The notes under the pieces are model-generated. The model had not been told where the DNA came from. It made no database searches and saw only the letters and a list, made by a program, of their open reading frames with translations. The translations under genes were made by a program, and so were the position numbers. Of a stretch of 64,000 bases of DNA, positions 1 through 64,000 are shown one piece after another (position 1 is the stretch's first letter; the number at the start of each line of letters is the position of its first letter). The DNA lies in NCBI GenBank assembly GCA_902774915.1, contig CACYKH010000002.1:62001-126000 (forward strand), in the 5' to 3' direction. This stretch comes from an uncultured Lachnospiraceae bacterium (lineage in GTDB: Bacteria; Bacillota; Clostridia; Lachnospirales; Lachnospiraceae).

Positions 1-5
1 ATCTG

Positions 6-32
6 TTAGCACTTACGCTAAACGAGTGCTAG
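6..32. promoter_or_regulatory. CIRCE element (HrcA operator)
   Basis: The sequence reads TTAGCACTT, nine bases, GAGTGCTAG. The CIRCE consensus bound by the heat-shock repressor HrcA is TTAGCACTC-N9-GAGTGCTAA, so each arm matches 8 of 9 and the spacer is exactly 9. On the minus strand a TTGCAA/TATCAT-like promoter (about 44-71) lies just upstream of it, the usual order for groESL or hrcA-grpE-dnaK operons. I infer that a heat-shock operon begins at the left edge and reads leftward out of the window. The plus-strand TATAAT at 34-39 could alternatively put the HD-GYP gene under HrcA. Confidence 0.8.
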
Positions 33-162
33 TTATAATGATACTACATATTTCTATAATTGCAACCCACAAAATATATCCAATACTACCTTGCGTAGAG
101 CATCATTTTGCTGTAATATATAGTGTTGAGAGATGAAGAATACAACGAGAGGGTAAGCTACT

Positions 163-1419
163 TTGAAAATTGATCTGAACGAAGTATTATACGCAGTTTC
201 CGCAGGTCTTGACTCAGTTGAGCAAGAGCTTTTAGGAGTGCGTAAGGGCCATTGCAAAAGAATAGCTGCTATATCTATTTCGCTAGGTAAAACAATGGGG
301 TTAACACCCGATGAATTAATTGACCTGGCCGCTTTTTCTATTCTTCATGATAATGCTCTCACACAAGTAAACAGAGAAGAACTTGAATATAAAAAATATA
401 ACAATGGCGTAGGATTTTCTCAGCATGATTTTAACGTAAGACGTTGTACTATCGGAGAGAGTAATACAAGGTACATGCCATTCAGAACTAATAACCGTGA
501 TGTTATTCTTTTGCATCATGAGAACGCTGATGGTTCAGGACCTCAGGGACGTACCTATGACAGAACTCCTATCAAAGCTCAGATTATTCATCTGGCTGAT
601 ACTCTTGATAATAACTTCGATCTTACTGCTACTTCAAGAGATAATTACGGAGCCATTATTTATTTTGTAAAATCTAATGCCGGAATACTTTTCTCAAGAG
701 AGATTTCCGATGCATTCTGTAAATCTTTTAAACATAAACATCTTAACAATTTAACTGTTTCAAATATTGATAACTATCTTAGAAAAGCTACAAAGCATTT
801 CAATGATGAGTATTCACAGCAGGAAGTTTTCAATCTTGCTACACTGCTTGCTATGATCATTGACTTTAAGTCACATTATACCTGCAAGCATTCTTCAGGT
901 GTTGCTGTAAACTGTAGACGTATGGCACAGTTCTACAAATTCCCACCAGAAAAGCTGACAAAATATTATCTTGCCGGAGCGCTTCATGATGTTGGTAAGC
1001 TTATGATACCAAACTCTATACTTCAGAAGCCTGCAAGACTTGATGATGCAGAGTACGAAATAATGAAGCAGCATGCATATTATACATATGACATTCTGAA
1101 GCATATAAAGAAGATGGATGATATTACCATATGGGCTTCTCATCACCATGAGAAACTAAATGGAGAAGGCTATCCATTTGGACTTAGAGAAGAACAGCTC
1201 TCTATGGAAGAGCGACTTATGACATGTTGTGATATTTATCAGGCTCTTACAGAGGAAAGAGCTTATAAAGCTGGTTATTCTCACGAAGAAGCTATGAGAA
1301 TAATGAGAGACATGGTAATTAAGGGAGAGATTGATAATAGTATTGTCTCAAATATGGATATGGTTTTCGCAAATAAATCCTGGGATAAGAGCATTCCTAC
1401 ATCAATTCTTACAACTTAA
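163..1419 (+). CDS. Tandem HD-GYP domain protein (putative cyclic-dinucleotide phosphodiesterase)
   Basis: 418 residues from a TTG start preceded by GAGAGGG at a good distance. Two HD-type units can be read. The C-terminal one is complete: H243, HD at 275-276 followed by VGK, HHHE at 327-330 and GYP at 336-338, then the usual helix with CDIYQALTEERAYKAG. The N-terminal half carries a second, degraded copy: H30, LHDNAL around 61-66, and HHENADGSG at 118-126 with no YP. HD-GYP proteins hydrolyse c-di-GMP or cGAMP with a di-metal centre. No membrane segment or receiver domain is visible, so it is probably cytosolic. It stands alone, with a hairpin terminator after it. The family assignment is firm; the substrate is inferred. 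Confidence 0.85.
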   Translation: MKIDLNEVLYAVSAGLDSVEQELLGVRKGHCKRIAAISISLGKTMGLTPDELIDLAAFSILHDNALTQVNREELEYKKYNNGVGFSQHDFNVRRCTIGESNTRYMPFRTNNRDVILLHHENADGSGPQGRTYDRTPIKAQIIHLADTLDNNFDLTATSRDNYGAIIYFVKSNAGILFSREISDAFCKSFKHKHLNNLTVSNIDNYLRKATKHFNDEYSQQEVFNLATLLAMIIDFKSHYTCKHSSGVAVNCRRMAQFYKFPPEKLTKYYLAGALHDVGKLMIPNSILQKPARLDDAEYEIMKQHAYYTYDILKHIKKMDDITIWASHHHEKLNGEGYPFGLREEQLSMEERLMTCCDIYQALTEERAYKAGYSHEEAMRIMRDMVIKGEIDNSIVSNMDMVFANKSWDKSIPTSILTT

Positions 1420-1541
1420 TAAAAAATAAAGAAAAAGTTCACAATCTTTTCACAATATAAACTAATTGTCTTCATAAAAGGTTGATATATTGTAATTGTT
1501 CCAAGAAGGATTCTATACCTTCCCCCACATTTTTTCATACT

Positions 1542-1567
1542 AGGGAGCTGTCGCCAAGCAGCTCCCT
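1542..1567 (+). terminator. Hairpin after the HD-GYP gene
   Basis: A 9-bp perfect stem (AGGGAGCTG / CAGCTCCCT) with an 8-nt loop, followed by only a modest T-rich run. It lies about 120 bases after the HD-GYP stop codon. Confidence 0.55.
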
Positions 1568-1580
1568 TTGGTATTTATAT

Positions 1581-1619
1581 AAGAAAAAAGTTCGGTAGAT
1601 TTTACCGAACTTTTTTCTT
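1581..1619. terminator. Bidirectional terminator, 17-bp stem
   Basis: A perfect 17-bp inverted repeat with a 5-nt loop; the GC core GTTCGGTA/TACCGAAC is flanked by A and T runs, so it can work for both the plus-strand HD-GYP gene and the minus-strand gene whose stop codon (1618-1620) overlaps its edge. Confidence 0.9.
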
Positions 1620-4317
1620 ATTTATAAAACGTATAAAATTCATTTCCTTCATCTTCGCATTTTATCTGGAACAGATATCTCTGAAGACGAACTTCCTGAT
1701 CCTCTATCGGATCATAATATCTTATAAAATCATCATTATAACTTACAACCAGTACATATCTATCCGAAAGTCTGGCAGCAAATGGATAACCATCACTCAG
1801 ATATCCTATAGCTGTATCCAGCTTAACACCCGAGATATTTATACCCTTAACATCCGTGCCATACATTTCAAAGCTTTCCATCCAGTTGTCCATGGCCCGA
1901 ACCTCATCATAGTTTGATGGAAGGTCTGCCGCCAGAGTACACATATAGCAGCAGGCAGCCAGCGTATCTTCGTCTCTATCAACCGCCTTATAATCAAAGG
2001 TTCCCGCTACAGTAAGATAAGGTCTAGATTGTTTTTCCTTATACAAGGTGGAGCCATATGCATCTACTACAAATCCGCCTTCTTCATAAACCTCCTGCAC
2101 CGCTTTTCCTACGCTGTAGGATGAACCTGTTATTCCTGTAGGGGCATAAATGTAAATTGACTTCTCATCTATCTTGGAATCCTCATCAACAATTTCAGCC
2201 TCGTTTTCATTGAAGGCAACCTTAGCAAAGAGTTCCTCATTTTCGGAATTTACATAGATGTTATCTGGCATCTTAAGCCTTACAACATCATTGCCAGCTT
2301 CATTTTCAGCAATCACAGTCCTTATTCCACCGGAATCCTTATCGGTCTTATAGGAAATGTAATCTGCCTCCGCCTTTTCTCTTTCACCTGTTTCGGCATT
2401 AACTGTAACTCTGTCCAGATAGATTGTGCTATCCTCAAATTTTATTCCTGATATTAAAACACCCTCACGCTCGTACTTCTTTACAACGCTTCCATCTGAA
2501 CGGGTGATATAAAGCTTATCGAATAAGAATACTGGTGTACCGTCCACATCACGGCTTACATATTCTGGTTCTGAAACACCATATAGGAAGTCCTCTCCCA
2601 CAAAGCCCATCATAGCCATAACATGCCCAGTTTCTTTTTTCTGAGTTGTCTTTCCAGTGTCGAAATTAATAAGAGTTATTGTAGAGACATTCGTCTGATC
2701 ATCCTTATCAGGATAAGCAACTACATTCATACCATCAGAAATCATAATCTGACTGGCAGGAATACCAGAAACTAAAATCTCCTTCTGTCCTGAGAAGATA
2801 TCAGTATCTATCAGGTTATCTCCTATGAGTGTATAGAAATGTCTATTCTTTTTATCAAAATAACAGAATCTTCCAACAGAGAGTTTCATTGCATCAAAGC
2901 TCATCTTTGTACTAATGAAACTAAGCTCACGAAGAGTAGCTGTTTCTATATTATATTCATAGAGTGCAATACCATTTTGTCCTTCTCGTGGGCCCTCATT
3001 TATTCTTCCATAAACAACAAAATTGATAGCATTGTCCTCTAGAAGAAGGAGCCTCATATCGTATCCCTCCTGAGGGATTCTCTCCTTCTCTGCCTCTTCG
3101 GTAGATGTACCATAGGCATTTGAGTAAGTACCTGTTTTATTGTTATAAACCCAGAGACTGTTATCTGCCACAAAAGCTATAGTCTTGGAATCCTCACTTG
3201 CAATATACTTTGGACTTCTATCGGATGTAATTCCCAGACTGATGCTATTAGTTACTGCATCAAAACCTGAAGCATCAAAGTCCTGATCAACACTTCTTCT
3301 ATAATCATGAACATCTATAGAAGCATTTCCGTTGTTGTACTCCATTGTGAAATACTCAGAAATAGCAAATGTATTCGCAGAATTTTCCTCTTCTGAGATA
3401 GCCTTATAAACCAGTTCGATAACTGCACTATCTGTTGTTATCTCTTTAATCTTTGGAATTGGATCACTGATTCTCTCTATCTTCATTCCACTGTAGATAA
3501 CATCTTCGTAAGAGGAATTCAGAGTTACATATCCAGGATTACCATCGGATGTTACTCCTGTTGCTGTAAGTGCATCATACTGAGCACTAAGCGCATCAGC
3601 ACTACCGAAGATACTGGATATATCTGCTATATTAACGCCCTGCATAGCATCTGTACTTGTAGCTATCACTTCAGACTCATCGTTCTTTATATCTGCCACA
3701 GTACCTGAAACATTATATGTTGTTACCGCATCTGTAGAGCTTGCAATGGCTGTTTCAGCAGCATTTCCTTCAAATGCAGCATCACTAAAGTTCTTGGCAT
3801 ATGCAATAAAGTCAGAAAGACGTGATGTTTCGAGTCTTACAACTCTTGTGTAATATCTTATAGGTTCTTTTTTATCAACCTTAATAACAAAGCTGTATTC
3901 TGTTCCGACCTTCAGGTCCATTCTAAGCTTTGCAGTATACTGTGTTAATCCCTTATCTGAAGAAACAAATCTGAAGTCTCCATCTTCCACCAGATTTGAA
4001 CCATCAAAAGAACGGAGCTCATATTTAATATCAGCCCCATTACCAACTTTATCAGCAAGCATAATATCCACAACCTTATCATCACTTACTGGAAAGATGG
4101 AATCCCTGTATAGCCCGGTTTCAATAGGGGTAGTGTAACCCTGCATACTATTTATCTTGGTTCCATCGTAAAGGATATAAGCCTTACCCATGGTAGGATT
4201 GTAACCTTCCACAGGTCTGGTATTATGCTTTCTGTTCTGTATGAAGTTAAAGGATAGAGCCGCTCCTATAAATATAACTATAAATAGGAGCGACCCAAAC
4301 AATACACGTTTTATCAC
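1618..4317 (-). CDS. Large membrane-anchored extracytoplasmic protein, unknown function
   Basis: 899 residues. One hydrophobic helix at about 5-26 followed by a polar N-R-K-H stretch suggests an N-in signal anchor with the rest outside the membrane; there is no lipobox. Residues about 180-270 are rich in Ser/Thr/Ala with two similar STDA-containing segments (linker-like). The middle (about 330-650) has repeated short beta-rich blocks such as SLWVYNNKTGTYS that resemble beta-propeller blades. The last 110 residues, with CCYMC and later YVLVVSYNDDFIRYYDP, vaguely recall C39-like papain folds, but the expected His is not there. It follows pfkA by 20 bases and may share its transcript. I do not recognise the family. 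Confidence 0.7.
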   Translation of the reverse strand: MIKRVLFGSLLFIVIFIGAALSFNFIQNRKHNTRPVEGYNPTMGKAYILYDGTKINSMQGYTTPIETGLYRDSIFPVSDDKVVDIMLADKVGNGADIKYELRSFDGSNLVEDGDFRFVSSDKGLTQYTAKLRMDLKVGTEYSFVIKVDKKEPIRYYTRVVRLETSRLSDFIAYAKNFSDAAFEGNAAETAIASSTDAVTTYNVSGTVADIKNDESEVIATSTDAMQGVNIADISSIFGSADALSAQYDALTATGVTSDGNPGYVTLNSSYEDVIYSGMKIERISDPIPKIKEITTDSAVIELVYKAISEEENSANTFAISEYFTMEYNNGNASIDVHDYRRSVDQDFDASGFDAVTNSISLGITSDRSPKYIASEDSKTIAFVADNSLWVYNNKTGTYSNAYGTSTEEAEKERIPQEGYDMRLLLLEDNAINFVVYGRINEGPREGQNGIALYEYNIETATLRELSFISTKMSFDAMKLSVGRFCYFDKKNRHFYTLIGDNLIDTDIFSGQKEILVSGIPASQIMISDGMNVVAYPDKDDQTNVSTITLINFDTGKTTQKKETGHVMAMMGFVGEDFLYGVSEPEYVSRDVDGTPVFLFDKLYITRSDGSVVKKYEREGVLISGIKFEDSTIYLDRVTVNAETGEREKAEADYISYKTDKDSGGIRTVIAENEAGNDVVRLKMPDNIYVNSENEELFAKVAFNENEAEIVDEDSKIDEKSIYIYAPTGITGSSYSVGKAVQEVYEEGGFVVDAYGSTLYKEKQSRPYLTVAGTFDYKAVDRDEDTLAACCYMCTLAADLPSNYDEVRAMDNWMESFEMYGTDVKGINISGVKLDTAIGYLSDGYPFAARLSDRYVLVVSYNDDFIRYYDPIEDQEVRLQRYLFQIKCEDEGNEFYTFYK

Positions 4318-4337
4318 TTTATGTTCTTACCTCAAGT

Positions 4338-5414
4338 TTAATCTCCGAATGAAATACCCAGAGTCTTAGCTTCCTGAATAAGCTGATTATCAGGATCAAC
4401 GTATTTAAGCTTTCCAGCACTCTCTTCCATAGGAATAGCAGTAACTTCATTATTCTTAAATACTACAAGCTTTCCGAAATCCTTTTCCTTGAAGAGCTCT
4501 GCACCCTTTGCACCAAAGCGGCTTGAAAGAACTCTATCGTAAGCATCAGGATTTCCACCTCTCTGTGTATGTCCAGGAACTGCAACTCTGACCTCAGAAG
4601 TTGGATACTTCTCCTGGATTTCTTTTGCAACTTCATATGCAATTGAAGGATAAGGTCTCTCAGCGATAACCTTCTTTCTTTCCTTCTTAGGAAGCTTTGC
4701 AACCTCCTTAGAAATAGCACCCTCAGCAACAACGATGATAGCAAACTTCTTGCCCATCTTTCTTCTCTTCTCGATAGTCTTATAAACCTTCTTCATATCG
4801 TAAGGGATTTCTGGAAGAAGAATAACATCCGCTCCACCAGCTACACCGGCGTAAAGTGTGATCCATCCTACCTTATGTCCCATTGTCTCGATAACGAATA
4901 CACGGTTATGTGACTCAGCTGTTGTGTAGATGCAGTCGATTGCATTTGTCGCAACATCTATAGCGCTCTGGAAACCAAATGTAACATCTGTTCCCCAGAT
5001 ATCATTATCAATTGTCTTTGGAAGTCCGATAACATTCAGACCTTCTGTATATAACCTGTGAGCTGTCTTCTGAGAACCATTTCCACCGAGAACAAAGAGT
5101 CCATCCAGACCAAGCTTCTTATATGTCTTGATCATTGCAGGAACCTTCTCAACTCCATCCTCTGTTGGCTCATCAAGATATTTGAAAGGCACTCTGGAGG
5201 TACCGAGAACTGTACCACCCTTTGCAAGAAGTCCAGAGAATTCCATTGGCTCCATCTTCTTGTAATTTCCATATATCAGTCCCTTATATCCTTCCAGGAA
5301 ACCATATATCTCAACATCTCCAAAAAGATTCTCAAGTCCCTTAACAACTCCACGCATTGTTGGATTAAGTGCCTGACAATCTCCACCACTAGTTAATATA
5401 CCTATCTTCTTCAT
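4338..5414 (-). CDS. pfkA: 6-phosphofructokinase (group III type)
   Basis: 358 residues, slightly longer than the 320-residue E. coli-type enzyme. Phosphorylates fructose 6-phosphate in glycolysis. Seen: N-terminal nucleotide loop GILTSGGDCQALN, GGNGS at 110-114 and GLPKTIDND at 130-138 with the catalytic base D136. Family knowledge: the residue matching E. coli Gly104 (G113 here) favours ATP, while Lys at the position of E. coli 124 (K133 here) is typical of PPi-dependent and group III enzymes. The G/K combination is known from ATP-using group III PFKs, so I infer ATP use. The residue matching E. coli Asp103 is Asn112, which is unusual. Start ATG has a GGAGG site. It follows recR by 22 bases. 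Confidence 0.92.
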   Translation of the reverse strand: MKKIGILTSGGDCQALNPTMRGVVKGLENLFGDVEIYGFLEGYKGLIYGNYKKMEPMEFSGLLAKGGTVLGTSRVPFKYLDEPTEDGVEKVPAMIKTYKKLGLDGLFVLGGNGSQKTAHRLYTEGLNVIGLPKTIDNDIWGTDVTFGFQSAIDVATNAIDCIYTTAESHNRVFVIETMGHKVGWITLYAGVAGGADVILLPEIPYDMKKVYKTIEKRRKMGKKFAIIVVAEGAISKEVAKLPKKERKKVIAERPYPSIAYEVAKEIQEKYPTSEVRVAVPGHTQRGGNPDAYDRVLSSRFGAKGAELFKEKDFGKLVVFKNNEVTAIPMEESAGKLKYVDPDNQLIQEAKTLGISFGD

Positions 5415-5436
5415 TTAGCAACCCCTCCTATAAGTT

Positions 5437-6033
5437 TTATAATTCAACTCTGCCTTCCAGCGCACGCATCAGTGTAACTTCATCAGTAACCTCCAGGTCC
5501 CCACCTACAGGAACTCCACTGGCTATACGCGAAACCTTTATACCGGCTGGCTTAACCATCTTCGAAATGTACATAGCTGTAGCTTCGCCCTCAACACTTG
5601 AGTTAGTAGCAATGATCAGCTCATCTACATCTTCTCTCAAACGGACCATTAATTCCTTGAGCCTTATCTCCTGAGGACCAATGCCCTGACTAGGATTTAT
5701 GACTCCGTGGAGAACATGATAAACCCCATCATATTTTCCAGTTCTTTCATAAGCCGCCATATCTCTTGGTGATTCAACCACCATGATTGTCTTATGGTCT
5801 CTGTTAGCTGCTGCACATACGGGACAGACTTCTTTATCTGTTATAGTATAACATTCTTTGCAGTATTTTATATTTTTCTTTGCACTAATAATGGCATTTG
5901 AAAGAGCCTCTGCTCTGTCCTCCGGCATACCGATAATATAAAATGCCAGCCTTTGAGCACTTCTTGCACCTACACCAGGCAGGTGGCTAAGCTCTTCAAT
6001 AAGTCTGCTTACTTCACCACCGTATAAATCCAT
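5437..6033 (-). CDS. recR: Recombination mediator protein RecR
   Basis: 198 residues, the normal family length. Acts with RecO and RecF to load RecA on gapped DNA. Visible: N-terminal helix-hairpin-helix with [15 protein letters not shown], a four-cysteine zinc finger (CKEC...CPVC) around 57-72, then a Toprim domain with [12 protein letters not shown] and the C-terminal [16 protein letters not shown]. The start codon overlaps the ybaB stop as TAATG, indicating translational coupling in the conserved dnaX-ybaB-recR operon. Confidence 0.97.
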
Positions 6034-6386
6034 TAGAATAGACCTCCAAGGCCTCCACCCATACCACCGGTAATCTTACCAAGCTGCTCTTTCTCATCAT
6101 CAGCCTGCATTCTGATGGCCTCATTTACTGCTGCCATAATAAGATCCTGGAGCATTTCAACATCATCAGGGTCTACAACTTCCTGATCAATAGTAATAGA
6201 TGTAATCTCCTTCTGTCCATTAATCTTAACTTTAACAACTCCGCCACCTGCAGATGATTCGTATTCCTTCTCTTCAAGTTCTGCCTGTGTCTGTTCCATC
6301 TGCTTCTGCATTCTCTGAGCCTGCTTCATAAGGTTATTCATATTACCCGGCATCATTCCTCCAGGATATCCACCTCTTTTAGCCAT
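6033..6386 (-). CDS. ybaB: YbaB/EbfC family nucleoid-associated protein
   Basis: 117 residues. A small dimeric DNA-binding protein found almost universally between dnaX and recR. Visible: Met/Gln-rich helix ([20 protein letters not shown]), central sheet with [18 protein letters not shown], and helix [17 protein letters not shown]- and C-terminal tails are Gly/Met-rich, as in orthologues. Its start overlaps the end of dnaX by 8 bases and its stop overlaps the recR start. Confidence 0.96.
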
Positions 6387-8082
6387 GTCTTTCTTCCTCG
6401 CTTTCCATTATTTTAACGTCGTATTTTATTCTATTTAATGCGAAGGAGGATTTATCCATTTTTCCTCCTCGGCCATTTACATATCTTACATCAAGTTCTA
6501 CTGTTTTTTCCAGCTTCTCAGATAATTTCTCTGCAAGAATCTCTCTGTTCCTTGGCTTGGATAAGTAAATATTTTTAAGAGAATCCTCTTCCTCTGTATA
6601 GAGAACGATCACCAGCTTTGCCGGTCCTTCCGGAGAATAGTCCTTGGCAGGTTCTACATCCGTTCCATTTACATAGCCAAAATGAAGTGGATTCAGCTGT
6701 CTGATTATCTTGTTCCAGTTGTTAGCAAGATTCATTATATCTTCCTGAGTAGCAGGGGGATATGTACTCTTAATGTTATTTACAACTGCCTCGCTCTGCT
6801 GCGTTGAATCGTACGTAACTTCTCTTTTCGCATTTTCTTCAGTAAGCACCTGAACATCTCTGATTGCCTCGGATATTCTTCTGTCCAGTTCCCTGTCCAC
6901 CTTTGCATCTATAAGTGCTTCTATTTCTCTGGTGTTGATGGCATTTAGCGAAACATCAGGAACCTTTACAGTTTCCGTAGCAACCTGAGGCGTAGTCTTG
7001 TACATCATCTTAATGACAGCCAGTTCGAGGGTAACTCTCTTTACTGATGACTTTCTGATATCTGCACAAAGTATCTGAAGATTATTCAGATAGCCAGCTA
7101 TATCTTCCACATCATAATCAGCTCCGATTGAAAGCATCTCTTCAACATTTTCTTTTGTCAGATCCAGTTCTTCACTCAGATCAGGAGATATCTTTAAGAA
7201 CAAAAGATTTCTCATAAACCAGGTAAGGTCATCAGAAAACTTGGTCAAGTCCTTTCCATCCCAGATAGTCTCATTGATTATATCCAAAGCCTTCTCCGGA
7301 TCCTTCTGGGCTATAGCCTGGAACATTCTAATATAAACATCTACAGAAACAGCACCAACTGTTTTCAGTACGCTGTCTCTATCCAGTTCTTTGCCAATGT
7401 TTGCGGAAATGCATTCATCCAGGATTGAAAGCGCATCTCTCATGGAACCATCTGCCAGACGTGCAATATAGAGAAGCGCATCTCGCGAAGCCTTCTCTCC
7501 TTCCTTGTCCAGAATCTCCTGCATTCTATCAGCAATTGTTTCTATAGATATTCTATGGAAATCAAACCTCTGACATCTGGATTTGATAGTAACCGGAAGC
7601 GAAAAATCATCTGTAGTAGCCAGAATGAAGATAACATATTCCGGTGGTTCTTCCAGAGTCTTCAGAAGAGCATTATAAGCCCCTTTAGATAATTGGTGTG
7701 CCTCGTCAATGATATAAACAAGGTACTTACCCTGAGCCGGTGCATATTGCACTGCCTCATTTATCTGACGGATGTTATCCACACCATTATTAGAAGCCGC
7801 ATCTATCTCGATAACATTTAACGAACTGCCATCTGCAATCGCCTTACAGCTTTCGCATTCTCCGCAGGGACCATTCTCTGTAGGATGCTCGCAGTTCATT
7901 GTCTTTGCTATAAGCTTGGCAACTGTAGTCTTACCAGTTCCTCTGGTTCCACAGAGGAGATAAGCGTGTCCAACTCTATTATGTGCTATTTGATTTTTTA
8001 ATGTTGTAACAACGTGTTCCTGACCCTTTACTTCGTCAAAACTATCAGGGCGGAACTTTCTATACAGCGCTAAATAAGACAT
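6379..8082 (-). CDS. dnaX: DNA polymerase III subunit gamma/tau
   Basis: 567 residues from [13 protein letters not shown]; an upstream in-frame ATG 12 codons earlier exists, but GAGAGG sits correctly before this one. Clamp-loader AAA+ ATPase. Visible: Walker [10 protein letters not shown], a zinc module with CEHP...[31 protein letters not shown] (Walker B region) and sensor [10 protein letters not shown], then helical domain III and a tau-like C-terminus to about 567. No obvious frameshift site for a short gamma form was noticed. A promoter (TTGTAG-17-TATAAT) lies at 8110-8138. First gene of dnaX-ybaB-recR; the SRP RNA and tadA that often precede dnaX in Firmicutes are 12 kb away here. Confidence 0.96.
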
Positions 8083-8109
8083 AATAATTCCTCTCAAAAT
8101 ACTCCATAC

Positions 8110-8138
8110 ATTATACAATGATAATGTTCTTTCTACAA
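8110..8138 (-). promoter_or_regulatory. dnaX operon promoter
   Basis: On the minus strand TTGTAG, 17 bases, TATAAT, ending 28 bases before the dnaX ATG. Confidence 0.7.
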
Positions 8139-8238
8139 GTTAAACTGGGGTTAACTAAAGGTTTATACTAGCGTTTATAATCCTGGGGTGTTATACTATA
8201 GAAGTTGTAGTAAATTAACGATTTTTGAGAGGTTTATT

Positions 8239-9048
8239 ATGGCTTTCGAAAAGAATTCAAAAGAAACGGAAGTTCAGGATGAGAAGCTCGCCGCCGAAAA
8301 GGAAGCGCTCCTGAATGAAATAAAACAAACCTACGGAATTGAAGTTCCAAAAGAGGAAGCTGAAGAAGTTGTTGACGATGCTGTAGAAACAACACAGGAA
8401 ACAGCCGAAGAAACTGCGGCCGATACGATTGCAGATACGGTTAAGGATTCAGAATCGGATAGTCCTCAGTCAGAAAGCTCAGATAGCTCCGGAGAACCTG
8501 GAGAGCTTACAGATGAAGATCTTGAGAGCTCCTACAATGAGACCATCAGTATTACTGCTAAAGAACCACTTCCAAAATATGGAAAATGTTTTGCTTTTGT
8601 TCCGATAGCATGTGGAACTACTCTTCTGGCTGTTATTCTGGGACACATCCCACCAATCAATATGGGAATCCCTTCCAACAGCACCATAAGATATATCTAC
8701 ATTGGATTTGGATGCCTGCTGGCTGTATTAGCACTTCTACTGATAGTAAATGCCATCGCCGAGGCTCACATATACGAAAACATTCAAATGGGAAAGCTTG
8801 TTACAACCGGAGTTTACAGCAAGACAAGAAATCCTATCTACGCAGGAGTGATATTCGGATGTACAGGAATCCTCTTTATATCAGGAAATGCATTTATGTA
8901 TGTACTTCCAATTATCTATTGGTTCCTGCTCACCTATATGCTTATCAATACTGAGGAAGTTATTCTCCGAAGAAGATTCGGACAAGATTATAAAGAATAT
9001 ATGCAAAAGACAAATAGAATAGCGCCAATACCAAAGAGGGAGGAGTAA
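8239..9048 (+). CDS. Isoprenylcysteine carboxyl methyltransferase (ICMT)-like membrane protein with acidic N-terminus
   Basis: 269 residues from ATG at 8239, preceded by GAGAGG. The first ~100 residues are highly acidic and low-complexity (EEAEEVVDDAVETTQETAEE type) and probably disordered in the cytosol. After that come four or so hydrophobic segments and the PEMT/ICMT signature: TTGVYSKTRNPIYAG, then EEVILRRRFGQDYKEYMQKTNRIAPIP. Bacterial members are SAM-dependent methyltransferases of unknown acceptors. The acidic tail is an addition to the usual ~160-200-residue domain. Its stop codon abuts the stop of the convergent RND gene. Confidence 0.8.
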   Translation: MAFEKNSKETEVQDEKLAAEKEALLNEIKQTYGIEVPKEEAEEVVDDAVETTQETAEETAADTIADTVKDSESDSPQSESSDSSGEPGELTDEDLESSYNETISITAKEPLPKYGKCFAFVPIACGTTLLAVILGHIPPINMGIPSNSTIRYIYIGFGCLLAVLALLLIVNAIAEAHIYENIQMGKLVTTGVYSKTRNPIYAGVIFGCTGILFISGNAFMYVLPIIYWFLLTYMLINTEEVILRRRFGQDYKEYMQKTNRIAPIPKREE

Positions 9049-9066
9049 TTATAACTCCTCCTCTTT
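9033..9066. terminator. Bidirectional terminator built into two stop codons
   Basis: GAGGAGT/ACTCCTC inverted repeat, extended to AAAGAG/CTCTTT with one bulged G, centred on the adjacent stop codons of the convergent genes at 9046-9051. Both coding sequences contribute a stem arm. Confidence 0.7.
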
Positions 9067-12000
9067 CATATCCCTCTCTTTATTAAATGCGTCATACAAA
9101 CATGGAACAAGTACAAGTGTAAGTATAGTTCCATAAACAAGTCCACCTACCACAACGATTGCCATAGGCTGGGACATTTCAACTCCTCGTCCCATTCCGA
9201 TAGCCATTGTAGACATGGAAATGATTGTTGTGAGTGCGGTCATAAGAACCGGACGAAGACGGGTTTTAGCCGAATTGATTATCGCCTCTTTCTTCTCCAT
9301 TCCCTCACGTCTAAGCTGATTAATATAATCTACCAGCACAATACCGTTATTAACTATGATACCAGCCAGCATTACGAATCCGACCATAGCTATAACAGAA
9401 ACTGCCTTTCCTGACATAAAGAGTGAAAGGAAACCACCAGTAAATGCAAGAGGTATAGTAAACATTATAATGAATGGTGACTTAAGACTCTGGAACTGAG
9501 CTACCATTATGAGATAAATGAGGATTACAGCCAGCAGCATCATAAGTAGGAGCTGACGCATAGCATCATTTATAGACTCATTTTCACCCTTCATTGTTAT
9601 CGAATAACCTTCCGGTACCGAAATGTCATCCAGCTTATCCTGAATATCATTTCCCACAAGTCCAATATTTCTGTCTCCTGTAAGTGTACCAGTTACATTT
9701 ATATATCTATCCTGACTATCTCTAAGAACAGTTGAAAGCTCTTCCTGTTCTGAGAAAGTAACTATCTTTGATAAAGGAATTTCCTTTGTCTCATTGTTAG
9801 TCTTATCTGTATATTCGAATTTCATTTTCTTCAGGTCATCGATGGTAATCTCTGCCTGCTCATCTGTTTCAACAAAGACATCATAATCTTTAACATCTGT
9901 CTCGATGGCTGTTGTAGATTTAGTTGATGCAAGCTTAGCTGAAACTGTAGTAAATACCTGAGCAACAGTCATTCCATAATCAGCAGCTTTTTCCTTATCT
10001 ACTGAAATGACAAATGTCTTCGTCATGTTATCAAGACCATTATCAACCTCTTCAATACCATCTGTGGTTTCGATTGCATCTGCAACCTGTGTAGCCAGAT
10101 TCTGAAGAGTCTGCATGTCACGACCCTTTATCATTACAGAAACACCGCTTCCTGTAAGCATGCTCATATCCATGATTGCTGTACTAACTTCTACTTTACA
10201 ATCAATCCCCTCAGCAGCGGCATTTATCTTATCTGTAATTTCCTTATTTGTAAGCTTTGTATCTTCTTTTAAAAGAATGTAAATCGAAACTGATGTGCCA
10301 CCGCTAGAAGAAAGTGCACCCAAAGTTGAACCATTTCCAACCATGGCTCCGATAGTCTCAATATCATCTATCTCAACCAGTCTTTCAGTCAGCTGATCAG
10401 CATATTCTGTCATCTGTTCAAAGGTTCTTTCCTCATCATCAGGAGCAACCATATTTACTGTAACCTGATCACTCTGCATTTCAGGAATGAATTCTGTACC
10501 ACGGCTAAGCGCAAGAGAAATACTTGCTGCAAAAAGAAGAATCATTACTATGAATACAAGAGGCTTAACTTTTATAGCTCCGCGCAGGAACTTTTCATAA
10601 CCTCTCATAAGCTTATTATCACCCTTATTTTCCTTCTCCTTTGATTTACGAAGAAGTCCCTGAGCCATTGCAGGAACAAGAGTAAGAGCAACTATAAGAG
10701 ATGCAGAAAGAGTATATGCAATCGTAAGACCCATATCTACAAACAGCTGTCTTGTAAGTCCTTCTGTAAATACGATAGGAAGGAATACACACATGGTAGT
10801 AAGGGTTGAAGCTGTAATGGCTCCCGCCACCTGACTGGCTCCATAAACCGCAGCCTTCCTTATGTCTTCCCCTTCTTTTCTGAGACGGTATATGTTTTCA
10901 ATTACAACGATGGAATTGTCCACCAGCATACCAATACCCAGCGTGAGTCCCGACATGGAAATGATATTAAGCGTAATCTTTGTAAAGTACATAAGTACTA
11001 CTGCGAAAATAACTGAAAGCGGAATTGCACAGGCAATTATGATAGTAGGTCTGATGTCTCTCAGGAAAATAATAAGTACTATAATGGCCAGGAGCGCACC
11101 AACTATCATGTTCTGGAGAATTGACTTAACAATAAGATCAATATAAACACCCTGATTCATAAGTACAGAAAAACTTACTCCGTTTCCTTCTGTCTTCTCC
11201 AGACTCTCAAACTTTTCTAAGATAGTATCTGTCACATCACCAGTTGCATAACCTGTCTGCTTTTCAAAAGAAAGAAGGATACCAGGCTCACCGTTAAGCT
11301 TTGCATATACTTCACTGGAATCATCTACTGTTTCAACATCAGCTACATCAGAAAGCTTGATGACTCCCACATTGTCCATATTAAGATCTATAAGAACGGT
11401 ATCCGCAAGAGCTTCAGCATCCTGAATGTCATCTCCTACCTTTACAAGATACTGACCATCCTTGCCATTTGCATATCCTGCAGGCATTTCAAAATTCTGC
11501 GCAACAAGAAGATTATTTAATGTATCAATGGACAGAACAGAATTCAGATCTGCGGAATCCTTTGTACTTTCAAGTGTACTTTCTACAGTCTCCTCCGCAC
11601 TCTCAATTTCAGAAAGCGCACTTGCAAGTGTAGCAGATGTTTCAGCCAGTGAAATACTCTGCTCTATTTCTGTTTTATTAAGAGTTTCAAGAGCCTCGCT
11701 CGTAGTTGTTTTTCCATCTTCAACTTCTTCTATTGCAGATTCAAGAGTTTCAATTCCTGTACTTATCTCAACTCTTGTTTCCTCCAGCTTTCCAACCGCT
11801 GTAGGAATATCTTCATATGTATTTACAGTAATTCCATACTCAGCTAAGGCAGATGTATTCTCCTTAATCTGAGCATTGACCGCATCCAGCTGAGCCGTAA
11901 GTGTAGCCTGCTGGGTTTTTGCAGTTACTATGTCCATTCCAGCAGATGCCTGGAATGTAGTATCATCCAGAAGTCCTTGGTCATAAAGAGCTATTACAGA

Positions 12001-12897
12001 ATCAAGACTGATGATAGCATCTCCCAGTGACTTTGCACTGTCATATGTAGTATTTAAGGTATCAATAGTATCACCCAGAGTGTCATATGTATCCTGGTAG
12101 GTTTCCTTCTGATCCTCCAGATCCTCTCCGGTCTGATAAAGTTCTATCTGTGTGGATTCAAGTGTTGCCAGATTTTCACTGACTGTATTAGCAAGAGTTT
12201 TCTTTCCTGATTCAACCGCATCCTGACCAGATTCCACCTCTTCCTTCGAAGACTGAAGATCATCCTTTGTATCCTGGAACTGATCATCTATCTCCTTCAT
12301 AATCTTGTCATTCAGCTTATCTATCTTGTCCTGGTTCATTGTAACCTGAACAGTCTCTGTAACTCCTCCAGTTGTTGTAACCGAAGCAACACCTTCTATA
12401 CTTTCCAGCTTTGGCTGAAGATCTGTTTCCAGATAATCACTAAGCTCAATGTTATCCATATCATCAACGCTGACTGCAGCGACCATAACCGGCAGCATAT
12501 CCGGATCAAGCTGCATTACAATAGGAGTACCTATAGAATCATCAAAGGTACCTGTTATCTGATCCAGACTCTGCTGTATTTCTATAAGAGTCGCATCCAT
12601 ATTTGAACTTTGTTCATACTCGAGAATTACAGTTGAATAACTGTTATAGGACATGGATTGAATGTTTTTTAGATTTGAGGTTGTAGCCAGAGCAGCCTCA
12701 ATTGGGGCTGTAACATCCTTCTCAACCGATTCCGGACTGGCGCCCATATCTGTTGTAATGATCATTACGTAAGGAAGGTTCATATTTGGAAGCAGGTCAG
12801 CTGTCATTCTCATTAAGGCAACTATGCCTATAACTATAACAGCTATAACACCTACAAAAACCGTATATGGCCTTTTTACACTAAATTTTGATATCAT
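9049..12897 (-). CDS. RND-family efflux transporter with coiled-coil insert
   Basis: 1282 residues from MISKFSVKRPYTV; the site GGAG 7 bases before this ATG favours it over an ATG 11 codons upstream. Proton-driven exporter of the AcrB/HAE superfamily. Visible: TM1 at about 12-30, the extracytoplasmic domain, TM2-TM6 with GMLVDNSIVVIENIYR near residue 659 (proton-relay region, DN where AcrB has DD), and a second half with MLAGIIVNNGIVLVDYINQLR and a final TM pair. The first outer loop holds an insertion of about 250 residues (199-456), strongly helical and acidic with coiled-coil character. AcrB itself is about 1050 residues. No membrane-fusion protein or outer-membrane partner gene is adjacent, as expected for a monoderm. 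Substrate unknown. Confidence 0.9.
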   Translation of the reverse strand: MISKFSVKRPYTVFVGVIAVIVIGIVALMRMTADLLPNMNLPYVMIITTDMGASPESVEKDVTAPIEAALATTSNLKNIQSMSYNSYSTVILEYEQSSNMDATLIEIQQSLDQITGTFDDSIGTPIVMQLDPDMLPVMVAAVSVDDMDNIELSDYLETDLQPKLESIEGVASVTTTGGVTETVQVTMNQDKIDKLNDKIMKEIDDQFQDTKDDLQSSKEEVESGQDAVESGKKTLANTVSENLATLESTQIELYQTGEDLEDQKETYQDTYDTLGDTIDTLNTTYDSAKSLGDAIISLDSVIALYDQGLLDDTTFQASAGMDIVTAKTQQATLTAQLDAVNAQIKENTSALAEYGITVNTYEDIPTAVGKLEETRVEISTGIETLESAIEEVEDGKTTTSEALETLNKTEIEQSISLAETSATLASALSEIESAEETVESTLESTKDSADLNSVLSIDTLNNLLVAQNFEMPAGYANGKDGQYLVKVGDDIQDAEALADTVLIDLNMDNVGVIKLSDVADVETVDDSSEVYAKLNGEPGILLSFEKQTGYATGDVTDTILEKFESLEKTEGNGVSFSVLMNQGVYIDLIVKSILQNMIVGALLAIIVLIIFLRDIRPTIIIACAIPLSVIFAVVLMYFTKITLNIISMSGLTLGIGMLVDNSIVVIENIYRLRKEGEDIRKAAVYGASQVAGAITASTLTTMCVFLPIVFTEGLTRQLFVDMGLTIAYTLSASLIVALTLVPAMAQGLLRKSKEKENKGDNKLMRGYEKFLRGAIKVKPLVFIVMILLFAASISLALSRGTEFIPEMQSDQVTVNMVAPDDEERTFEQMTEYADQLTERLVEIDDIETIGAMVGNGSTLGALSSSGGTSVSIYILLKEDTKLTNKEITDKINAAAEGIDCKVEVSTAIMDMSMLTGSGVSVMIKGRDMQTLQNLATQVADAIETTDGIEEVDNGLDNMTKTFVISVDKEKAADYGMTVAQVFTTVSAKLASTKSTTAIETDVKDYDVFVETDEQAEITIDDLKKMKFEYTDKTNNETKEIPLSKIVTFSEQEELSTVLRDSQDRYINVTGTLTGDRNIGLVGNDIQDKLDDISVPEGYSITMKGENESINDAMRQLLLMMLLAVILIYLIMVAQFQSLKSPFIIMFTIPLAFTGGFLSLFMSGKAVSVIAMVGFVMLAGIIVNNGIVLVDYINQLRREGMEKKEAIINSAKTRLRPVLMTALTTIISMSTMAIGMGRGVEMSQPMAIVVVGGLVYGTILTLVLVPCLYDAFNKERDMKEEEL

Positions 12898-12941
12898 AAT
12901 TTTCTCCGTTTGGGGTTTAATATTAAACAAATAAAAACCAT

Positions 12942-12969
12942 AAAGCTGAAGCTTAAACGCTCCAGCTTT
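12942..12969 (-). terminator. Terminator after the GGDEF-EAL gene
   Basis: 11-bp stem (AAAGCTGAAGC / GCTCCAGCTTT, one G-T pair), 6-nt loop, followed on the minus strand by a TTTTTATTT run. Confidence 0.75.
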
Positions 12970-13028
12970 ACAGTTTACGCTTTTTGTAAAATTATTTCAA
13001 TAACAGATACTTTAAGTTTATATTAATT

Positions 13029-15380
13029 TTATGCACTGAAATCAAGTTCTTCAAGTGGCACTGGTCTGCTAAACAGGAAGCCCTGAGCCATATTTACACC
13101 TGCATTCTTTATGAAGTCATACTGAGTATCAGTCTCAACACCCTCAACAAGGGATCTGAGTCCCAGATTCTTTGTCATCTGAACAATAGCAGTTACAATA
13201 ATACCAGTCTGAGGATTTGATTCCAGAGTTCTCATAAACTTCATATCCACCTTGATAACATCAAAGTTGAATTCCTGAAGAGAATTAAGTGATGAATAAC
13301 CACTTCCGAAATCATCCAGCCATACTTCAAAGCCATTTGACTTAAGCAAACTAATCTTCTCAATAAGATCTTCACTATTGTTTTCCAAAGCACTTTCTGT
13401 CACTTCAATATGAAGATTCTTAGGATCTACATTTGAGGACTTTACTTCATCTATAATAAATTCAACAATATCCGTAAGCATGAAGTCGAGTCTCGAAAGA
13501 TTTATCGATACAGGAACAATCTGTCCTGCCTTTTTTTGCAGCTCCTTTTGATCCTCGCAAACCTGTTTCGCAATAAACATATCAATCTTATGTATAAGCT
13601 TAGCTTCCTCAAGTACAGGAATGAAATCTCCCGGTGAAAGAAAACCATGAATAGGATCAATCCATCTTGCAAGAGCCTCAAGCTCAGTAATCTTTCCAGT
13701 ATTAATATCCACAACAGGCTGATAGAATACCTTGAGATAACCATTTTCTGTTGCTTCATCTATATGAGAGATGACATATTGCGATAAGCGGTTCTTAGTT
13801 TCAAGTTTCTCATCGTATACAGCATAGTACTTTGTAACATCATGTTTTATGCTATCACATGCAAGCTTGGCCTTATCACAGATTGCTCCCACAAATTCTC
13901 CAGATTCACATATTGTAATTCCTGCCTTAATGCTCATCTGTACATTTCCGAAAAGTGGTTCAATCTTTGTTTTTACAGTTTCAAGAGAATCAAAAGCCAG
14001 CTCTTTATAAGTAAGCACTACAAAATGATCTTCAGCAAATCTGGCAACAAGTCTGCCCTCAAACTCCTCCTTAAGAATAGCAGAAATATTTCTAAGGAGT
14101 TCATCTCCCTTTCTAAAGCCATATTCCTCATTATAGCCTTTGAAATTACCAATATTGTAATAAACAACAACAGGCTCTTTTTCCATATCAAGAACGTTGC
14201 TGATAAGTTCATCAGCTCTTACGCGGAAGAACTGCATGTTTGGAAGACCTGTTACAGCGTCTATACTGTTAACACTTGGATCGGTAACAACCTCTGAAAG
14301 AATATCTGTCTGTCTCTTGAAGCTGTCATCATAAGCGAATCCATCAATAACGTCAGCATGTTTTTGTCTCTGTACTTCTGAAAGTCTTACATCAGCATGT
14401 CTTACAATATCCCGGATCATTTCGCGAGAATCAGGATTACCATAAACATAAACAATAATGCATGTTGGGTGAATTATTTTGCTGTCCACGGTAACCTCTG
14501 TGAAATTCTCTTTTACCTTAGCAAGCTTATCCTTGAAATCCTTCTCAGAAATATCTTTTGCAATAACAAGGACCTTCTCGCTTTCAAAACGGAAACATGA
14601 TTCCTCGCCAAAAGCTTCACGAACCAGCTTACCAAGATATGCAACAACCTCTTCACCAAAAACATGACCATATACATCATTGAGGAATTTATAGTAGCCT
14701 ATTTCAATTAGACCAAAGAAAACATTTTCACCATGAAAATCATCAGAATCTGTTCTAAGCGCATATCTGTTTTTAAGTCCTGAAATCTCATCATGTCTGG
14801 CTCTTCGTTCTGAGAGTACATAGTTCTCAAGGTTATCAAACCTCTCAGCCAAAACAAAGAGATTCAGAAACACCGAACCCATAAGGAAGCTTATAGCATG
14901 TACCACATCAATCTTAAATACTTCCGGATTCTTGGTATACCATCCCAAAGCAAAATAGATTGCCATCATTGCGAAAATATAAAGTGTATGTCTGAATGGG
15001 TTATCCAGGATAAATACCGGCATGCAAATAAGCATGAGGAAAAAGGTAACCGTTGGCGTTCCAGGATCCCATACAGTACCCATGAGAATACCGTATATAA
15101 TCATCGGAGTCTGTATCAAATAAAATATCAAAGTACTTCTCCGAACCTTATCCCTTACAAAGTAATATCTAATAATTGTTACAACAAGAAAATATACCAG
15201 AATAAAAACACTCAGAATAAATCCATTCGTCTTTTTTATTCCAACATTAGATAAAACATTGATAGAAGCAACGAGAAGCGCGATCAGGAGGAAAGCCTGA
15301 ATGTTAATATGGTTTCTCAATTCAACTTCATCTTTATATTTGTAATATCGGCTAACACTTAGTCTTTTGAAAAATTTCAT
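13029..15380 (-). CDS. Membrane GGDEF-EAL protein; probable c-di-GMP phosphodiesterase
   Basis: 783 residues. About six hydrophobic segments in residues 25-180 form an integral membrane sensor. Two GGDEF-like domains follow. The first (about 195-340) has RFESEKV where RYGGDEF is expected; the second (about 375-510) has RFAEDHF, so neither should make c-di-GMP. The EAL domain (about 535-783) looks active: ELEALARW near 563, INLSRLDF, EVTES, LDDFGSGYSSL near 686, IKVDMKFM, EGVET and QGF all keep the metal and catalytic residues. I therefore infer c-di-GMP hydrolysis at the membrane, the GGDEF-like units serving as regulatory or GTP-binding domains. It starts 35 bases after the phosphoglucomutase stop, so the two are likely co-transcribed. 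Confidence 0.9.
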   Translation of the reverse strand: MKFFKRLSVSRYYKYKDEVELRNHINIQAFLLIALLVASINVLSNVGIKKTNGFILSVFILVYFLVVTIIRYYFVRDKVRRSTLIFYLIQTPMIIYGILMGTVWDPGTPTVTFFLMLICMPVFILDNPFRHTLYIFAMMAIYFALGWYTKNPEVFKIDVVHAISFLMGSVFLNLFVLAERFDNLENYVLSERRARHDEISGLKNRYALRTDSDDFHGENVFFGLIEIGYYKFLNDVYGHVFGEEVVAYLGKLVREAFGEESCFRFESEKVLVIAKDISEKDFKDKLAKVKENFTEVTVDSKIIHPTCIIVYVYGNPDSREMIRDIVRHADVRLSEVQRQKHADVIDGFAYDDSFKRQTDILSEVVTDPSVNSIDAVTGLPNMQFFRVRADELISNVLDMEKEPVVVYYNIGNFKGYNEEYGFRKGDELLRNISAILKEEFEGRLVARFAEDHFVVLTYKELAFDSLETVKTKIEPLFGNVQMSIKAGITICESGEFVGAICDKAKLACDSIKHDVTKYYAVYDEKLETKNRLSQYVISHIDEATENGYLKVFYQPVVDINTGKITELEALARWIDPIHGFLSPGDFIPVLEEAKLIHKIDMFIAKQVCEDQKELQKKAGQIVPVSINLSRLDFMLTDIVEFIIDEVKSSNVDPKNLHIEVTESALENNSEDLIEKISLLKSNGFEVWLDDFGSGYSSLNSLQEFNFDVIKVDMKFMRTLESNPQTGIIVTAIVQMTKNLGLRSLVEGVETDTQYDFIKNAGVNMAQGFLFSRPVPLEELDFSA

Positions 15381-15414
15381 ACCTTCTCAAAGTCGTTAAA
15401 TAATAAGCCCCCTA

Positions 15415-17139
15415 TTACTGATTATTTAACATATCCTCTCTAAGCCCAGCGAGCTTCTCTTCTGCATCTGAAATACTTTCACCCTTAACACCGAAATAGA
15501 ATTTAATCTTTGGTTCTGTACCTGAAGGACGAACGCAGCACCACGCATTATCCTCTAATTCATAATATAGAACATTTGATGATGGAAGACCTGTACTTGT
15601 CTTTTCTCCTGTAACAAGATCAACTCTTTCATCAGCCTTGTAATCTCTGGAAGCAAGAACCTTAAATCCACCTAACTCCTTTGGAGGATTAGAACGGAAG
15701 TTCTCCATCTTCTTCTGAATCTCAGCAGCTCCGTCAACACCCTTGAGCTCAAGTGTTGCAAGACCTTCTTTATAGTATCCATATTTTTCATAAAGATCCT
15801 GCATAGCGTCGCAAAGTGTTTTACCCTGCTTCTTATAGAATGCAGCTACCTCGCAGAGCATCATTACTGCCACAATAGAATCCTTGTCTCTTGCATAAGT
15901 TCCTGTAAGACATCCATAGGATTCCTCAAGACCGAATACATAATTATTGCAGCCTGTCTGTTCAAAGATCTTAATCTGCTCTCCAATATACTTGAATCCT
16001 GTAAGTACCTCGATGCAGCGTGCATTGTAAGCTGCCGCAATTGCCTTAGCAAGATCTGTTGTTACGATTGTAGTAACAAGAGCTGGATTCTCAGGCATTG
16101 TACCTGTAGCCTGGCGCTCTCTGAAGATGTATTCTGCAATGAGCATTCCGGACATATTTCCAGTGAAGCTCATATATTCGCCTGTCTTAGTATCCTTAGC
16201 ATAAACACCAAGTCTGTCCGCATCAGGATCAGTTGCAAGAACTATATCTGCATCCACATCCTTAGCAAGCTTAAGCGCAAGCTCCCAAGCCTTTGGATCC
16301 TCTGGATTAGGATATGAAACAGTTGGGAATGAACCATCTGGAATCTTCTGCTGTGGCTCTACATAAACCTGTGTAAATCCAAGATCCTTAAGAACTCTTC
16401 TTACAGGCACATTTCCTGTACCATGAAGTGGTGTATAAACGATCTTAATATCTTTAGCCATCTCAGGAATGACTTCTGGATGAATACTCTGTGCCTTTAC
16501 ATTAGCAATAAACTTTTCATCGAAATCTGTTCCGATGATATTGAAGAGACCAAGTGCTCTAGCATCATCCTCATCCATTGTCTTAACCTGGGCAAAATCT
16601 GTAACCTTGGCAACCTCTGCCATAATACCTGTATCATGAGGAGGTGTAACCTGAGCTCCATCCTCCCAATAAACCTTGTATCCGTTATACTCTCTTGGGT
16701 TATGACTTGCTGTCACAACAATACCAGCTATACATCCCAGTTCTCTAACAGCAAATGAAAGCTCTGGTGTTGGACGAAGTGATTCAAATAAATAAGTCTT
16801 AATACCATTAGCATTCAGACATTTTGCAGCTTCACGTGCAAACTCAGGTGACATGATTCTTGAATCATGTGCAATTGCAACACCCTTATCCTGTCCATTA
16901 TGCATAAGAATATAATTTGCAAGACCCTGTGTAGCCTGTCTTACTGTATAAATATTCATACGGTTTGTTCCAGCGCCTCTTACACCACGCAGACCACCAG
17001 TACCAAATTCAAGACTTCTATAAAATCTATCCTCTATCTCTTTTTCATCACCCTTGATAGCCTCAAGCTCAGCTGTTGTCTCCTCGTCAAAATAAGGATT
17101 TTCAAGCCATGCTTTATAAGCATCCATATAATTACTCAT
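15415..17139 (-). CDS. pgcA: Phosphoglucomutase / phosphomannomutase
   Basis: 574 residues from ATG 17139, preceded by GGGAGG; in-frame sequence upstream lacks a better site. Alpha-D-phosphohexomutase interconverting glucose 1-phosphate and glucose 6-phosphate. Visible: FGTGGLRGVRGAGTNRMN substrate loop, active serine in TASHNPREYNGYK, metal loop DPDADRLG, sugar loop GLEESYG and phosphate loop RPSGTEPKIKFY. It fits cellobiose breakdown, since cellobiose phosphorylase (55448) releases glucose 1-phosphate, and it links malQ and glycogen metabolism to glycolysis. Confidence 0.94.
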   Translation of the reverse strand: MSNYMDAYKAWLENPYFDEETTAELEAIKGDEKEIEDRFYRSLEFGTGGLRGVRGAGTNRMNIYTVRQATQGLANYILMHNGQDKGVAIAHDSRIMSPEFAREAAKCLNANGIKTYLFESLRPTPELSFAVRELGCIAGIVVTASHNPREYNGYKVYWEDGAQVTPPHDTGIMAEVAKVTDFAQVKTMDEDDARALGLFNIIGTDFDEKFIANVKAQSIHPEVIPEMAKDIKIVYTPLHGTGNVPVRRVLKDLGFTQVYVEPQQKIPDGSFPTVSYPNPEDPKAWELALKLAKDVDADIVLATDPDADRLGVYAKDTKTGEYMSFTGNMSGMLIAEYIFRERQATGTMPENPALVTTIVTTDLAKAIAAAYNARCIEVLTGFKYIGEQIKIFEQTGCNNYVFGLEESYGCLTGTYARDKDSIVAVMMLCEVAAFYKKQGKTLCDAMQDLYEKYGYYKEGLATLELKGVDGAAEIQKKMENFRSNPPKELGGFKVLASRDYKADERVDLVTGEKTSTGLPSSNVLYYELEDNAWCCVRPSGTEPKIKFYFGVKGESISDAEEKLAGLREDMLNNQ

Positions 17140-17345
17140 TTTAAAATGCCTCCCTAAAATATATCTTTTAATGTGTACTTTTTCCTTATCCACATAGGTA
17201 GTATTATTATACCATTATTTATAGTATTATGGCTATCAAATATTGCTTTATTTTACCGTTTTTTTGTTTTTTATTTTACATATTTTGAAATTGTGTTATC
17301 ATATCATATCGAAACCTTAACTAAGCAACATAAAAGGTGAGGAAA

Positions 17346-18413
17346 ATGAAGAAAATAATACTTACCGGCGGTGGAACAGCCGGACATGTAACCCCAAACA
17401 TAGCTCTTATGCCAAAGCTTAAAGAGCTGGGGTATGAAATTGAATATATTGGTTCTAAAAAGGGAATTGAAAAAAAGCTCATTGAAGAGCTTGGTATCCC
17501 ATATTATGGAATATCATCCGGAAAGCTGAGACGTTACCACGACATCAAGAATTTTACTGATCCATTCAAGGTATTCAGAGGATTCGACGAAGCTAACCTG
17601 CTGATGAGAAAGCTGAAGCCAGATGTCATCTTCTCAAAGGGCGGATATGTAACTGTTCCAGTTGTTCTTGCAGCACATATACACAGAGTTCCTATCGTTA
17701 TTCACGAATCAGATATGACTCCTGGACTTGCAAATAAGCTTGCACTTCCACACGCAACTAAAATATGCTGCAACTTCCCAGAAACAAAGGAGCTGTTTTC
17801 TGACAGAGCTACAGTTACAGGTACGCCTATCAGACAGGAGCTGTTCCAGGGCGATAGCAAAAAAGCTTTTGAATTCTGTGGATTCGCAGAACAAAAACCT
17901 ACCATCCTCATAATTGGAGGAAGTACAGGTAGTGCCGCAATCAATAAAGCTATCTGGAGTTGTCTGGATGAATTATTAAAGAAGTTCAATGTTGTACATC
18001 TCTGTGGAAAGGATAATGTGAACAAGTCCTTAATCGACAAAAAGGGATATGCCCAGTACGAATATATTAAAGACGAGTTGAAAGATCTTTTCGCTCTTGC
18101 AGATGTGGTAGTTTCAAGAGCTGGCGCAAATGCTATCTGCGAATTGCTTGCACTTAGAAAGCCTAATATTCTGATACCACTTCCACTTACTGCCAGCAGA
18201 GGTGACCAGATCCTGAATGCTGAGTCTTTTGCAAACAGTGGTTACAGCTATGTTCTTAAGGAAGAGGATGTAGATAATCAGACACTCATGAGTGCAGTAA
18301 ACGAAGTTTATGACAGAAGCGATAAATACATAGACGCAATGAATAAAAGCGAACTTGCAGATTCCATTAATACCATAACCGAGATAATAGAATCTGTTGT
18401 AAAACAAAAATAA
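17346..18413 (+). CDS. murG: UDP-GlcNAc:lipid I GlcNAc transferase MurG
   Basis: 355 residues. Makes lipid II from lipid I at the inner face of the membrane. Starts at ATG 17346 with AAGGTGAGG just before it. Visible: N-terminal Gly loop ILTGGGTAGHVTPNIAL (family GGTxGHxxP), KGGYVTVPVVLAA, HESDMTPGLANKL, and C-terminal donor site with GGSTGSAAIN and SRAGANAICELLALRKPNILIPLPL. The motif reads GGTAGHVTP with Thr at the usual xP position. Standard length. It is monocistronic, closed by a strong terminator, rather than within an mra/div cluster; this may be a second or only copy. Confidence 0.9.
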   Translation: MKKIILTGGGTAGHVTPNIALMPKLKELGYEIEYIGSKKGIEKKLIEELGIPYYGISSGKLRRYHDIKNFTDPFKVFRGFDEANLLMRKLKPDVIFSKGGYVTVPVVLAAHIHRVPIVIHESDMTPGLANKLALPHATKICCNFPETKELFSDRATVTGTPIRQELFQGDSKKAFEFCGFAEQKPTILIIGGSTGSAAINKAIWSCLDELLKKFNVVHLCGKDNVNKSLIDKKGYAQYEYIKDELKDLFALADVVVSRAGANAICELLALRKPNILIPLPLTASRGDQILNAESFANSGYSYVLKEEDVDNQTLMSAVNEVYDRSDKYIDAMNKSELADSINTITEIIESVVKQK

Positions 18414-18432
18414 AGAATTTTAAGCACCAAAA

Positions 18433-18458
18433 AAGGCTTCCGGAAATCCGGAAGCCTT
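18433..18458. terminator. Bidirectional terminator between murG and the next gene
   Basis: Perfect 12-bp inverted repeat AAGGCTTCCGGA / TCCGGAAGCCTT with T7 on the plus side and T6 on the minus side; serves the convergent genes ending at 18413 and 18473. Confidence 0.92.
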
Positions 18459-18472
18459 GATTTTTTTAATTA

Positions 18473-19024
18473 TCAGCCACCAAGCTCAACGAGGCAATCA
18501 AGTGTTTTCTGATAGTAAGTTGACTTATCAGACTCATTGTACGTTGATTCATCTACTTCAATTGTTGCTGGATATGCAGACTTTCCTGTTTCTATAACAT
18601 CATCACCTATCTTGATTTCCTTACCATCCTTTGTGATGTGGAAAATAAGTCTTACATGAGCATTAGTATGTGTTACCATACCATCATCATTTGTCTCATT
18701 TTCGAAGGAAATAGTAGTCTTATATCCATCAGCATAAACATCATATGAACCATTACCTGCATCATCTACAGATATCTCTTTAATAGTCCATGCCGGATTT
18801 CCAACAGCCGCCTCAAAAACAGCGCCAAATTCTTTTTCCTTATTCTTTGGGATAGTTGCTGACTTAAGAACATCAACTATTTCACTATAATTGGAATTAG
18901 TCTTCATCTGGATGGTCTGTGTGATAGGATTCTTATACTGTCCTGGAAGCACAAAATAAACACCAGCTATAACAGCACACGCAATCACTATACCAAGAAT
19001 GATTCTACCTATTTTATTTGCCAT
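18473..19024 (-). CDS. Small membrane-anchored extracytoplasmic protein, unknown
   Basis: 183 residues with a GGAGAG site before ATG. Hydrophobic helix at 6-27 followed by LPGQYKNP, so it is anchored by its N-terminus with a ~155-residue outside domain. That domain alternates short helices (SEIVDVLKSATIP) with beta strands (GSYDVYADGYKTTISF) and recalls small lipoprotein-like domains found in Lachnospiraceae, but no lipobox Cys is present. Not recognised further. It lies 48 bases after the HD hydrolase gene on the same strand. Confidence 0.65.
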   Translation of the reverse strand: MANKIGRIILGIVIACAVIAGVYFVLPGQYKNPITQTIQMKTNSNYSEIVDVLKSATIPKNKEKEFGAVFEAAVGNPAWTIKEISVDDAGNGSYDVYADGYKTTISFENETNDDGMVTHTNAHVRLIFHITKDGKEIKIGDDVIETGKSAYPATIEVDESTYNESDKSTYYQKTLDCLVELGG

Positions 19025-19072
19025 AATACTCTCTCCTTATCACTTCTATGACTTTATTTTAAAGGTTTCAAC

Positions 19073-19663
19073 TTAGAAGATTTCTTTCTCTAATTGATAA
19101 ATATAACCTTCAATAAGCTGCATTCTTTTTGAATACTCTGTTCTTGCCGCTTCTGTTTTGCAGCATCTGATAAGAGGTTTATTCTGACGATAGAATTCCT
19201 TGATACGATAATAAGCTTTTTTATATGTCGCATCATCTTCATCAGCTGTAACCATACAGTCACGCATAATGCCAACTGCACCAACCTCATCCAGCAAAAC
19301 CGAATCCATAACAATCTTGCATTCCAGAGACAGATCCTTGTCTGTATCTAACTCTTCGCAGGCCATTATGATCTCGCCTACTTTTACTATAAGCTCAGGG
19401 CTTACTCCAATGCTATCCAGATATTCAACAGCCACCTCAGCACTAACCTCGCTACTTGGTCTGTCCTGTTCCCATCCGATATCATGAAGAAGCGCAGCAA
19501 GAACAATGACATCAAGGTCACCGCCAAGCTTCGCCTGTAATCTTATAGCCCATCTATACACACGCATAGTGTGATCATATATATTTCTGAAGGGATACTG
19601 TTCAGTCGCCCTATTTTCAGAAGCTGTTTTCTTAACAAATTCAATTACTTCTGAGTAATCCAT
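19073..19663 (-). CDS. HD-domain phosphohydrolase
   Basis: 196 residues. The metal-binding HD signature is visible: H at DHTMRVYRWAIRL, then VLAALLHDIGWEQD, and further Asp/Glu in CKIVMDSVLLDEVG. Small stand-alone HD proteins of this kind act on nucleotides or are annotated as predicted hydrolases; the substrate cannot be read from sequence. It lies directly downstream of the SRP RNA on the same strand, with about 105 bases between. Confidence 0.8.
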   Translation of the reverse strand: MDYSEVIEFVKKTASENRATEQYPFRNIYDHTMRVYRWAIRLQAKLGGDLDVIVLAALLHDIGWEQDRPSSEVSAEVAVEYLDSIGVSPELIVKVGEIIMACEELDTDKDLSLECKIVMDSVLLDEVGAVGIMRDCMVTADEDDATYKKAYYRIKEFYRQNKPLIRCCKTEAARTEYSKRMQLIEGYIYQLEKEIF

Positions 19664-19769
19664 CCTATGCTAACCCCTAACACTTTTGTTTGGTAAACTA
19701 CACCATTATATAGTCTAGAAACACTTATATAATAATAACACTTTCACTTAAATATTTCTACATTTTTTT

Positions 19770-20045
19770 AAAACCGCGCGACCAGCTTTGTAAAGCCCCA
19801 ACGAGCGTACCTTAAGCAGTTAACTCAACCCAGGTAGCCTCACGGCGCACAGAGAGGTTCTACTTAGTGCTGCTTTGTTCCCAACCTGACACGGTTCGCA
19901 GATTCCTGTCGCGTAAGACCTAGATTTCAACGTCACTTACCAAGAACAGCCTCGCAAGAATCAGTCCGAGACTGGTCATCACCCCTGCTATAGCGGATTG
20001 CAGGTACAGGGCACCGCTATCTCCCCGGCTGCGCGGAAGTTTTAT
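19770..20045 (-). ncRNA. ffs: Signal recognition particle RNA, large Bacillus/Clostridium type
   Basis: About 270 nt on the minus strand. The 5' end carries the Alu-domain signature (GCCGGGGAGATAGCGGTGCC, then CCTGTACCTGCAATCCGCTA). The middle carries the SRP54-binding helix 8: CAGGT, a TTG-GGAA-CAA tetraloop hairpin and AAGCAGCAC. The termini pair (CCGCGC near 20035 with GCGCGG near 19775) and are followed by a T run. An S-domain plus Alu-domain length is typical of Firmicutes. It follows tadA, as in many Firmicutes, but dnaX is not next to it. The RNA directs Ffh to signal-anchor proteins. Confidence 0.96.
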
Positions 20046-20054
20046 AACTATATC

Positions 20055-20083
20055 AGTATACATAATACATCAGAATAAGTCAA
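20055..20083 (-). promoter_or_regulatory. SRP RNA promoter
   Basis: On the minus strand TTGACT, 17 bases, TATACT; transcription would begin near 20047, just before the RNA's 5' stem. Confidence 0.8.
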
Positions 20084-20089
20084 TGGGAC

Positions 20090-20130
20090 CTGACCCTACT
20101 GACTTATAGATCTGTCCCTACTGACTTATT
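20090..20130. repeat. Two tandem copies of an ~18-bp sequence at the tadA end
   Basis: TGACCCTACTGACTTATA and TGTCCCTACTGACTTATT lie 24 bases apart, with an inverted AAGTCAATGGG just left. The second copy lies inside the end of tadA. A read of minus-strand pairing gives an imperfect hairpin that could end tadA transcription just before the SRP promoter. Confidence 0.5.
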
Positions 20131-20658
20131 TCTTAGTTCTTTAAAGAAGGTTTTCAGCATTTCGGAGCATTCTGTTTCGAGAATTCCCCTGGTTACATTC
20201 ACCTGATGATTAAATGCTTTCATATCCAGAAGGTTGATAATGGAGCCTGCACAGCCAGCCTTCGGATTCATGCAGCCAATAACAACTTCGGGAATTCTGG
20301 CCTGAACTATGGCTCCGGCACACATCTGGCATGGTTCCAGTGTAATGTACATAGTGCAGTCCTCAAGTCTCCAGTCGCCAATTACCTTGGAAGCTTTTTT
20401 TATGGCCATCATCTCAGCATGGGCCAGACTCTGCTTATCCTTGTTCCTGCGATTATAACCTTTGGCAATCACCTTGCCGTCATAAACAATGATGCATCCT
20501 ATAGGAACATCGCCATTCTCATATGCTTTCTTTGCCTGGCGAAGAGCCTGTTTCATATATTTCTGATGCTGTTTTTCCAGCATCTCTTTTTCTTCGTCTG
20601 TTTTCTTATTCATCTTTGCACTTACTTTTTTATTCTTCAATATAAAAATTTTGACCAT
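20104..20658 (-). CDS. tadA: tRNA-specific adenosine deaminase TadA
   Basis: Converts the wobble adenosine A34 of tRNA-Arg(ACG) to inosine. Visible: zinc and catalytic motifs HAEMMAI (His, Glu) and PCQMCAGAI (two Cys), preceded by ENGDVPIGCIIVYDGKVIAKGYN. The longest frame is 184 codons; homologues are about 150-165, and no good ribosome site precedes the first ATG. ATG 20586 (160 codons, MLEKQHQKYMKQAL) or 20613 are more likely starts. It lies 41 bases downstream of rsmA. Confidence 0.93.
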   Translation of the reverse strand: MVKIFILKNKKVSAKMNKKTDEEKEMLEKQHQKYMKQALRQAKKAYENGDVPIGCIIVYDGKVIAKGYNRRNKDKQSLAHAEMMAIKKASKVIGDWRLEDCTMYITLEPCQMCAGAIVQARIPEVVIGCMNPKAGCAGSIINLLDMKAFNHQVNVTRGILETECSEMLKTFFKELRNKSVGTDL

Positions 20659-20699
20659 GTATCAAAACACATAAATCAGATTTTTAAGACCACATAAAT

Positions 20700-21554
20700 C
20701 TAAGACAGGGCATCACTCAGTGCCGCAAACTCCTGAAGTCCCAGAGCCTCACCTCTTACTCTTGTATCAAGCCCGAGACTGGTTAATGCATTCTCAACTT
20801 CTTCTCTACTGTAAGACAGACCCTCAAAATTCTTCACCGCATTTGCCAGGGTTTTTCTTCTCTGGTTAAATGCAGCCCTGATCAGTTTAAACATATGTCT
20901 CTCATCCTTCACCTTAACAAAAGGTTCTTCCAGACGTTTTAATCTGATAACTGCCGAGCCAACATTAGGTCTTGGCATAAAGCAATTTGGAGGAACATTC
21001 GCCGCAAGATAAGGATCAGCATAATACTGAACCGCAAGAGAAAGCGCTCCATAATCTTTTGATCCAGGTTCTGCCTTCATTCTATCAGCAACTTCCTTCT
21101 GTATCATTACTGTAATTGAATCAGCAGGAACTCTGGATTCCAGAAGGTTCATGATGATAGGTGTTGTGATGTAATAAGGAAGATTAGCAACTATCTTGAA
21201 AGGCTCGCCGCCAAAGATAGCTCCTATATCCTGTTTCAGAATGTCACCGTGAATAACATTCACGTTATCGTAGTCAGCCAAAGTTTTTTCTAGAATAGGA
21301 ATCAGCTTGTCATCTATCTCAACTGCCGTAACAGACTCAGCCGCCTCAGCCAGATACTGAGTGAGGGTTCCTATTCCAGGGCCTATTTCCAAAACCTTTG
21401 TGGACTTATCAATTTCCGCTGCCGCAATAATCTTGTCGATAACATGCGAATCGATAAGGAAATTCTGACCATAGTTTTTTCTGAATGTGAAATTGTTTTC
21501 CTTAATAACCCTGATGGTTTCCTGTGGGTTACTTAGCATTTTTTCTTTATCCAT
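20700..21554 (-). CDS. rsmA: 16S rRNA (adenine1518/1519-N6) dimethyltransferase
   Basis: 284 residues, normal length for KsgA/RsmA. Dimethylates two adjacent adenines in helix 45 of 16S rRNA using SAM. Visible: FRKNYGQNFLID, SAM motif I VLEIGPGIGTLTQYLAE, acidic loop VEIDDKLIPILE, catalytic NLPYYITTPI, and the C-terminal FNQRRKTLANAVK. It follows tatD by 61 bases and precedes tadA. Confidence 0.97.
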   Translation of the reverse strand: MDKEKMLSNPQETIRVIKENNFTFRKNYGQNFLIDSHVIDKIIAAAEIDKSTKVLEIGPGIGTLTQYLAEAAESVTAVEIDDKLIPILEKTLADYDNVNVIHGDILKQDIGAIFGGEPFKIVANLPYYITTPIIMNLLESRVPADSITVMIQKEVADRMKAEPGSKDYGALSLAVQYYADPYLAANVPPNCFMPRPNVGSAVIRLKRLEEPFVKVKDERHMFKLIRAAFNQRRKTLANAVKNFEGLSYSREEVENALTSLGLDTRVRGEALGLQEFAALSDALS

Positions 21555-21615
21555 GTTTTAATATTTTACCTCAAAGCACTCTACTGACTTAAGACGCCAA
21601 AGATAACATTTATCA

Positions 21616-22386
21616 TTAAAGTCTATACAATTTCAGTGCATTTTCGTAAGTTATTTCTTCTACCAGTTCCGGAGTCATTTCTTTAATCCGGGCAATCTCT
21701 TCAATGACAAGGTTCAGATATCCAGAGTCGTTTCTCTTTCCTCTGTTAGGCGATGGTGCAAGGTATGGGCTATCTGTTTCCAGCACAATAGACTGGATAG
21801 GGATAGATGCAACCGCCCTCTTTAGTTTCTTGGAATTCTTAAAGGTCACCACTCCGCCTATTCCAAAGAAGAATCCCATTTTTATAAACTCTCTTGAAAG
21901 CTCCTCTGAATATGAATAACAATGAACAACTCCGCCTATTTCTTCAGCGTGAGCTTCCTTCATCAGATTAACTGTATCCTGAGCTGCATCACGGCTATGA
22001 ATAACTATTGGAAGTCCAAGTTCACGGGCAAGCTCCATCTGAGCCTTGAACCATTTATGTTGTAATTCCTTTGAAGGCTCATCGTAATGATAGTCCAGTC
22101 CAATCTCTCCAATCGCAACTATCTTATCATTGGACTTTGCAATTTGGCGAAGCTCCTCCAGGTCAGAATCTGTCATTTCTCCCACGTGGTGAGGTATAAC
22201 TCCGATTGCCCCATATATATAATCATATTTCTTTGTAAGTTCATCTGTCATTCGGGAAGTCGGAAGGTCACAGCCAATATTTGTAACTCTGGCCACACCC
22301 TTCTCCTTCAGTCCTTTATCCAGAAGATATTCTCTATCCAAATCGAACTGATCATCATCATAATGTGCATGTGTGTCAAATATCAT
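21616..22386 (-). CDS. tatD: TatD-family metal-dependent deoxyribonuclease
   Basis: 256 residues. TIM-barrel hydrolase with visible metal ligands: FDTHAHYDD at the N-terminus, IGEIGLDYHYDEP, PIVIHSRDAAQD, GVVHCYSY and ETDSPYLAP. Commonly sits just before rsmA in Firmicutes, as here, and acts as a 3'-5' DNase or quality-control nuclease. Confidence 0.95.
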   Translation of the reverse strand: MIFDTHAHYDDDQFDLDREYLLDKGLKEKGVARVTNIGCDLPTSRMTDELTKKYDYIYGAIGVIPHHVGEMTDSDLEELRQIAKSNDKIVAIGEIGLDYHYDEPSKELQHKWFKAQMELARELGLPIVIHSRDAAQDTVNLMKEAHAEEIGGVVHCYSYSEELSREFIKMGFFFGIGGVVTFKNSKKLKRAVASIPIQSIVLETDSPYLAPSPNRGKRNDSGYLNLVIEEIARIKEMTPELVEEITYENALKLYRL

Positions 22387-22417
22387 AATTTATACCGTTT
22401 TCAATCCCATCTTTACC

Positions 22418-22446
22418 TTGTATTATCTAGCCAAATCAGCTATAAT
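22418..22446 (+). promoter_or_regulatory. Promoter of the aminotransferase-malQ-plsC gene group
   Basis: TTGTAT, 17 bases, TATAAT on the plus strand. The -10 box is bracketed by an inverted repeat AGCCAA (22429-22434) / TTGGCT (22461-22466), a possible operator. A second small hairpin CATCAG/CTGATG follows at about 22481-22503. Confidence 0.6.
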
Positions 22447-22564
22447 ACTAGTTTGTGTACTTGGCTGAAAATAATGCCCCATCAGGAACAAATACACTGA
22501 TGTACTATACCATATTTTCTGCCACATATAAAGTATACACTTGAGAAGGAAATGGAGGCTTATT

Positions 22565-23752
22565 ATGATATCAGAATTCTACAAAGAAATGACTGGAAAA
22601 GAATCAGTAATACGTCAGTTTTTTGACTTTGCAAGAAAGCGTGCTGCTGAGATGGGACCTGACAGCGTACTGAACTTTTCTATCGGAAATCCATCAGTAC
22701 CTGCACCTCAGAGTTTTACTGATGCGATCATAGATATAACAAAGAATGGTGACCCAGTTAAGCTTCATGGTTACAGTCCTACACTTGGTCAGGATTCAAC
22801 CAAGAAGGCAATTGCTGATTCACTTAACAGAAGATTTGGAATGAACTACACAGCAGGACACATCTTCCCTACATCAGGTGCAGCTGGAGCTCTTGCTCAT
22901 GCAATCAGATGCGTTGCAGGCGAAGGTGATACAGTACTTACATTCGCGCCTTACTTCCCAGAATACATTCCATATGTAAACGGAACAGGTGCAACACTTA
23001 AGGTTGTCCCAGCTGACTACGATACATTCCAGATCAATTTCGAAAAATTCGAAGAGATGCTTGATGAGAATGTTGCAGCAGTACTCATCAATTCACCAAA
23101 CAATCCATCAGGAATTGTTTATACAACAGAGACAATCACAAAGCTGGCTGATATTCTTACAGCAAAGCAAAACGAATTTGGTCATGAAATATTCCTTATC
23201 ACTGATGAACCATATAGAGAGATTGTATTTGAGGGAGTTGATAGTCCATTCCCTTCAAAGTTCTATGACAATTCAATCTGCTGCTACTCATTCAGTAAGT
23301 CACTTTCACTTCCTGGTGAGCGTATTGGATATATGGCAGTTAATCCTGCAGCTAAGGATGCAGACCTTCTGGTTCCTATGGCTGGTCAGGTTTCAAGATT
23401 CACAGGTCACAATTGTCCAACCGCACTTATGCAGTTTGCAATTGAAAGAGTTATAGATGAAACAAGTGATCTCAGCATTTATGAGGAAAATGCAAACCTC
23501 CTCTATAAGGAGCTCACAAGAATAGGCTACAAGATTGTTAAGCCTATGGGTACATTTTACATGATGCCTCGCGTACCATCAGAGAATGGCGATGCCAACG
23601 AGTGGTGCTGGAAGGCAGCAAAGGAACTGGGTCTTATAACTGTTCCGGGCGACAGTTTCCAGTGTCCAGGACATTTCCGTATTTCTTATTGTGTACCAAC
23701 TGAAATGATTGAGAAGGCTATACCTCTGTTTGAGAAAGCTTTTGAATTTTAA
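22565..23752 (+). CDS. PLP-dependent class I aminotransferase
   Basis: 395 residues from ATG 22565, which has GGAGG 7 bases before it. Fold-type I enzyme. Visible: SIGNPSVPAPQ, LHGYSPTLGQD, INSPNNPSGIVY, ITDEPYREIVF and the PLP lysine in SFSKSLSLPGERIGY; C-terminal FRISYCVP binds the substrate carboxylate. These are features of aspartate/alanine-type aminotransferases; the exact amino acid is not clear from sequence. First gene of a plus-strand run leading to malQ. Confidence 0.9.
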   Translation: MISEFYKEMTGKESVIRQFFDFARKRAAEMGPDSVLNFSIGNPSVPAPQSFTDAIIDITKNGDPVKLHGYSPTLGQDSTKKAIADSLNRRFGMNYTAGHIFPTSGAAGALAHAIRCVAGEGDTVLTFAPYFPEYIPYVNGTGATLKVVPADYDTFQINFEKFEEMLDENVAAVLINSPNNPSGIVYTTETITKLADILTAKQNEFGHEIFLITDEPYREIVFEGVDSPFPSKFYDNSICCYSFSKSLSLPGERIGYMAVNPAAKDADLLVPMAGQVSRFTGHNCPTALMQFAIERVIDETSDLSIYEENANLLYKELTRIGYKIVKPMGTFYMMPRVPSENGDANEWCWKAAKELGLITVPGDSFQCPGHFRISYCVPTEMIEKAIPLFEKAFEF

Positions 23753-23808
23753 TCAAACTGACTGTTAAAGTATTATAGGGGAATATACTTTTAAGGAGAA
23801 CTTACATC

Positions 23809-25371
23809 ATGGATACCGACATAACATTAGGTATGGATTTGGACATTACCGCCAGCGTGGATATGGGACCAGAGAGACTGGCAGGTTTACTTGTTCATCC
23901 AACATCATTTCCAGGACCTTACGGAATAGGTGACCTGGGAAAAGGCGCTTACGATTTTATTGACTTTTTGGAAAAATCAGGAATGAAGCTTTGGCAGGTG
24001 CTTCCACTGGGACATACAGGTTTCGGTGACTCACCATATCAGCCATTCTCTTCCTTCGCAGGACAGCCACTGATCATCAGCATAGATCATCTGAGACAGT
24101 TAAATCTCCTCTACGATGAGGACTTTGCAGCAATGCCACAGTGGAATCCTGAAGATATAAGCTACGGCGATGTGATTGCATTTAAAACAGAATTATTTAA
24201 AAAGGCTTACGAAAGATTTCTCGACGAGGATATCCATGACGGATTTTCTACAAACGAAGAAATGATGAAGGCATTCCAGACCTTCAAAGAATCAAACGAA
24301 TGGTTAGCTGACTATGCACTCTTTATGGCAGGCAAGGATTACCACAAAGGCGCTCCTTGGTACATGTGGGAGGATGATCTAAAATCTCCTACTGCTGCTC
24401 AGCGTAAGAAATGGGAAAAGAACCTGGAAAAGGAAATCGGCTACTATGAATTCCTCCAGTTCTTCTTCGATGATGAGTGGATGAAGCTTAAGAAATATGC
24501 TAACGATAAGGGTATACGTATTGTAGGTGATATTCCTATCTTCGTAGCCTGGGACAGTGTTGATGTATGGGTTAACAAGAAGCTCTTTAACCTTGATACA
24601 AAGGGCTACCCAACTGTAGTTGCCGGTGTACCACCAGATTATTTCTCAGCTACAGGTCAGCTTTGGGGTAACCCACTTTATAAGTGGACTGAGCATAAAA
24701 AGACTGGATACGAGTGGTGGTTCGCTCGCATTAAGCACCAGCTTAAGCTTACAGATTATCTGAGAATAGACCACTTCCGTGGTTTCGATAAATATTGGGC
24801 AGTACCTTACGGTGAGCCTACAGCTGTAAACGGAAAATGGATGAAAGCACCAGGCGAGAATTTCTTTACCATGCTGGAATCTACTCTTGGTTACCATATG
24901 CCTATCATTGCTGAGGACCTGGGTGAGATTGATCACTCCGTAGTTCAGCTTCGTGATAAGTTTGGTTTCCCTGGAATGAAGATACTTCAGTTCGCATTTG
25001 AAAATCCAAATGAGAACAACTTCCTTCCACATAATCACGTAAGAAACTGTGTATGTTATACTGGTACACATGATAATGATACTACACTTGGCTGGTACAA
25101 GAACTGCTTCGAGCAGTCCAGAGATAAACTGAGAAGATATTTCAGTACAGATGCCAGCGATATCTGCTGGGTAATGATCAGAGCATGCTTTGGTTCTGTT
25201 GCAACAATGGCTATCGTTCCTATGCAGGATATTCTGGAGCTGGATTCCTGGGCAAGATTCAACACTCCTGGTGTAGGAGAAGGAAACTGGTCATGGAGAT
25301 ATAAGCAGGATGCACTCACAGAGCATCTCGCAAGCCGTCTCTATGAAACAGCTAAGATGTTCGGTCGTTAA
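23809..25371 (+). CDS. malQ: 4-alpha-glucanotransferase (amylomaltase)
   Basis: 520 residues, GH77. Moves maltosyl units between alpha-1,4-glucans in maltodextrin and glycogen use. Start preceded by AAGGAGA. Visible: LVHPTSFPGPYGIGDLG, DSPYQPFSSFAG, VGDIPIFVAWDSVDVW, the nucleophile region LRIDHFRGFDKYW, acid/base IAEDLGEI and TGTHDNDTTLGWY. The N-terminal 20 residues are an added Asp-rich piece not in short homologues. Confidence 0.96.
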   Translation: MDTDITLGMDLDITASVDMGPERLAGLLVHPTSFPGPYGIGDLGKGAYDFIDFLEKSGMKLWQVLPLGHTGFGDSPYQPFSSFAGQPLIISIDHLRQLNLLYDEDFAAMPQWNPEDISYGDVIAFKTELFKKAYERFLDEDIHDGFSTNEEMMKAFQTFKESNEWLADYALFMAGKDYHKGAPWYMWEDDLKSPTAAQRKKWEKNLEKEIGYYEFLQFFFDDEWMKLKKYANDKGIRIVGDIPIFVAWDSVDVWVNKKLFNLDTKGYPTVVAGVPPDYFSATGQLWGNPLYKWTEHKKTGYEWWFARIKHQLKLTDYLRIDHFRGFDKYWAVPYGEPTAVNGKWMKAPGENFFTMLESTLGYHMPIIAEDLGEIDHSVVQLRDKFGFPGMKILQFAFENPNENNFLPHNHVRNCVCYTGTHDNDTTLGWYKNCFEQSRDKLRRYFSTDASDICWVMIRACFGSVATMAIVPMQDILELDSWARFNTPGVGEGNWSWRYKQDALTEHLASRLYETAKMFGR

Positions 25372-25388
25372 ATAGATGAGGTAACAAC

Positions 25389-26123
25389 ATGATAAAATTC
25401 ATCATAATAGGCATATATGCAGTCCTGGCTGTTCTTTTATGCCTTCCAGTCCATCTTTATTTATGGATTTCAATCAAAAAGAATAATTACAAAGGATGGA
25501 AAAAGAGCTGGAAATTCATCAACGGATTCTTCGAGTCCCTGATCAAAATGTCTGGTTCGAAAGTTGAAGTCCGAGGAGCTGAGCACCTGAAAGAGGTTCC
25601 ACAGGATAAGGGTATCCTCTTCATTGGTAATCATACAAGCTTCTTCGATATCATCATCCTTTCTACTATTGTTGACAGACCTATAGGTTTTATAGCAAAG
25701 AAGGAATTCAAGAAAATCCCATTCTTCAGCTGGTGGGTTGCAGACCTTGGAAGTCTGTTCCTCGACAGAAAGAATGTCCGCGCCGGTCTTGAAACCATTA
25801 AAGAAGGAACTGAGTCAATGAAGAAAGGTCTTTCCATTGGTCTCTATCCAGAGGGAACCAGAAATCACTCCGATGAGCTGCTCCCATTCAAGAAGGGTGG
25901 TTACAGAATGGCTGAAGAGTCTGACAGCCCTATCATTCTGGTTGCATTTACTGGTGCTGATGACATATTCGAGAACAACAAACCTATTGGAATAAAGAAA
26001 AGTAATGTAATTGTGGAATTTAGCGCTCCTATTTATCCTCACGAGATGGATAAAAAAGAAAGACGCGAAGTTTATGACAATTTCCCTAATGAAATAAAGA
26101 AAATGCTGGATACCCATAAATAA
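25389..26123 (+). CDS. plsC: 1-acyl-sn-glycerol-3-phosphate acyltransferase
   Basis: 244 residues. Membrane-associated enzyme making phosphatidic acid from lysophosphatidate. Visible: N-terminal hydrophobic helix (about 3-26), catalytic NHTSFFDIIIL, and LYPEGTRNHSDELLPFKKGG. GATGAGG site before ATG; starts 17 bases after malQ, so co-transcribed. Confidence 0.93.
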   Translation: MIKFIIIGIYAVLAVLLCLPVHLYLWISIKKNNYKGWKKSWKFINGFFESLIKMSGSKVEVRGAEHLKEVPQDKGILFIGNHTSFFDIIILSTIVDRPIGFIAKKEFKKIPFFSWWVADLGSLFLDRKNVRAGLETIKEGTESMKKGLSIGLYPEGTRNHSDELLPFKKGGYRMAEESDSPIILVAFTGADDIFENNKPIGIKKSNVIVEFSAPIYPHEMDKKERREVYDNFPNEIKKMLDTHK

Positions 26124-26142
26124 GGGTTAGAAGGAGGAAAAA

Positions 26143-26739
26143 ATGATACTAATTAGCAAGATATTCATAATTAGTCTGATAGTATTTGTCGTACTAATGG
26201 GAATATTATTAGTAATGTATTTTGTTGGTAACAAAATGCAGAAGAAACAGATTGAGCAGAGAGAACAGATTGAAGCTGCTTCTCAGCCAGCCACACTTTT
26301 TATCATCGATAAAAAGATAATGCCTATGAAGGATGCTAAGCTCCCTAAGGTCGTTATGGACCAGGCTCCAAAGCGTTACCACAGAGCTAAGCTCCCAATC
26401 GTAAAAGCAAAGGTTGGTCCACAGATAATGACTCTTATCTGTGACGAAGCAATTTTCGATGATGTTCCTTCACATGGTGAAGTAAAGGTTACCCTCAGTG
26501 GTATCTATATCACAAGTGTTAAGACTCTTCATAAGAAAACTAAGAAGATGCAGCAGGAAGAAGCTGCTAATGGCAAGAAACGTAGAAAGAGCCTGCGTGA
26601 GAGACTTATGAGAAAACAGGCTGATTACCAGAAACAGCTTGATTACGAAATGGCTAACAAGAAGTCTAAAGAAGAAATTAAGCAGCAGAAAGCTGAACAG
26701 AAGAAGAAGAGAGAACGTGAAAAGAAAATTACTGTCTAA
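26143..26739 (+). CDS. Conserved single-pass membrane protein, unknown
   Basis: 198 residues with an AAGGAGG site. One TM helix at about 5-30, then a ~100-residue domain (KLPIVKAKVGPQIMTLICDE, HGEVKVTLSGIYITSVK) and a very basic Lys/Arg-rich coiled tail (about 135-198). Soluble part and tail are predicted cytosolic. I do not recognise the family. It lies between plsC and the CPBP gene with 20-base and overlapping spacing. Confidence 0.75.
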   Translation: MILISKIFIISLIVFVVLMGILLVMYFVGNKMQKKQIEQREQIEAASQPATLFIIDKKIMPMKDAKLPKVVMDQAPKRYHRAKLPIVKAKVGPQIMTLICDEAIFDDVPSHGEVKVTLSGIYITSVKTLHKKTKKMQQEEAANGKKRRKSLRERLMRKQADYQKQLDYEMANKKSKEEIKQQKAEQKKKREREKKITV

Positions 26740-27583
26740 CTTGATACTTGCACTGGGTAGCGTAATACTCGCTTCAGTGTTAAATGTAATCGCATATTTC
26801 GCCGCTTTTGCCGTAACTGTTATGGCAGGCGGCGTTAATGTTCTGGACACTGATACCGCTATGGTGGATCAGGGTTATTTTAATGTTATCAGATATACCA
26901 TCCTCATAGTAATATGTGGATTTGTATACTATTGGGCATTTTACAGAAAAGAAAATGAAGAGGTTTCTGAAAGAAGAAACTCCGTTATCACTTCACTTCA
27001 TTTTGTGATCAGACCACTCACTATTTTTATAGTATTACTGGCAGGTCTGAGTATACAGCTTACTACCGATTCTATTCTATATATTCTTGGCGAATCATTT
27101 CCGACCACGTTTGCATCTTATAAGCATATGATGGAAACCTTCACAGGAAGTAAATCCGCCTTATTTATTTTTACGGCAATCGCACTCGGTCCTATCGCTG
27201 AAGAGATTATCTTCAGAGGGCTCGCAATGAGATACAGTCTAAGAGCATTTGAGGGCATTAAAAAAGCCCCACTACTTGCTATAGTAGTGCAGGCTCTTCT
27301 TTTCGGTATTTATCACGGCAATTTCGTCCAGGCTACATATGCCTTTATTTTCGGACTACTCCTCGGAGCAATTGCCATTAAGACCAATTCTTTAATTCCA
27401 TCTATATTCTTGCATATGGCTATTAATGGAACTCTTTATCTCATTCCAGATAAACTATTCCTTAATATTCCTATTTCTATATGCATAGGCTTGGTTTCAC
27501 TTGCCTTTATGATCGCAGCCATCATGCTGCTGTTCATCACGTACAAAAACTTTGCCACTCAGTCAGAAGAATCAGATTCTTAA
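26717..27583 (+). CDS. CPBP-family intramembrane metalloprotease
   Basis: 288 residues from GTG 26717, chosen because AGAGAG precedes it and the hydrophobic protein starts right after; it overlaps the previous gene by 23 bases in another frame. Multiple TM helices. The CPBP/Abi motifs are present: PIAEEIIFRGLAMRYSLR (EExxxR), FGIYHGNFVQATYAFIFGLL and SIFLHMAINGT, giving the Glu and His metal ligands. Members process prenylated or peptide substrates; in bacteria, targets are mostly unknown. Confidence 0.88.
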   Translation: MKRKLLSNLILALGSVILASVLNVIAYFAAFAVTVMAGGVNVLDTDTAMVDQGYFNVIRYTILIVICGFVYYWAFYRKENEEVSERRNSVITSLHFVIRPLTIFIVLLAGLSIQLTTDSILYILGESFPTTFASYKHMMETFTGSKSALFIFTAIALGPIAEEIIFRGLAMRYSLRAFEGIKKAPLLAIVVQALLFGIYHGNFVQATYAFIFGLLLGAIAIKTNSLIPSIFLHMAINGTLYLIPDKLFLNIPISICIGLVSLAFMIAAIMLLFITYKNFATQSEESDS

Positions 27584-27592
27584 TTCTGTTAT

Positions 27593-28654
27593 CTATTCAT
27601 GTCTTTTGTAGGCAAGTTCTATTAATTCCTCAACATATTCCTTCATAGGATGTCCGGCCTTTTCCATAAGCATTGGATACATACTGATAGCAGTATGGCC
27701 TGGGAATGCATTTATCTCATTAAATACAACTCTTCCAGTTCCTTCCTCCAGGAAGAAATCAACCCTTGAAAGACCATATCCATCACAGGCTCTATAAATC
27801 TTTAAAGCAGCCTCTCTTATTTCCTCAACCTTCTCAGCTGGGATGTCAGGATCAACAACAGTAAGAGAATCCTCGTTATTATATTTCGCATCAAAATCAT
27901 AGAACTCAGCAGCTGCTACTATCTCGCCAACTCCTGTTACAAATGCATTGTCGCCAAAGCCAAATGCTGCGCACTCTATTTCGCGTCCTACAATGCTTTC
28001 CTCAACAAGAATCTTGCTGTCATGCTGAGCTGCCAACTTAAGGCCTTCTATAAGTTCCTCTCTGTTATGAGCCTTTGTAATCCCCATTGATGAGCCGGCA
28101 CATGAAGGCTTAACAAAAACAGGATACTCTCTTTCAGCCTCAATTCTTGCAACCACGCTATCCATGTCACTAAGCTCATGAGCTCTTACGCCAACATATT
28201 TAGCCTGCTGAACTCCAACCTGATCTGCAATGATCTTTGTGAAGAACTTATCCATTGTAACTGCAGATGAAAGATGTCCGCATCCAACATATGGAATGTG
28301 TGCCATCTCAAAGAGTCCCTGAATTGTTCCATCCTCGCCGTAAAGGCCATGAAGAACAGGGAAAGCCACATCTATATTTTTGATCTGGAATTTATCTCCA
28401 TCTCTGATTATCAGCCTATGATCTGTATCAGGCGAGATAACAGCCCTTGGTTTATCACCAGTTTCCCAGGATAAATCTGCGATAGTATTTTCATCTTCAA
28501 CCAGAAGCCAGTGACCATCCTTCGTAATACCGATAAATGTAATATCATATTTTTCTCTATCAATTGCTCTCGCTACTGTAGAAGCCGATACACACGAAAC
28601 ATCATGCTCGCTTGACTGTCCACCAAATATCAGTACAAGACTTTTCTTACTCAT
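27593..28654 (-). CDS. ddl: D-alanine--D-alanine ligase
   Basis: 353 residues. ATP-grasp enzyme that joins two D-Ala for peptidoglycan. Visible: LIFGGQSSEHDVS, VFPVLHGLYGEDGTIQG-type loop, VKPSCAGSSMGITK, and the end with FFLEEGTGRVVFNEINAFPGHT. Convergent with the CPBP gene, 9 bases apart; follows comF by 27 bases. Confidence 0.95.
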   Translation of the reverse strand: MSKKSLVLIFGGQSSEHDVSCVSASTVARAIDREKYDITFIGITKDGHWLLVEDENTIADLSWETGDKPRAVISPDTDHRLIIRDGDKFQIKNIDVAFPVLHGLYGEDGTIQGLFEMAHIPYVGCGHLSSAVTMDKFFTKIIADQVGVQQAKYVGVRAHELSDMDSVVARIEAEREYPVFVKPSCAGSSMGITKAHNREELIEGLKLAAQHDSKILVEESIVGREIECAAFGFGDNAFVTGVGEIVAAAEFYDFDAKYNNEDSLTVVDPDIPAEKVEEIREAALKIYRACDGYGLSRVDFFLEEGTGRVVFNEINAFPGHTAISMYPMLMEKAGHPMKEYVEELIELAYKRHE

Positions 28655-28681
28655 TGTTTTCCTCCTAAATACACTCAGGTG

Positions 28682-29407
28682 CTAGGCACCCGAGCCACAT
28701 GCAACACTAGTATAATACACCTTTTGAATTCCTATTTCCATACATACCTTTGTGCATATCTGAATTGTTGCACCGGTAGTATAAATATCGTCCACAAGAA
28801 GCGCTATTTCCGGAACTTCGGTTTTTTCCAGAACTCGCACATTTGCGGAAAATGCACCTTTCAGGTTATGTTCTCTTTTTTCATAATTCAGATTTTTCTG
28901 AGGTTCTGTATAAGTATCCCTGGTCAGAAGTTCCTCCAACACAGGAATCCCCAGCTTTTCACCAAGCTCAGCTGCTATTAGCCCCGCCTGATTATAACCT
29001 CTTGTTATATATTTTCTTCGATGAATAGGCACAGGGATAAGGGCCTGAATACCCAGCTCCCTGAAAGTCTTTCCATATTCAGCATAAATCTCCTCTGCAT
29101 AGAACTCAGCATTCTCCTGCTTTCCAAGGTATTTAAATGCCATCAGAGAATCCTGAAGTGGTGGCTTATATTTATAAACCGGAAATCCTTTTATATAAGA
29201 CCTTTCATTTTCAAGGCAGCCTCTACAATATTCATCCTCTTCCTGACTTAGTTCATTACCACATTTATAGCATCTCGGCTCCTCGAGCTTACTCAGGAAA
29301 GGCCTGCACTTATCACAGATATGAGGTCCTTTTACATCTATAACCTTATCACAAATAGCACATCTTGGAGGAAACAGGAAATTAATCATCACCTTCGAAG
29401 CTTTCAT
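28682..29407 (-). CDS. comF: ComF-family phosphoribosyltransferase-like protein
   Basis: 241 residues. N-terminal zinc-binding cysteines in pairs (CAIC, CDKC, CYKC, CRGC) followed by a PRTase fold with RGYNQAGLIAAELGEK and VDDIYTTGATI at the PRPP loop. ComF helps single-stranded DNA handling in competence. The start overlaps recD2 by 26 bases; two possible ATGs exist (29407, 29389). Confidence 0.9.
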   Translation of the reverse strand: MKASKVMINFLFPPRCAICDKVIDVKGPHICDKCRPFLSKLEEPRCYKCGNELSQEEDEYCRGCLENERSYIKGFPVYKYKPPLQDSLMAFKYLGKQENAEFYAEEIYAEYGKTFRELGIQALIPVPIHRRKYITRGYNQAGLIAAELGEKLGIPVLEELLTRDTYTEPQKNLNYEKREHNLKGAFSANVRVLEKTEVPEIALLVDDIYTTGATIQICTKVCMEIGIQKVYYTSVACGSGA

Positions 29408-31700
29408 AATTTTCTATATCCTCATCAAACATTGAAAGATAATCCTCCTTTTCAGCTTCCTCTGCAAATTCACGGATTCTTTCTGTAAAGGAAGTATATC
29501 TCTCCTGTTCAAAAACATTATCAATCATTTCGTTTACTTTGCCAATGTTACCCACTATCACTACCAGCCTTCTGGCTCTTGTAACCGCTGTATAAAGCAG
29601 GTTTCTGGTCAGAAGCTTATAAGGTCCTGTTAGAAGTGGAATAACAACTGCCGGATATTCTGAACCCTGGGACTTATGAATAGTAATAGCAAATGCATGC
29701 TCCAGTTCATCCAGCATATTATAATCATATGAAGCCACACGGCCATCATCGAAGGTCACTATAACCTTCTCGTCAAAATCATTTATCTCAGTGACAATAC
29801 CCATATCACCATTAAAAACACCTATGCCCTGATCCAGCAGACCACCTTTGGTTCCGTCAGAAAAAATCTTCCACTCCAGCTTATAGTTATTGCGAATCTG
29901 CATAACCTTATCCCCCTCACGGAAGATAACACTACCCTTTTCCTTCTCTCTTTTCTTTTTAGAAGGAGGGTTAATGCTGCCCTGAAGCTTTTTATTTAAT
30001 TCCTCAACTCCCAGCTCATACTGTCTGGTAGGTGTCAGCACCTCTATTTCCAGAGGTGAAACATTAAGAAATTTTGGAAGATCATGATTAACCAGAGTCT
30101 TGCATTCCTCAACTATATCATAGGCACTGTTCTTTGCCATGAAGAAGAAATCCTTAGACTTATTGTTAATCTCAAGATGAACTCCCTGCTTGATCTTATG
30201 TGCATTAGAAATAATACTACTGTCATCTGCCTGTCTGAAGTTTTTATCCAGAGTAGTCACAGGAAAACAGTCACTGGCTATGATATCATGAAGTACATTT
30301 CCAGCCCCTACTGATGGAAGCTGATCAGTATCTCCAACCAGCACAAGACGAGTTCCCTGAACTAATGCTTTAAGCAATGAATAAAAAAGGCTCGAATCCA
30401 GCATTGAAGCTTCATCTATGATCACCGCGTCACACTCCAGCGGATTATCCATATTACGCTTAAATCTAAGTCCCACTCTTTCACTGGTTTCCATTGGCTC
30501 TCCTGAGAACTCCAGAAGTCTGTGAATAGTCTGAGCCTTATAACCTGTGGATTCAGTCATTCTCTTAGCTGCTCTGCCAGTAGGCGCAGCAAGAAGAACC
30601 TTGTCAGCCTTATATTCAAAATATCTGATGATAGCATTTATAATTGTGGTCTTTCCTGTACCAGGACCACCCGTGATAACTGAAACACCGGAACTAACAG
30701 CATTTTTAACAGCCTCTCTCTGTTCCTCTGCCAGCTGAATATCCATTTCCTTTTCTACCTTGGAAATAGCCTTATCAGCCTCTTTTTCATCTATATCATA
30801 ATCAAGTCTGAGGTCCAGGAGTCTTCTTGCGCTATCCAGCTCCATAAAGAAGTTCCATCTGTTATAAACTGCCGTTTCCCCATTTATGTCTTTCAAAATA
30901 AGGCTTCGGTTTAGTTCCATATCGGTAATTATACCGTGAACTCTGTCACTAAAAATATCCATCTCTTGCTCTGATGAAATGAGATGGTAAACATCCTCTA
31001 TGAGCATTTTTTCAGGCATATAAATATGTCCCAGAGACATAGCCTGATTAAGCGCAAAAATAATAGCCGCTTTAATACGATGCTCCGAGTCCACATCAAT
31101 ACCCGTCTGCATGGCAATGGCATCTACTGTTTTAAAACCAATACCCGGAACTCTGCCTGCTATCTCATAAGGATTCTTTCTGATAACATCATATATCTGA
31201 TCCGAGAATTCAGCATAAATCTTCATTGCCTGATTTACACTGATTGCATATTTCGAAAGAAAGATGATGACATTTCTATAAGATCTATTCTCGTTGTAGC
31301 ACACTGCAATCTTCATGGACATTCTCTCAGAAATACCACTGATCTCCGCAAGCCTCTCAGGCTCCTCTTCCATAATGCGAAGAGTATCATCACCAAACTT
31401 CTTAACTATTCTTTTTGCCAGAACCTCTCCAACACCCTTTATTATTCCTGAGCTGAGAAATCTGAGAATTCCCTCAGTATCGCTAGGCATACTAAGCTCA
31501 GCAGAGGATACACTGAACTGAAGGTCATACTGTGGATGATGAACATATTCTCCATCCGCCACTATATACATTCCCTCTGCAATTCCTGGAACCTGTCCAA
31601 CAAAAGTTTCTGTATCATCTGCAGTCTCAACTACAAAAACTGTATAACTATTCTCGTCGTTCTGATATATGATCTTGTTTATATAACCCTCAAGAATCAT
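29382..31700 (-). CDS. recD2: RecD2-type DNA helicase
   Basis: 772 residues. 5'-3' helicase of superfamily 1B, in organisms lacking RecBC. Visible: N-terminal OB-like region, HhH segments with ISGISERMSMKIA and VPGIGFKTVDAIA, Walker A VITGGPGTGKTTI, motif II IIDEASMLD, GDTDQLPSVGAGN, and C-terminal AFAITIHKSQGSEYPAV with TAVTRAR. First gene of recD2-comF-ddl. Function in mismatch and double-strand break processing is known for the family. Confidence 0.95.
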   Translation of the reverse strand: MILEGYINKIIYQNDENSYTVFVVETADDTETFVGQVPGIAEGMYIVADGEYVHHPQYDLQFSVSSAELSMPSDTEGILRFLSSGIIKGVGEVLAKRIVKKFGDDTLRIMEEEPERLAEISGISERMSMKIAVCYNENRSYRNVIIFLSKYAISVNQAMKIYAEFSDQIYDVIRKNPYEIAGRVPGIGFKTVDAIAMQTGIDVDSEHRIKAAIIFALNQAMSLGHIYMPEKMLIEDVYHLISSEQEMDIFSDRVHGIITDMELNRSLILKDINGETAVYNRWNFFMELDSARRLLDLRLDYDIDEKEADKAISKVEKEMDIQLAEEQREAVKNAVSSGVSVITGGPGTGKTTIINAIIRYFEYKADKVLLAAPTGRAAKRMTESTGYKAQTIHRLLEFSGEPMETSERVGLRFKRNMDNPLECDAVIIDEASMLDSSLFYSLLKALVQGTRLVLVGDTDQLPSVGAGNVLHDIIASDCFPVTTLDKNFRQADDSSIISNAHKIKQGVHLEINNKSKDFFFMAKNSAYDIVEECKTLVNHDLPKFLNVSPLEIEVLTPTRQYELGVEELNKKLQGSINPPSKKKREKEKGSVIFREGDKVMQIRNNYKLEWKIFSDGTKGGLLDQGIGVFNGDMGIVTEINDFDEKVIVTFDDGRVASYDYNMLDELEHAFAITIHKSQGSEYPAVVIPLLTGPYKLLTRNLLYTAVTRARRLVVIVGNIGKVNEMIDNVFEQERYTSFTERIREFAEEAEKEDYLSMFDEDIENYESFEGDD

Positions 31701-31725
31701 TTATTATCCTTTCTAGTACGAGTAA

Positions 31726-31760
31726 AGCCATAACCGAGTGGTGGACACTAAGCTATGGCT
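31726..31760 (-). terminator. Possible terminator after mreB
   Basis: AGCCATA / TATGGCT stem with a partial inner stem, followed by a weak T run on the minus strand, in the 71 bases between mreB and recD2. Confidence 0.4.
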
Positions 31761-31771
31761 CTTTCTTCATC

Positions 31772-32764
31772 TTATAAATCCTGCTCTGCAAGGTAATCTA
31801 TGTATTTACCTGTACCAACCGCAACTACTGACATAGGATCTTCGGCAGTAACAGTTGTTATTCCTGTCTTCTCCTCTACCAGCTGTTCCAGTCCGTGGAG
31901 CAATGCGCCGCCTCCTGTAAGAACAATGCCTCTGTCGGCAATGTCTGCTGCTAGCTCAGGAGGTGTTTTCTCCAGCACTGCATGGATAGCCTCAACAACC
32001 TGTCCTGTTGGCTCTCTCAGTGCTTCTTCAGTTTCATCTGAGGTTATGGTTACTGTTTTAGGAAGTCCTGTTACAAGGTTTCTACCACGAACATCCATGG
32101 AGATGTTTTCTGGTCTCTTATAACTTGTTCCAATATTTATCTTCACTTCCTCGGCACTTCTTTCACCGATCAGAAGGTTATGTCTCTTTCTAATATATTT
32201 GATGATGGCATCATCAAAGTCATCACCCGCTACTTTGATGGAGGAGGTTACAACCGCTCCACCCATTGATATAACAGCTATATCAGTAGTACCGCCACCG
32301 ATATCAACTATCATATTTCCTACTGGTCTGACAATATCTATTCCAGCTCCGATAGCTGCCGCAATTGGCTCTTCAACTATATTAACGTATCTTGCGCCTG
32401 CATTGTATGTTGCAGTCTCAACAGCTCGCTTTTCAACCTCTGTTGCACCAGATGGTACACAGATAGAAATACGAGGTCTGCGTCCAAAGAAGTTACGGCC
32501 TATAGCCTTCTTGATAAAGTACTTTATCATTTCCTCTGCCTTAGTATAGTCCGAAATAACTCCGTGCTTAAGTGGTCTTATGGCTATAAGATTTCCAGGT
32601 GTTCTACCAAGCATAAGCCTTGCTTCTTCACCTATCTCCACTATTTTTTCAGAATCTTTATCATATGCAATAACTGTAGGCTCTTTAAGAACCACTCCTC
32701 TTCCTCTAACATATACAAGGATATTGGAAGTTCCTAAATCGATTCCTATATCAAGATTAGCCAT
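31772..32764 (-). CDS. mreB: Rod-shape determining protein MreB/Mbl
   Basis: 330 residues. Actin-like ATPase guiding lateral wall synthesis. Visible: IGIDLGTSNILVYVRGRG, PTVIAYD, VCVPSG-type phosphate loop (CVPSGATEVEKRAV), IVEEPIAAAIGAGID, MIVDIGGGTTDIAVIS and TGGGALLHGL. Good AAGGAGA site. It lies 18 bases after the sensor gene; no mreCD follows. Confidence 0.95.
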   Translation of the reverse strand: MANLDIGIDLGTSNILVYVRGRGVVLKEPTVIAYDKDSEKIVEIGEEARLMLGRTPGNLIAIRPLKHGVISDYTKAEEMIKYFIKKAIGRNFFGRRPRISICVPSGATEVEKRAVETATYNAGARYVNIVEEPIAAAIGAGIDIVRPVGNMIVDIGGGTTDIAVISMGGAVVTSSIKVAGDDFDDAIIKYIRKRHNLLIGERSAEEVKINIGTSYKRPENISMDVRGRNLVTGLPKTVTITSDETEEALREPTGQVVEAIHAVLEKTPPELAADIADRGIVLTGGGALLHGLEQLVEEKTGITTVTAEDPMSVVAVGTGKYIDYLAEQDL

Positions 32765-32782
32765 TACTTACATCTCCTTATA

Positions 32783-34111
32783 TTACTCTTCCGGTGTCAT
32801 TATCAGAACAGCAACCTTTTCGCCGTCCCTCCATCTTGTGAAGTACTCTACCACATCATAAATGCCACCAAGCTTATCTACATATCTTTTATAATATTCC
32901 TTTCCATGATGAACAATATCGTGAGTTTTATTATCCATACCCTCGAATTCCTCTTTTACATTCGGAATCATCATGAAACTATTTTCGCCTGTCATATCAT
33001 AACCCATCTTACCCTTAAGAACCGGGTTAGTATAGATTACTTTTCCATTTTCTATATCTCTAACAAATAGTAAAACTGGAAGTTCATCAAAAATTTCCTG
33101 AAGGATTCTTGTTCCTCTTCTGGATCTTTGAATTCTTCTTTCAATAGTAAGGTCACGGGATATCATATCTGTAACCTCTTTAGCAAATGCTATCTCATTC
33201 TTTTTCCAGATGCGTTCTCTGGAATTCTCAATGAATATCATTCTACCTTCATATTCACCAGCTATTCTTACTGGGAATACCATTATGGCTTTAACATTTC
33301 CCTGGAAGACTTCGACTCTCATCTTATTTGTCATATTATTCTTATCGACAATGAGTCCTTCTTCTCTTATCTTTTCCTGAAGGTCCAGATCATAATGATC
33401 ATGGTCCCAGGTAAAAGAAGCCTCTGCCTCTGGGCTTTTTCCAAATCTAGCCCAGTAGTCGATCAGCTTCATACGTCCAGCCTGGTTATGATCGACTTGA
33501 TAGTAAACTATATAATCAACATCCAGAAGTGTTCCTACATTCTCATACACTTCCAGAACATTAGACTTATCTCCCTCTGAAACTATCTTAAGGATTTTTG
33601 ACATTATTTCTCTGCCGTTTTTCTCAAAATCAAGCTCGCTCTTCATTTCCTCTTCTTCATCATAAATAGCGGAACCGATAAACAGCTTGGAAATAATATC
33701 TGAAAGCACATTTGCCACATTTGCCATATGGTCAAAGGCCTTGAAAAGCTTTTGATTCTGATTCTTGGTATGCGCATAGATTATCCATGCAGCATAGAAT
33801 CTTCCATTTACAAAGATAGGTGCAGCAGCGAATCTGCTGTCAGGATTACCATCATCAATCTCTGAATACATAGCCTGTTTGGAATCAGCTATACAATTAA
33901 CTATCTCTTCATAGAGCTTTGTAAACTCCGGATTGAAGACCATCTCATGGAATTCACCAAGATATGGAGCAGGTCCAACAGGATTAATAAGAGGCTTGCC
34001 ATTAATATCCAGGACAACACTATAGAGCTCTGCGGACGAAGCAAAGCTGTTCACAAGCTTCTCAATGCTGTTTTCCTTCAGGAATTCCTGATCTAATTTT
34101 GGCTTTGCCAT
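32783..34111 (-). CDS. PocR/GAF/PAS-type sensory protein
   Basis: 442 residues from ATG 34111, with GGGGAGGGG before it; the ATG five codons upstream lies in that site. N-terminal ~150 residues resemble the PocR sensory domain (SAELYSVVLDINGKPLI). A GAF-like domain follows (about 165-320: YIVYYQVDHNQAG, AIMVFPVRIAGEYEGRMIFIEN), then a PAS domain (about 325-440: LFVRDIENGKVIYTNPVLKGKMGYD). No kinase, GGDEF or DNA-binding domain, so it must act through partners. It precedes mreB, which suggests a link to cell shape; that is inference. Confidence 0.75.
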   Translation of the reverse strand: MAKPKLDQEFLKENSIEKLVNSFASSAELYSVVLDINGKPLINPVGPAPYLGEFHEMVFNPEFTKLYEEIVNCIADSKQAMYSEIDDGNPDSRFAAAPIFVNGRFYAAWIIYAHTKNQNQKLFKAFDHMANVANVLSDIISKLFIGSAIYDEEEEMKSELDFEKNGREIMSKILKIVSEGDKSNVLEVYENVGTLLDVDYIVYYQVDHNQAGRMKLIDYWARFGKSPEAEASFTWDHDHYDLDLQEKIREEGLIVDKNNMTNKMRVEVFQGNVKAIMVFPVRIAGEYEGRMIFIENSRERIWKKNEIAFAKEVTDMISRDLTIERRIQRSRRGTRILQEIFDELPVLLFVRDIENGKVIYTNPVLKGKMGYDMTGENSFMMIPNVKEEFEGMDNKTHDIVHHGKEYYKRYVDKLGGIYDVVEYFTRWRDGEKVAVLIMTPEE

Positions 34112-34137
34112 CTTACCCCTCCCCATTATTTACACAA

Positions 34138-34167
34138 AGTCGGGTAGCGTTTTGAAGCTACCCGACT
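34138..34167 (-). terminator. Terminator before the sensor gene
   Basis: 11-bp perfect stem AGTCGGGTAGC / GCTACCCGACT with an 8-nt loop, downstream of the coiled-coil gene; modest T run on the minus strand. Confidence 0.75.
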
Positions 34168-34190
34168 AATTAAACTTTATACAGTATTAT

Positions 34191-35054
34191 TTATTCAGGT
34201 CTTTTATCTGTCAGATCTGAAAAAGCACTATCAGTAATTCTCTTGGTCTCATTTACAGCTGAATTAACATCTGCAAGTGCAACCTGAAGCTGTGCCATGA
34301 ATCCACCAATTGAATCGAACTCTCTCTTAACAACTGTTCTATTCTGGCGAATTTCTTCTCTTGCCTCTGCTTTTTCTTTCTCACACTGAGCAATTGTATC
34401 TTCTTTAAGTCTTTCACATGCTGCTTCTGTCTGAGCCTTAAGATTTTCGCATCTTGCTTCTGTCTCAGATGAAAGCTTTTCAGTTTCTTCTTTAGTCTGT
34501 CTCTTCAGGCTTTCACACTCAGCATATGTTGTTTCCTGTTTCTCCTGGCAACTACTCTGTGTCTGTGAAAGAAGTCTGTCACACTCTGACTCTGTTGCAG
34601 CTTTAAGCTGTTCACAACGAGCATTTGTTTCTTCGATCATTGCCTTACACTGCTCTGTTGTCTCCTGAGTCTTAGCCTCACATTCAGCATTTGTCTTCTG
34701 TGTAAGTGCATCTGCAGACTCTCTAGCAGAAAGAAGTGTTCTTGAAATTGATTCATATCTTGATGCTGATTCAATTTCTCTTGTCTTATATCCTTCGAGA
34801 TCATTCTTAAGCTTTTCAACCTCTGCCTGAAGCTGTTCATTTACTGTCTGAAGATTATCGATTGTACTCTTAGACTCTGTCATATTAGCTTCACGCATCT
34901 GCTGCAATCCCTTAACTGCTTCGCTAAGCTTTGTAGCATCCTCTTTCAGCTTTGCAATCTCGTTTTCATATTGTCTCTGTTGTTCAAGTATATATGTCTC
35001 AGTAGCCTTCTTATCATATCCACCAAATGAGACTGTTTTGATCTCTAATTCCAT
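34191..35054 (-). CDS. Coiled-coil protein with cysteines every 11 residues
   Basis: 287 residues. The first 20 residues (IKTVSFGGYDKKATETYI) look like the DivIVA-type membrane-binding start, followed by a coiled coil to about 110. Residues 121-230 form a strict 11-residue repeat with Cys at 125, 136, 147, 158, 169, 180, then Thr at 191, then Cys at 202, 213 and 224. Typical unit: CEQLKAATESE. Other repeat positions favour Lys/Gln-Thr-Glu. The last 60 residues are helical, with GGFMAQLQVALADVNSAV. No signal peptide. A hendecad pattern makes a slightly right-handed coiled coil, so the cysteines would line one face. Likely a cell-pole or wall-growth scaffold between glmM and mreB; that is inference. 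Confidence 0.75.
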   Translation of the reverse strand: MELEIKTVSFGGYDKKATETYILEQQRQYENEIAKLKEDATKLSEAVKGLQQMREANMTESKSTIDNLQTVNEQLQAEVEKLKNDLEGYKTREIESASRYESISRTLLSARESADALTQKTNAECEAKTQETTEQCKAMIEETNARCEQLKAATESECDRLLSQTQSSCQEKQETTYAECESLKRQTKEETEKLSSETEARCENLKAQTEAACERLKEDTIAQCEKEKAEAREEIRQNRTVVKREFDSIGGFMAQLQVALADVNSAVNETKRITDSAFSDLTDKRPE

Positions 35055-35086
35055 CTCGTTTGTACCCCTTTCACAAAAAAAATCCT

Positions 35087-35111
35087 AACCTGTAGTATAT
35101 CATACTAGGTT
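35087..35111 (-). terminator. Terminator after glmM
   Basis: AACCT-AGTA / TACT-AC-AGGTT stem followed by T8 on the minus strand. Sits between glmM and the coiled-coil gene. Confidence 0.7.
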
Positions 35112-35131
35112 TTATTATGCACTCACTTTTT

Positions 35132-36478
35132 CTATGCAAAATGACCTTTTTCTTCGATTACTTTTATAACCTGATCAACATACTTTTCGCATATCTCATC
35201 TGTCTCAGCTTCCACCATAACTCTTATAACTGGCTCTGTTCCAGACTCACGAACAAGTATTCTTCCTGAGTCTCCAAGCTCCTCTGCAACCTTTGCAACT
35301 GCAGCCTGAACATCCTTGTCATTCTGAGCTTCTGGCTTACTCTTAACACGCACATTTTTAAGAACCTGAGGATAGTAAACAACCGGCTCTATAAGCTCTG
35401 ACATAGGTTTCTCTTTTGCAAGCATAACCTCCATCATCTTAAGACTTGTGAGGATGCCATCGCCTGTTGTTGCATACTTAGAAAAGATAATATGACCAGA
35501 CTGCTCACCACCTATACGGTTTCCAGTCTTGACCATGTTTTCGTAAACATACTTATCACCAACATCAGTCTTATCGTATTCAATACCAACCTTATCAAAT
35601 GCCTTATATAAACCAAAGTTACTCATGACAGTTGTGACTACCTTGTTATTAACAAGCTTTCCACGTTCCTTCATGTAGCAGCCATAAACATAGAGGATAT
35701 GGTCTCCTGTGACCACATGACCTTTTTCATCTACACAAAGACATCTGTCGGCATCACCATCATAAGCAAAACCAATATCAAGTCCTTTTTCAACAACGAA
35801 CTTCTGAAGATGTTCAATATGAGTAGAACCACAGTCAGTATTGATGTTATAACCATCAGGGCTGTCATTCATAACATAGGTCTTTGCACCAAGAGCATCG
35901 AAAACGCCCTTTGCGATCTGCCATGCTGCACCATTTGCAACATCAAGACCAACCTTAACATCCTTGAAGCTGTACTTACTCATGGAAATAAGATAACCAA
36001 TGTAGCGGTTACGTCCAGCTACATAGTCAACTGTACGACCAATCTCGTCTTTGGCAGCTATAGGCACATCTACCTTTCCGTCTAAGTAATCCTCAACCTT
36101 GAGAATTGTCTCTTCATCCATCTTCTCGCCGTTTCCGTTAAGAAGCTTAATACCATTATCGTAGTAAGGATTGTGAGATGCAGAGATCATGATACCGCAA
36201 TCGAAATCATCAACTCTCGCAATATATGCGACAGATGGGGTTGTTGTAACGTGCATAATGTAAGCATCTGCACCACTGGCCATAAGTCCTGTACAAAGAG
36301 CATACTCAAACATGTAAGAGCTTCTTCTTGTATCCTTACCAATTACAACCTTGGCCTTCTTGCCTTCCTTTGCGCCGTAGTACCAGCCAAGAAATCTACC
36401 AATCTTTACTGCATGTTCGAAAGTAAGGTCGGCATTTGCCTCACCTCTGAATCCGTCTGTTCCAAAATATTTGCCCAT
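35132..36478 (-). CDS. glmM: Phosphoglucosamine mutase
   Basis: 448 residues. Converts glucosamine 6-phosphate to glucosamine 1-phosphate. Visible: FGTDGFRGEAN, active serine S101 in SASHNPYYDNG, metal loop YDGDADRCL, sugar loop GGEQSGHII and phosphate-binding RESGTEPVIRVM. Start codon directly abuts the stop of the preceding gene. Third step in the glmS-led hexosamine operon. Confidence 0.97.
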   Translation of the reverse strand: MGKYFGTDGFRGEANADLTFEHAVKIGRFLGWYYGAKEGKKAKVVIGKDTRRSSYMFEYALCTGLMASGADAYIMHVTTTPSVAYIARVDDFDCGIMISASHNPYYDNGIKLLNGNGEKMDEETILKVEDYLDGKVDVPIAAKDEIGRTVDYVAGRNRYIGYLISMSKYSFKDVKVGLDVANGAAWQIAKGVFDALGAKTYVMNDSPDGYNINTDCGSTHIEHLQKFVVEKGLDIGFAYDGDADRCLCVDEKGHVVTGDHILYVYGCYMKERGKLVNNKVVTTVMSNFGLYKAFDKVGIEYDKTDVGDKYVYENMVKTGNRIGGEQSGHIIFSKYATTGDGILTSLKMMEVMLAKEKPMSELIEPVVYYPQVLKNVRVKSKPEAQNDKDVQAAVAKVAEELGDSGRILVRESGTEPVIRVMVEAETDEICEKYVDQVIKVIEEKGHFA

Positions 36479-37141
36479 TTAATTATCCTCCTTGTGGATT
36501 ACTACCCCGTTATCCTTCCAAATGGAATTCTCCGGAACAACTCCTCTTACACAAGAAGTAGGATAAACATTCGAATGTCTTCCTATAACTGTTCCAGGAT
36601 TGCAGACTGCATTGCAGCCAACCTCTACATAGTCTCCAAGCATAGCGCCGAACTTCTTAATTCCTGTTTCTATCTTTTCTGATCCGTCGCGGACAACCAC
36701 CAGCTGCTTGTCACTCTTTACATTACTTGTAATACTTCCAGCACCCATGTGGCTGAAGTAACCCAGAATGGAATCACCAACATAATTGTAATGTGGTGTC
36801 TGAACATGATCGAATAAGATGACATTTTTCAGTTCCACACTGTTACCGACAACGCAGTCGGCACCCACCAGCGCCGAACCGCGAATAAATGCACAGTGTC
36901 TTACTTCAGTGTTTGGTCCAATGATGCATGGAGCACCAAGGTATGCAGATGGGAACACAGTTGCTGTCTTGTGCACCCAGACATTTTCACTAATTTCGTC
37001 ATACTCATCTCCAAGAGTTGGACCGAGCTCAAGTATAAAATCCTTGATTCCCTTAAGCGCCTCCCATGGATATGTGAACTGTGAAAGATAATCTTTTGCT
37101 AAAGTGTGATCTAAATCATAAAGATCCGAAATTGTATACAT
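36479..37141 (-). CDS. Left-handed beta-helix acyltransferase-like protein (GlmU C-terminal-like)
   Basis: 220 residues. An N-terminal ~40-residue helical stretch and then hexapeptide repeats: TATVFPSAYLGAPCIIGPNTEVRHCAFIRGSAL (in pieces), VVGNSVELKNVILF, GAGSITSNVK, GCNAVCNPGTVIGRHSN. This matches the acetyltransferase half of GlmU and related sugar nucleotidyltransferases but lacks the Rossmann uridylyltransferase half. It sits between glmS and glmM with 19-base and 0-base gaps, so a job in UDP-GlcNAc synthesis is very likely, e.g. N-acetylation of glucosamine 1-phosphate. Confidence 0.85.
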   Translation of the reverse strand: MYTISDLYDLDHTLAKDYLSQFTYPWEALKGIKDFILELGPTLGDEYDEISENVWVHKTATVFPSAYLGAPCIIGPNTEVRHCAFIRGSALVGADCVVGNSVELKNVILFDHVQTPHYNYVGDSILGYFSHMGAGSITSNVKSDKQLVVVRDGSEKIETGIKKFGAMLGDYVEVGCNAVCNPGTVIGRHSNVYPTSCVRGVVPENSIWKDNGVVIHKEDN

Positions 37142-37160
37142 TTATCTAGCCTCTCTTTCT

Positions 37161-38978
37161 TTACTCTACTGTAACTGATTTAGCCAGATTACGAGGCTTA
37201 TCAACATCAAGGCCCTTGGCATCAGATGTATAGTATGCTATCAGCTGTAAAATAACTGCTGTTGCGAAAACGCCAAATGTACTATCCACCTGTGGGATGT
37301 AAATCTGCTTATCGCAAACTTCCTTACTCTCAGTCTTTCCTTCCTGACTGATGAGAATTACATAAGCACCTCTGGATTTAACTTCACGAACATTTGAGAT
37401 GACCTTTGCATAAACATGCTCTTCAGTAGCAATAGCAATAACTGGAACCTGCTCAGAAATAAGTGCGATAGTTCCATGCTTAAGCTCGCCTGCTGCATAG
37501 GCCTCTGAATGAATATAAGAAATCTCCTTCAGCTTGAGGGAAGCCTCGAGGCTGAGGGTGTAATCGATGCCCCTTCCGATGTAGAATACATCTGGAGCTG
37601 TCTTGATATGATTAGCTATACGGCGGATGTCATTTGAAGCCTCAATAGTCTTCTGCATGATCTCGCCAACGCTAGAAAGTTTTGTCATGAAGTCTCTTGC
37701 CTGATCCTCAGTCATAACGCCTCTTACAAGGCCAAGTCTTGCGGCCAGTGTATACAGTGCAGCAATCTGAACTGTATAAGCCTTTGTGCTGGCAACCGCT
37801 ATCTCAGGACCTGCATGTGTATAGAGTACATAGTCACTCTCACGAGCAATTGTTGAACCCTTTACATTAACGATTGAAAGAACCTTACTGCCCTTCTGCT
37901 TTGCAAGGCGGAGAGCCTCAAGTGTATCGATAGTTTCACCGGACTGGGAAACTACAATAGTAAGAGTCTTGTCATCAATGATAGGATCCTTGTATCTGAA
38001 TTCTGATGCAATTTCAACAGTTACTGGAATGCGAAGCTTTGTCTCAATGAGAGACTTTCCAACCATTCCGGCATGCATTGCAGTACCACATGCTACTACA
38101 ACAATATCCTTAAGATTCTTTAAAACATCATCATCAATTCCATCATCTGCAAGGAATGGAAGACCATCCTGAATTCTTGGAGCAACTGTTCTCTCAAGAG
38201 CTTCTGGCTGTTCATTGATTTCCTTAAGCATGTAGTGTGGATATCCGCCCTTCTGAGCAGATGTGATGTCCCAGTTAACCTCCAAAATTTCAGGTTCTAC
38301 TGGACGTCCCTTAAGATCCTGCACCTCAATACCTTCCTGTGAAAGTGTGAGGATGTGATACTCAGGAACTACAAAATACTTCTTTGAGAAATTAATAACT
38401 GCTGTAAGGTCAGATGCTATGATGGAACCGCCATCAAAAGAAGCAGCAACCATTGGGCTGACATTCCTTATAGCAAAAATCTTGCCAGGCTGATCATCAA
38501 ACATAATACAAAGAGCAAATGAACCGGCAAGAAGATCAACAACCTTCTTGATAGTCTTATAAGGATTGCCCTCATACATCTGATCCAGAAGTGCAGCTAC
38601 AACCTCTGTATCTGTTTCTGATTTAAGTACGTTCTTAAGACCGTACTCTGTTGTAAGTTCTTTATAATTCTCAATAATTCCGTTATGACAGATAGTAACT
38701 GAGCCCTGCTGATGTGGGTGTGCATTTGTCTCTGTAACTCCACCGTGAGTTGCCCATCTTGTATGTCCAATACCGCAGGAAGCATCTGTTTTCTCTTCCT
38801 CTACAGCCTTTGCAAGCTCCTCAACCTTACCTGTCTTCTTCTTTAAAACTATCCCTGTTTTAGGATCGAGCACCGCTATTCCAGCACTGTCATATCCTCT
38901 GTATTCTAACTGTTTAAGCCCGTTAATAAGTATGTCTTTTGCAGGTTCATTACCTGTATATCCAATAATTCCGCACAT
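37161..38978 (-). CDS. glmS: Glutamine--fructose-6-phosphate aminotransferase
   Basis: 605 residues from MCGIIGYTG, where Cys1 becomes the N-terminal nucleophile of the glutaminase; an AAAGGAG site precedes it, and upstream in-frame codons are leader RNA. Makes glucosamine 6-phosphate. Visible: GLKQLEYRGYDSAGIAV, HTRWATHGGVTETNAHPH, SIS domains with VVACGTAMHAG and SQSGETIDTLEALR, and the final KPRNLAKSVTVE. Controlled by the self-cleaving ribozyme upstream. Confidence 0.97.
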   Translation of the reverse strand: MCGIIGYTGNEPAKDILINGLKQLEYRGYDSAGIAVLDPKTGIVLKKKTGKVEELAKAVEEEKTDASCGIGHTRWATHGGVTETNAHPHQQGSVTICHNGIIENYKELTTEYGLKNVLKSETDTEVVAALLDQMYEGNPYKTIKKVVDLLAGSFALCIMFDDQPGKIFAIRNVSPMVAASFDGGSIIASDLTAVINFSKKYFVVPEYHILTLSQEGIEVQDLKGRPVEPEILEVNWDITSAQKGGYPHYMLKEINEQPEALERTVAPRIQDGLPFLADDGIDDDVLKNLKDIVVVACGTAMHAGMVGKSLIETKLRIPVTVEIASEFRYKDPIIDDKTLTIVVSQSGETIDTLEALRLAKQKGSKVLSIVNVKGSTIARESDYVLYTHAGPEIAVASTKAYTVQIAALYTLAARLGLVRGVMTEDQARDFMTKLSSVGEIMQKTIEASNDIRRIANHIKTAPDVFYIGRGIDYTLSLEASLKLKEISYIHSEAYAAGELKHGTIALISEQVPVIAIATEEHVYAKVISNVREVKSRGAYVILISQEGKTESKEVCDKQIYIPQVDSTFGVFATAVILQLIAYYTSDAKGLDVDKPRNLAKSVTVE

Positions 38979-39060
38979 TTGTTTTTCTCCTTTCGTGCAC
39001 GCCTGATTCTCATGAATACCAATGAAACTCAAGGAATATCATTGAAACATCATAAGTGTG
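38979..39060 (-). other. glmS leader between ribozyme and start codon
   Basis: After the ribozyme P4 helix, about 80 nt lead to the glmS AAAGGAG site. No ORF with a ribosome site is seen; two similar TTTCA-x-TGATATTC / TTTCATTGGTATTC stretches (about 39010-39048) lie here. Confidence 0.4.
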
Positions 39061-39421
39061 ATACTTGTCCACTTCGTACGTCAAAAAGCATCCAGCTTGT
39101 GGACTTCTAAAAATCACGCACGTTCTACATTCCTCTGTTCCGCAGTCGCCTGCAGTTTTTAAAAATGTAGATCACGAATGTGCCATCCGAAGGAGCATCC
39201 GCCGAATTTTAGCGAATAAGAAGGCACCGCTGCCTGCTTAAACGTTTCGATAACTCCTTACCTCGTCGAGTGCCGGATTACGATAACCCGCGAGCACAGT
39301 GTACGCAGCCTGCCCGTCAAGGCACCAGAGTGCCTTTACGGCACTGCTGCTTACTACGGAAAATTGCAAAAGCAATTTTCCTACTGTGCTCGATTACTGC
39401 GTAATCGAGCACTATGGCGCT
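39061..39421 (-). ncRNA. glmS ribozyme-riboswitch with enlarged P1 arm
   Basis: On the minus strand, upstream of glmS. Cleavage is expected between A39421 and G39420 (TTA|GCGCC). Core segments match the family: GACGAGG followed by GGAGTTATCGAA at 39267-39246, and TTCGGCGGATGCTCC at 39206-39192, with an apical P2 hairpin between them. P3 (CTACATT/AATGTAG) and P4 (GTCCAC/GTGGAC, right arm 39067-39072) follow. Glucosamine 6-phosphate binding makes the RNA cut itself and the glmS message decays. The P1 arm between GCGCC and GACGAGG is about 145 nt (39269-39413) instead of a short hairpin, with nested hairpins at 39386-39412, 39358-39381 and 39329-39345. Confidence 0.88.
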
Positions 39422-39475
39422 AAGCTTTTTAAGCTTTCCAAAGTTATTTCTCCCTTCAAAAAAATAACCGCAACA

Positions 39476-39505
39476 ATTATACCATATATATACTCTACAT
39501 GGCAA
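39476..39505 (-). promoter_or_regulatory. glmS promoter
   Basis: Minus strand TTGCCA, 18 bases, TATAAT with an extended TGG before it. Transcription starts about 48 bases before the ribozyme cleavage site. It is divergent from the mazEF promoter. Confidence 0.7.
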
Positions 39506-39544
39506 ACCGCCGCTATATATGGTATTTTCAGGTGTTGCAAAAGA

Positions 39545-39584
39545 TTGACGTCAGCCGCTCTTTTGGTATATACTTTGTATATAC
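39545..39584 (+). promoter_or_regulatory. mazEF promoter with double palindromic operator
   Basis: TTGACG, 18 bases, TATACT at 39545-39574. Two copies of the self-palindrome GTATATAC (39566-39573 and 39577-39584), 3 bases apart, overlap the -10 box. MazE proteins bind palindromic operators and autorepress, so this is the likely operator. Confidence 0.75.
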
Positions 39585-39613
39585 GTATATTACAAAAGTA
39601 TTTGGAGGTTTTT

Positions 39614-39856
39614 ATGGAAGCTACTATTTCAAAATGGGGTAACAGCCAAGGTATTCGTATCCCCAAAGAATTCATTAATGCTCTCGGCATATCTTTCGAT
39701 ACACCTCTTGATATAGAAGTTCGTAATGATGAGATTGTCATCTCCAAAAAGTTCAAACATCAGTCTTTAAAGGAGCGTGTAAAAAAATCCGGTAAACCAC
39801 TACAATTCTCTAATGAAATTGATTGGGGGGATCCTGTCGGAAACGAGGTATGGTAA
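39614..39856 (+). CDS. mazE: MazE-type antitoxin (AbrB/SpoVT fold)
   Basis: 80 residues from ATG 39614, preceded by GGAGG. N-terminal swapped-hairpin DNA-binding fold: ISKWGNSQGIRIPKEFINALG, VRNDEIVISKK. The C-terminal tail (KSGKPLQFSNEIDWGDPVGNEVW in pieces) is acidic/aromatic and would occupy the MazF groove. An in-frame extension upstream to 39299 runs through the ribozyme region and is not coding. Stop TAATG overlaps mazF. Confidence 0.92.
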   Translation: MEATISKWGNSQGIRIPKEFINALGISFDTPLDIEVRNDEIVISKKFKHQSLKERVKKSGKPLQFSNEIDWGDPVGNEVW

Positions 39857-40158
39857 TGAAAGATGTATACCAAGGCACAATACTGAAAATAGAAAAAATT
39901 AAATATCCTGTCTTTGTTGTAAGTAACAATTACTTCAACCAGGCAGATGGCATCATCGGATGTCCAATTATTCAAAACGAATCCGAAACCGCAACGCACA
40001 TCCCAATTGATGAAAACGAGGTCAAGGGTGTTATCTTATGTGAGCAAGTTCGTTTCTTTGATCTAAGCACACGAGGTTTCAAAATCCTCACCCACTCAGA
40101 ACTTGATACCATGACCAACATTGTCGATATTGTTCAAGGATTCTTTGATTTTAATTAA
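39856..40158 (+). CDS. mazF: MazF-type endoribonuclease toxin
   Basis: 100 residues from ATG 39856; GAGG is 7 bases before it and the start overlaps the mazE stop (TAATG). ATG 39850 also possible. MazF/PemK fold: KDVYQGTILKIEKIKYPVFVVSNN, CPIIQNESETATHIPI, VILCEQVRFFDLSTRG (the conserved basic/Ser-Thr region). Cuts mRNA at short motifs; neutralised by MazE. The usual GDI.WVDL-type start is altered, so activity is inferred from the fold and context. Confidence 0.88.
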   Translation: MKDVYQGTILKIEKIKYPVFVVSNNYFNQADGIIGCPIIQNESETATHIPIDENEVKGVILCEQVRFFDLSTRGFKILTHSELDTMTNIVDIVQGFFDFN

Positions 40159-40161
40159 AAA

Positions 40162-40198
40162 AGAGAAGTCACTAGGACTCTATCCTACTGACTTCTCT
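40162..40198. terminator. Bidirectional terminator after mazF
   Basis: AGAGAAGTCA / TGACTTCTCT plus an inner TAGGA/TCCTA stem, one C-C mismatch, 5-nt loop. Lies between convergent mazF and the lipoprotein gene. Confidence 0.85.
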
Positions 40199-40210
40199 AA
40201 TATTTATTTC

Positions 40211-40915
40211 CTACTCTCCATCAGTTGGAGTTGCATCTGCAGCAGTTGCATCATCAAAGGTTTGTGTCACGTCAGTTGAGATGATAGCTCTGTCGATGTT
40301 CTTCACATCATCACTTCCAATGTAGTAGGAGTCATCAGAAAGTATAATTCTGACTTTTACAGTTTCTGGCTCGGCATAGTCAATATCACTTACCGCTCCT
40401 GCCAGGATTCCAATAATTCCACTTGCGAATTCATATTCATATTCTTCTTTTGTGTAATCGTTGTAATCACCATTTTCTACTGCAGTATTGAAGTTTTTAA
40501 CATATTCAATAATCTCTGGGTTGGTCTGATTCAGAATATCAATTGGGTAGATAGTAACATCCACATAATTGATATTGTTGTCCTTGTAAGCCTTGCCTAC
40601 ATCAAACTTGGCCTTGCCATAAATCTGCTTTGCAAGATCAACCATGGCTGGGGCAAGCTCCGGATCACCTGAAATTTCAAGTCCATAATAGCTCGACAGA
40701 TTGTTTGCCAGACGGGTTACATTCTGAAGGTAAATGGCCTCTGCATCCTCTTCATTAGCACCAGTCATCTTAATGTATTCATCTGTGACACCCAGATAAT
40801 TTGATGAAATTATACTTCGTACATACGCCTGATAATTTGATGCTTTGCCACAAGCTGTTAAGCTAAGCAGCATGCACATGCAAAGTAAAAGGCATAATAT
40901 TCTTTTAGTCTTCAA
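40211..40915 (-). CDS. Lipoprotein, unknown function
   Basis: 234 residues. Signal peptide ILCLLLCMCMLLSLTACGKAS with lipobox LTAC and mature Cys at about 22. The outside domain is mixed alpha/beta (EYIKMTGANEEDAEAIYLQN, YVDVTIYPIDIL, YEYEFASGIIGILAGAV). Similar small lipoproteins are common in Lachnospiraceae but uncharacterised. Follows metG on the same strand. Confidence 0.8.
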   Translation of the reverse strand: MKTKRILCLLLCMCMLLSLTACGKASNYQAYVRSIISSNYLGVTDEYIKMTGANEEDAEAIYLQNVTRLANNLSSYYGLEISGDPELAPAMVDLAKQIYGKAKFDVGKAYKDNNINYVDVTIYPIDILNQTNPEIIEYVKNFNTAVENGDYNDYTKEEYEYEFASGIIGILAGAVSDIDYAEPETVKVRIILSDDSYYIGSDDVKNIDRAIISTDVTQTFDDATAADATPTDGE

Positions 40916-40969
40916 ATCTATTTTTCCTATTTTCTATATTGATATTTCCAATAATAATTTTTTCAGTAA

Positions 40970-42973
40970 TTAGCTGATCATTGATCCTGCTGGAACATCC
41001 TTATCTGCTGTCAGAAGTGCAAGTCTTCCTTCATCATCTTCTGCACAAAGGAGCATACCTTCTGAAACAACACCAGCAAGCTTAGCAGGCTTAAGGTTTG
41101 TTATAACAACAACCTTCTTCCCCTTCATATCCTCAGGTGAGTAGTAATTCTTAATACCAGAAACAATCTGAAGAACCTTTCCATCAACCTGAACCTGTGA
41201 GCAAAGAAGCTTCTTAGAATTTGGAACTTCCTCACAAGAAATAACTTCACCAATCTGAAGCTGCATCTTATCAAAATCATCGATAGTAAGAAGTGGCTTC
41301 TGAATTGCAGCAACCTTTGTAGGTTCCATCTTCTCTTCCTTTGCCTTAGCCTCTGCCTTACGTTTCTCCTCTTCAGGATCAATCTCTGGCTCAACTACGC
41401 TTGGGAATCTTCTTTCAATCTCATCCAGCATTTCCTTAGTATCAATTCTTGCAAAAAGAATCTCAGGAGCATCTGTTACCTTGTTGCCATTTGGATAAAG
41501 TCCAAAGCTGCCCATCTCTGTTACAGATCTCTTCTCAGTATTAATCTGAGCAAGAATCTTTGCAGATGTTTCAGGCATGAATGGCTCAAGAAGTGATGCG
41601 CCAATTGCAATGCCCTCGATCAGGTTGTAGAGAACAGTATTGAGTCTGTCCTGCTTACCCTCTTCCTTAGCAAGTGCCCAAGGCATTGTCTCATCAATAT
41701 ATTTATTACATCTCTTAAAGAGATTCCAAATTTCTGTGATAGCATCTGCCACGCGAAGCTTGTCCATGCAGATGTTAACTCTGAGTCTTGTATCAAGAGC
41801 AACTCTCTTAAGATCGTCATCAACTTCCTCAGAAACGCCTGTGTTAGTTACAACACCGCCGAAATATTTGTTGGACATTGAGATAGTTCTATTAACCAGG
41901 TTACCCAGTGTATTTGCAAGGTCTGAGTTAACTCTCTCAATAAGAAGCTCCCATGAAACTACACCATCATTTTCAAATGGCATCTCATGAAGAAGGAAGT
42001 ATCTAACGGCATCAACACCGAAGAGATCCACCATATCATCAGCGTAGAGTACATTTCCACGGGACTTACTCATCTTTCCATCACTCTGAAGGAGCCATGG
42101 ATGTCCAAATACCTGCTTTGGAAGTGGCTCACCAAGTGCCATAAGCATGATTGGCCAGTAAATTGTGTGGAATCTGAGAATATCCTTACCGATCAGATGA
42201 AGATCAGCTGGCCAGTACTTCTTGTAAAGCTCGCCATGGTTACCGTCTGCATCATATCCAAGACCAGTGATATAGTTTGAGAGAGCATCTATCCAAACAT
42301 AAACTACATGCTTCTCGTCGAAGTCAACCGGGATACCCCACTTGAATGAAGTCCTTGATACACAAAGATCCTGAAGACCTGGCTTAAGGAATGTATTTAC
42401 CATCTCATTTTTACGGGATTCAGGCTGAATGAATTCAGGATGATCCTCGATATATTTAATAAGCTTTGGAGCATATTTGCTCATCTTGAAGAAGTAAGCT
42501 TCCTCAGAAGCTTCCTTTACAGGTCTTCCACAATCTGGGCAGCAGCCATCAACAAGCTGTGACTTAGTCCAGAATGACTCACATGGTGTACAATAAAGTC
42601 CATCATAAGAACCCTTGTAAATATCACCCTGCTCATAAAGCTTTCTAAAAATCTTTTGAATCTGTTTCTCGTGATCTGGATCAGTTGTTCTGATGAATTT
42701 ATCATATGAGGTATTCATCAGATCCCAGATACGCTTTATCTCTGCAGCCTTCTCGTCTACAAACTCCTTAGGAGTGTTGAGCTCTTCGAAAGCTTTAGTT
42801 TCAATCTTCTGTCCGTGTTCATCGGTTCCTGTCTGGAAACGAACATCGTATCCAATGAATCTTTTGTATCTTGCGATACTGTCTGCCAGCACGATCTCAT
42901 AGGTATTGCCGATATGAGGCTTACCTGATGCATACGCAATGGCGGTGGTAATGTAATAAGGTTTCTTTGCCAT
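40970..42973 (-). CDS. metG: Methionyl-tRNA synthetase with C-terminal tRNA-binding domain
   Basis: 667 residues. Charges tRNA-Met. Visible: HIGNTYE (HIGH-type motif), zinc knuckle CTPCESFW...CCPDCGRP, KMSKSRGN at the KMSKS loop, and a C-terminal EMAPII-type OB domain (FDKMQLQIGEVISCEEVPNSK in part, VVVITNLKPAKLAGV, SEGMLLCAED). The Asp/Lys-rich linker before the last domain is normal for Firmicute enzymes. No T-box leader is visible in the ~105 bases upstream. Confidence 0.97.
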   Translation of the reverse strand: MAKKPYYITTAIAYASGKPHIGNTYEIVLADSIARYKRFIGYDVRFQTGTDEHGQKIETKAFEELNTPKEFVDEKAAEIKRIWDLMNTSYDKFIRTTDPDHEKQIQKIFRKLYEQGDIYKGSYDGLYCTPCESFWTKSQLVDGCCPDCGRPVKEASEEAYFFKMSKYAPKLIKYIEDHPEFIQPESRKNEMVNTFLKPGLQDLCVSRTSFKWGIPVDFDEKHVVYVWIDALSNYITGLGYDADGNHGELYKKYWPADLHLIGKDILRFHTIYWPIMLMALGEPLPKQVFGHPWLLQSDGKMSKSRGNVLYADDMVDLFGVDAVRYFLLHEMPFENDGVVSWELLIERVNSDLANTLGNLVNRTISMSNKYFGGVVTNTGVSEEVDDDLKRVALDTRLRVNICMDKLRVADAITEIWNLFKRCNKYIDETMPWALAKEEGKQDRLNTVLYNLIEGIAIGASLLEPFMPETSAKILAQINTEKRSVTEMGSFGLYPNGNKVTDAPEILFARIDTKEMLDEIERRFPSVVEPEIDPEEEKRKAEAKAKEEKMEPTKVAAIQKPLLTIDDFDKMQLQIGEVISCEEVPNSKKLLCSQVQVDGKVLQIVSGIKNYYSPEDMKGKKVVVITNLKPAKLAGVVSEGMLLCAEDDEGRLALLTADKDVPAGSMIS

Positions 42974-43108
42974 TTTTAAAAATCTCCTCTTTATGTATTC
43001 ACACTATGTTTCTTAAGCGAATGAAACTTATCGTTACATGGGTTAAGTACATAAAAGCGCTATTCGTTATTTTAGCACAATCCCATAGATTTTAAAAGAA
43101 AATAAAAA

Positions 43109-43130
43109 TGGGCATCCACTTGGATGCCCA
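43109..43130 (-). terminator. Terminator after murA
   Basis: 10-bp stem TGGGCATCCA / TGGATGCCCA with a 2-base gap (4-nt loop in practice), followed by TTTTTATTTT on the minus strand. Confidence 0.85.
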
Positions 43131-43142
43131 AAATAAAATCTT

Positions 43143-44462
43143 TTATAAATTACTTGCAAGTTCAAGCTTCTTCTTTGTAACTTCCTGCTCGTTCTCTGCA
43201 ACCTTCATCATTCCACCAAGAGCGCTTACCTTATCGGCAAACTCCTCGTATCCTCTCTTGATGTACTGGATGTTTTCTATATTGCTGACGCCGTTAGCTG
43301 CAAGTGCCGCAATAACAAGCGCCGCTCCCGCTCTCAGATCAGTAGCCCTGAGGGTTGCGCCATTATATTTCTTAGTACCTGTGATAATAGCTGAATTACC
43401 TTCAACTCTTATCTTCGCACCCATTCGAGCCAGCTCAGCAACATATCTGAATCTGTTCTCGAAAATGCTTTCTGTAACGATACTTGTACCATCTGCAAGT
43501 CCCAGGATTGCAGCCATCTGAGCCTGCATATCTGTAGGGAAACCTGGATAAGGAAGAGTTTTGATTTGTGTAGCCTTCAGAACTCCGTCCGCCATAACTC
43601 TTACAGAATCATCATACTCAATAACATGAGCGCCCATTTCCACAAGCTTTGAAGAAATAGCCTCCAAATGCTTAGGGATAACATTCTTGATGAGTACATT
43701 TCCGCGAGTAGCAACTGTCATTGCCATAAATGTTCCTGCCTCAATCTGGTCAGGAATGATGGAATACTCAGCACCGTGAAGCTTCTCAACACCACGAACG
43801 CGGATTACATCTGTACCGGCACCCTTTATATTAGCTCCCATTGTGTTCAGGAAGTTAGCTACGTCAACAATATGTGGTTCCTTAGCTGCATTCTCAATAG
43901 TTGTCTTTCCAGGACTGAGAGATGCTGCCATCATAATATTGATAGTCGCACCAACAGATACGGTATCAAGATAGATGTGTGCTCCGTGAAGCTCTTTTGC
44001 CTGGGCTACAATGCTACCGCCTGAAACAATCTCAGTCTCAGCACCCAGCTTTTCAAATCCCTTGATGTGAAGGTCAATAGGTCTAGAACCTATGTCGCAT
44101 CCACCCGGAAGAGCAACATTTGCATATTTATGCTTTCCGAGGAGAGCACCGATCAGATAATAAGAAGCTCTGATTCTTCTGATGTATTCATCATCAACAG
44201 GCTGTCCTTCTCTGATACCCTTACCACAAATAACTACTGTATGTTTGTCCAGATACTCAACTGTGGCACCGATATTCTCGATAGCCTTAAGAAGTGTTCT
44301 TGTATCTGAAACATAAGGTACATTTTCAATTGTAACTTTCTCGTCAGTCATTACTGCTGCTGCAAGGATACCAAGTGCGGCATTCTTTGCACCTGCAATT
44401 ACGACCTCGCCCTCCAACGGCTTACCGCCACGGATGACGTACTGTTCTTCAGCAAAACTCAT
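43143..44462 (-). CDS. murA: UDP-N-acetylglucosamine 1-carboxyvinyltransferase
   Basis: 439 residues. First committed step of peptidoglycan synthesis; uses the UDP-GlcNAc made by the glmS operon. Visible: GAKNAALGILAAAVMTDEKV, the fosfomycin-target Cys122 in LPGGCDIGSRP, PYPGFPTDMQAQMAA and LRAGAALVIAALAANG. Cys122 retained suggests fosfomycin sensitivity at this copy. Promoter TTTACA-16-TATAAT lies upstream. Confidence 0.96.
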   Translation of the reverse strand: MSFAEEQYVIRGGKPLEGEVVIAGAKNAALGILAAAVMTDEKVTIENVPYVSDTRTLLKAIENIGATVEYLDKHTVVICGKGIREGQPVDDEYIRRIRASYYLIGALLGKHKYANVALPGGCDIGSRPIDLHIKGFEKLGAETEIVSGGSIVAQAKELHGAHIYLDTVSVGATINIMMAASLSPGKTTIENAAKEPHIVDVANFLNTMGANIKGAGTDVIRVRGVEKLHGAEYSIIPDQIEAGTFMAMTVATRGNVLIKNVIPKHLEAISSKLVEMGAHVIEYDDSVRVMADGVLKATQIKTLPYPGFPTDMQAQMAAILGLADGTSIVTESIFENRFRYVAELARMGAKIRVEGNSAIITGTKKYNGATLRATDLRAGAALVIAALAANGVSNIENIQYIKRGYEEFADKVSALGGMMKVAENEQEVTKKKLELASNL

Positions 44463-44542
44463 AACTTAAAAGTTAACCTCATGAATTATTTTTTGCACGA
44501 AAACAATATGGTTCACATAATATCGCGCAACATAACTAGTCT

Positions 44543-44570
44543 ATTATATCATATAATCCTTATTTGTAAA
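44543..44570 (-). promoter_or_regulatory. murA promoter
   Basis: Minus strand TTTACA, 16 bases, TATAAT, about 80 bases before the murA ATG. A single ATGTTGCGC (half of the 11-bp repeat found at 55-63 kb) follows the start region, near 44524-44532. Confidence 0.65.
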
Positions 44571-44591
44571 CATATAATTGTTCCAAAGCTC

Positions 44592-46262
44592 TTAGCTCAT
44601 CTTATCCATATTAACCAAAATAGCCCTTTTCCCGACCACAAAGAGCCTTAGGAACACGCCTATCAGCACCGCCAGCATGATAATATAATAAGCCAGAATA
44701 GGCAATTTCAGCAGTTCGTAAAGCACTATTCCAAGTATAACCACCGCAAAGGAAAGCACCATCATTATAGCCATATTAAAGAAGGTATTCAGGTTTCCTC
44801 TAAGGGCGCTGTACTCATCATCCCACTCAACATAAGGGGATGAGCTGTCCATCCACATTCCAATCACAATAGAAATAAGATGCGCCATAAGCATTATGAT
44901 TGCGAAGAAAACGCAGATATAAACCGGTGCCTTCATATATATACAGATAATAATATCCGTAATTACCAGCATTGGATAAGTAAACATGAAACTGAGAGTT
45001 GCCTTCGCATACATCTGGGTCTCGTAAGGAACAGGGATAAACTTGATAAGTGCCAGGTGCTGTCCCTCTCTTGTGAAGGCTGTGGATGCAAGGGAATTTA
45101 GGGCTGTAGCGATAAATGCTATCGCAATGATCACCATGAGCAGAATCATGCTTGCTCTGTCTCTGCCCTCACCATACATCTCAATAAACTGGGCGAAAAC
45201 TCCCTTATTTCCATTGAAGTGGAAAAGGAGAAATGCGCCAACCGGCCAGAGTACATTTATATAAGCACAGTTTCCGGAAAATGCCTTCGTCCTGAGAATT
45301 ACTTTTAACTCCTTCTGAAGACTGGCTCTGTATTGAGAAGTCTGCTTAATATCTCCCGCCTTAACCTCAGCCTTCTTGGAGGAACCAAGAGAAGCTGCAG
45401 TATAAAGACCCTTTTGATAAAGAGCTTTTCCAAGGAAGAAGAAAATCGCCAGGAGCCCACAATTGCCGGCCACACTAAGCAGCAGCCAGACAATACTTCC
45501 CTCGCTGATGGCATTTGACAGCCAAGGAACCGGGAAGAATATGATATTCAGAGTTCTGAGGAGCAGATTGCTTCCACTACCCAAAGACTCCACATAATTT
45601 TCCATATTAATTTCGCCAATGCCTTTAAGTGACAGAACGAACAGACCTGCGAACAGCACTAAGAAGATGGTGGAGAGACGATAGAAAATCTTCGTACTCT
45701 TAACTCTGCTGAGCGCCGCCATAAGCACAAGACTGAATATTCCGCAATAAATCATTGGAACAAGCGGAATCAGAAAGATTCCTATAAGAGCCGCAATTAT
45801 CGAAATAGGATTCAGTGCGGCAAGAACGCCTATATTTCGTCCGATGGCTATGAAATAGCCAATGAAAACAGCAAGGAGAACCATGAATTCCATAATACTC
45901 TCTGCCATATAAGCATATGTGAACTTCGCCATCATGAGATGATGGCTAGGAATAGGCAGCGTAACAAAATGCTCTCTATCCGATGAAAAGAACATTACGC
46001 TGAATATAACCAAAATTCCAAAAATCATAGAAAATGCAGAGAGAATCTGCATCTCAAAAAGCATTCCCCCACCTGGATTCTCAACCTCAATCAGAGCCTC
46101 CGTCATAACAAAGCTGATGAAACCCACTATAAGTGTACAGGGAATCATAATACCGAGAGCCGCAATCAGAGCCAGCACCTTATAACCAATGCTGTCCGGC
46201 ATCTGCATCTCAGTATTCTTACTTAAAATTTTAACAAGAGATCTTATTCCTACTACTTTCAT
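44592..46262 (-). CDS. ABC transporter permease, large ABC-2-like type
   Basis: 556 residues, about 12 hydrophobic segments. Pairs with the ATPase gene 2 bases upstream. Features include EHFVTLPIPSHHLMMAKFTYAY (reminiscent of the LPV/LPI motif of ABC-2 exporters) and long loops. Probably an exporter of unknown substrate. Confidence 0.85.
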   Translation of the reverse strand: MKVVGIRSLVKILSKNTEMQMPDSIGYKVLALIAALGIMIPCTLIVGFISFVMTEALIEVENPGGGMLFEMQILSAFSMIFGILVIFSVMFFSSDREHFVTLPIPSHHLMMAKFTYAYMAESIMEFMVLLAVFIGYFIAIGRNIGVLAALNPISIIAALIGIFLIPLVPMIYCGIFSLVLMAALSRVKSTKIFYRLSTIFLVLFAGLFVLSLKGIGEINMENYVESLGSGSNLLLRTLNIIFFPVPWLSNAISEGSIVWLLLSVAGNCGLLAIFFFLGKALYQKGLYTAASLGSSKKAEVKAGDIKQTSQYRASLQKELKVILRTKAFSGNCAYINVLWPVGAFLLFHFNGNKGVFAQFIEMYGEGRDRASMILLMVIIAIAFIATALNSLASTAFTREGQHLALIKFIPVPYETQMYAKATLSFMFTYPMLVITDIIICIYMKAPVYICVFFAIIMLMAHLISIVIGMWMDSSSPYVEWDDEYSALRGNLNTFFNMAIMMVLSFAVVILGIVLYELLKLPILAYYIIMLAVLIGVFLRLFVVGKRAILVNMDKMS

Positions 46263-46264
46263 AA

Positions 46265-46984
46265 TTATTCACCAACTAACTTCATGAAGATGGCTTCAAG
46301 ATCTTCGCCTGGGTGCTGTGACTTTAAGTCGTCTACAGTTCCCTGATACAGGTTCTTGCCGTGATTGATGATCATTATGCGGTCGCAAAGCTTTTCTGCA
46401 ACCTCAAGAACGTGAGTTGAGAAAAGAACAGCATTACCCTTCTCTGCATGTTCCTTCATCATCTGCTTTAATTCAAAAGCAGCAGTTGGATCAAGACCTG
46501 TCATTGGTTCGTCCAGAATCCATGCTGGTGGATTGTGGATAAGAGCCGCAATAACCATTGTCTTCTGGCGCATACCGTGTGAATATTCCTTCATAGGTCT
46601 GCCAAGAGAATCCTTGATACCGAATCTCTCAGCCAGTTCGTTAATGCGCTCCTCACGAGTTTCCATAGGAACCTTATAGAGGTTTGCTATGTAATTAATA
46701 TATTCAATTCCTGAAAGCTGCAGAAGTATATCAGGATTATCTGCTATATAGGCAAAGCTCTCCTTTGCTTTAATAGGCTCCTTTACAATATCAAAACCAT
46801 TGATGATGGCATTTCCTTCTGTAGGCTTCAGGATACCTGTAAGCATTTTTATTGCAGTTGTTTTTCCCGCTCCATTCGGGCCAGCAAAACCAACTATCTC
46901 TCCGGGTTTGATTTCAAAGGAAAGGTCATCCACCGCCTTGAAATCCTTACCGTATACCATTGATAAATTATTCGCTTTGATCAT
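46265..46984 (-). CDS. ABC transporter ATP-binding protein
   Basis: 239 residues. Visible: Walker A GPNGAGKTTAIKML, Q-loop region IADNPDILLQL, signature YSHGMRQKTMV (LSGGQ equivalent), Walker B AWILDEPMTGLDP, and FSTHVLEVAEKLCDR (H-loop). CcmA/NatA-type, the kind that works with ABC-2 permeases; forms an exporter with the gene downstream. Confidence 0.94.
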   Translation of the reverse strand: MIKANNLSMVYGKDFKAVDDLSFEIKPGEIVGFAGPNGAGKTTAIKMLTGILKPTEGNAIINGFDIVKEPIKAKESFAYIADNPDILLQLSGIEYINYIANLYKVPMETREERINELAERFGIKDSLGRPMKEYSHGMRQKTMVIAALIHNPPAWILDEPMTGLDPTAAFELKQMMKEHAEKGNAVLFSTHVLEVAEKLCDRIMIINHGKNLYQGTVDDLKSQHPGEDLEAIFMKLVGE

Positions 46985-47030
46985 ACTAAAACTCCTTAAG
47001 ATCTAGCTTTGAAACATCTTATCCTCTAAA

Positions 47031-47453
47031 CTAAGAACGTGCTTTATCTTCACAGTAGATACACCTATAAATCCTCTTCTCCGGATCTGTCAGATTGAAG
47101 ATGTGAGGGATATTTGGTTCGATTGCGGTGATACATCTAGGATTCTTGCACTTCTGAATATTGATAAGTTTCTTAGGAAGAGCAACCTTCTTCTTCTCGA
47201 TGGTCACTCCATCCTTGATGATACTTACAGTAACACCCGGATCAATGTATCCGATAACATCCAGATCGATGTCGTACTCATCCTTATCGACCTTGATGAT
47301 ATCCTTCTTTCCCATCTTTTCAGATTTAACATTCTGCATCATTGCCACGCTGCAATCCAGCTTATCCAGCCCAAGATCGTAATAAAGCTTCATGGCATTT
47401 CCAGCAGTTATATGATCTAAAACAATTCCGTTCTGTATACTATCTATCTTCAT
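47031..47453 (-). CDS. pyrI: Aspartate carbamoyltransferase regulatory subunit
   Basis: 140 residues. Binds CTP/ATP and feeds back on PyrB. N-terminal nucleotide domain GIVLDHITAGNAMKLYYDLG, C-terminal zinc domain with four Cys: CKNPRC...CIYC. Lies 11 bases after pyrB in the same operon. Confidence 0.96.
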   Translation of the reverse strand: MKIDSIQNGIVLDHITAGNAMKLYYDLGLDKLDCSVAMMQNVKSEKMGKKDIIKVDKDEYDIDLDVIGYIDPGVTVSIIKDGVTIEKKKVALPKKLINIQKCKNPRCITAIEPNIPHIFNLTDPEKRIYRCIYCEDKARS

Positions 47454-47464
47454 ATGCCCCTCCC

Positions 47465-48379
47465 TTACTTAAGTCCTATCAACTTACAGATCAGTGCCAT
47501 GCGAACAAACTTGCCGTACTTAACCTGACGGAAGTAGCACGCTCTTGGGTCATCGTCAACTGATGGAGAAATCTCATTCACCCTTGGAAGTGGGTGGAGG
47601 ATAATCATATCTTCCTTGGCAAGCTTCATCTTCTTCTTGTCCAGGATATATGTGTCCTTCAGTCTTACATAATCAGCCTCGTTGAAGAAACGCTCTCTCT
47701 GAACTCTTGTCATATAGAGAATATCCAGCTGCCCAATGTTATCTTCAAGGGACTCAACTTCTTCATATTCAAGTCCTGCAGGCTCAATGACCTCTGAGAT
47801 GATATAGTCAGGAACCTTCAGCTCCTTAGGTGAAATAAGCACAAACTTAATTCCTTCATATCTTGAAAGAGCCTTGATAAGACTGTGGACTGTACGACCA
47901 AACTTAAGGTCGCCACAGAGACCAACTGTCATATGATCAAGCTTTCCCTTTTCTTTTCTTATTGTAATAAGATCTGTAAGAGTCTGTGTTGGGTGATTGT
48001 GTCCACCGTCACCTGCATTTATCACAGGAACTGGTGATGCCATGGAAGCAAGCTTAGGTGCACCCTCATTAGGGTGTCTCATGGCAATGACATCTGCAAA
48101 ACATCCAACTGTTCTTACTGTATCCTCAACGCTCTCGCCCTTGGACACTGAAGAATCCTGTGCAGATGAAAATCCAATCACACTTCCTCCCAGATCCAGC
48201 ATAGCTGATTCAAAACTGAGTCTTGTTCTTGTTGATGGCTCATAAAACAGAGTTGCAATCTTTTTACCCTTTGCAATGTCTGCGTACTTTTCTGGGTTGT
48301 CGTAGATTTCTTCTCCAAGCGCTAATATTTCGTCTAATTCTTCAAGGGTTAAATCCATTGGATCAATTAAATGCTTCAT
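47465..48379 (-). CDS. pyrB: Aspartate carbamoyltransferase catalytic subunit
   Basis: 304 residues from ATG 48379, with AAAGGAG at good distance; the ATG two codons earlier is too close. Makes N-carbamoyl-aspartate in pyrimidine synthesis. Visible: [52 protein letters not shown] and [11 protein letters not shown]. All key motifs kept, in contrast to the neighbouring carbamoyltransferase. Transcribed with pyrI. Confidence 0.97.
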
Positions 48380-48396
48380 ACCCATCTCCTTTTATA

Positions 48397-48437
48397 AAAA
48401 TGACGTGTGGCACCACTTGGGTGCTGCACGTCATTTT
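48397..48437 (-). terminator. Hairpin between the transcarbamylase gene and pyrB
   Basis: AAAATGACGTG / CACGTCATTTT outer stem with an inner GCACC/GGTGC stem. It ends only 17 bases before the pyrB ATG, so it terminates the upstream gene and may also act as an attenuator of pyrBI. Confidence 0.75.
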
Positions 48438-48440
48438 GAA

Positions 48441-49376
48441 TTAACATTTTTTAATTAAGTAATACATAACAGCCTTCTCAGCATGTCTTCTGTTTTCCGC
48501 TTCATCAAGTATTGTTTCGAGATGTTTTTTCTCAACGCTTTCAGAAATCTCAAAACCAACATGCATTGGCATGTCATGGAAAACAAGAGCGTCACTTCCC
48601 TCAAGGAAAGCATCATTAATCTGATAAGGCATCATCTTTGCAAGAGTTTCCTCTTTCTGCTGCTGATATGCAGGATTGTTAAAGAACTCCATATCTACCC
48701 ATGTATCAGTATATATGACATTCATCTTCTTTGCATAGTCGTGAGCTTCTTCCATAGACATTGATGGATCAAGCTCAACATAGTGACCAGTAGCCTTAGC
48801 TTCCTCATAGAAGTCATCACCGCAGGCAGTTTTATTAACCAGTGGTGTGAGTCCATAAAGTGTACCCATCTTCATCTTAGCGAAAAACTCAACAAGTGAA
48901 TTGAATACATTGTTCTTAGCTCCGATGTACATGAAGTTGACATTCAGATTACCAAACTTCTCAACAACTGTAAGTGCATCAGCGAGAATCTGGCAAGGAT
49001 GGTAAGAACTGTCACAGCCATTGATAAAAGGAACTGTAACATTTTCACCAAACAGCTCAACAGTCTCGTTCTTAACAAGACGTGCCATTATAATATCAAC
49101 ATTTCGACATACATACTTAATCTCAGAAACTGGTTCACCCAAAACAAAATTGGAATCTTCCCAAAGCTGATTGAAATAACTTCCACCCAGCTCAGTAATA
49201 CCAGTTGCAAAAGAAAGGAATGTTCTGGTAGAAGTCTTCTCAAACAGAGAATAAAGCTTCTTTCCCTCAAGTGCATGAGCATATTTATCAGGATCTTTCT
49301 TCATATCCTGTGCAATCTCAAGAATTTCCATAAGCTCTTCAGCAGAGAAATTCTTGAAGTTCAGCATATTTTTCAT
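48441..49376 (-). CDS. Aberrant aspartate/ornithine transcarbamylase-family protein
   Basis: 311 residues, usual for the family. Carbamoyl-phosphate motif FEKTSTRTFLSF (residue after STRT is Phe, normally Arg) at 45-56, and SSYHPCQILADALTVVE with HPCQ at 126-129. In ornithine enzymes the amino acid is held by D-x-x-x-SMG and HCLP; here the matching stretches read DTWVDMEFF and FHDMPMHVGFEIS, so both ornithine-side motifs are changed. Annotation pipelines would call it ornithine carbamoyltransferase, but I infer a different amine or amino-acid substrate. Start ATG 49376 has AGAGG at good distance. It lies between metK and pyrB, 12 bases after metK. Confidence 0.8.
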   Translation of the reverse strand: MKNMLNFKNFSAEELMEILEIAQDMKKDPDKYAHALEGKKLYSLFEKTSTRTFLSFATGITELGGSYFNQLWEDSNFVLGEPVSEIKYVCRNVDIIMARLVKNETVELFGENVTVPFINGCDSSYHPCQILADALTVVEKFGNLNVNFMYIGAKNNVFNSLVEFFAKMKMGTLYGLTPLVNKTACGDDFYEEAKATGHYVELDPSMSMEEAHDYAKKMNVIYTDTWVDMEFFNNPAYQQQKEETLAKMMPYQINDAFLEGSDALVFHDMPMHVGFEISESVEKKHLETILDEAENRRHAEKAVMYYLIKKC

Positions 49377-49388
49377 TTTCATTACCTC

Positions 49389-50576
49389 TTATAAGTAAGA
49401 TGCAAGCTTTTCAGCCATATCTGTATGCTCCCAAGGAACATCAATATCAGTACGTCCAAAATGTCCATAAGCAGCTGTCTGCTTGTAGATTGGACGACGA
49501 AGGTCAAGCATTTTGATAATTCCAGCTGGACGGAGATCGAAGTTCTCTCTTACGATCTCAGTAATCTTCTCATCTGAAAGCTTACCTGTTCCAAATGTAT
49601 CGATCATGATTGATGTAGGTCTTGCTACACCGATAGCATAAGAAAGCTGGATTTCACATTTATCTGCAAGTCCTGCTGCAACAATATTCTTAGCAACATA
49701 TCTTGCTGCATAAGATGCCGATCTATCTACCTTTGTTGGATCCTTACCTGAGAAAGCTCCGCCACCGTGACGAGCATATCCACCGTAAGTATCAACTATG
49801 ATCTTACGTCCTGTAAGACCAGAATCTCCGTGAGGACCACCGATAACAAATCTTCCTGTTGGGTTGATGAAGTACTTTGTATCATCATCAATCATATCCT
49901 TTGGAAGAACTGGATCAAATACATACTTCTTAATGTCCTCATGAATCTGTTCCTGAGAAACCTGATTACTATGCTGTGTTGAAAGAACTACAGTATCAAT
50001 TCTTACCGGCTTTCCGTTCTCATCATACTCAACTGAAACCTGAGTCTTTCCATCTGGTCTCAGGTAATTAAGTGTACCATTCTTTCTAACTTCAGTAAGC
50101 TTAAGTGCAAGCTTATGAGCCATTGCAATAGGATAAGGCATAAGCTCAGGTGTTTCGTTTGTTGCATATCCAAACATAAGTCCCTGATCACCGGCACCAA
50201 TTGCCTCAATCTCTTCATCGCTCATCTGGTTTTCCTTAGCCTCGAGAGCCTTATCAACTCCAAGAGCGATATCCTGTGACTGCTCATCTATTGCAGTCAT
50301 AACACCACATGTATCTGCATCGAATCCGTACTTAGCTCTGTCATAACCAATTTCTCTTACTGTATCTCTGACAATCTTCTGAATGTCAACATAAGCATCA
50401 GTTGTGATCTCGCCCATTACAAGTACGAGTCCAGTTGTACATGATGTCTCACAAGCCACACGACTGTTAGGATCCTGGCGGATGAGCTCATCCAATATGG
50501 CATCAGAAATCTGATCACATATTTTATCAGGATGTCCCTCTGTCACTGACTCTGATGTAAAAAATCTACGTTCCAT
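49389..50576 (-). CDS. metK: S-adenosylmethionine synthetase
   Basis: 395 residues from ATG 50576 after AGGGAG; an ATG three codons earlier is too close to the site. Makes SAM from methionine and ATP. Visible: [54 protein letters not shown] and [18 protein letters not shown]. No S-box leader is seen in the 120 bases upstream; a standard promoter is there instead. Confidence 0.97.
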
Positions 50577-50644
50577 TGTTTTCATCTCCCTGTGTTTCCA
50601 GCGGCTCCATCTACCGCATTATTTACAAAACTTCACAAACCAAG

Positions 50645-50673
50645 ATTATACTAGATAATATAACATTTGTCAC
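50645..50673 (-). promoter_or_regulatory. metK promoter
   Basis: Minus strand GTGACA, 17 bases, TATAAT. A small GCGG/CCGC hairpin lies in the short leader. Confidence 0.75.
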
Positions 50674-50695
50674 GAATAATAATTGCAACAAAAAT

Positions 50696-51706
50696 CTACT
50701 TAATCTTACTATAAATATGCTCTCTTACCGTCTTACTCTGACCAGGTGCCAGTTCCTCATAACCTGACTCTTCACCTGGAAGTGGAAGGTTTGGAGCATC
50801 AATCATCCATGTTGATGGTTCCGGGCAAAAGTAACCCTTTTCACCACCATCATTCCAGATAACCCAGAACTTGAAGTTATCATCCACCTCGTATCGGATT
50901 TCATTTCCAGTCTCAATATCTGTCACAATCGCGCCTCTGAATGGAAGTCCATCCACATCATAAGTTTCACAATTATAAACATCATTATCGATGATGTGTT
51001 TAACTGGAATCATAGAACCCGTCAGATACTGTCTGTCATGATTATCCAGTGAAATGAAATCACAGGTAGGCAGATTTCTCTGATTGAGCGGCCACTTATC
51101 TCCAATAGTGACAAAAAGTCGCGTATCCAGTGGCTTGCCATTTGTAGTAAATGGTCCATTTATAGTTGTATGATTACAAACTCCATATGGCAGCTGCTTG
51201 TCAGATGTATTCGTAATTGTAAATTCATAACTCATGCCATTATCAGAAAGGCTGAATGTATACTCCGCCTTAAAGCTGACTGGGAATGTAGAAAAGAAAG
51301 GATCCTTCTCATCATAAACATACTCAGTTCTTGCAATGGCTGTATCATCCTTAACTACAGCCTCAACAATAGTATGCTCTCTCTTATGAAGGAAACCATG
51401 AAGCGCTGTATTCTCTCCCTTAATAATAACTGGGAAATGATACTCAGCATCACTGGTCTTAAGTATTCCATCCTTAAGTCTGTTAGGATAAAGAAGAGTT
51501 GGGAAACCATAAACCTCAGCACTGGCCTGAAGTTCCTCTACACTAAGGCTCTCATCCTTTCTGAAGAAGCTGATATCATTTTCTACATCAACCATGGAAA
51601 TGATATTGCTGCCGAGGAAAGGTGCAATAGTAGCTGTATACCTTCCTGCCTTAAGCTGAATAACATCCTTCTCTTTATATTTCTTTATTTCTGATGCATA
51701 TGCCAT
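50696..51706 (-). CDS. Aldose 1-epimerase family protein
   Basis: 336 residues from ATG 51706 (GGAGG 8 bases before). Galactose-mutarotase fold, beta-sandwich. Visible: PTLLYPNRLKDG, ENTALHGFLHKREHTIVE (His), YGVCNHTTINGPF (His) and NDGGEKGYFCPEPSTW (Glu). Acts on the anomeric carbon of an aldose, possibly sugars from cellobiose or galactose. It precedes metK by 119 bases. Confidence 0.85.
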   Translation of the reverse strand: MAYASEIKKYKEKDVIQLKAGRYTATIAPFLGSNIISMVDVENDISFFRKDESLSVEELQASAEVYGFPTLLYPNRLKDGILKTSDAEYHFPVIIKGENTALHGFLHKREHTIVEAVVKDDTAIARTEYVYDEKDPFFSTFPVSFKAEYTFSLSDNGMSYEFTITNTSDKQLPYGVCNHTTINGPFTTNGKPLDTRLFVTIGDKWPLNQRNLPTCDFISLDNHDRQYLTGSMIPVKHIIDNDVYNCETYDVDGLPFRGAIVTDIETGNEIRYEVDDNFKFWVIWNDGGEKGYFCPEPSTWMIDAPNLPLPGEESGYEELAPGQSKTVREHIYSKIK

Positions 51707-51722
51707 TATTGTTTCCTCCAAA

Positions 51723-52142
51723 CTACTTTAATCTAGCTGCAAGTCTCTCAGCAAGTGCTGCCTGCTTGTCAGCATCCGGCTCGCTCTGTGTCCATCCTAT
51801 CTTGAAGTCATCATTATCATATCTTGGAATAACATGTACATGGAAATGGAAAACAGTCTGGCCTGCAGCCTCTCCATTATTCTGAACCACATTCACGCCG
51901 TCACAATTAAATTCCTCTTTAAGCGCCTTTGCAACCTTCTTCGCAAGCGGAAGAACCTTTGCACTTACCTCATCATCAATCTCAAAAAGATTTGCATAAT
52001 GCTGCTTTGGAAGAATAAGCGCATGTCCCTCATTTGCAGGACTGGCATCCAGGATAACTGTAAAATCATCATCCTCATATATCTTATTAGTAGGAAAAAC
52101 TCCATTTGCTAACTTACAGAAAATGCAATCATCGTTGATCAT
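51723..52142 (-). CDS. HIT-family nucleotide hydrolase
   Basis: 139 residues from ATG 52142, after AAAGGA. Histidine triad in FHFHVHVIPRY; N-terminal CIFCKLANGVFPTNKIYEDD shows the zinc-binding form and ALILPKQHYANL is typical. Hydrolyses AMP-linked or dinucleoside substrates. Ends 16 bases before the epimerase gene. Confidence 0.93.
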   Translation of the reverse strand: MINDDCIFCKLANGVFPTNKIYEDDDFTVILDASPANEGHALILPKQHYANLFEIDDEVSAKVLPLAKKVAKALKEEFNCDGVNVVQNNGEAAGQTVFHFHVHVIPRYDNDDFKIGWTQSEPDADKQAALAERLAARLK

Positions 52143-52165
52143 ATCCTTCATTCCTTTCACTAAAA

Positions 52166-52196
52166 AAGTCAGATGAGAATTTATCTCATCTGACTT
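52166..52196 (-). terminator. Terminator after the 993-residue protein gene
   Basis: Perfect 13-bp stem AAGTCAGATGAGA / TCTCATCTGACTT, 5-nt loop, followed by TTTTTTAGTG on the minus strand. Confidence 0.9.
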
Positions 52197-52231
52197 ATTT
52201 TAAAACACCCACAATAGGATGTCAAAACAAA

Positions 52232-55213
52232 CTATCCAAGTCCCTTAGGATTATTTACTTTATTATTAACTATATTGCCATTTTTATTATTTGCATTCTT
52301 TTGTTGGGCCTGTCTCTCGTATTCAGCTCTCTGTCTGTCAAATTCCTCTGCTCTTTTCTGTTCTCTCTGTTTAATCAATATCGGAGCTTTATGAATACTA
52401 TCTGCACACTTCTTAATATTCCTCAGAAGATCCTGCTCTGGAGAATCGGGATCAAGTCCCTTACTAAACTTTTTCACCGTTTCGTTTAATTCGTCCAACC
52501 CTTCTTTTGTACGAAGCTTTCTACCAACTTCATATATAGGTTTGGACGCCTTAAAGATAAGCACATCATCCATAGTTGATAAATCATCCACGTCTAGTTC
52601 AAGCTCATCTAAATGCATCAATTTATAGTTATAATTCTCTGGATTACGAAATTCCTTAATTTTATCATTATTTTCAATATCTTGTGCTCTAAGTTGATCA
52701 CGCCTGGTGCTTAGATATTCGTATTTAATTATTTTATTTATACAATCCTGTTTTTCCTTTTTTGAAAGTGATACACCTTCATAAGCCGCTTTTTGAAGCT
52801 TATGTTCAGCATCGTAGCAATCGTCCAAAAAGCCCTTAAAACGTAGTGTGTCCTGGATAGCCAGCTTTTCAGTCTTAGTGAATTTTGCGTCCACCATTTG
52901 CTTTAGATCAGGATCTTTATCGGCAATTTTAATCATTTTCTCAAGCATCGAAGCAGAATACGCAAAGTTGGATCCTTCATTTCTGGAAGTATAAGTTGCC
53001 ACTTCACATTCAAAAGCTGTTTCCTTAATTCCTACTGCCAGTACATCGGCAAGCAACTTCTTATCGCCTTTATTATATGCTTCAATAGCACTCTTGGCTT
53101 TTTCTTTTGCAGGAACCAAAGTCCAAGGGAAGAAATGTTCGACCATATTAGCTCTCGGTTCTCCATTTTGTCTACCTAAATCAAGAGTGTACATTGTCCT
53201 TCCATGATGAAGTAAGTCTTCTTTAGTAATTTCCTTGCTCTTAACTTTCCATCTGTTCTTTATACCTTCAAGTTCAATATTTTCAGGATTCAAAACTGCC
53301 GCATATGCTATTGCCGCAAATTCTTCATTTGTAACGCCTTTAACATCAACTGGTTTAAGAATTTCCTTAAACTCTTCTTTGGTGTACATTTTTTTATTGC
53401 CATCTGTAGAACAGTGATCAGTAATAAACATTGGATTACTTCCATAATAATTGATTATACAGTTTAAGCCTCTCTCGTATGGTCTCCTGGTCATCAACTC
53501 CAAATTATCCATATCTGTGACTGTAAACCCATCTTTTCTCATGGTATCTGCGATTTCCGGTAATTCTTTTCTACTATTTTTATGTTTTGTGTATGCATCT
53601 TCCATACCCTTAGCGAGATTTACTATATCCATAGCAGAATTGAAACGAGTCCTTCCCATTTTCGTAGAAGGTTTCCAGGCAGCTAATGCATTGTCCGCAT
53701 TTTCTTTTAAAGTTTCTTCGTATTTTCTAAGTTCCCTTCTCAGTTCGACTGGTAAATTCCCTTCAAATTCAGGATCAAGTTTATATTTTTCATAAAGTTC
53801 AGCTTTCTTTTTCGCTAATAATTCTTCACGTTTTGCGTCGATTTTTTGTTTTGCTTCTTCTTGTTTTGCTGCTATATAAGCATTTCCAAGTCTAACAACA
53901 TCTTTGCACAATTGTTCAAACTTTGGATCATCATATATGCTTTTATTCCTTTTCTTACCCAGTTGAATTACAAGTTCAAGGACTTTTTTCTTAAATACAT
54001 CCATTTCATCAGTATCTGTATGTTTTATCAGGCTTCCTCTATGCTGAGCCTCAAGTCCCTTATAAAAATTATTTAAAGAATTAATAAAAAATGTACGGTC
54101 ATTTTCAACCGGATTCAGATGTATAATCTCTACACTCTCATTTCTGATTGTGGTCTCTAATATCTTAGTCTGAGCCTTCTTCTCATCAGGATGTCTCTCT
54201 TCATAGGTCTTATACATATATCTGAGATTATTGATAACACGCCTTCTATCGATATGTCTATCAATAGGTTCATTAAGAAAAGCGTTGAATTCCCCTTTAT
54301 ATCTCTCCTTTAATGCTTTGTCGATAGTAGCATCTTTCTCAATGGTGTTATAAACCTTAATGACACTATTTATAAAAGGAAGATCCTCAGCGCTCCATCC
54401 ATTATCCAGAAGCTTTATTTTTCTATCGCAGTCTTCAATAATAATATCAGCGTGCCTTACTCCGCTCCAATTATCCCTGAGACCAATCTCACTCTTATCA
54501 AAAGGCGATATTAATTTAGCCTCACCTTCGTATTTTATTTTCTGTAATTTTTCCTGATTTTCTTTCTGTTTTACAAAATAATCACGGGTAGCCTTTTTAA
54601 ATTGTTTTTGTTTTAGCTCATCAACTTTTCCTGCTTCCTTATCCTTATAGTAAGGAATTTGATGATTGATAACATATTCTTCAGTAATATAGTACTGTTC
54701 CAGAAAACCTTTATCTTTCATAAAGTTTTCATAACGATTTCCATCAAACTCACGTTGACCATTACCCTTATTAAAATATGGAAGAGGAAAATTCAAAAAA
54801 GTATCATTGGATATAGAAAGAAATGGTTCTTCTATTCCTTTATCCTTGAGATACTGGCAAGTACCATCTAATCTAAACTTTATGTGATTAAGAAGCGCAT
54901 TAATTGCTTTCTTTCTGCTCGAATCCTCAGGTGCATCTATCAAATTAGCCTTGCTAACCATCAGATTGTATAAGTTCACCATATTTTTATCAACGTCCGC
55001 ATATTCTTCCTCAGTAAGCTCGTTGCCATAGCTTTTTGGATCCGTAAAATAAGCGTAAAAGTTTGCGATGGCATTTTCTATATCTTTACCTTCATCGCCA
55101 AAAAGATCTGTCGCGCCTGAAGCCGCCCCAATAAAACCAGCGAGTTCGCCCTTAGTCATTGGTCTCATAACTTTTAATGTATTATTATTCTCGTTATCTA
55201 TAAATTCTTTCAT
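52232..55213 (-). CDS. Giant cytoplasmic-looking protein, unknown (family member A)
   Basis: 993 residues, GGAGG site 7 bases before ATG. No signal peptide, lipobox or TM helix. Starts MKEFIDNENNN, like the MKDFILEND start of the 1397-residue protein. Mostly helical with charged coiled-coil stretches (about 446-505 with KQEEAKQKIDAKREEL, and 948-975). Residues about 253-280 (ADIIIEDCDRKIKLLDNGW, SAEDLPF) align with about 930-955 of the 1397-residue protein (GDIVIKNINRQLHYMDLGW, PLEDTAF). C-terminus is Asn-rich. I do not recognise a known family. It is driven by a direct-repeat promoter at 55278-55312. It might be a structural, secreted-without-signal or defence-type protein; none of that can be shown here. 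Confidence 0.8.
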   Translation of the reverse strand: MKEFIDNENNNTLKVMRPMTKGELAGFIGAASGATDLFGDEGKDIENAIANFYAYFTDPKSYGNELTEEEYADVDKNMVNLYNLMVSKANLIDAPEDSSRKKAINALLNHIKFRLDGTCQYLKDKGIEEPFLSISNDTFLNFPLPYFNKGNGQREFDGNRYENFMKDKGFLEQYYITEEYVINHQIPYYKDKEAGKVDELKQKQFKKATRDYFVKQKENQEKLQKIKYEGEAKLISPFDKSEIGLRDNWSGVRHADIIIEDCDRKIKLLDNGWSAEDLPFINSVIKVYNTIEKDATIDKALKERYKGEFNAFLNEPIDRHIDRRRVINNLRYMYKTYEERHPDEKKAQTKILETTIRNESVEIIHLNPVENDRTFFINSLNNFYKGLEAQHRGSLIKHTDTDEMDVFKKKVLELVIQLGKKRNKSIYDDPKFEQLCKDVVRLGNAYIAAKQEEAKQKIDAKREELLAKKKAELYEKYKLDPEFEGNLPVELRRELRKYEETLKENADNALAAWKPSTKMGRTRFNSAMDIVNLAKGMEDAYTKHKNSRKELPEIADTMRKDGFTVTDMDNLELMTRRPYERGLNCIINYYGSNPMFITDHCSTDGNKKMYTKEEFKEILKPVDVKGVTNEEFAAIAYAAVLNPENIELEGIKNRWKVKSKEITKEDLLHHGRTMYTLDLGRQNGEPRANMVEHFFPWTLVPAKEKAKSAIEAYNKGDKKLLADVLAVGIKETAFECEVATYTSRNEGSNFAYSASMLEKMIKIADKDPDLKQMVDAKFTKTEKLAIQDTLRFKGFLDDCYDAEHKLQKAAYEGVSLSKKEKQDCINKIIKYEYLSTRRDQLRAQDIENNDKIKEFRNPENYNYKLMHLDELELDVDDLSTMDDVLIFKASKPIYEVGRKLRTKEGLDELNETVKKFSKGLDPDSPEQDLLRNIKKCADSIHKAPILIKQREQKRAEEFDRQRAEYERQAQQKNANNKNGNIVNNKVNNPKGLG

Positions 55214-55277
55214 GGTCTATCCTCCATAAAAATATGTTTCTTCGTTTAATCAACCTACCACTCCATAATTCTACTTG

Positions 55278-55312
55278 ATTTTAGCATAAAATGAGCAACA
55301 AATGAGCAACAA
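55278..55312 (-). promoter_or_regulatory. Direct-repeat promoter of the 993-residue protein gene
   Basis: On the minus strand two perfect copies of TTGTTGCTCAT in tandem (55291-55312), 7 bases, then TAAAAT as -10. The pair covers about -41 to -20, replacing a -35 box, as PhoB/OmpR-type activator sites do. Confidence 0.75.
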
Positions 55313-55343
55313 AAAAATAGAACCGAAAACACTTAACAAATCG

Positions 55344-55372
55344 TTGTGTTTTAGCTTTATCTATAATATAAT
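55344..55372 (+). promoter_or_regulatory. Cellobiose phosphorylase promoter
   Basis: TTGTGT, 17 bases, TATAAT. A TGGCGGT/ACCGCCA hairpin (55384-55402) lies at the very start of the predicted message, which could stabilise it. Confidence 0.75.
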
Positions 55373-55447
55373 TATTGTATCTGTGGCGGTATGAAACCGC
55401 CAATATTACACTATCAAGAAAAATAAACGAAAGGGAAGGTATAACTT

Positions 55448-57898
55448 ATGAAATTTGGTTACTTCGATGATGCTGCCAGAGAGTATGTCATCACATCCCC
55501 AAGAACTCCTTATCCATGGATCAACTACCTTGGAACAGAAGGGTTCTTCTCACTTATCTCAAACACAGCAGGAGGATATCACTTCTACAAAGATGCACGT
55601 CTCAGACGTATCACACGTTATCGTTATAACAATATTCCTGTAGATATGGGCGGTCGTTATTTCTATATAAATGATGATGATACAGTTTGGAATCCAGGTT
55701 GGTCACCAGTTAAGACTAATCTTGATTTCTATGAGTGCCGTCATGGTATGGGCTATACAATTATCACTGGTAAGAAGAAAGAGCTGAAGGCTGAGGTTAC
55801 TTTCTTCGTACCTCAGGGTGAAAATGCCGAGATTCAGAAGGTTGTTCTGAAGAACGAAGGCACATCTCCAAAGAACTTCACACTTTTCTCATTCCTTGAG
55901 TGGTGTCTGTGGAACGCTGAGGATGACTCAACAAACTTCCAGAGAAACTTCAATACAGGTGAGGTTGAGGTTGAAGGTTCAACACTCTTCCATAAGACAG
56001 AGTACAAAGAGCGTCGTGATCACTTCGCATTCTATACAGTTAATGCTGATATCGATGGTTATGATTGTGATAAAGAAAGCTTCATGGGACTGTACAATGG
56101 TTTTGACAGACCTGATGCAGTTTTCGCAAATGCATCTAACAACTCTAAAGCTGATGGATGGGGACCTATCGCATCTCATTCACTTAAGATTTCTCTTGCA
56201 CCTGGTGAAGAGAAGGTTCTCGTATTCATGCTCGGATACGTTGAGAACGGAGCTGATAAGTGGAATGCAGATGGCAGCATGAATAAGTCTAAGGCTTATG
56301 AAATGATCGCTAAGTTTGATACAGCTGAGAAGGTTGACGCAGCTTTCGAAGAAAATCGTAAGATGTGGGATGACCTCCTTTCAAAATATGCAGTTAAAAC
56401 TCCAGATGAGAAGGTTGACCGTATGGTTAACATCTGGAACCAGTATCAGTGTATGGTTACATTCAATATGTCAAGAAGTGCTTCTTACTTTGAGTCAGGT
56501 ATCGGACGTGGAATGGGATTCCGTGATTCTAACCAGGATCTTCTCGGATTCGTTCATCAGATTCCAGATAGAGCTCGTGAAAGAATTCTTGATCTTGCTG
56601 CTACACAGTTTGAAGATGGTGGATGCTTCCATCAGTATCAGCCACTTACAAAGAAGGGTAATGATACTCTTGGCGGAAACTTCTCTGATGATCCAATGTG
56701 GATGATCATGTCAACAGCAGCATACATCAAGGAGACTGGAGATTACTCAATCCTCGATGAGATGGTTCCATATAGAAACGATGAGTCACTGGCTCAGCCA
56801 ATGATGCATCACCTGAAGCAGTCCTTCTATAAGGTTGCTAAGGAAACAGGTCCTCACGGACTTCCACTTTCAATGAGAGCTGACTGGAACGACTGTCTGA
56901 ACCTTTCATGCTGGTCAGATACACCAGGAGAAAGCTTCCAGACATATACATCACCTAAGTATGGTGATAAGGGCTTCTCAGATGTTGCCGAGTCTATATT
57001 TGTTGCAACACTCTTCACTTATGCAGGTCCTGATTATGTAGCACTTTGCAAGTACAAGGGCGATGAGGCTGAGGCTGCTGCAGCTCAGGCTGAGATTGAT
57101 AAGATGAAGGGTATCATCAAAGAGTACGGCTGGGATGGTGATTGGTTCATCAGAGCTTATGATGATCTTGGACGTAAAGTTGGTTCTAAGGAATGTGAAG
57201 AAGGAAAGATCTTCATTGAGCCACAGGGCTTTGGTATCATGTCTGACATCGGTAAAGAAGATGGATGGGCTGAGAAGGTTATCAATGCTGTTGAAGAAAG
57301 ACTTGGTTGCAAGTACGGTCTTGTACTTAACAATCCAGCATTTACCAAGTACTATATTGAGTATGGTGAAATTTCAACATACCCAGCAGGATATAAAGAG
57401 AATGCCGGTGTATTCTGTCATAACAATGCATGGATGATCTGTGCAGCTGCTTATGCAGGACAGGGAGATAAGGCATTTGACTGGTACAGCAGAATTGCTC
57501 CTGCTTTCCTTGAGGATATTTCAGATCTTCATAGAACAGAGCCATATGTTTACGCACAGATGGTTGCTGGTAAAGATGCAGGACGTCAGGGCGAAGCTAA
57601 AAACTCATGGCTTACAGGTACTGCTGCTTGGAACTTCGTAGCAATCAGCCAGTACATCCTTGGTATTACACCTGATTGGGACGGACTTAAGGTTGATCCT
57701 TCAATTCCAGCTGCTTGGGACGGTTTCAGTGCAACTCGTCAGTTCCGCGGAGATACATACGAGATTGAAGTTAAGAATCCTAACCATGTATGCAAGGGTG
57801 TTGTATCACTCACAATTGACGGAAATGCCGTAGACGGAAACGTTATTCCAGTTGCTGGAGACGGTGCTTCTCATAAGGTTGTTGTAACACTCGGTTAA
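55448..57898 (+). CDS. Cellobiose phosphorylase (GH94)
   Basis: 816 residues, the length of characterised cellobiose phosphorylases. Splits cellobiose with phosphate into glucose and glucose 1-phosphate, saving one ATP; cytosolic with no signal peptide. The N-terminus ([38 protein letters not shown]) is close to the Clostridium thermocellum enzyme as I recall it. Catalytic Asp in [12 protein letters not shown]; phosphate/substrate regions [17 protein letters not shown] and [23 protein letters not shown] site before ATG. It sits alone among minus-strand genes and indicates a cellulose/cellodextrin-using lifestyle. Confidence 0.95.
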
Positions 57899-57921
57899 AT
57901 ACCACATAATACAATAATAGC

Positions 57922-57956
57922 AAAAGTCCCTTGGGAATCACTCCCAAGGGACTTTT
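57922..57956. terminator. Terminator after cellobiose phosphorylase
   Basis: Perfect 15-bp stem AAAAGTCCCTTGGGA / TCCCAAGGGACTTTT, 5-nt loop, T6 on the plus side, also T-rich on the minus side for the convergent giant gene. Confidence 0.95.
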
Positions 57957-57985
57957 TTGATTATTTTAAACTATAACAATAAGAA

Positions 57986-60900
57986 TTAATGTAAATTAGG
58001 TACATTGTTTTTAACATTCTTACGGTTCTGTGCAACCTGCTTACGCGCATCAGAAACAAGGCTTTCCTTGTAAACATTAACCTCGTTATCACGTTTCTTC
58101 TTGAGCTCGTTAACTGTTTTGGCTTGTCCGTTTTGAGCTTCATTATAGCTACTTATCAGCTGATCAGCTGAAGTAATTCGAAGTCCCTCATTATCATAAT
58201 TTGGCTCAAGATTTTTAACCAGGTTCTTTAAAACGTCATCCCTGCCCATAATACTCTTAATGTCTAATACTGACAGATCTTCTTTTCCAAGACTTTCAAG
58301 TCTCTCTCTATACCTTTCTTCCGTCTCGTTTTCCTTAGGCTCTAAATTGAAATCATTTTTCTGAGCAGCGAGTGTTAGAATCCTGCTTGCTGCCTTAACA
58401 TAATCATTTTTATTCTTGGCATCTCTAAGATTGATGGTTTCATCTGCGATTTTCTGATCAATTCTTTCAATCGCTCTGGCTTTATCAAGGTCATCAAATG
58501 CACCTAATATGAAATTGAGTTTTTCAAGCTGATTGATTGCCATCTTTATACGTGGCTGTTCATTCCTTTCACGTGAATTTCTTCTATTATCATTATTATG
58601 TAGATCTCTCTGCTTATGTGCCAGATATGCCTTGGTATTTCGAATTGCATCCTTCAGATGCTCTCTAATTTCATTAACTCTTTCTCCATAGACATCGGCA
58701 AATGTATCAATATCGCCATTAGGCTTTTCCGATAATTTTAATCTATCATTCATTGGACCGTTAACAAACGCCTTAAGACGAAGTAGAGCATTTTTCATAT
58801 CAACAAATTCATTTGATCCTTTTCTGAATCGGAATTCTACAGCAGCCATATCTTCAACCATAAGATCAACATTTTCTTTTATCATTTGATTTGTTAATCC
58901 CGGTTTTTTAAGCTCCACACGAACCCTAGGCGCATTTTGTTCTTCACCTAAATAAAAAGGTTCAATTTCAGATGAAACAGTATCTGCAATTCTATGATCA
59001 GCTCCACTCAAATGAGCATCCACAATCTTTCTATTCACCGCATCATCAAAAAGATTCCAAACCCTGCTGGTTGCATTATGATGATTTGCTCCCCAAATCA
59101 GATTATATGCTGAAAGTGGTTCTCTAAGAGATTCCAGTATTTCATCTCTCATTTCTTCAGATGTAACAATTGATTTTTGTATTCTTTCTAACTGTTCCTT
59201 AATTTTCTTATGAGCCAGCTCAGCATTTCGTTTTTGCTCTCGATTCACATTCATTTCGCCTCGAGCCATTCGTCCAAGGTCTGCAACGACATTACCAAGT
59301 TCTAGAAGAAATGCTGTATCCTCCAATGGCCAGCCTAGATCCATATAATGTAACTGTCTGTTAATATTTTTAATTACAATGTCACCATTATTAGCGCCAG
59401 CGTAATTATCCAAATAATTTGTTTTAGGATCATCTGTATATGCATTTATGCTTCTTATATCATTATCTTCTTCAAGCTTTACATTTTTAAGCTTCCTATA
59501 ATCTGCTTTAAGTGAATTAGCAAATTTTATATAGTTAGAAGTAAATTGCTTTATTTCACTACTATCTACATTTTTAGCTCTAATATTCTGTATTATTGCT
59601 TTATTGTCATTATAAAATTTCTGTCTATCGAGAAGATTTTTGATTATCGGAAGTCTTTCCATCATATCATTGTATCTATCATTATCAGCCCTAAAATTTC
59701 CTTCCTGATCTTTAAAAAGATTAGTTGGGAAGTTTTTCATAAGTGCATCATACGAAACTTTATATGTGGTATCTATTCCCAGCATACTTGCCATATCATT
59801 GTTAATCATAAGATTTGCGTGTCCTTCAATAAGGTTGAACAAATCTTGATTCACTTTGAGCACGTCACCTTTTTTAGTATGGGCCTCAAAATATAGTTCC
59901 ATCTTAGTAGAAATTGCTTTTGCCACAGCATACACCCTACGCGCGCTAGCCATCATTTCATCATAACTGGTTTTTAGTTCCTTATAACCTTTCGCCGTAG
60001 TCTCATGTATAGCGTCTATATTTCGAGTCTTCACCTGATTATAAGTTGCTATATATATATCCAAAGAGGCTCCACTAGCTGCGAATTCAGGTATATTTTT
60101 AGCGAGTTTGGCTATCCCATTAATATATTCTTCAACAATAGAGAGATTTAATTCTTCCCCAAAATCACCTATTTCGTCTCTATAATAAATCTCAAGATCA
60201 CGAAGGTTAACTTCGCTTATATCTACTTTAGGATTTAGCCCCTCCTGATACCTTCTCTCTGCTTTAATTCTTGCCTCTTCTCTCAGCTGTTCTTCTACTT
60301 CTTTTCTGTTTCTTTCCTCTTCTAGTCTTTTTAGCCTTTCTCTTTCTTCTCTTTCTGCTTTTTCTTTCTCCGCTTGAATCTTTCTTTGTTCCTCAAGCTC
60401 TTCCTGCTCAAATTTCTCCTCTTCTTCTGGATCATCTATTATCTCTTCAATCGTAATATCAAGAGCAGACTCATGTTTAATCGGATACATTAATCTCATC
60501 TCCGAAGCCTTTACACGCTTATAACGAGGAGCATTTGCTCTATTAGTATAGGCAATCTTTTCCTGTGCTTCTGCAGAATTTGCAAGAATAATCTTCTGTG
60601 TCTCTATACAGTAGCGTTCATCATTTTCAGCTGACTGCTTTACAGCGCCGTCCTCTCCCATAGTATAAATATTAGGAACAAACTTCAGCTGAACATTCTG
60701 ATGTCCAATTGAATAGAGATAAAATGCTTTCGCATACTGACTAAATTTATCAGGCGAAATCTCATCCTTCTTAATTCCATTTTTATCTAATACTTTTTCA
60801 ACAACCTCAAGAACACTCTTACCCTTAAGCTGACCCGCTTCTTCAGGTGAGAGCTCTTTAATATTAGAATTTACAAACTGAGTATTCTTTAATACAGATT

Positions 60901-62179
60901 CATCTACTTGGTTTCTATTATAAAATGCTTCAACGCCAATAAAAATGCGATCGAATGCCTGCTCAGCATCACGTAAATCCTTATCACTAAGCTTTTTTGC
61001 ATCAAAAGAATCATTAGCTGTCTTTTTGAATGCGCCAGTCATAAATACTTCGTCTAAAGGATTATTCTTAGCCATATTGACTGCGTCTAAAAGTGCCTTA
61101 TTATAAACCTCTACCTGATTAGCTGATTTTACAATAGGTGGTCTACCGGCATTTTTCTGCACCTCAACATATTCAAGCCAGATTTTTCTATCTTCTAATT
61201 CAAGACTTTCTCTATCCGCAATTTTCTTGATTTTTTTATCATTAAAATCTTTTTCAAATTCCTTTTTAAAATCATCACGATACTTTTGAATTAATTTTGT
61301 TTTTTTGTACTTACGGGAATCTTTAACAAATTTAGGTATAGCATCTTTGGCTTTTTCATATTCCTCTGCATATCTTTTCGCAATTTTCTCAGATTCCTTA
61401 GGATTAAAATTATCTTCCTTAAGGATTTTAAACACCTCAACAGCAGCGTTATAAGCTGCTACATTATTCTGATGTTTTGATAATAATTCGTTATAATCAT
61501 AAACCTGTTTTAGCTTTGCTTTATATTCTTTATCAATTTTCTCTTGCTGTTCTTTTGAATATTTTTTCTTTGTATCTTTTGGAACATTATAATTAGCCTT
61601 ACCAGATTTTGCGTCAAAAGTAATCCCCTTTGGCAATTTTCGTTTAAGCGTATTAAGATTTTTCTCTTCCACCTTAATTTGGTCACTAAGTTTTAAATCA
61701 TCTTTATATGTCACATACATATTATAATTTCTAACGTGGCGATCAATTGCTTTTTTATCAGGATGAATATCAAGAAGTAAAGAATCTAGTTGCGCCTCCT
61801 TACTTTTAATGGTTTCTCTTTCATATTCTTCAAGTTGATCCTTAAGCCACCTCTGATCAACACCTATATTTTCATCCTTTGGCAAAACCACTTTTTCTGA
61901 CTCATCAAACTCCTGAAGTTTGTCCCAGTCTTTATAATTAACACCCGTGCCAATTATATTATGTATTTTCTTAGCTTCCGGCTGTTCTTCTGTTTTTTTC
62001 TTCTTTGGCTTAGCATCCAGCTTCACCTCTGGCTTAATTTCCTGTTCTACATCTAGCTCTTCCTCTGGATTAGCCTCCTCTTCTTTAAAAAGATCAGTAT
62101 TATTTTGCTGTTCTTCTGAATGAGCATCATTTTGCTTATCTTCTGACTGAATATCATTTTCTAAAATAAAATCCTTCAT
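57986..62179 (-). CDS. Giant cytoplasmic-looking protein, unknown (family member B)
   Basis: 1397 residues from ATG 62179 with AAGGAGG before it. No signal peptide or TM. Starts MKDFILEND, like family member A, then a Glu/Lys-rich disordered region to about 110. A long charged helix lies at about 583-648 (EEERNRKEVEEQLREEARI). The shared module with member A is at about 930-955. The last ~90 residues (DIKSIMGRDDVLKNLVKN, then VYKESLVSDARKQVAQNRKN) match the C-terminus of the gene cut at the right edge. Highly AT-rich coding sequence. Function unknown. Promoter with tandem 11-bp repeats at 62236-62270. Confidence 0.82.
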   Translation of the reverse strand: MKDFILENDIQSEDKQNDAHSEEQQNNTDLFKEEEANPEEELDVEQEIKPEVKLDAKPKKKKTEEQPEAKKIHNIIGTGVNYKDWDKLQEFDESEKVVLPKDENIGVDQRWLKDQLEEYERETIKSKEAQLDSLLLDIHPDKKAIDRHVRNYNMYVTYKDDLKLSDQIKVEEKNLNTLKRKLPKGITFDAKSGKANYNVPKDTKKKYSKEQQEKIDKEYKAKLKQVYDYNELLSKHQNNVAAYNAAVEVFKILKEDNFNPKESEKIAKRYAEEYEKAKDAIPKFVKDSRKYKKTKLIQKYRDDFKKEFEKDFNDKKIKKIADRESLELEDRKIWLEYVEVQKNAGRPPIVKSANQVEVYNKALLDAVNMAKNNPLDEVFMTGAFKKTANDSFDAKKLSDKDLRDAEQAFDRIFIGVEAFYNRNQVDESVLKNTQFVNSNIKELSPEEAGQLKGKSVLEVVEKVLDKNGIKKDEISPDKFSQYAKAFYLYSIGHQNVQLKFVPNIYTMGEDGAVKQSAENDERYCIETQKIILANSAEAQEKIAYTNRANAPRYKRVKASEMRLMYPIKHESALDITIEEIIDDPEEEEKFEQEELEEQRKIQAEKEKAEREERERLKRLEEERNRKEVEEQLREEARIKAERRYQEGLNPKVDISEVNLRDLEIYYRDEIGDFGEELNLSIVEEYINGIAKLAKNIPEFAASGASLDIYIATYNQVKTRNIDAIHETTAKGYKELKTSYDEMMASARRVYAVAKAISTKMELYFEAHTKKGDVLKVNQDLFNLIEGHANLMINNDMASMLGIDTTYKVSYDALMKNFPTNLFKDQEGNFRADNDRYNDMMERLPIIKNLLDRQKFYNDNKAIIQNIRAKNVDSSEIKQFTSNYIKFANSLKADYRKLKNVKLEEDNDIRSINAYTDDPKTNYLDNYAGANNGDIVIKNINRQLHYMDLGWPLEDTAFLLELGNVVADLGRMARGEMNVNREQKRNAELAHKKIKEQLERIQKSIVTSEEMRDEILESLREPLSAYNLIWGANHHNATSRVWNLFDDAVNRKIVDAHLSGADHRIADTVSSEIEPFYLGEEQNAPRVRVELKKPGLTNQMIKENVDLMVEDMAAVEFRFRKGSNEFVDMKNALLRLKAFVNGPMNDRLKLSEKPNGDIDTFADVYGERVNEIREHLKDAIRNTKAYLAHKQRDLHNNDNRRNSRERNEQPRIKMAINQLEKLNFILGAFDDLDKARAIERIDQKIADETINLRDAKNKNDYVKAASRILTLAAQKNDFNLEPKENETEERYRERLESLGKEDLSVLDIKSIMGRDDVLKNLVKNLEPNYDNEGLRITSADQLISSYNEAQNGQAKTVNELKKKRDNEVNVYKESLVSDARKQVAQNRKNVKNNVPNLH

Positions 62180-62235
62180 TCGAAAATCCTCCTTAAAAAA
62201 CTCATAAATGGGCATAACACCCCTATCTGAATATA

Positions 62236-62270
62236 ATAATAACACGTAAAGCGCAACATAAGCGCAACAC
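62236..62270 (-). promoter_or_regulatory. Direct-repeat promoter of the 1397-residue protein gene
   Basis: Minus strand GTGTTGCGCTT and ATGTTGCGCTT in tandem (10 of 11 identical), 7 bases, then TATTAT. An extreme A/T-rich run (62271-62325) lies just upstream, possibly an UP element. Confidence 0.75.
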
Positions 62271-62324
62271 TTTTTTTATTTTTTAAACAATAAAAAAAAT
62301 TTTAAACGCAAGATTGTAAAAAAA

Positions 62325-62357
62325 ATAAGCCAATGGTAACTCGTACCATTGACTTAT
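62325..62357 (-). terminator. Terminator after the 348-residue lipoprotein gene
   Basis: ATAAG-c-CAATGGTA / TACCATTG-a-CTTAT stem with one internal mismatch, followed by T8 on the minus strand. Confidence 0.85.
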
Positions 62358-62395
62358 CCTTTATATAATATACCTCTCTCCAAGCAGAAATAGGA

Positions 62396-63442
62396 TTATT
62401 CTGTCTCGCTCTTCATATCCATTGCCACGCTCTCATCAAGCGCCTTAGCAAAGTGTGATTTACCATCCTGATCTACAATGATACCTGTTGTATCAATATT
62501 TCCATTCTCATCCTCATCAAAATGATAGCCGTAAGTCTTACCCTCTACAGTAATCTTAATATACTCTGTACCATCATCCAGCTTTGCATCCTCTGTAGTA
62601 TACTCACCATAATAGATGTTTTCGCCTTCCTGAATGATTACAATAGGAATACCTGCTGACTTGAAAAGTGCAATATTTGCATCACATTCTTCATCTGATG
62701 CATAAAGACCACCCATATAAACTACATCATCATCTGCAGGATCACTTACACCAAGGTTAAGATCTACAGCATCCCAACCATAATCCTGATACTTTGTAGC
62801 TGGCACACTATGAGATGTTACATACTCAACAAGGAACTCTTCTCTCTTCTCTGTTCTAAGTTCATCATTGCTAAAAATCTCTGTGAATGCATCATAGTTA
62901 TCACCAAAGATTTCCTTTGCACTCTCATCAAAATCCGAGCCATCCGCTACAACATCAAAACTCTCTACAACATATCCCTTACCAGCATCTGTTTCCTTAA
63001 CGTGCATGCATCCTGGATATGAACCACCAGCCTGACACTCAAGAGTATTGCCTTCAAGTGTATAAGTCTCATACCAGTAGCTTCCCCAAACCTTAATGTC
63101 CTCTGGATCAGAATCATCTCTACTAACTTCAATAATTGTTGGAATTCCAACATCGCCTGTTTCGTATCCCTTTGCAAGTTCATCACAAATATAATCACAG
63201 ATTGCGGATACTACCATATCATCCCCTGTATATGTATACTCGCCATAAGCCCACTCGGCATCTGAACTAGATGCATCAGCCTCTGTGGCTTCTGTTGCCT
63301 CCTCAGTTTCTTCCTCTGTAGTTTCCGTAACGGCTTCCGTTGTTACCTCAGCCTCTGTTGTAGTTTCTTCTTTTGCTCCACATCCTGCCATAAGTGACAG
63401 ACCAAAAACCATTGTAAGTGCAACTGCAAGTTTCTTTTTCAT
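62396..63442 (-). CDS. Lipoprotein with Thr/Glu-rich stalk, unknown
   Basis: 348 residues from MKKKLAVAL, with AGAGGAAAAGAAG before ATG 63442; upstream in-frame codons contain the promoter. Signal peptide with lipobox LMAGC, Cys20 lipidated. Next, about 45 residues of Thr/Glu/Ala repeats (TTEAEVTTEAVTE, EEATEATEADA) form a stalk. The outside domain has four or more Cys/Trp/Tyr-rich strands (CDYICDELAKGYE, VWGSYWYETYTLEG, KTYGYHFDEDENGNID). Unrecognised. It shares the direct-repeat promoter of the giant genes, which suggests a joint function. Confidence 0.8.
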   Translation of the reverse strand: MKKKLAVALTMVFGLSLMAGCGAKEETTTEAEVTTEAVTETTEEETEEATEATEADASSSDAEWAYGEYTYTGDDMVVSAICDYICDELAKGYETGDVGIPTIIEVSRDDSDPEDIKVWGSYWYETYTLEGNTLECQAGGSYPGCMHVKETDAGKGYVVESFDVVADGSDFDESAKEIFGDNYDAFTEIFSNDELRTEKREEFLVEYVTSHSVPATKYQDYGWDAVDLNLGVSDPADDDVVYMGGLYASDEECDANIALFKSAGIPIVIIQEGENIYYGEYTTEDAKLDDGTEYIKITVEGKTYGYHFDEDENGNIDTTGIIVDQDGKSHFAKALDESVAMDMKSETE

Positions 63443-63493
63443 TCTTCTTTTCCTCTTTTCGCTTTTTCTTATTACTTCTTTACTACAAATGGA

Positions 63494-63528
63494 AGTATAC
63501 ACCCAAAAGAGCAACAAAAGAGCAACAA
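63494..63528 (-). promoter_or_regulatory. Direct-repeat promoter of the lipoprotein gene
   Basis: Minus strand two perfect copies of TTGTTGCTCTT, 7 bases, then TATACT. It starts right where the upstream terminator stem ends. Confidence 0.8.
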
Positions 63529-63557
63529 AATTGGCAAGCATTTCTGCTTGCCAATTT
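63528..63557. terminator. Terminator after the right-edge gene
   Basis: 13-bp perfect stem AAATTGGCAAGCA / TGCTTGCCAATTT with a TTTC loop; T7 on the plus side, AATTTTGTT on the minus side. It touches the direct-repeat promoter. Confidence 0.9.
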
Positions 63558-63559
63558 TT

Positions 63560-64000
63560 TTAAAGATGATGTTCCCTAGCGTTCTCTATTTCTGCACGTC
63601 TCGCACGCTTCGTGTTATTTTTCATAGTACGATTACGTTTTTGGACATTTGAAACGAGGTTCTCTTTATAATCCCCGACTTTATCAGCCTTCTTCTGCTT
63701 TTCAGAACGTTCATCAACATGACGAAGGTCATTAGGGTGAAGCTGATTATATTTTAATGCGTATTGATTATATGCCCCCTCAGCATCTAATCTCTTATGA
63801 TTAGGACTCTCTAATGCCGTTTTTTCATTCTGCATTACTTCTCTAAATACAGGATCCTTCTTCATCATATCTTCAACATCTTTTGCTGTTATTTGATTAA
63901 CTCCGGTATTTCTGATTCGAGCAACAAAATCTACGTGCTTTTCGTCCTCTTCCATCTTATAATAACGGTCCTCAGCCTGCATTCCATAAATAATTACTCT
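63560..64000 (-). CDS. C-terminal part of a giant-family protein (5' end outside window)
   Basis: At least 146 residues; the frame stays open to the window end, so the ATG at 63982 is probably internal. The end ITAKDVEDMMKKDPVFREVMQN...GDYKENLVSNVQKRNR matches the C-terminus of the 1397-residue protein (DIKSIMGRDDVLKNLVKN...NVYKESLVSDARKQ). Basic, Arg/Lys/Asn-rich tail. Probably the third member of the local family. Function unknown. Confidence 0.7.
   Translation of the reverse strand, partial: RVIIYGMQAEDRYYKMEEDEKHVDFVARIRNTGVNQITAKDVEDMMKKDPVFREVMQNEKTALESPNHKRLDAEGAYNQYALKYNQLHPNDLRHVDERSEKQKKADKVGDYKENLVSNVQKRNRTMKNNTKRARRAEIENAREHHL

What the first reader, a model, noticed from the sequence alone, without database searches (positions are those of the whole stretch)
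55278..63528. Three promoters share a tandem 11-bp repeat at exactly the same distance from the -10 box
Seen directly on the minus strand: TTGTTGCTCAT x2 then 7 bp then TAAAAT (55278-55312); [G/A]TGTTGCGCTT x2 then 7 bp then TATTAT (62236-62270); TTGTTGCTCTT x2 then 7 bp then TATACT (63494-63528). The copies abut with an 11-bp period and the 7-bp gap is invariant across three genes. Geometry (about -41 to -20, no -35 box) is like PhoB/OmpR-type winged-helix activators that bind direct repeats and replace the -35 contact. I do not recognise WTGTTGCKCWT as a known box. This defines a small regulon: two giant proteins and a lipoprotein.
Basis: partly seen in the sequence, partly recalled or inferred. 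Interest (0 to 1): 0.85.

Follow-up and report, generated by a model that had tools for sequence, protein, structure and literature searches.

The report
Shared switch for a secretion arsenal
A repeated 11-letter DNA signal marks over thirty promoters in a rumen bacterium, and those promoters seem to turn on, together, a protein-injection machine of a type thought rare in such bacteria plus about twenty mostly giant proteins that look like its cargo.

Summary
The own genome holds 31 copies of the tandem 11-bp box (1 in the reversed control); 28 of 31 have TANNNT exactly 7 bp downstream, and 29 of 33 sites are non-coding (random: 8%). The regulon is far larger than three genes. It includes a type IV secretion operon (pilin, VirD4, VirB6-like) and 19 soluble candidate substrates, 17 of them at least 568 aa, many sharing modules and basic C-terminal tails; three carry PI3/4-kinase, calpain or ABC1-kinase domains. 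No PF03432 relaxase was found. The likely activator is RR263, a response regulator with a SARP-like, OmpR/PhoB-type winged helix, encoded a few genes upstream of the pilin operon. Its ortholog is in 30 of 61 genus genomes, which hold a median of 11.5 sites against 1 in the rest. In 14 of 41 loci titled as other taxa, the box shares a stretch of 8 kb or less with an RR263-like gene. Box geometry matches the solved AfsR (SARP) promoter complex closely. Best reading: an RR263-driven regulon for a Gram-positive effector-delivering T4SS. Binding, transcription and secretion are inferred, not shown. A 2025 review calls dedicated Gram-positive T4SS effector export a long-standing question.

The parts
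55291..55312 (-). tandem 11-bp box (TTGTTGCTCAT x2), promoter of the 993-aa giant protein
55278..55283 (-). -10 element TAAAAT, 7 bp after the box
52232..55213 (-). giant protein R07, 993 aa, no hydrophobic segment by a simple hydropathy scan, modules A and B, C-terminal tail ...NNKVNNPKGLG modelled as disordered; candidate T4SS substrate
62249..62270 (-). tandem 11-bp box (GTGTTGCGCTT/ATGTTGCGCTT), promoter of the 1397-aa giant protein
62236..62241 (-). -10 element TATTAT, 7 bp after the box
57986..62179 (-). giant protein R05, 1397 aa from the ATG with SD (the 1419-aa ORF starts inside the promoter), module A, tail ...NNVPNLH; candidate T4SS substrate
63507..63528 (-). tandem 11-bp box (TTGTTGCTCTT x2), promoter of the lipoprotein; by eye it begins in the T-run after a hairpin that looks like the terminator of the gene upstream
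   Evidence: hairpin by inspection
63494..63499 (-). -10 element TATACT, 7 bp after the box
62396..63442 (-). lipoprotein R22 (lipobox by eye), 348 aa; a 59% relative in L131 is also site-driven
63560..63982 (-). C-terminal end of a further module-A protein that lies mostly beyond the window: in frame, by coordinates, with the 1147-aa open ORF L202:1-3441
   Evidence: frame worked out from coordinates

Best explanation
The tandem 11-bp repeat (TGTTGCgCTTT-TGTT[GA][CT]nCTTT) is the binding site of a SARP-like response regulator (RR263: receiver domain plus OmpR/PhoB-type winged helix with a short C-terminal extension). Two copies of the protein bind head to tail over about -41 to -20 and stand in for a missing -35, so that sigma-A RNA polymerase can use the TGnTATAAT -10. 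The regulon is a type IV secretion operon (pilin, VirD4, VirB6-like, associated proteins) together with about 19 soluble, mostly giant proteins with basic C-terminal tails, plus secreted proteins, lipoproteins and some enzymes. The giant proteins are most likely substrates that the VirD4 coupling protein recognises by their tails and exports, probably into neighbouring cells. Shown here by computation: box, geometry, genes downstream, synteny, co-occurrence, shared modules and tails. Inferred: binding by RR263, activation, secretion and target.
For: Box non-random, genome-wide and mostly non-coding. Site in front of the T4SS pilin operon in the own genome; in 20 further genomes it lies directly upstream of the pilin in 19 and between a pilin hit and VirD4 in 1. 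Components: T4SS_pilin 1.1e-8, VirD4 3.7e-54, VirB4/TraG 1.5e-18, a conjugal-transfer membrane protein above the NCBIfam cut-off that I read as VirB6-like. RR263 ortholog in 30 of 61 genus genomes, VirD4 ortholog in 28, all 28 within the 30; sites median 11.5 vs 1, p=6e-11. Box in the same stretch (8 kb or less) as an RR263-like gene in 12 of 37 plus 2 of 4 = 14 of 41 loci titled as other taxa, versus 1 of 41 for OmpR-type regulators. The winged-helix profile hits AfsR first in the PDB, E=0.0046. AfsR box geometry (passages). Substrates: modules B and C in 24 and 25 of 28 VirD4+ genomes vs 3 and 5 of 33 VirD4-; G005, which kept RR263 and pilin but has no VirD4 match, has neither. Tail rule: 13/22 vs 4/100 in the own genome, 9/15 vs 9/83 in relatives. 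Relaxase PF03432: 0 in the own genome.
Against: No expression, binding or secretion data. Co-occurrence is not corrected for phylogeny. RR263 lacks a Pfam BTAD or Trans_reg_C hit, and several SARP-like paralogs exist beside it (RR266), so a paralog could be the binder. Six of 33 VirD4-negative genomes hold module B or C (G012, G018 weak, G022, G031, G063, G064), several of them incomplete or contaminated. G008 has VirD4 but neither module. G036 (97% complete, no ortholog of either) has 5 sites. The regulon also holds ordinary enzymes (GH3 glycosidase; others by eye). The tail rule was devised after seeing the own-genome tails; only the relatives are a partial hold-out. The OmpR control used 18 regulators plus one wrongly picked ORF (L064). 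Only one relaxase family was searched. No VirB8 was recognised.
Confidence: 0.66

Rival explanations
1. Same regulon and same kind of regulator, but the binder is one of the other SARP-like regulators of the cluster (such as RR266) or an OmpR-type regulator elsewhere, and RR263 only travels with it.
For: RR266 sits two genes before RR263 in the own genome and has a detectable Trans_reg_C domain; an OmpR-type regulator (L062) lies about 1.4 kb from a site.
Against: In the 20 fetched clusters RR263 is seen in 19 (the exception is a contig that starts after it) and RR266 in 8, though the stretches may not reach it. In 13 of 13 loci where both were scored beside the box in other taxa, RR263 scores better than RR266. 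OmpR-type genes share the stretch in 1 of 41 loci.
Confidence: 0.15
2. The T4SS is a domesticated or decayed conjugation machine, and the giant proteins are unrelated cytosolic or surface-associated proteins that only share its regulator.
For: VirD4, pilin and VirB6-like proteins match conjugation families of the CD1115 and mycoplasma ICE type; enzymes without such tails are in the regulon too.
Against: No PF03432 relaxase in the genome; module B and C proteins track VirD4 across the genus; G005, without a VirD4 match, lacks both; the 19 candidates show no hydrophobic segment in a simple scan and the complete ones share tail properties.
Confidence: 0.14
3. The repeat is a recognition element of an alternative sigma factor rather than of an activator.
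For: SpoIIE, STAS and HATPase partner-switching genes lie in the same cluster, as in sigma-factor control circuits (recalled).
Against: The -10 is a normal extended sigma-A type, and a 22-bp tandem repeat with 11-bp period is the layout of paired winged helices (PMC10936776 passages), not of a -35 hexamer.
Confidence: 0.04
4. Chance or compositional repeat without regulatory role.
For: Short AT-rich repeats are common.
Against: 31 vs 1 in the reversed control, a fixed 7-bp distance in 28 of 31, and 29 of 33 non-coding against 8% at random.
Confidence: 0.01

Closest known systems
SARP activators (AfsR of Streptomyces coelicolor; afs box)
   Same: Two 11-bp direct repeats, box centred at -29.5, overlapping a poor -35, with an OmpR-type winged helix (PMC10936776 passages; PDB profile hit).
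   Different: RR263 has an N-terminal receiver domain and only a short C-terminal stretch in place of a full BTA domain; the paper gives 8 bp from the last repeat to the -10, here 7; the host is a rumen bacterium titled Lachnospiraceae or Eubacterium and the targets are a secretion system, not antibiotic genes.
OmpR/PhoB response regulators (PhoB, PhoP, VanR, DrrB)
   Same: Receiver plus winged helix by fold; direct repeats replace the -35.
   Different: Winged helix not recognised by Pfam Trans_reg_C; box sequence differs from those I know (recalled).
Streptococcus suis 89K T4SS (SspA-1 export)
   Same: T4SS of a Gram-positive bacterium linked to protein export (PMC12857230 section 22, read; PMC4897608, start of abstract in a search listing).
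   Different: Here 19 candidate substrates are predicted in one genome, with a promoter box and a conserved candidate regulator.
Gram-positive conjugation machines of the CD1115 / mycoplasma ICE type
   Same: VirD4, pilin and VirB6-like proteins match these NCBIfam families above cut-off.
   Different: No PF03432 relaxase found in the own genome; a giant-protein regulon is attached.
Legionella Dot/Icm and Xanthomonas T4SS effector systems (recalled)
   Same: Many effectors, modular, some with eukaryote-like kinase domains, C-terminal signals.
   Different: Gram-negative machines of other lineages; no sequence relation was tested.

Membership tests
SARP regulators | OmpR-type winged-helix DNA-binding domain | tested here: met
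   Model of an RR263 ortholog (L095), pLDDT 88.7; Foldseek top hits VanR, PhoP, DrrB; PDB profile hits AfsR E=0.0046 and EmbR E=0.036
SARP regulators | BTA domain (Pfam BTAD) after the winged helix | tested here: not met
   No BTAD hit listed at E<=10; about 35 residues follow the winged helix
SARP regulators | Sites made of direct repeats with 11-bp period just upstream of the -10 | tested here: met
   definition from PMC10936776 passages. That RR263 binds them is inferred
OmpR/PhoB response regulators | Receiver domain with phosphoacceptor Asp | tested here: met
   Response_reg 1e-20; invariant D53 in 15 aligned sequences
OmpR/PhoB response regulators | Pfam Trans_reg_C domain | tested here: not met
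   No hit listed for RR263 at E<=10; RR266 has one; the fold agrees
Type IV secretion system | VirD4 coupling ATPase | tested here: met
   PF02534 3.7e-54; CD1115 family 291 bits over cut-off 250
Type IV secretion system | VirB4 ATPase | tested here: met
   PF19044 1.5e-18 in a 1466-aa frame
Type IV secretion system | VirB2-like pilin and VirB6-like channel protein | tested here: met
   T4SS_pilin 1.1e-8; Mbov_0395 pilin-like 42 over 40 and MMCAP2_0566 conjugal transfer 124 over 90; calling the latter VirB6-like is my reading of its six hydrophobic segments
Type IV secretion system | VirB1-like wall hydrolase | tested here: inconclusive
   PF07486 cell wall hydrolase in the same cluster; role not shown
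Type IV secretion system | VirB8-like protein | tested here: inconclusive
   None recognised by Pfam or NCBIfam among the operon proteins scanned
Conjugative element | Relaxase | tested here: not met
   PF03432: 0 matches in the own genome; other relaxase families and the relatives were not searched
Effector-translocating T4SS | VirD4-dependent export of the candidate substrates | not testable with these tools
   Needs a virD4 removal strain and proteomics

The most novel reading that the evidence does not exclude
A Gram-positive rumen commensal lineage (the Eubacterium ruminantium clade) runs a dedicated effector-injecting T4SS with tens of giant mosaic effectors, some carrying PI3/4-kinase-like, calpain and ABC1-kinase domains, aimed at rumen protozoa, fungi or rival bacteria, all under one SARP-like response regulator.
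Probability: 0.35. Interest if true: 0.92.

Novelty: new variant of a known kind. Interest (0 to 1): 0.83.

Why it matters
[quoted passage not shown] it names one example, in S. suis. This regulon supplies a machine, a candidate switch, a candidate export signal and a list of candidate substrates. It also extends the SARP promoter logic to Firmicutes two-component systems, through a box recognisable in other Clostridia and Bacilli.

Tried and rejected
Regulator in the window: I saw no response regulator among the seven window genes scanned; the rest of the window was not scanned for one. Classical OmpR-type regulators as the binder: 20 PF00486 matches in the own genome; one (L062) has a site nearby, but such genes share the stretch with the box in 1 of 41 loci of other taxa, so this was set aside. 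The 330-342-aa receiver-like proteins driven by the box in L110, L127, L150 and L159 looked like the regulator at first, but by eye their second half is coiled-coil-like rather than a winged helix, and an RR263-like gene stands just before the site in all four. Viral origin of R07: one scan of viral contigs found no relative. Fold of the C-terminal half of R07: all-helical, pLDDT 78, no clear PDB match; this does not show a new fold. Rfam at gathering threshold: two RNAs in the window, neither at the sites. Literature: 0 papers in the held library with Eubacterium ruminantium and type IV secretion; searches on T4SS with Lachnospiraceae, T4SS with Firmicutes and interbacterial, SARP-type response regulators with Firmicutes, T4SS with rumen or ciliate and SARP with Lachnospiraceae listed nothing that describes this system, judged from listings only. 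PMC6079354 (passages) has no mention of Eubacterium or Lachnospiraceae.

Results against the reading: six VirD4-negative genomes hold effector modules; G036 (97% complete, no VirD4 or RR263 ortholog) has 5 sites before genes of mixed kind by eye; in G005 two of five sites had no downstream ORF by my finder. The reversed-pattern control in the genus scan gave 2 hits in 61 genomes.
Full report
Observation. The three minus-strand sites are exactly as described. In the own genome (2.61 Mb, 98.9% complete) the 21-bp tandem box gives 31 hits at up to 3 mismatches and 1 for the reversed pattern. That pattern says nothing about a -10, yet TANNNT stands exactly 7 bp downstream in 28 of 31 hits, at 6 bp in 1, at 8 bp in 1, and is missing in 1. 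A 34-bp pattern with the -10 gives 34 hits against 1. A matrix of 32 of these reads TGTTGCgCTTT TGTT[GA][CT]nCTTT, then TATAAT, with TG before the -10 (22 and 21 of 32), the upstream repeat being the stricter one. I examined 33 of the 34 in fetched DNA: a heuristic finder picks a same-strand start 28-221 bp after the -10 in 33 of 33. Because the finder favours long ORFs I ran a control: 29 of 33 sites against 19% of 3000 random positions meet a stricter cut, and 29 of 33 against 8% lie mostly outside called ORFs. At up to 2 mismatches the box occurs in 24 of 37 genus genomes and in 1 of 24 genomes of other families.

The regulon. Nineteen of the 33 first genes encode 600 aa or more, up to 3686 aa; the median is 678 aa against 330 for 168 other genes in the same DNA, p=2e-4 (two genes run off their stretch). 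One site drives an operon of a T4SS pilin, VirD4, a 345-aa protein with two hydrophobic segments and a VirB6-like protein; a VirB4 gene lies next. Eight of the 34 sites fall in C2:117-171 kb, the region of the window end and the T4SS cluster. The same cluster holds SpoIIE, STAS and HATPase genes, a cell wall hydrolase, a His_kinase-family kinase and SARP-like response regulators. Other members are a GH3 glycosidase and, by eye, secreted proteins, lipoproteins, a GlgC-like enzyme and acetyltransferases.

The regulator. RR263 (own genome C2:171731-172519) has a receiver domain; a model of its ortholog shows an OmpR/PhoB-type response regulator. A profile of the winged helix finds AfsR, a SARP, as best PDB sequence match (E=0.0046), with SaeR next (0.0059) and EmbR at 0.036: weak but consistent. 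Four lines link it to the box. First, the order RR263 - p233 - HATPase - SITE - pilin - VirD4 - p345 - VirB6-like - VirB4 recurs in 20 genomes as far as the stretches reach, with insertions in some; the site is directly upstream of the pilin in 19 of 20 and between a pilin hit and VirD4 in G009; RR263 is missing only from G034, whose contig starts after it; G005 lacks the genes after the pilin. Second, among 61 genus genomes RR263 orthologs (69% identity or more) occur in 30, and these have a median of 11.5 sites against 1 in the other 31 (p=6e-11; among genomes at least 90% complete, 18 against 15, p=2e-6). Third, a scan of 84,980 species gave 99 stretches with an exact match; I examined all 99 (80). 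Of 41 whose titles do not say Lachnospiraceae or Eubacterium, 14 carry an RR263-like gene (100 bits or more) in the same stretch of 8 kb or less, in several just before the site. As control, 18 OmpR-type regulators of the own genome (plus one wrongly picked ORF, L064) hit 1 of 41. Fourth, the geometry is close to the AfsR complex, where two protomers sit on two 11-bp repeats and sigma region 4 rests on them (PMC10936776, passages). RR263 lacks a recognisable BTA domain, so I say that it works like a SARP, not that it is one.

The candidate substrates. I picked 19 soluble first-gene products by eye (203 to 3686 aa, 17 of them at least 568 aa; two incomplete at the C-terminus). None shows a hydrophobic segment in a Kyte-Doolittle scan (no signal-peptide predictor was run). 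Ten of the 19 share a stretch with another; modules A, B and C occur in 13, 10 and 16 of 791 ORFs from fetched DNA. The last 30 residues of the 17 complete ones are basic (median net charge +3 against -1), poor in hydrophobics (0.20 against 0.37) and rich in N/P/Q/G/K, many ending in motifs such as GPHM, APGLM or NPKGLG; the tail of R07 is modelled as disordered. A simple tail rule holds for 13 of 22 soluble regulon proteins against 4 of 100 others, and in relatives (80 of the 99 loci used) for 9 of 15 against 9 of 83. The rule was made after seeing the own-genome tails; four of the nine other positives in relatives are module-B proteins. Across the genus, modules B and C occur in 24 and 25 of 28 VirD4-positive genomes and in 3 and 5 of 33 VirD4-negative ones; the seeds came mostly from VirD4-positive genomes. 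G005, a single-contig genome that kept RR263, pilin and 5 sites but has no VirD4 match, has neither module. Pfam was run on 17 of the 19: three have hits above cut-off, a calpain-type protease (R08), ABC1 kinase-like (R03) and PI3/PI4 kinase (R06); R01 and R02 were not scanned. Of ten site-driven proteins of relatives, two have ADP-ribosylglycohydrolase (L139, L100) and one a PI3/PI4 kinase hit below cut-off (L108). No PF03432 relaxase was found in the own genome.

Limits. Everything is comparative. The genus comparison is not corrected for shared descent. Exceptions exist: G012, G018 (weak), G022, G031, G063 and G064 hold modules without a VirD4 ortholog, several being incomplete or contaminated; G008 has VirD4 without either module. 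RR266 and other paralogs could bind the same box. Only one relaxase family was searched, and no VirB8 was recognised.

Known or new. The box, the regulon and the giant proteins were not found described in the held library (searches: judged from listings). A 2025 review (PMC12857230, section 22 read and other passages seen) treats effector export by Gram-positive T4SSs as a long-standing question with one strong example. I rate the finding as a new variant of known kinds: SARP-like activation and T4SS export, joined in a new setting.

Noticed in passing
own genome G000:C24:8884-14150: A second TraG P-loop and VirD4-like pair, perhaps a separate conjugative element.
   Followed up: no
G011:C3:6186-8121: The VirD4 gene of the cluster appears as two pieces in different frames in this genome; left as it is.
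   Followed up: no
L092, L093, L122, L124, L125 and similar: A sister box, TGTTGCACTT twice with A in the seventh position, stands before genes (several with secretion-type N-termini by eye) in other Clostridia, Acholeplasmatales and Bacillales MAGs, in part near RR263-like genes: possibly a wider SARP-like regulon family.
   Followed up: partly
L181:7460 and 7930, and L091:3832: Sites drive short proteins with a GG-like leader (MKDELKQNELN...GG), resembling bacteriocin-type precursors by eye, in one Oscillospiraceae MAG (SUG1362).
   Followed up: no
window 39115-39362: glmS ribozyme (Rfam).
   Followed up: no
window 19774-20036: Bacterial large SRP RNA (Rfam).
   Followed up: no
window 55448-57898: GH94 gene divergent from the 993-aa protein gene.
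   Followed up: no
C2:136-158 kb (L203, L204): SpoIIE, STAS and HATPase partner-switching genes inside the T4SS cluster; a STAS gene follows VirB4 in 8 of 20 relatives' stretches; role unknown.
   Followed up: partly
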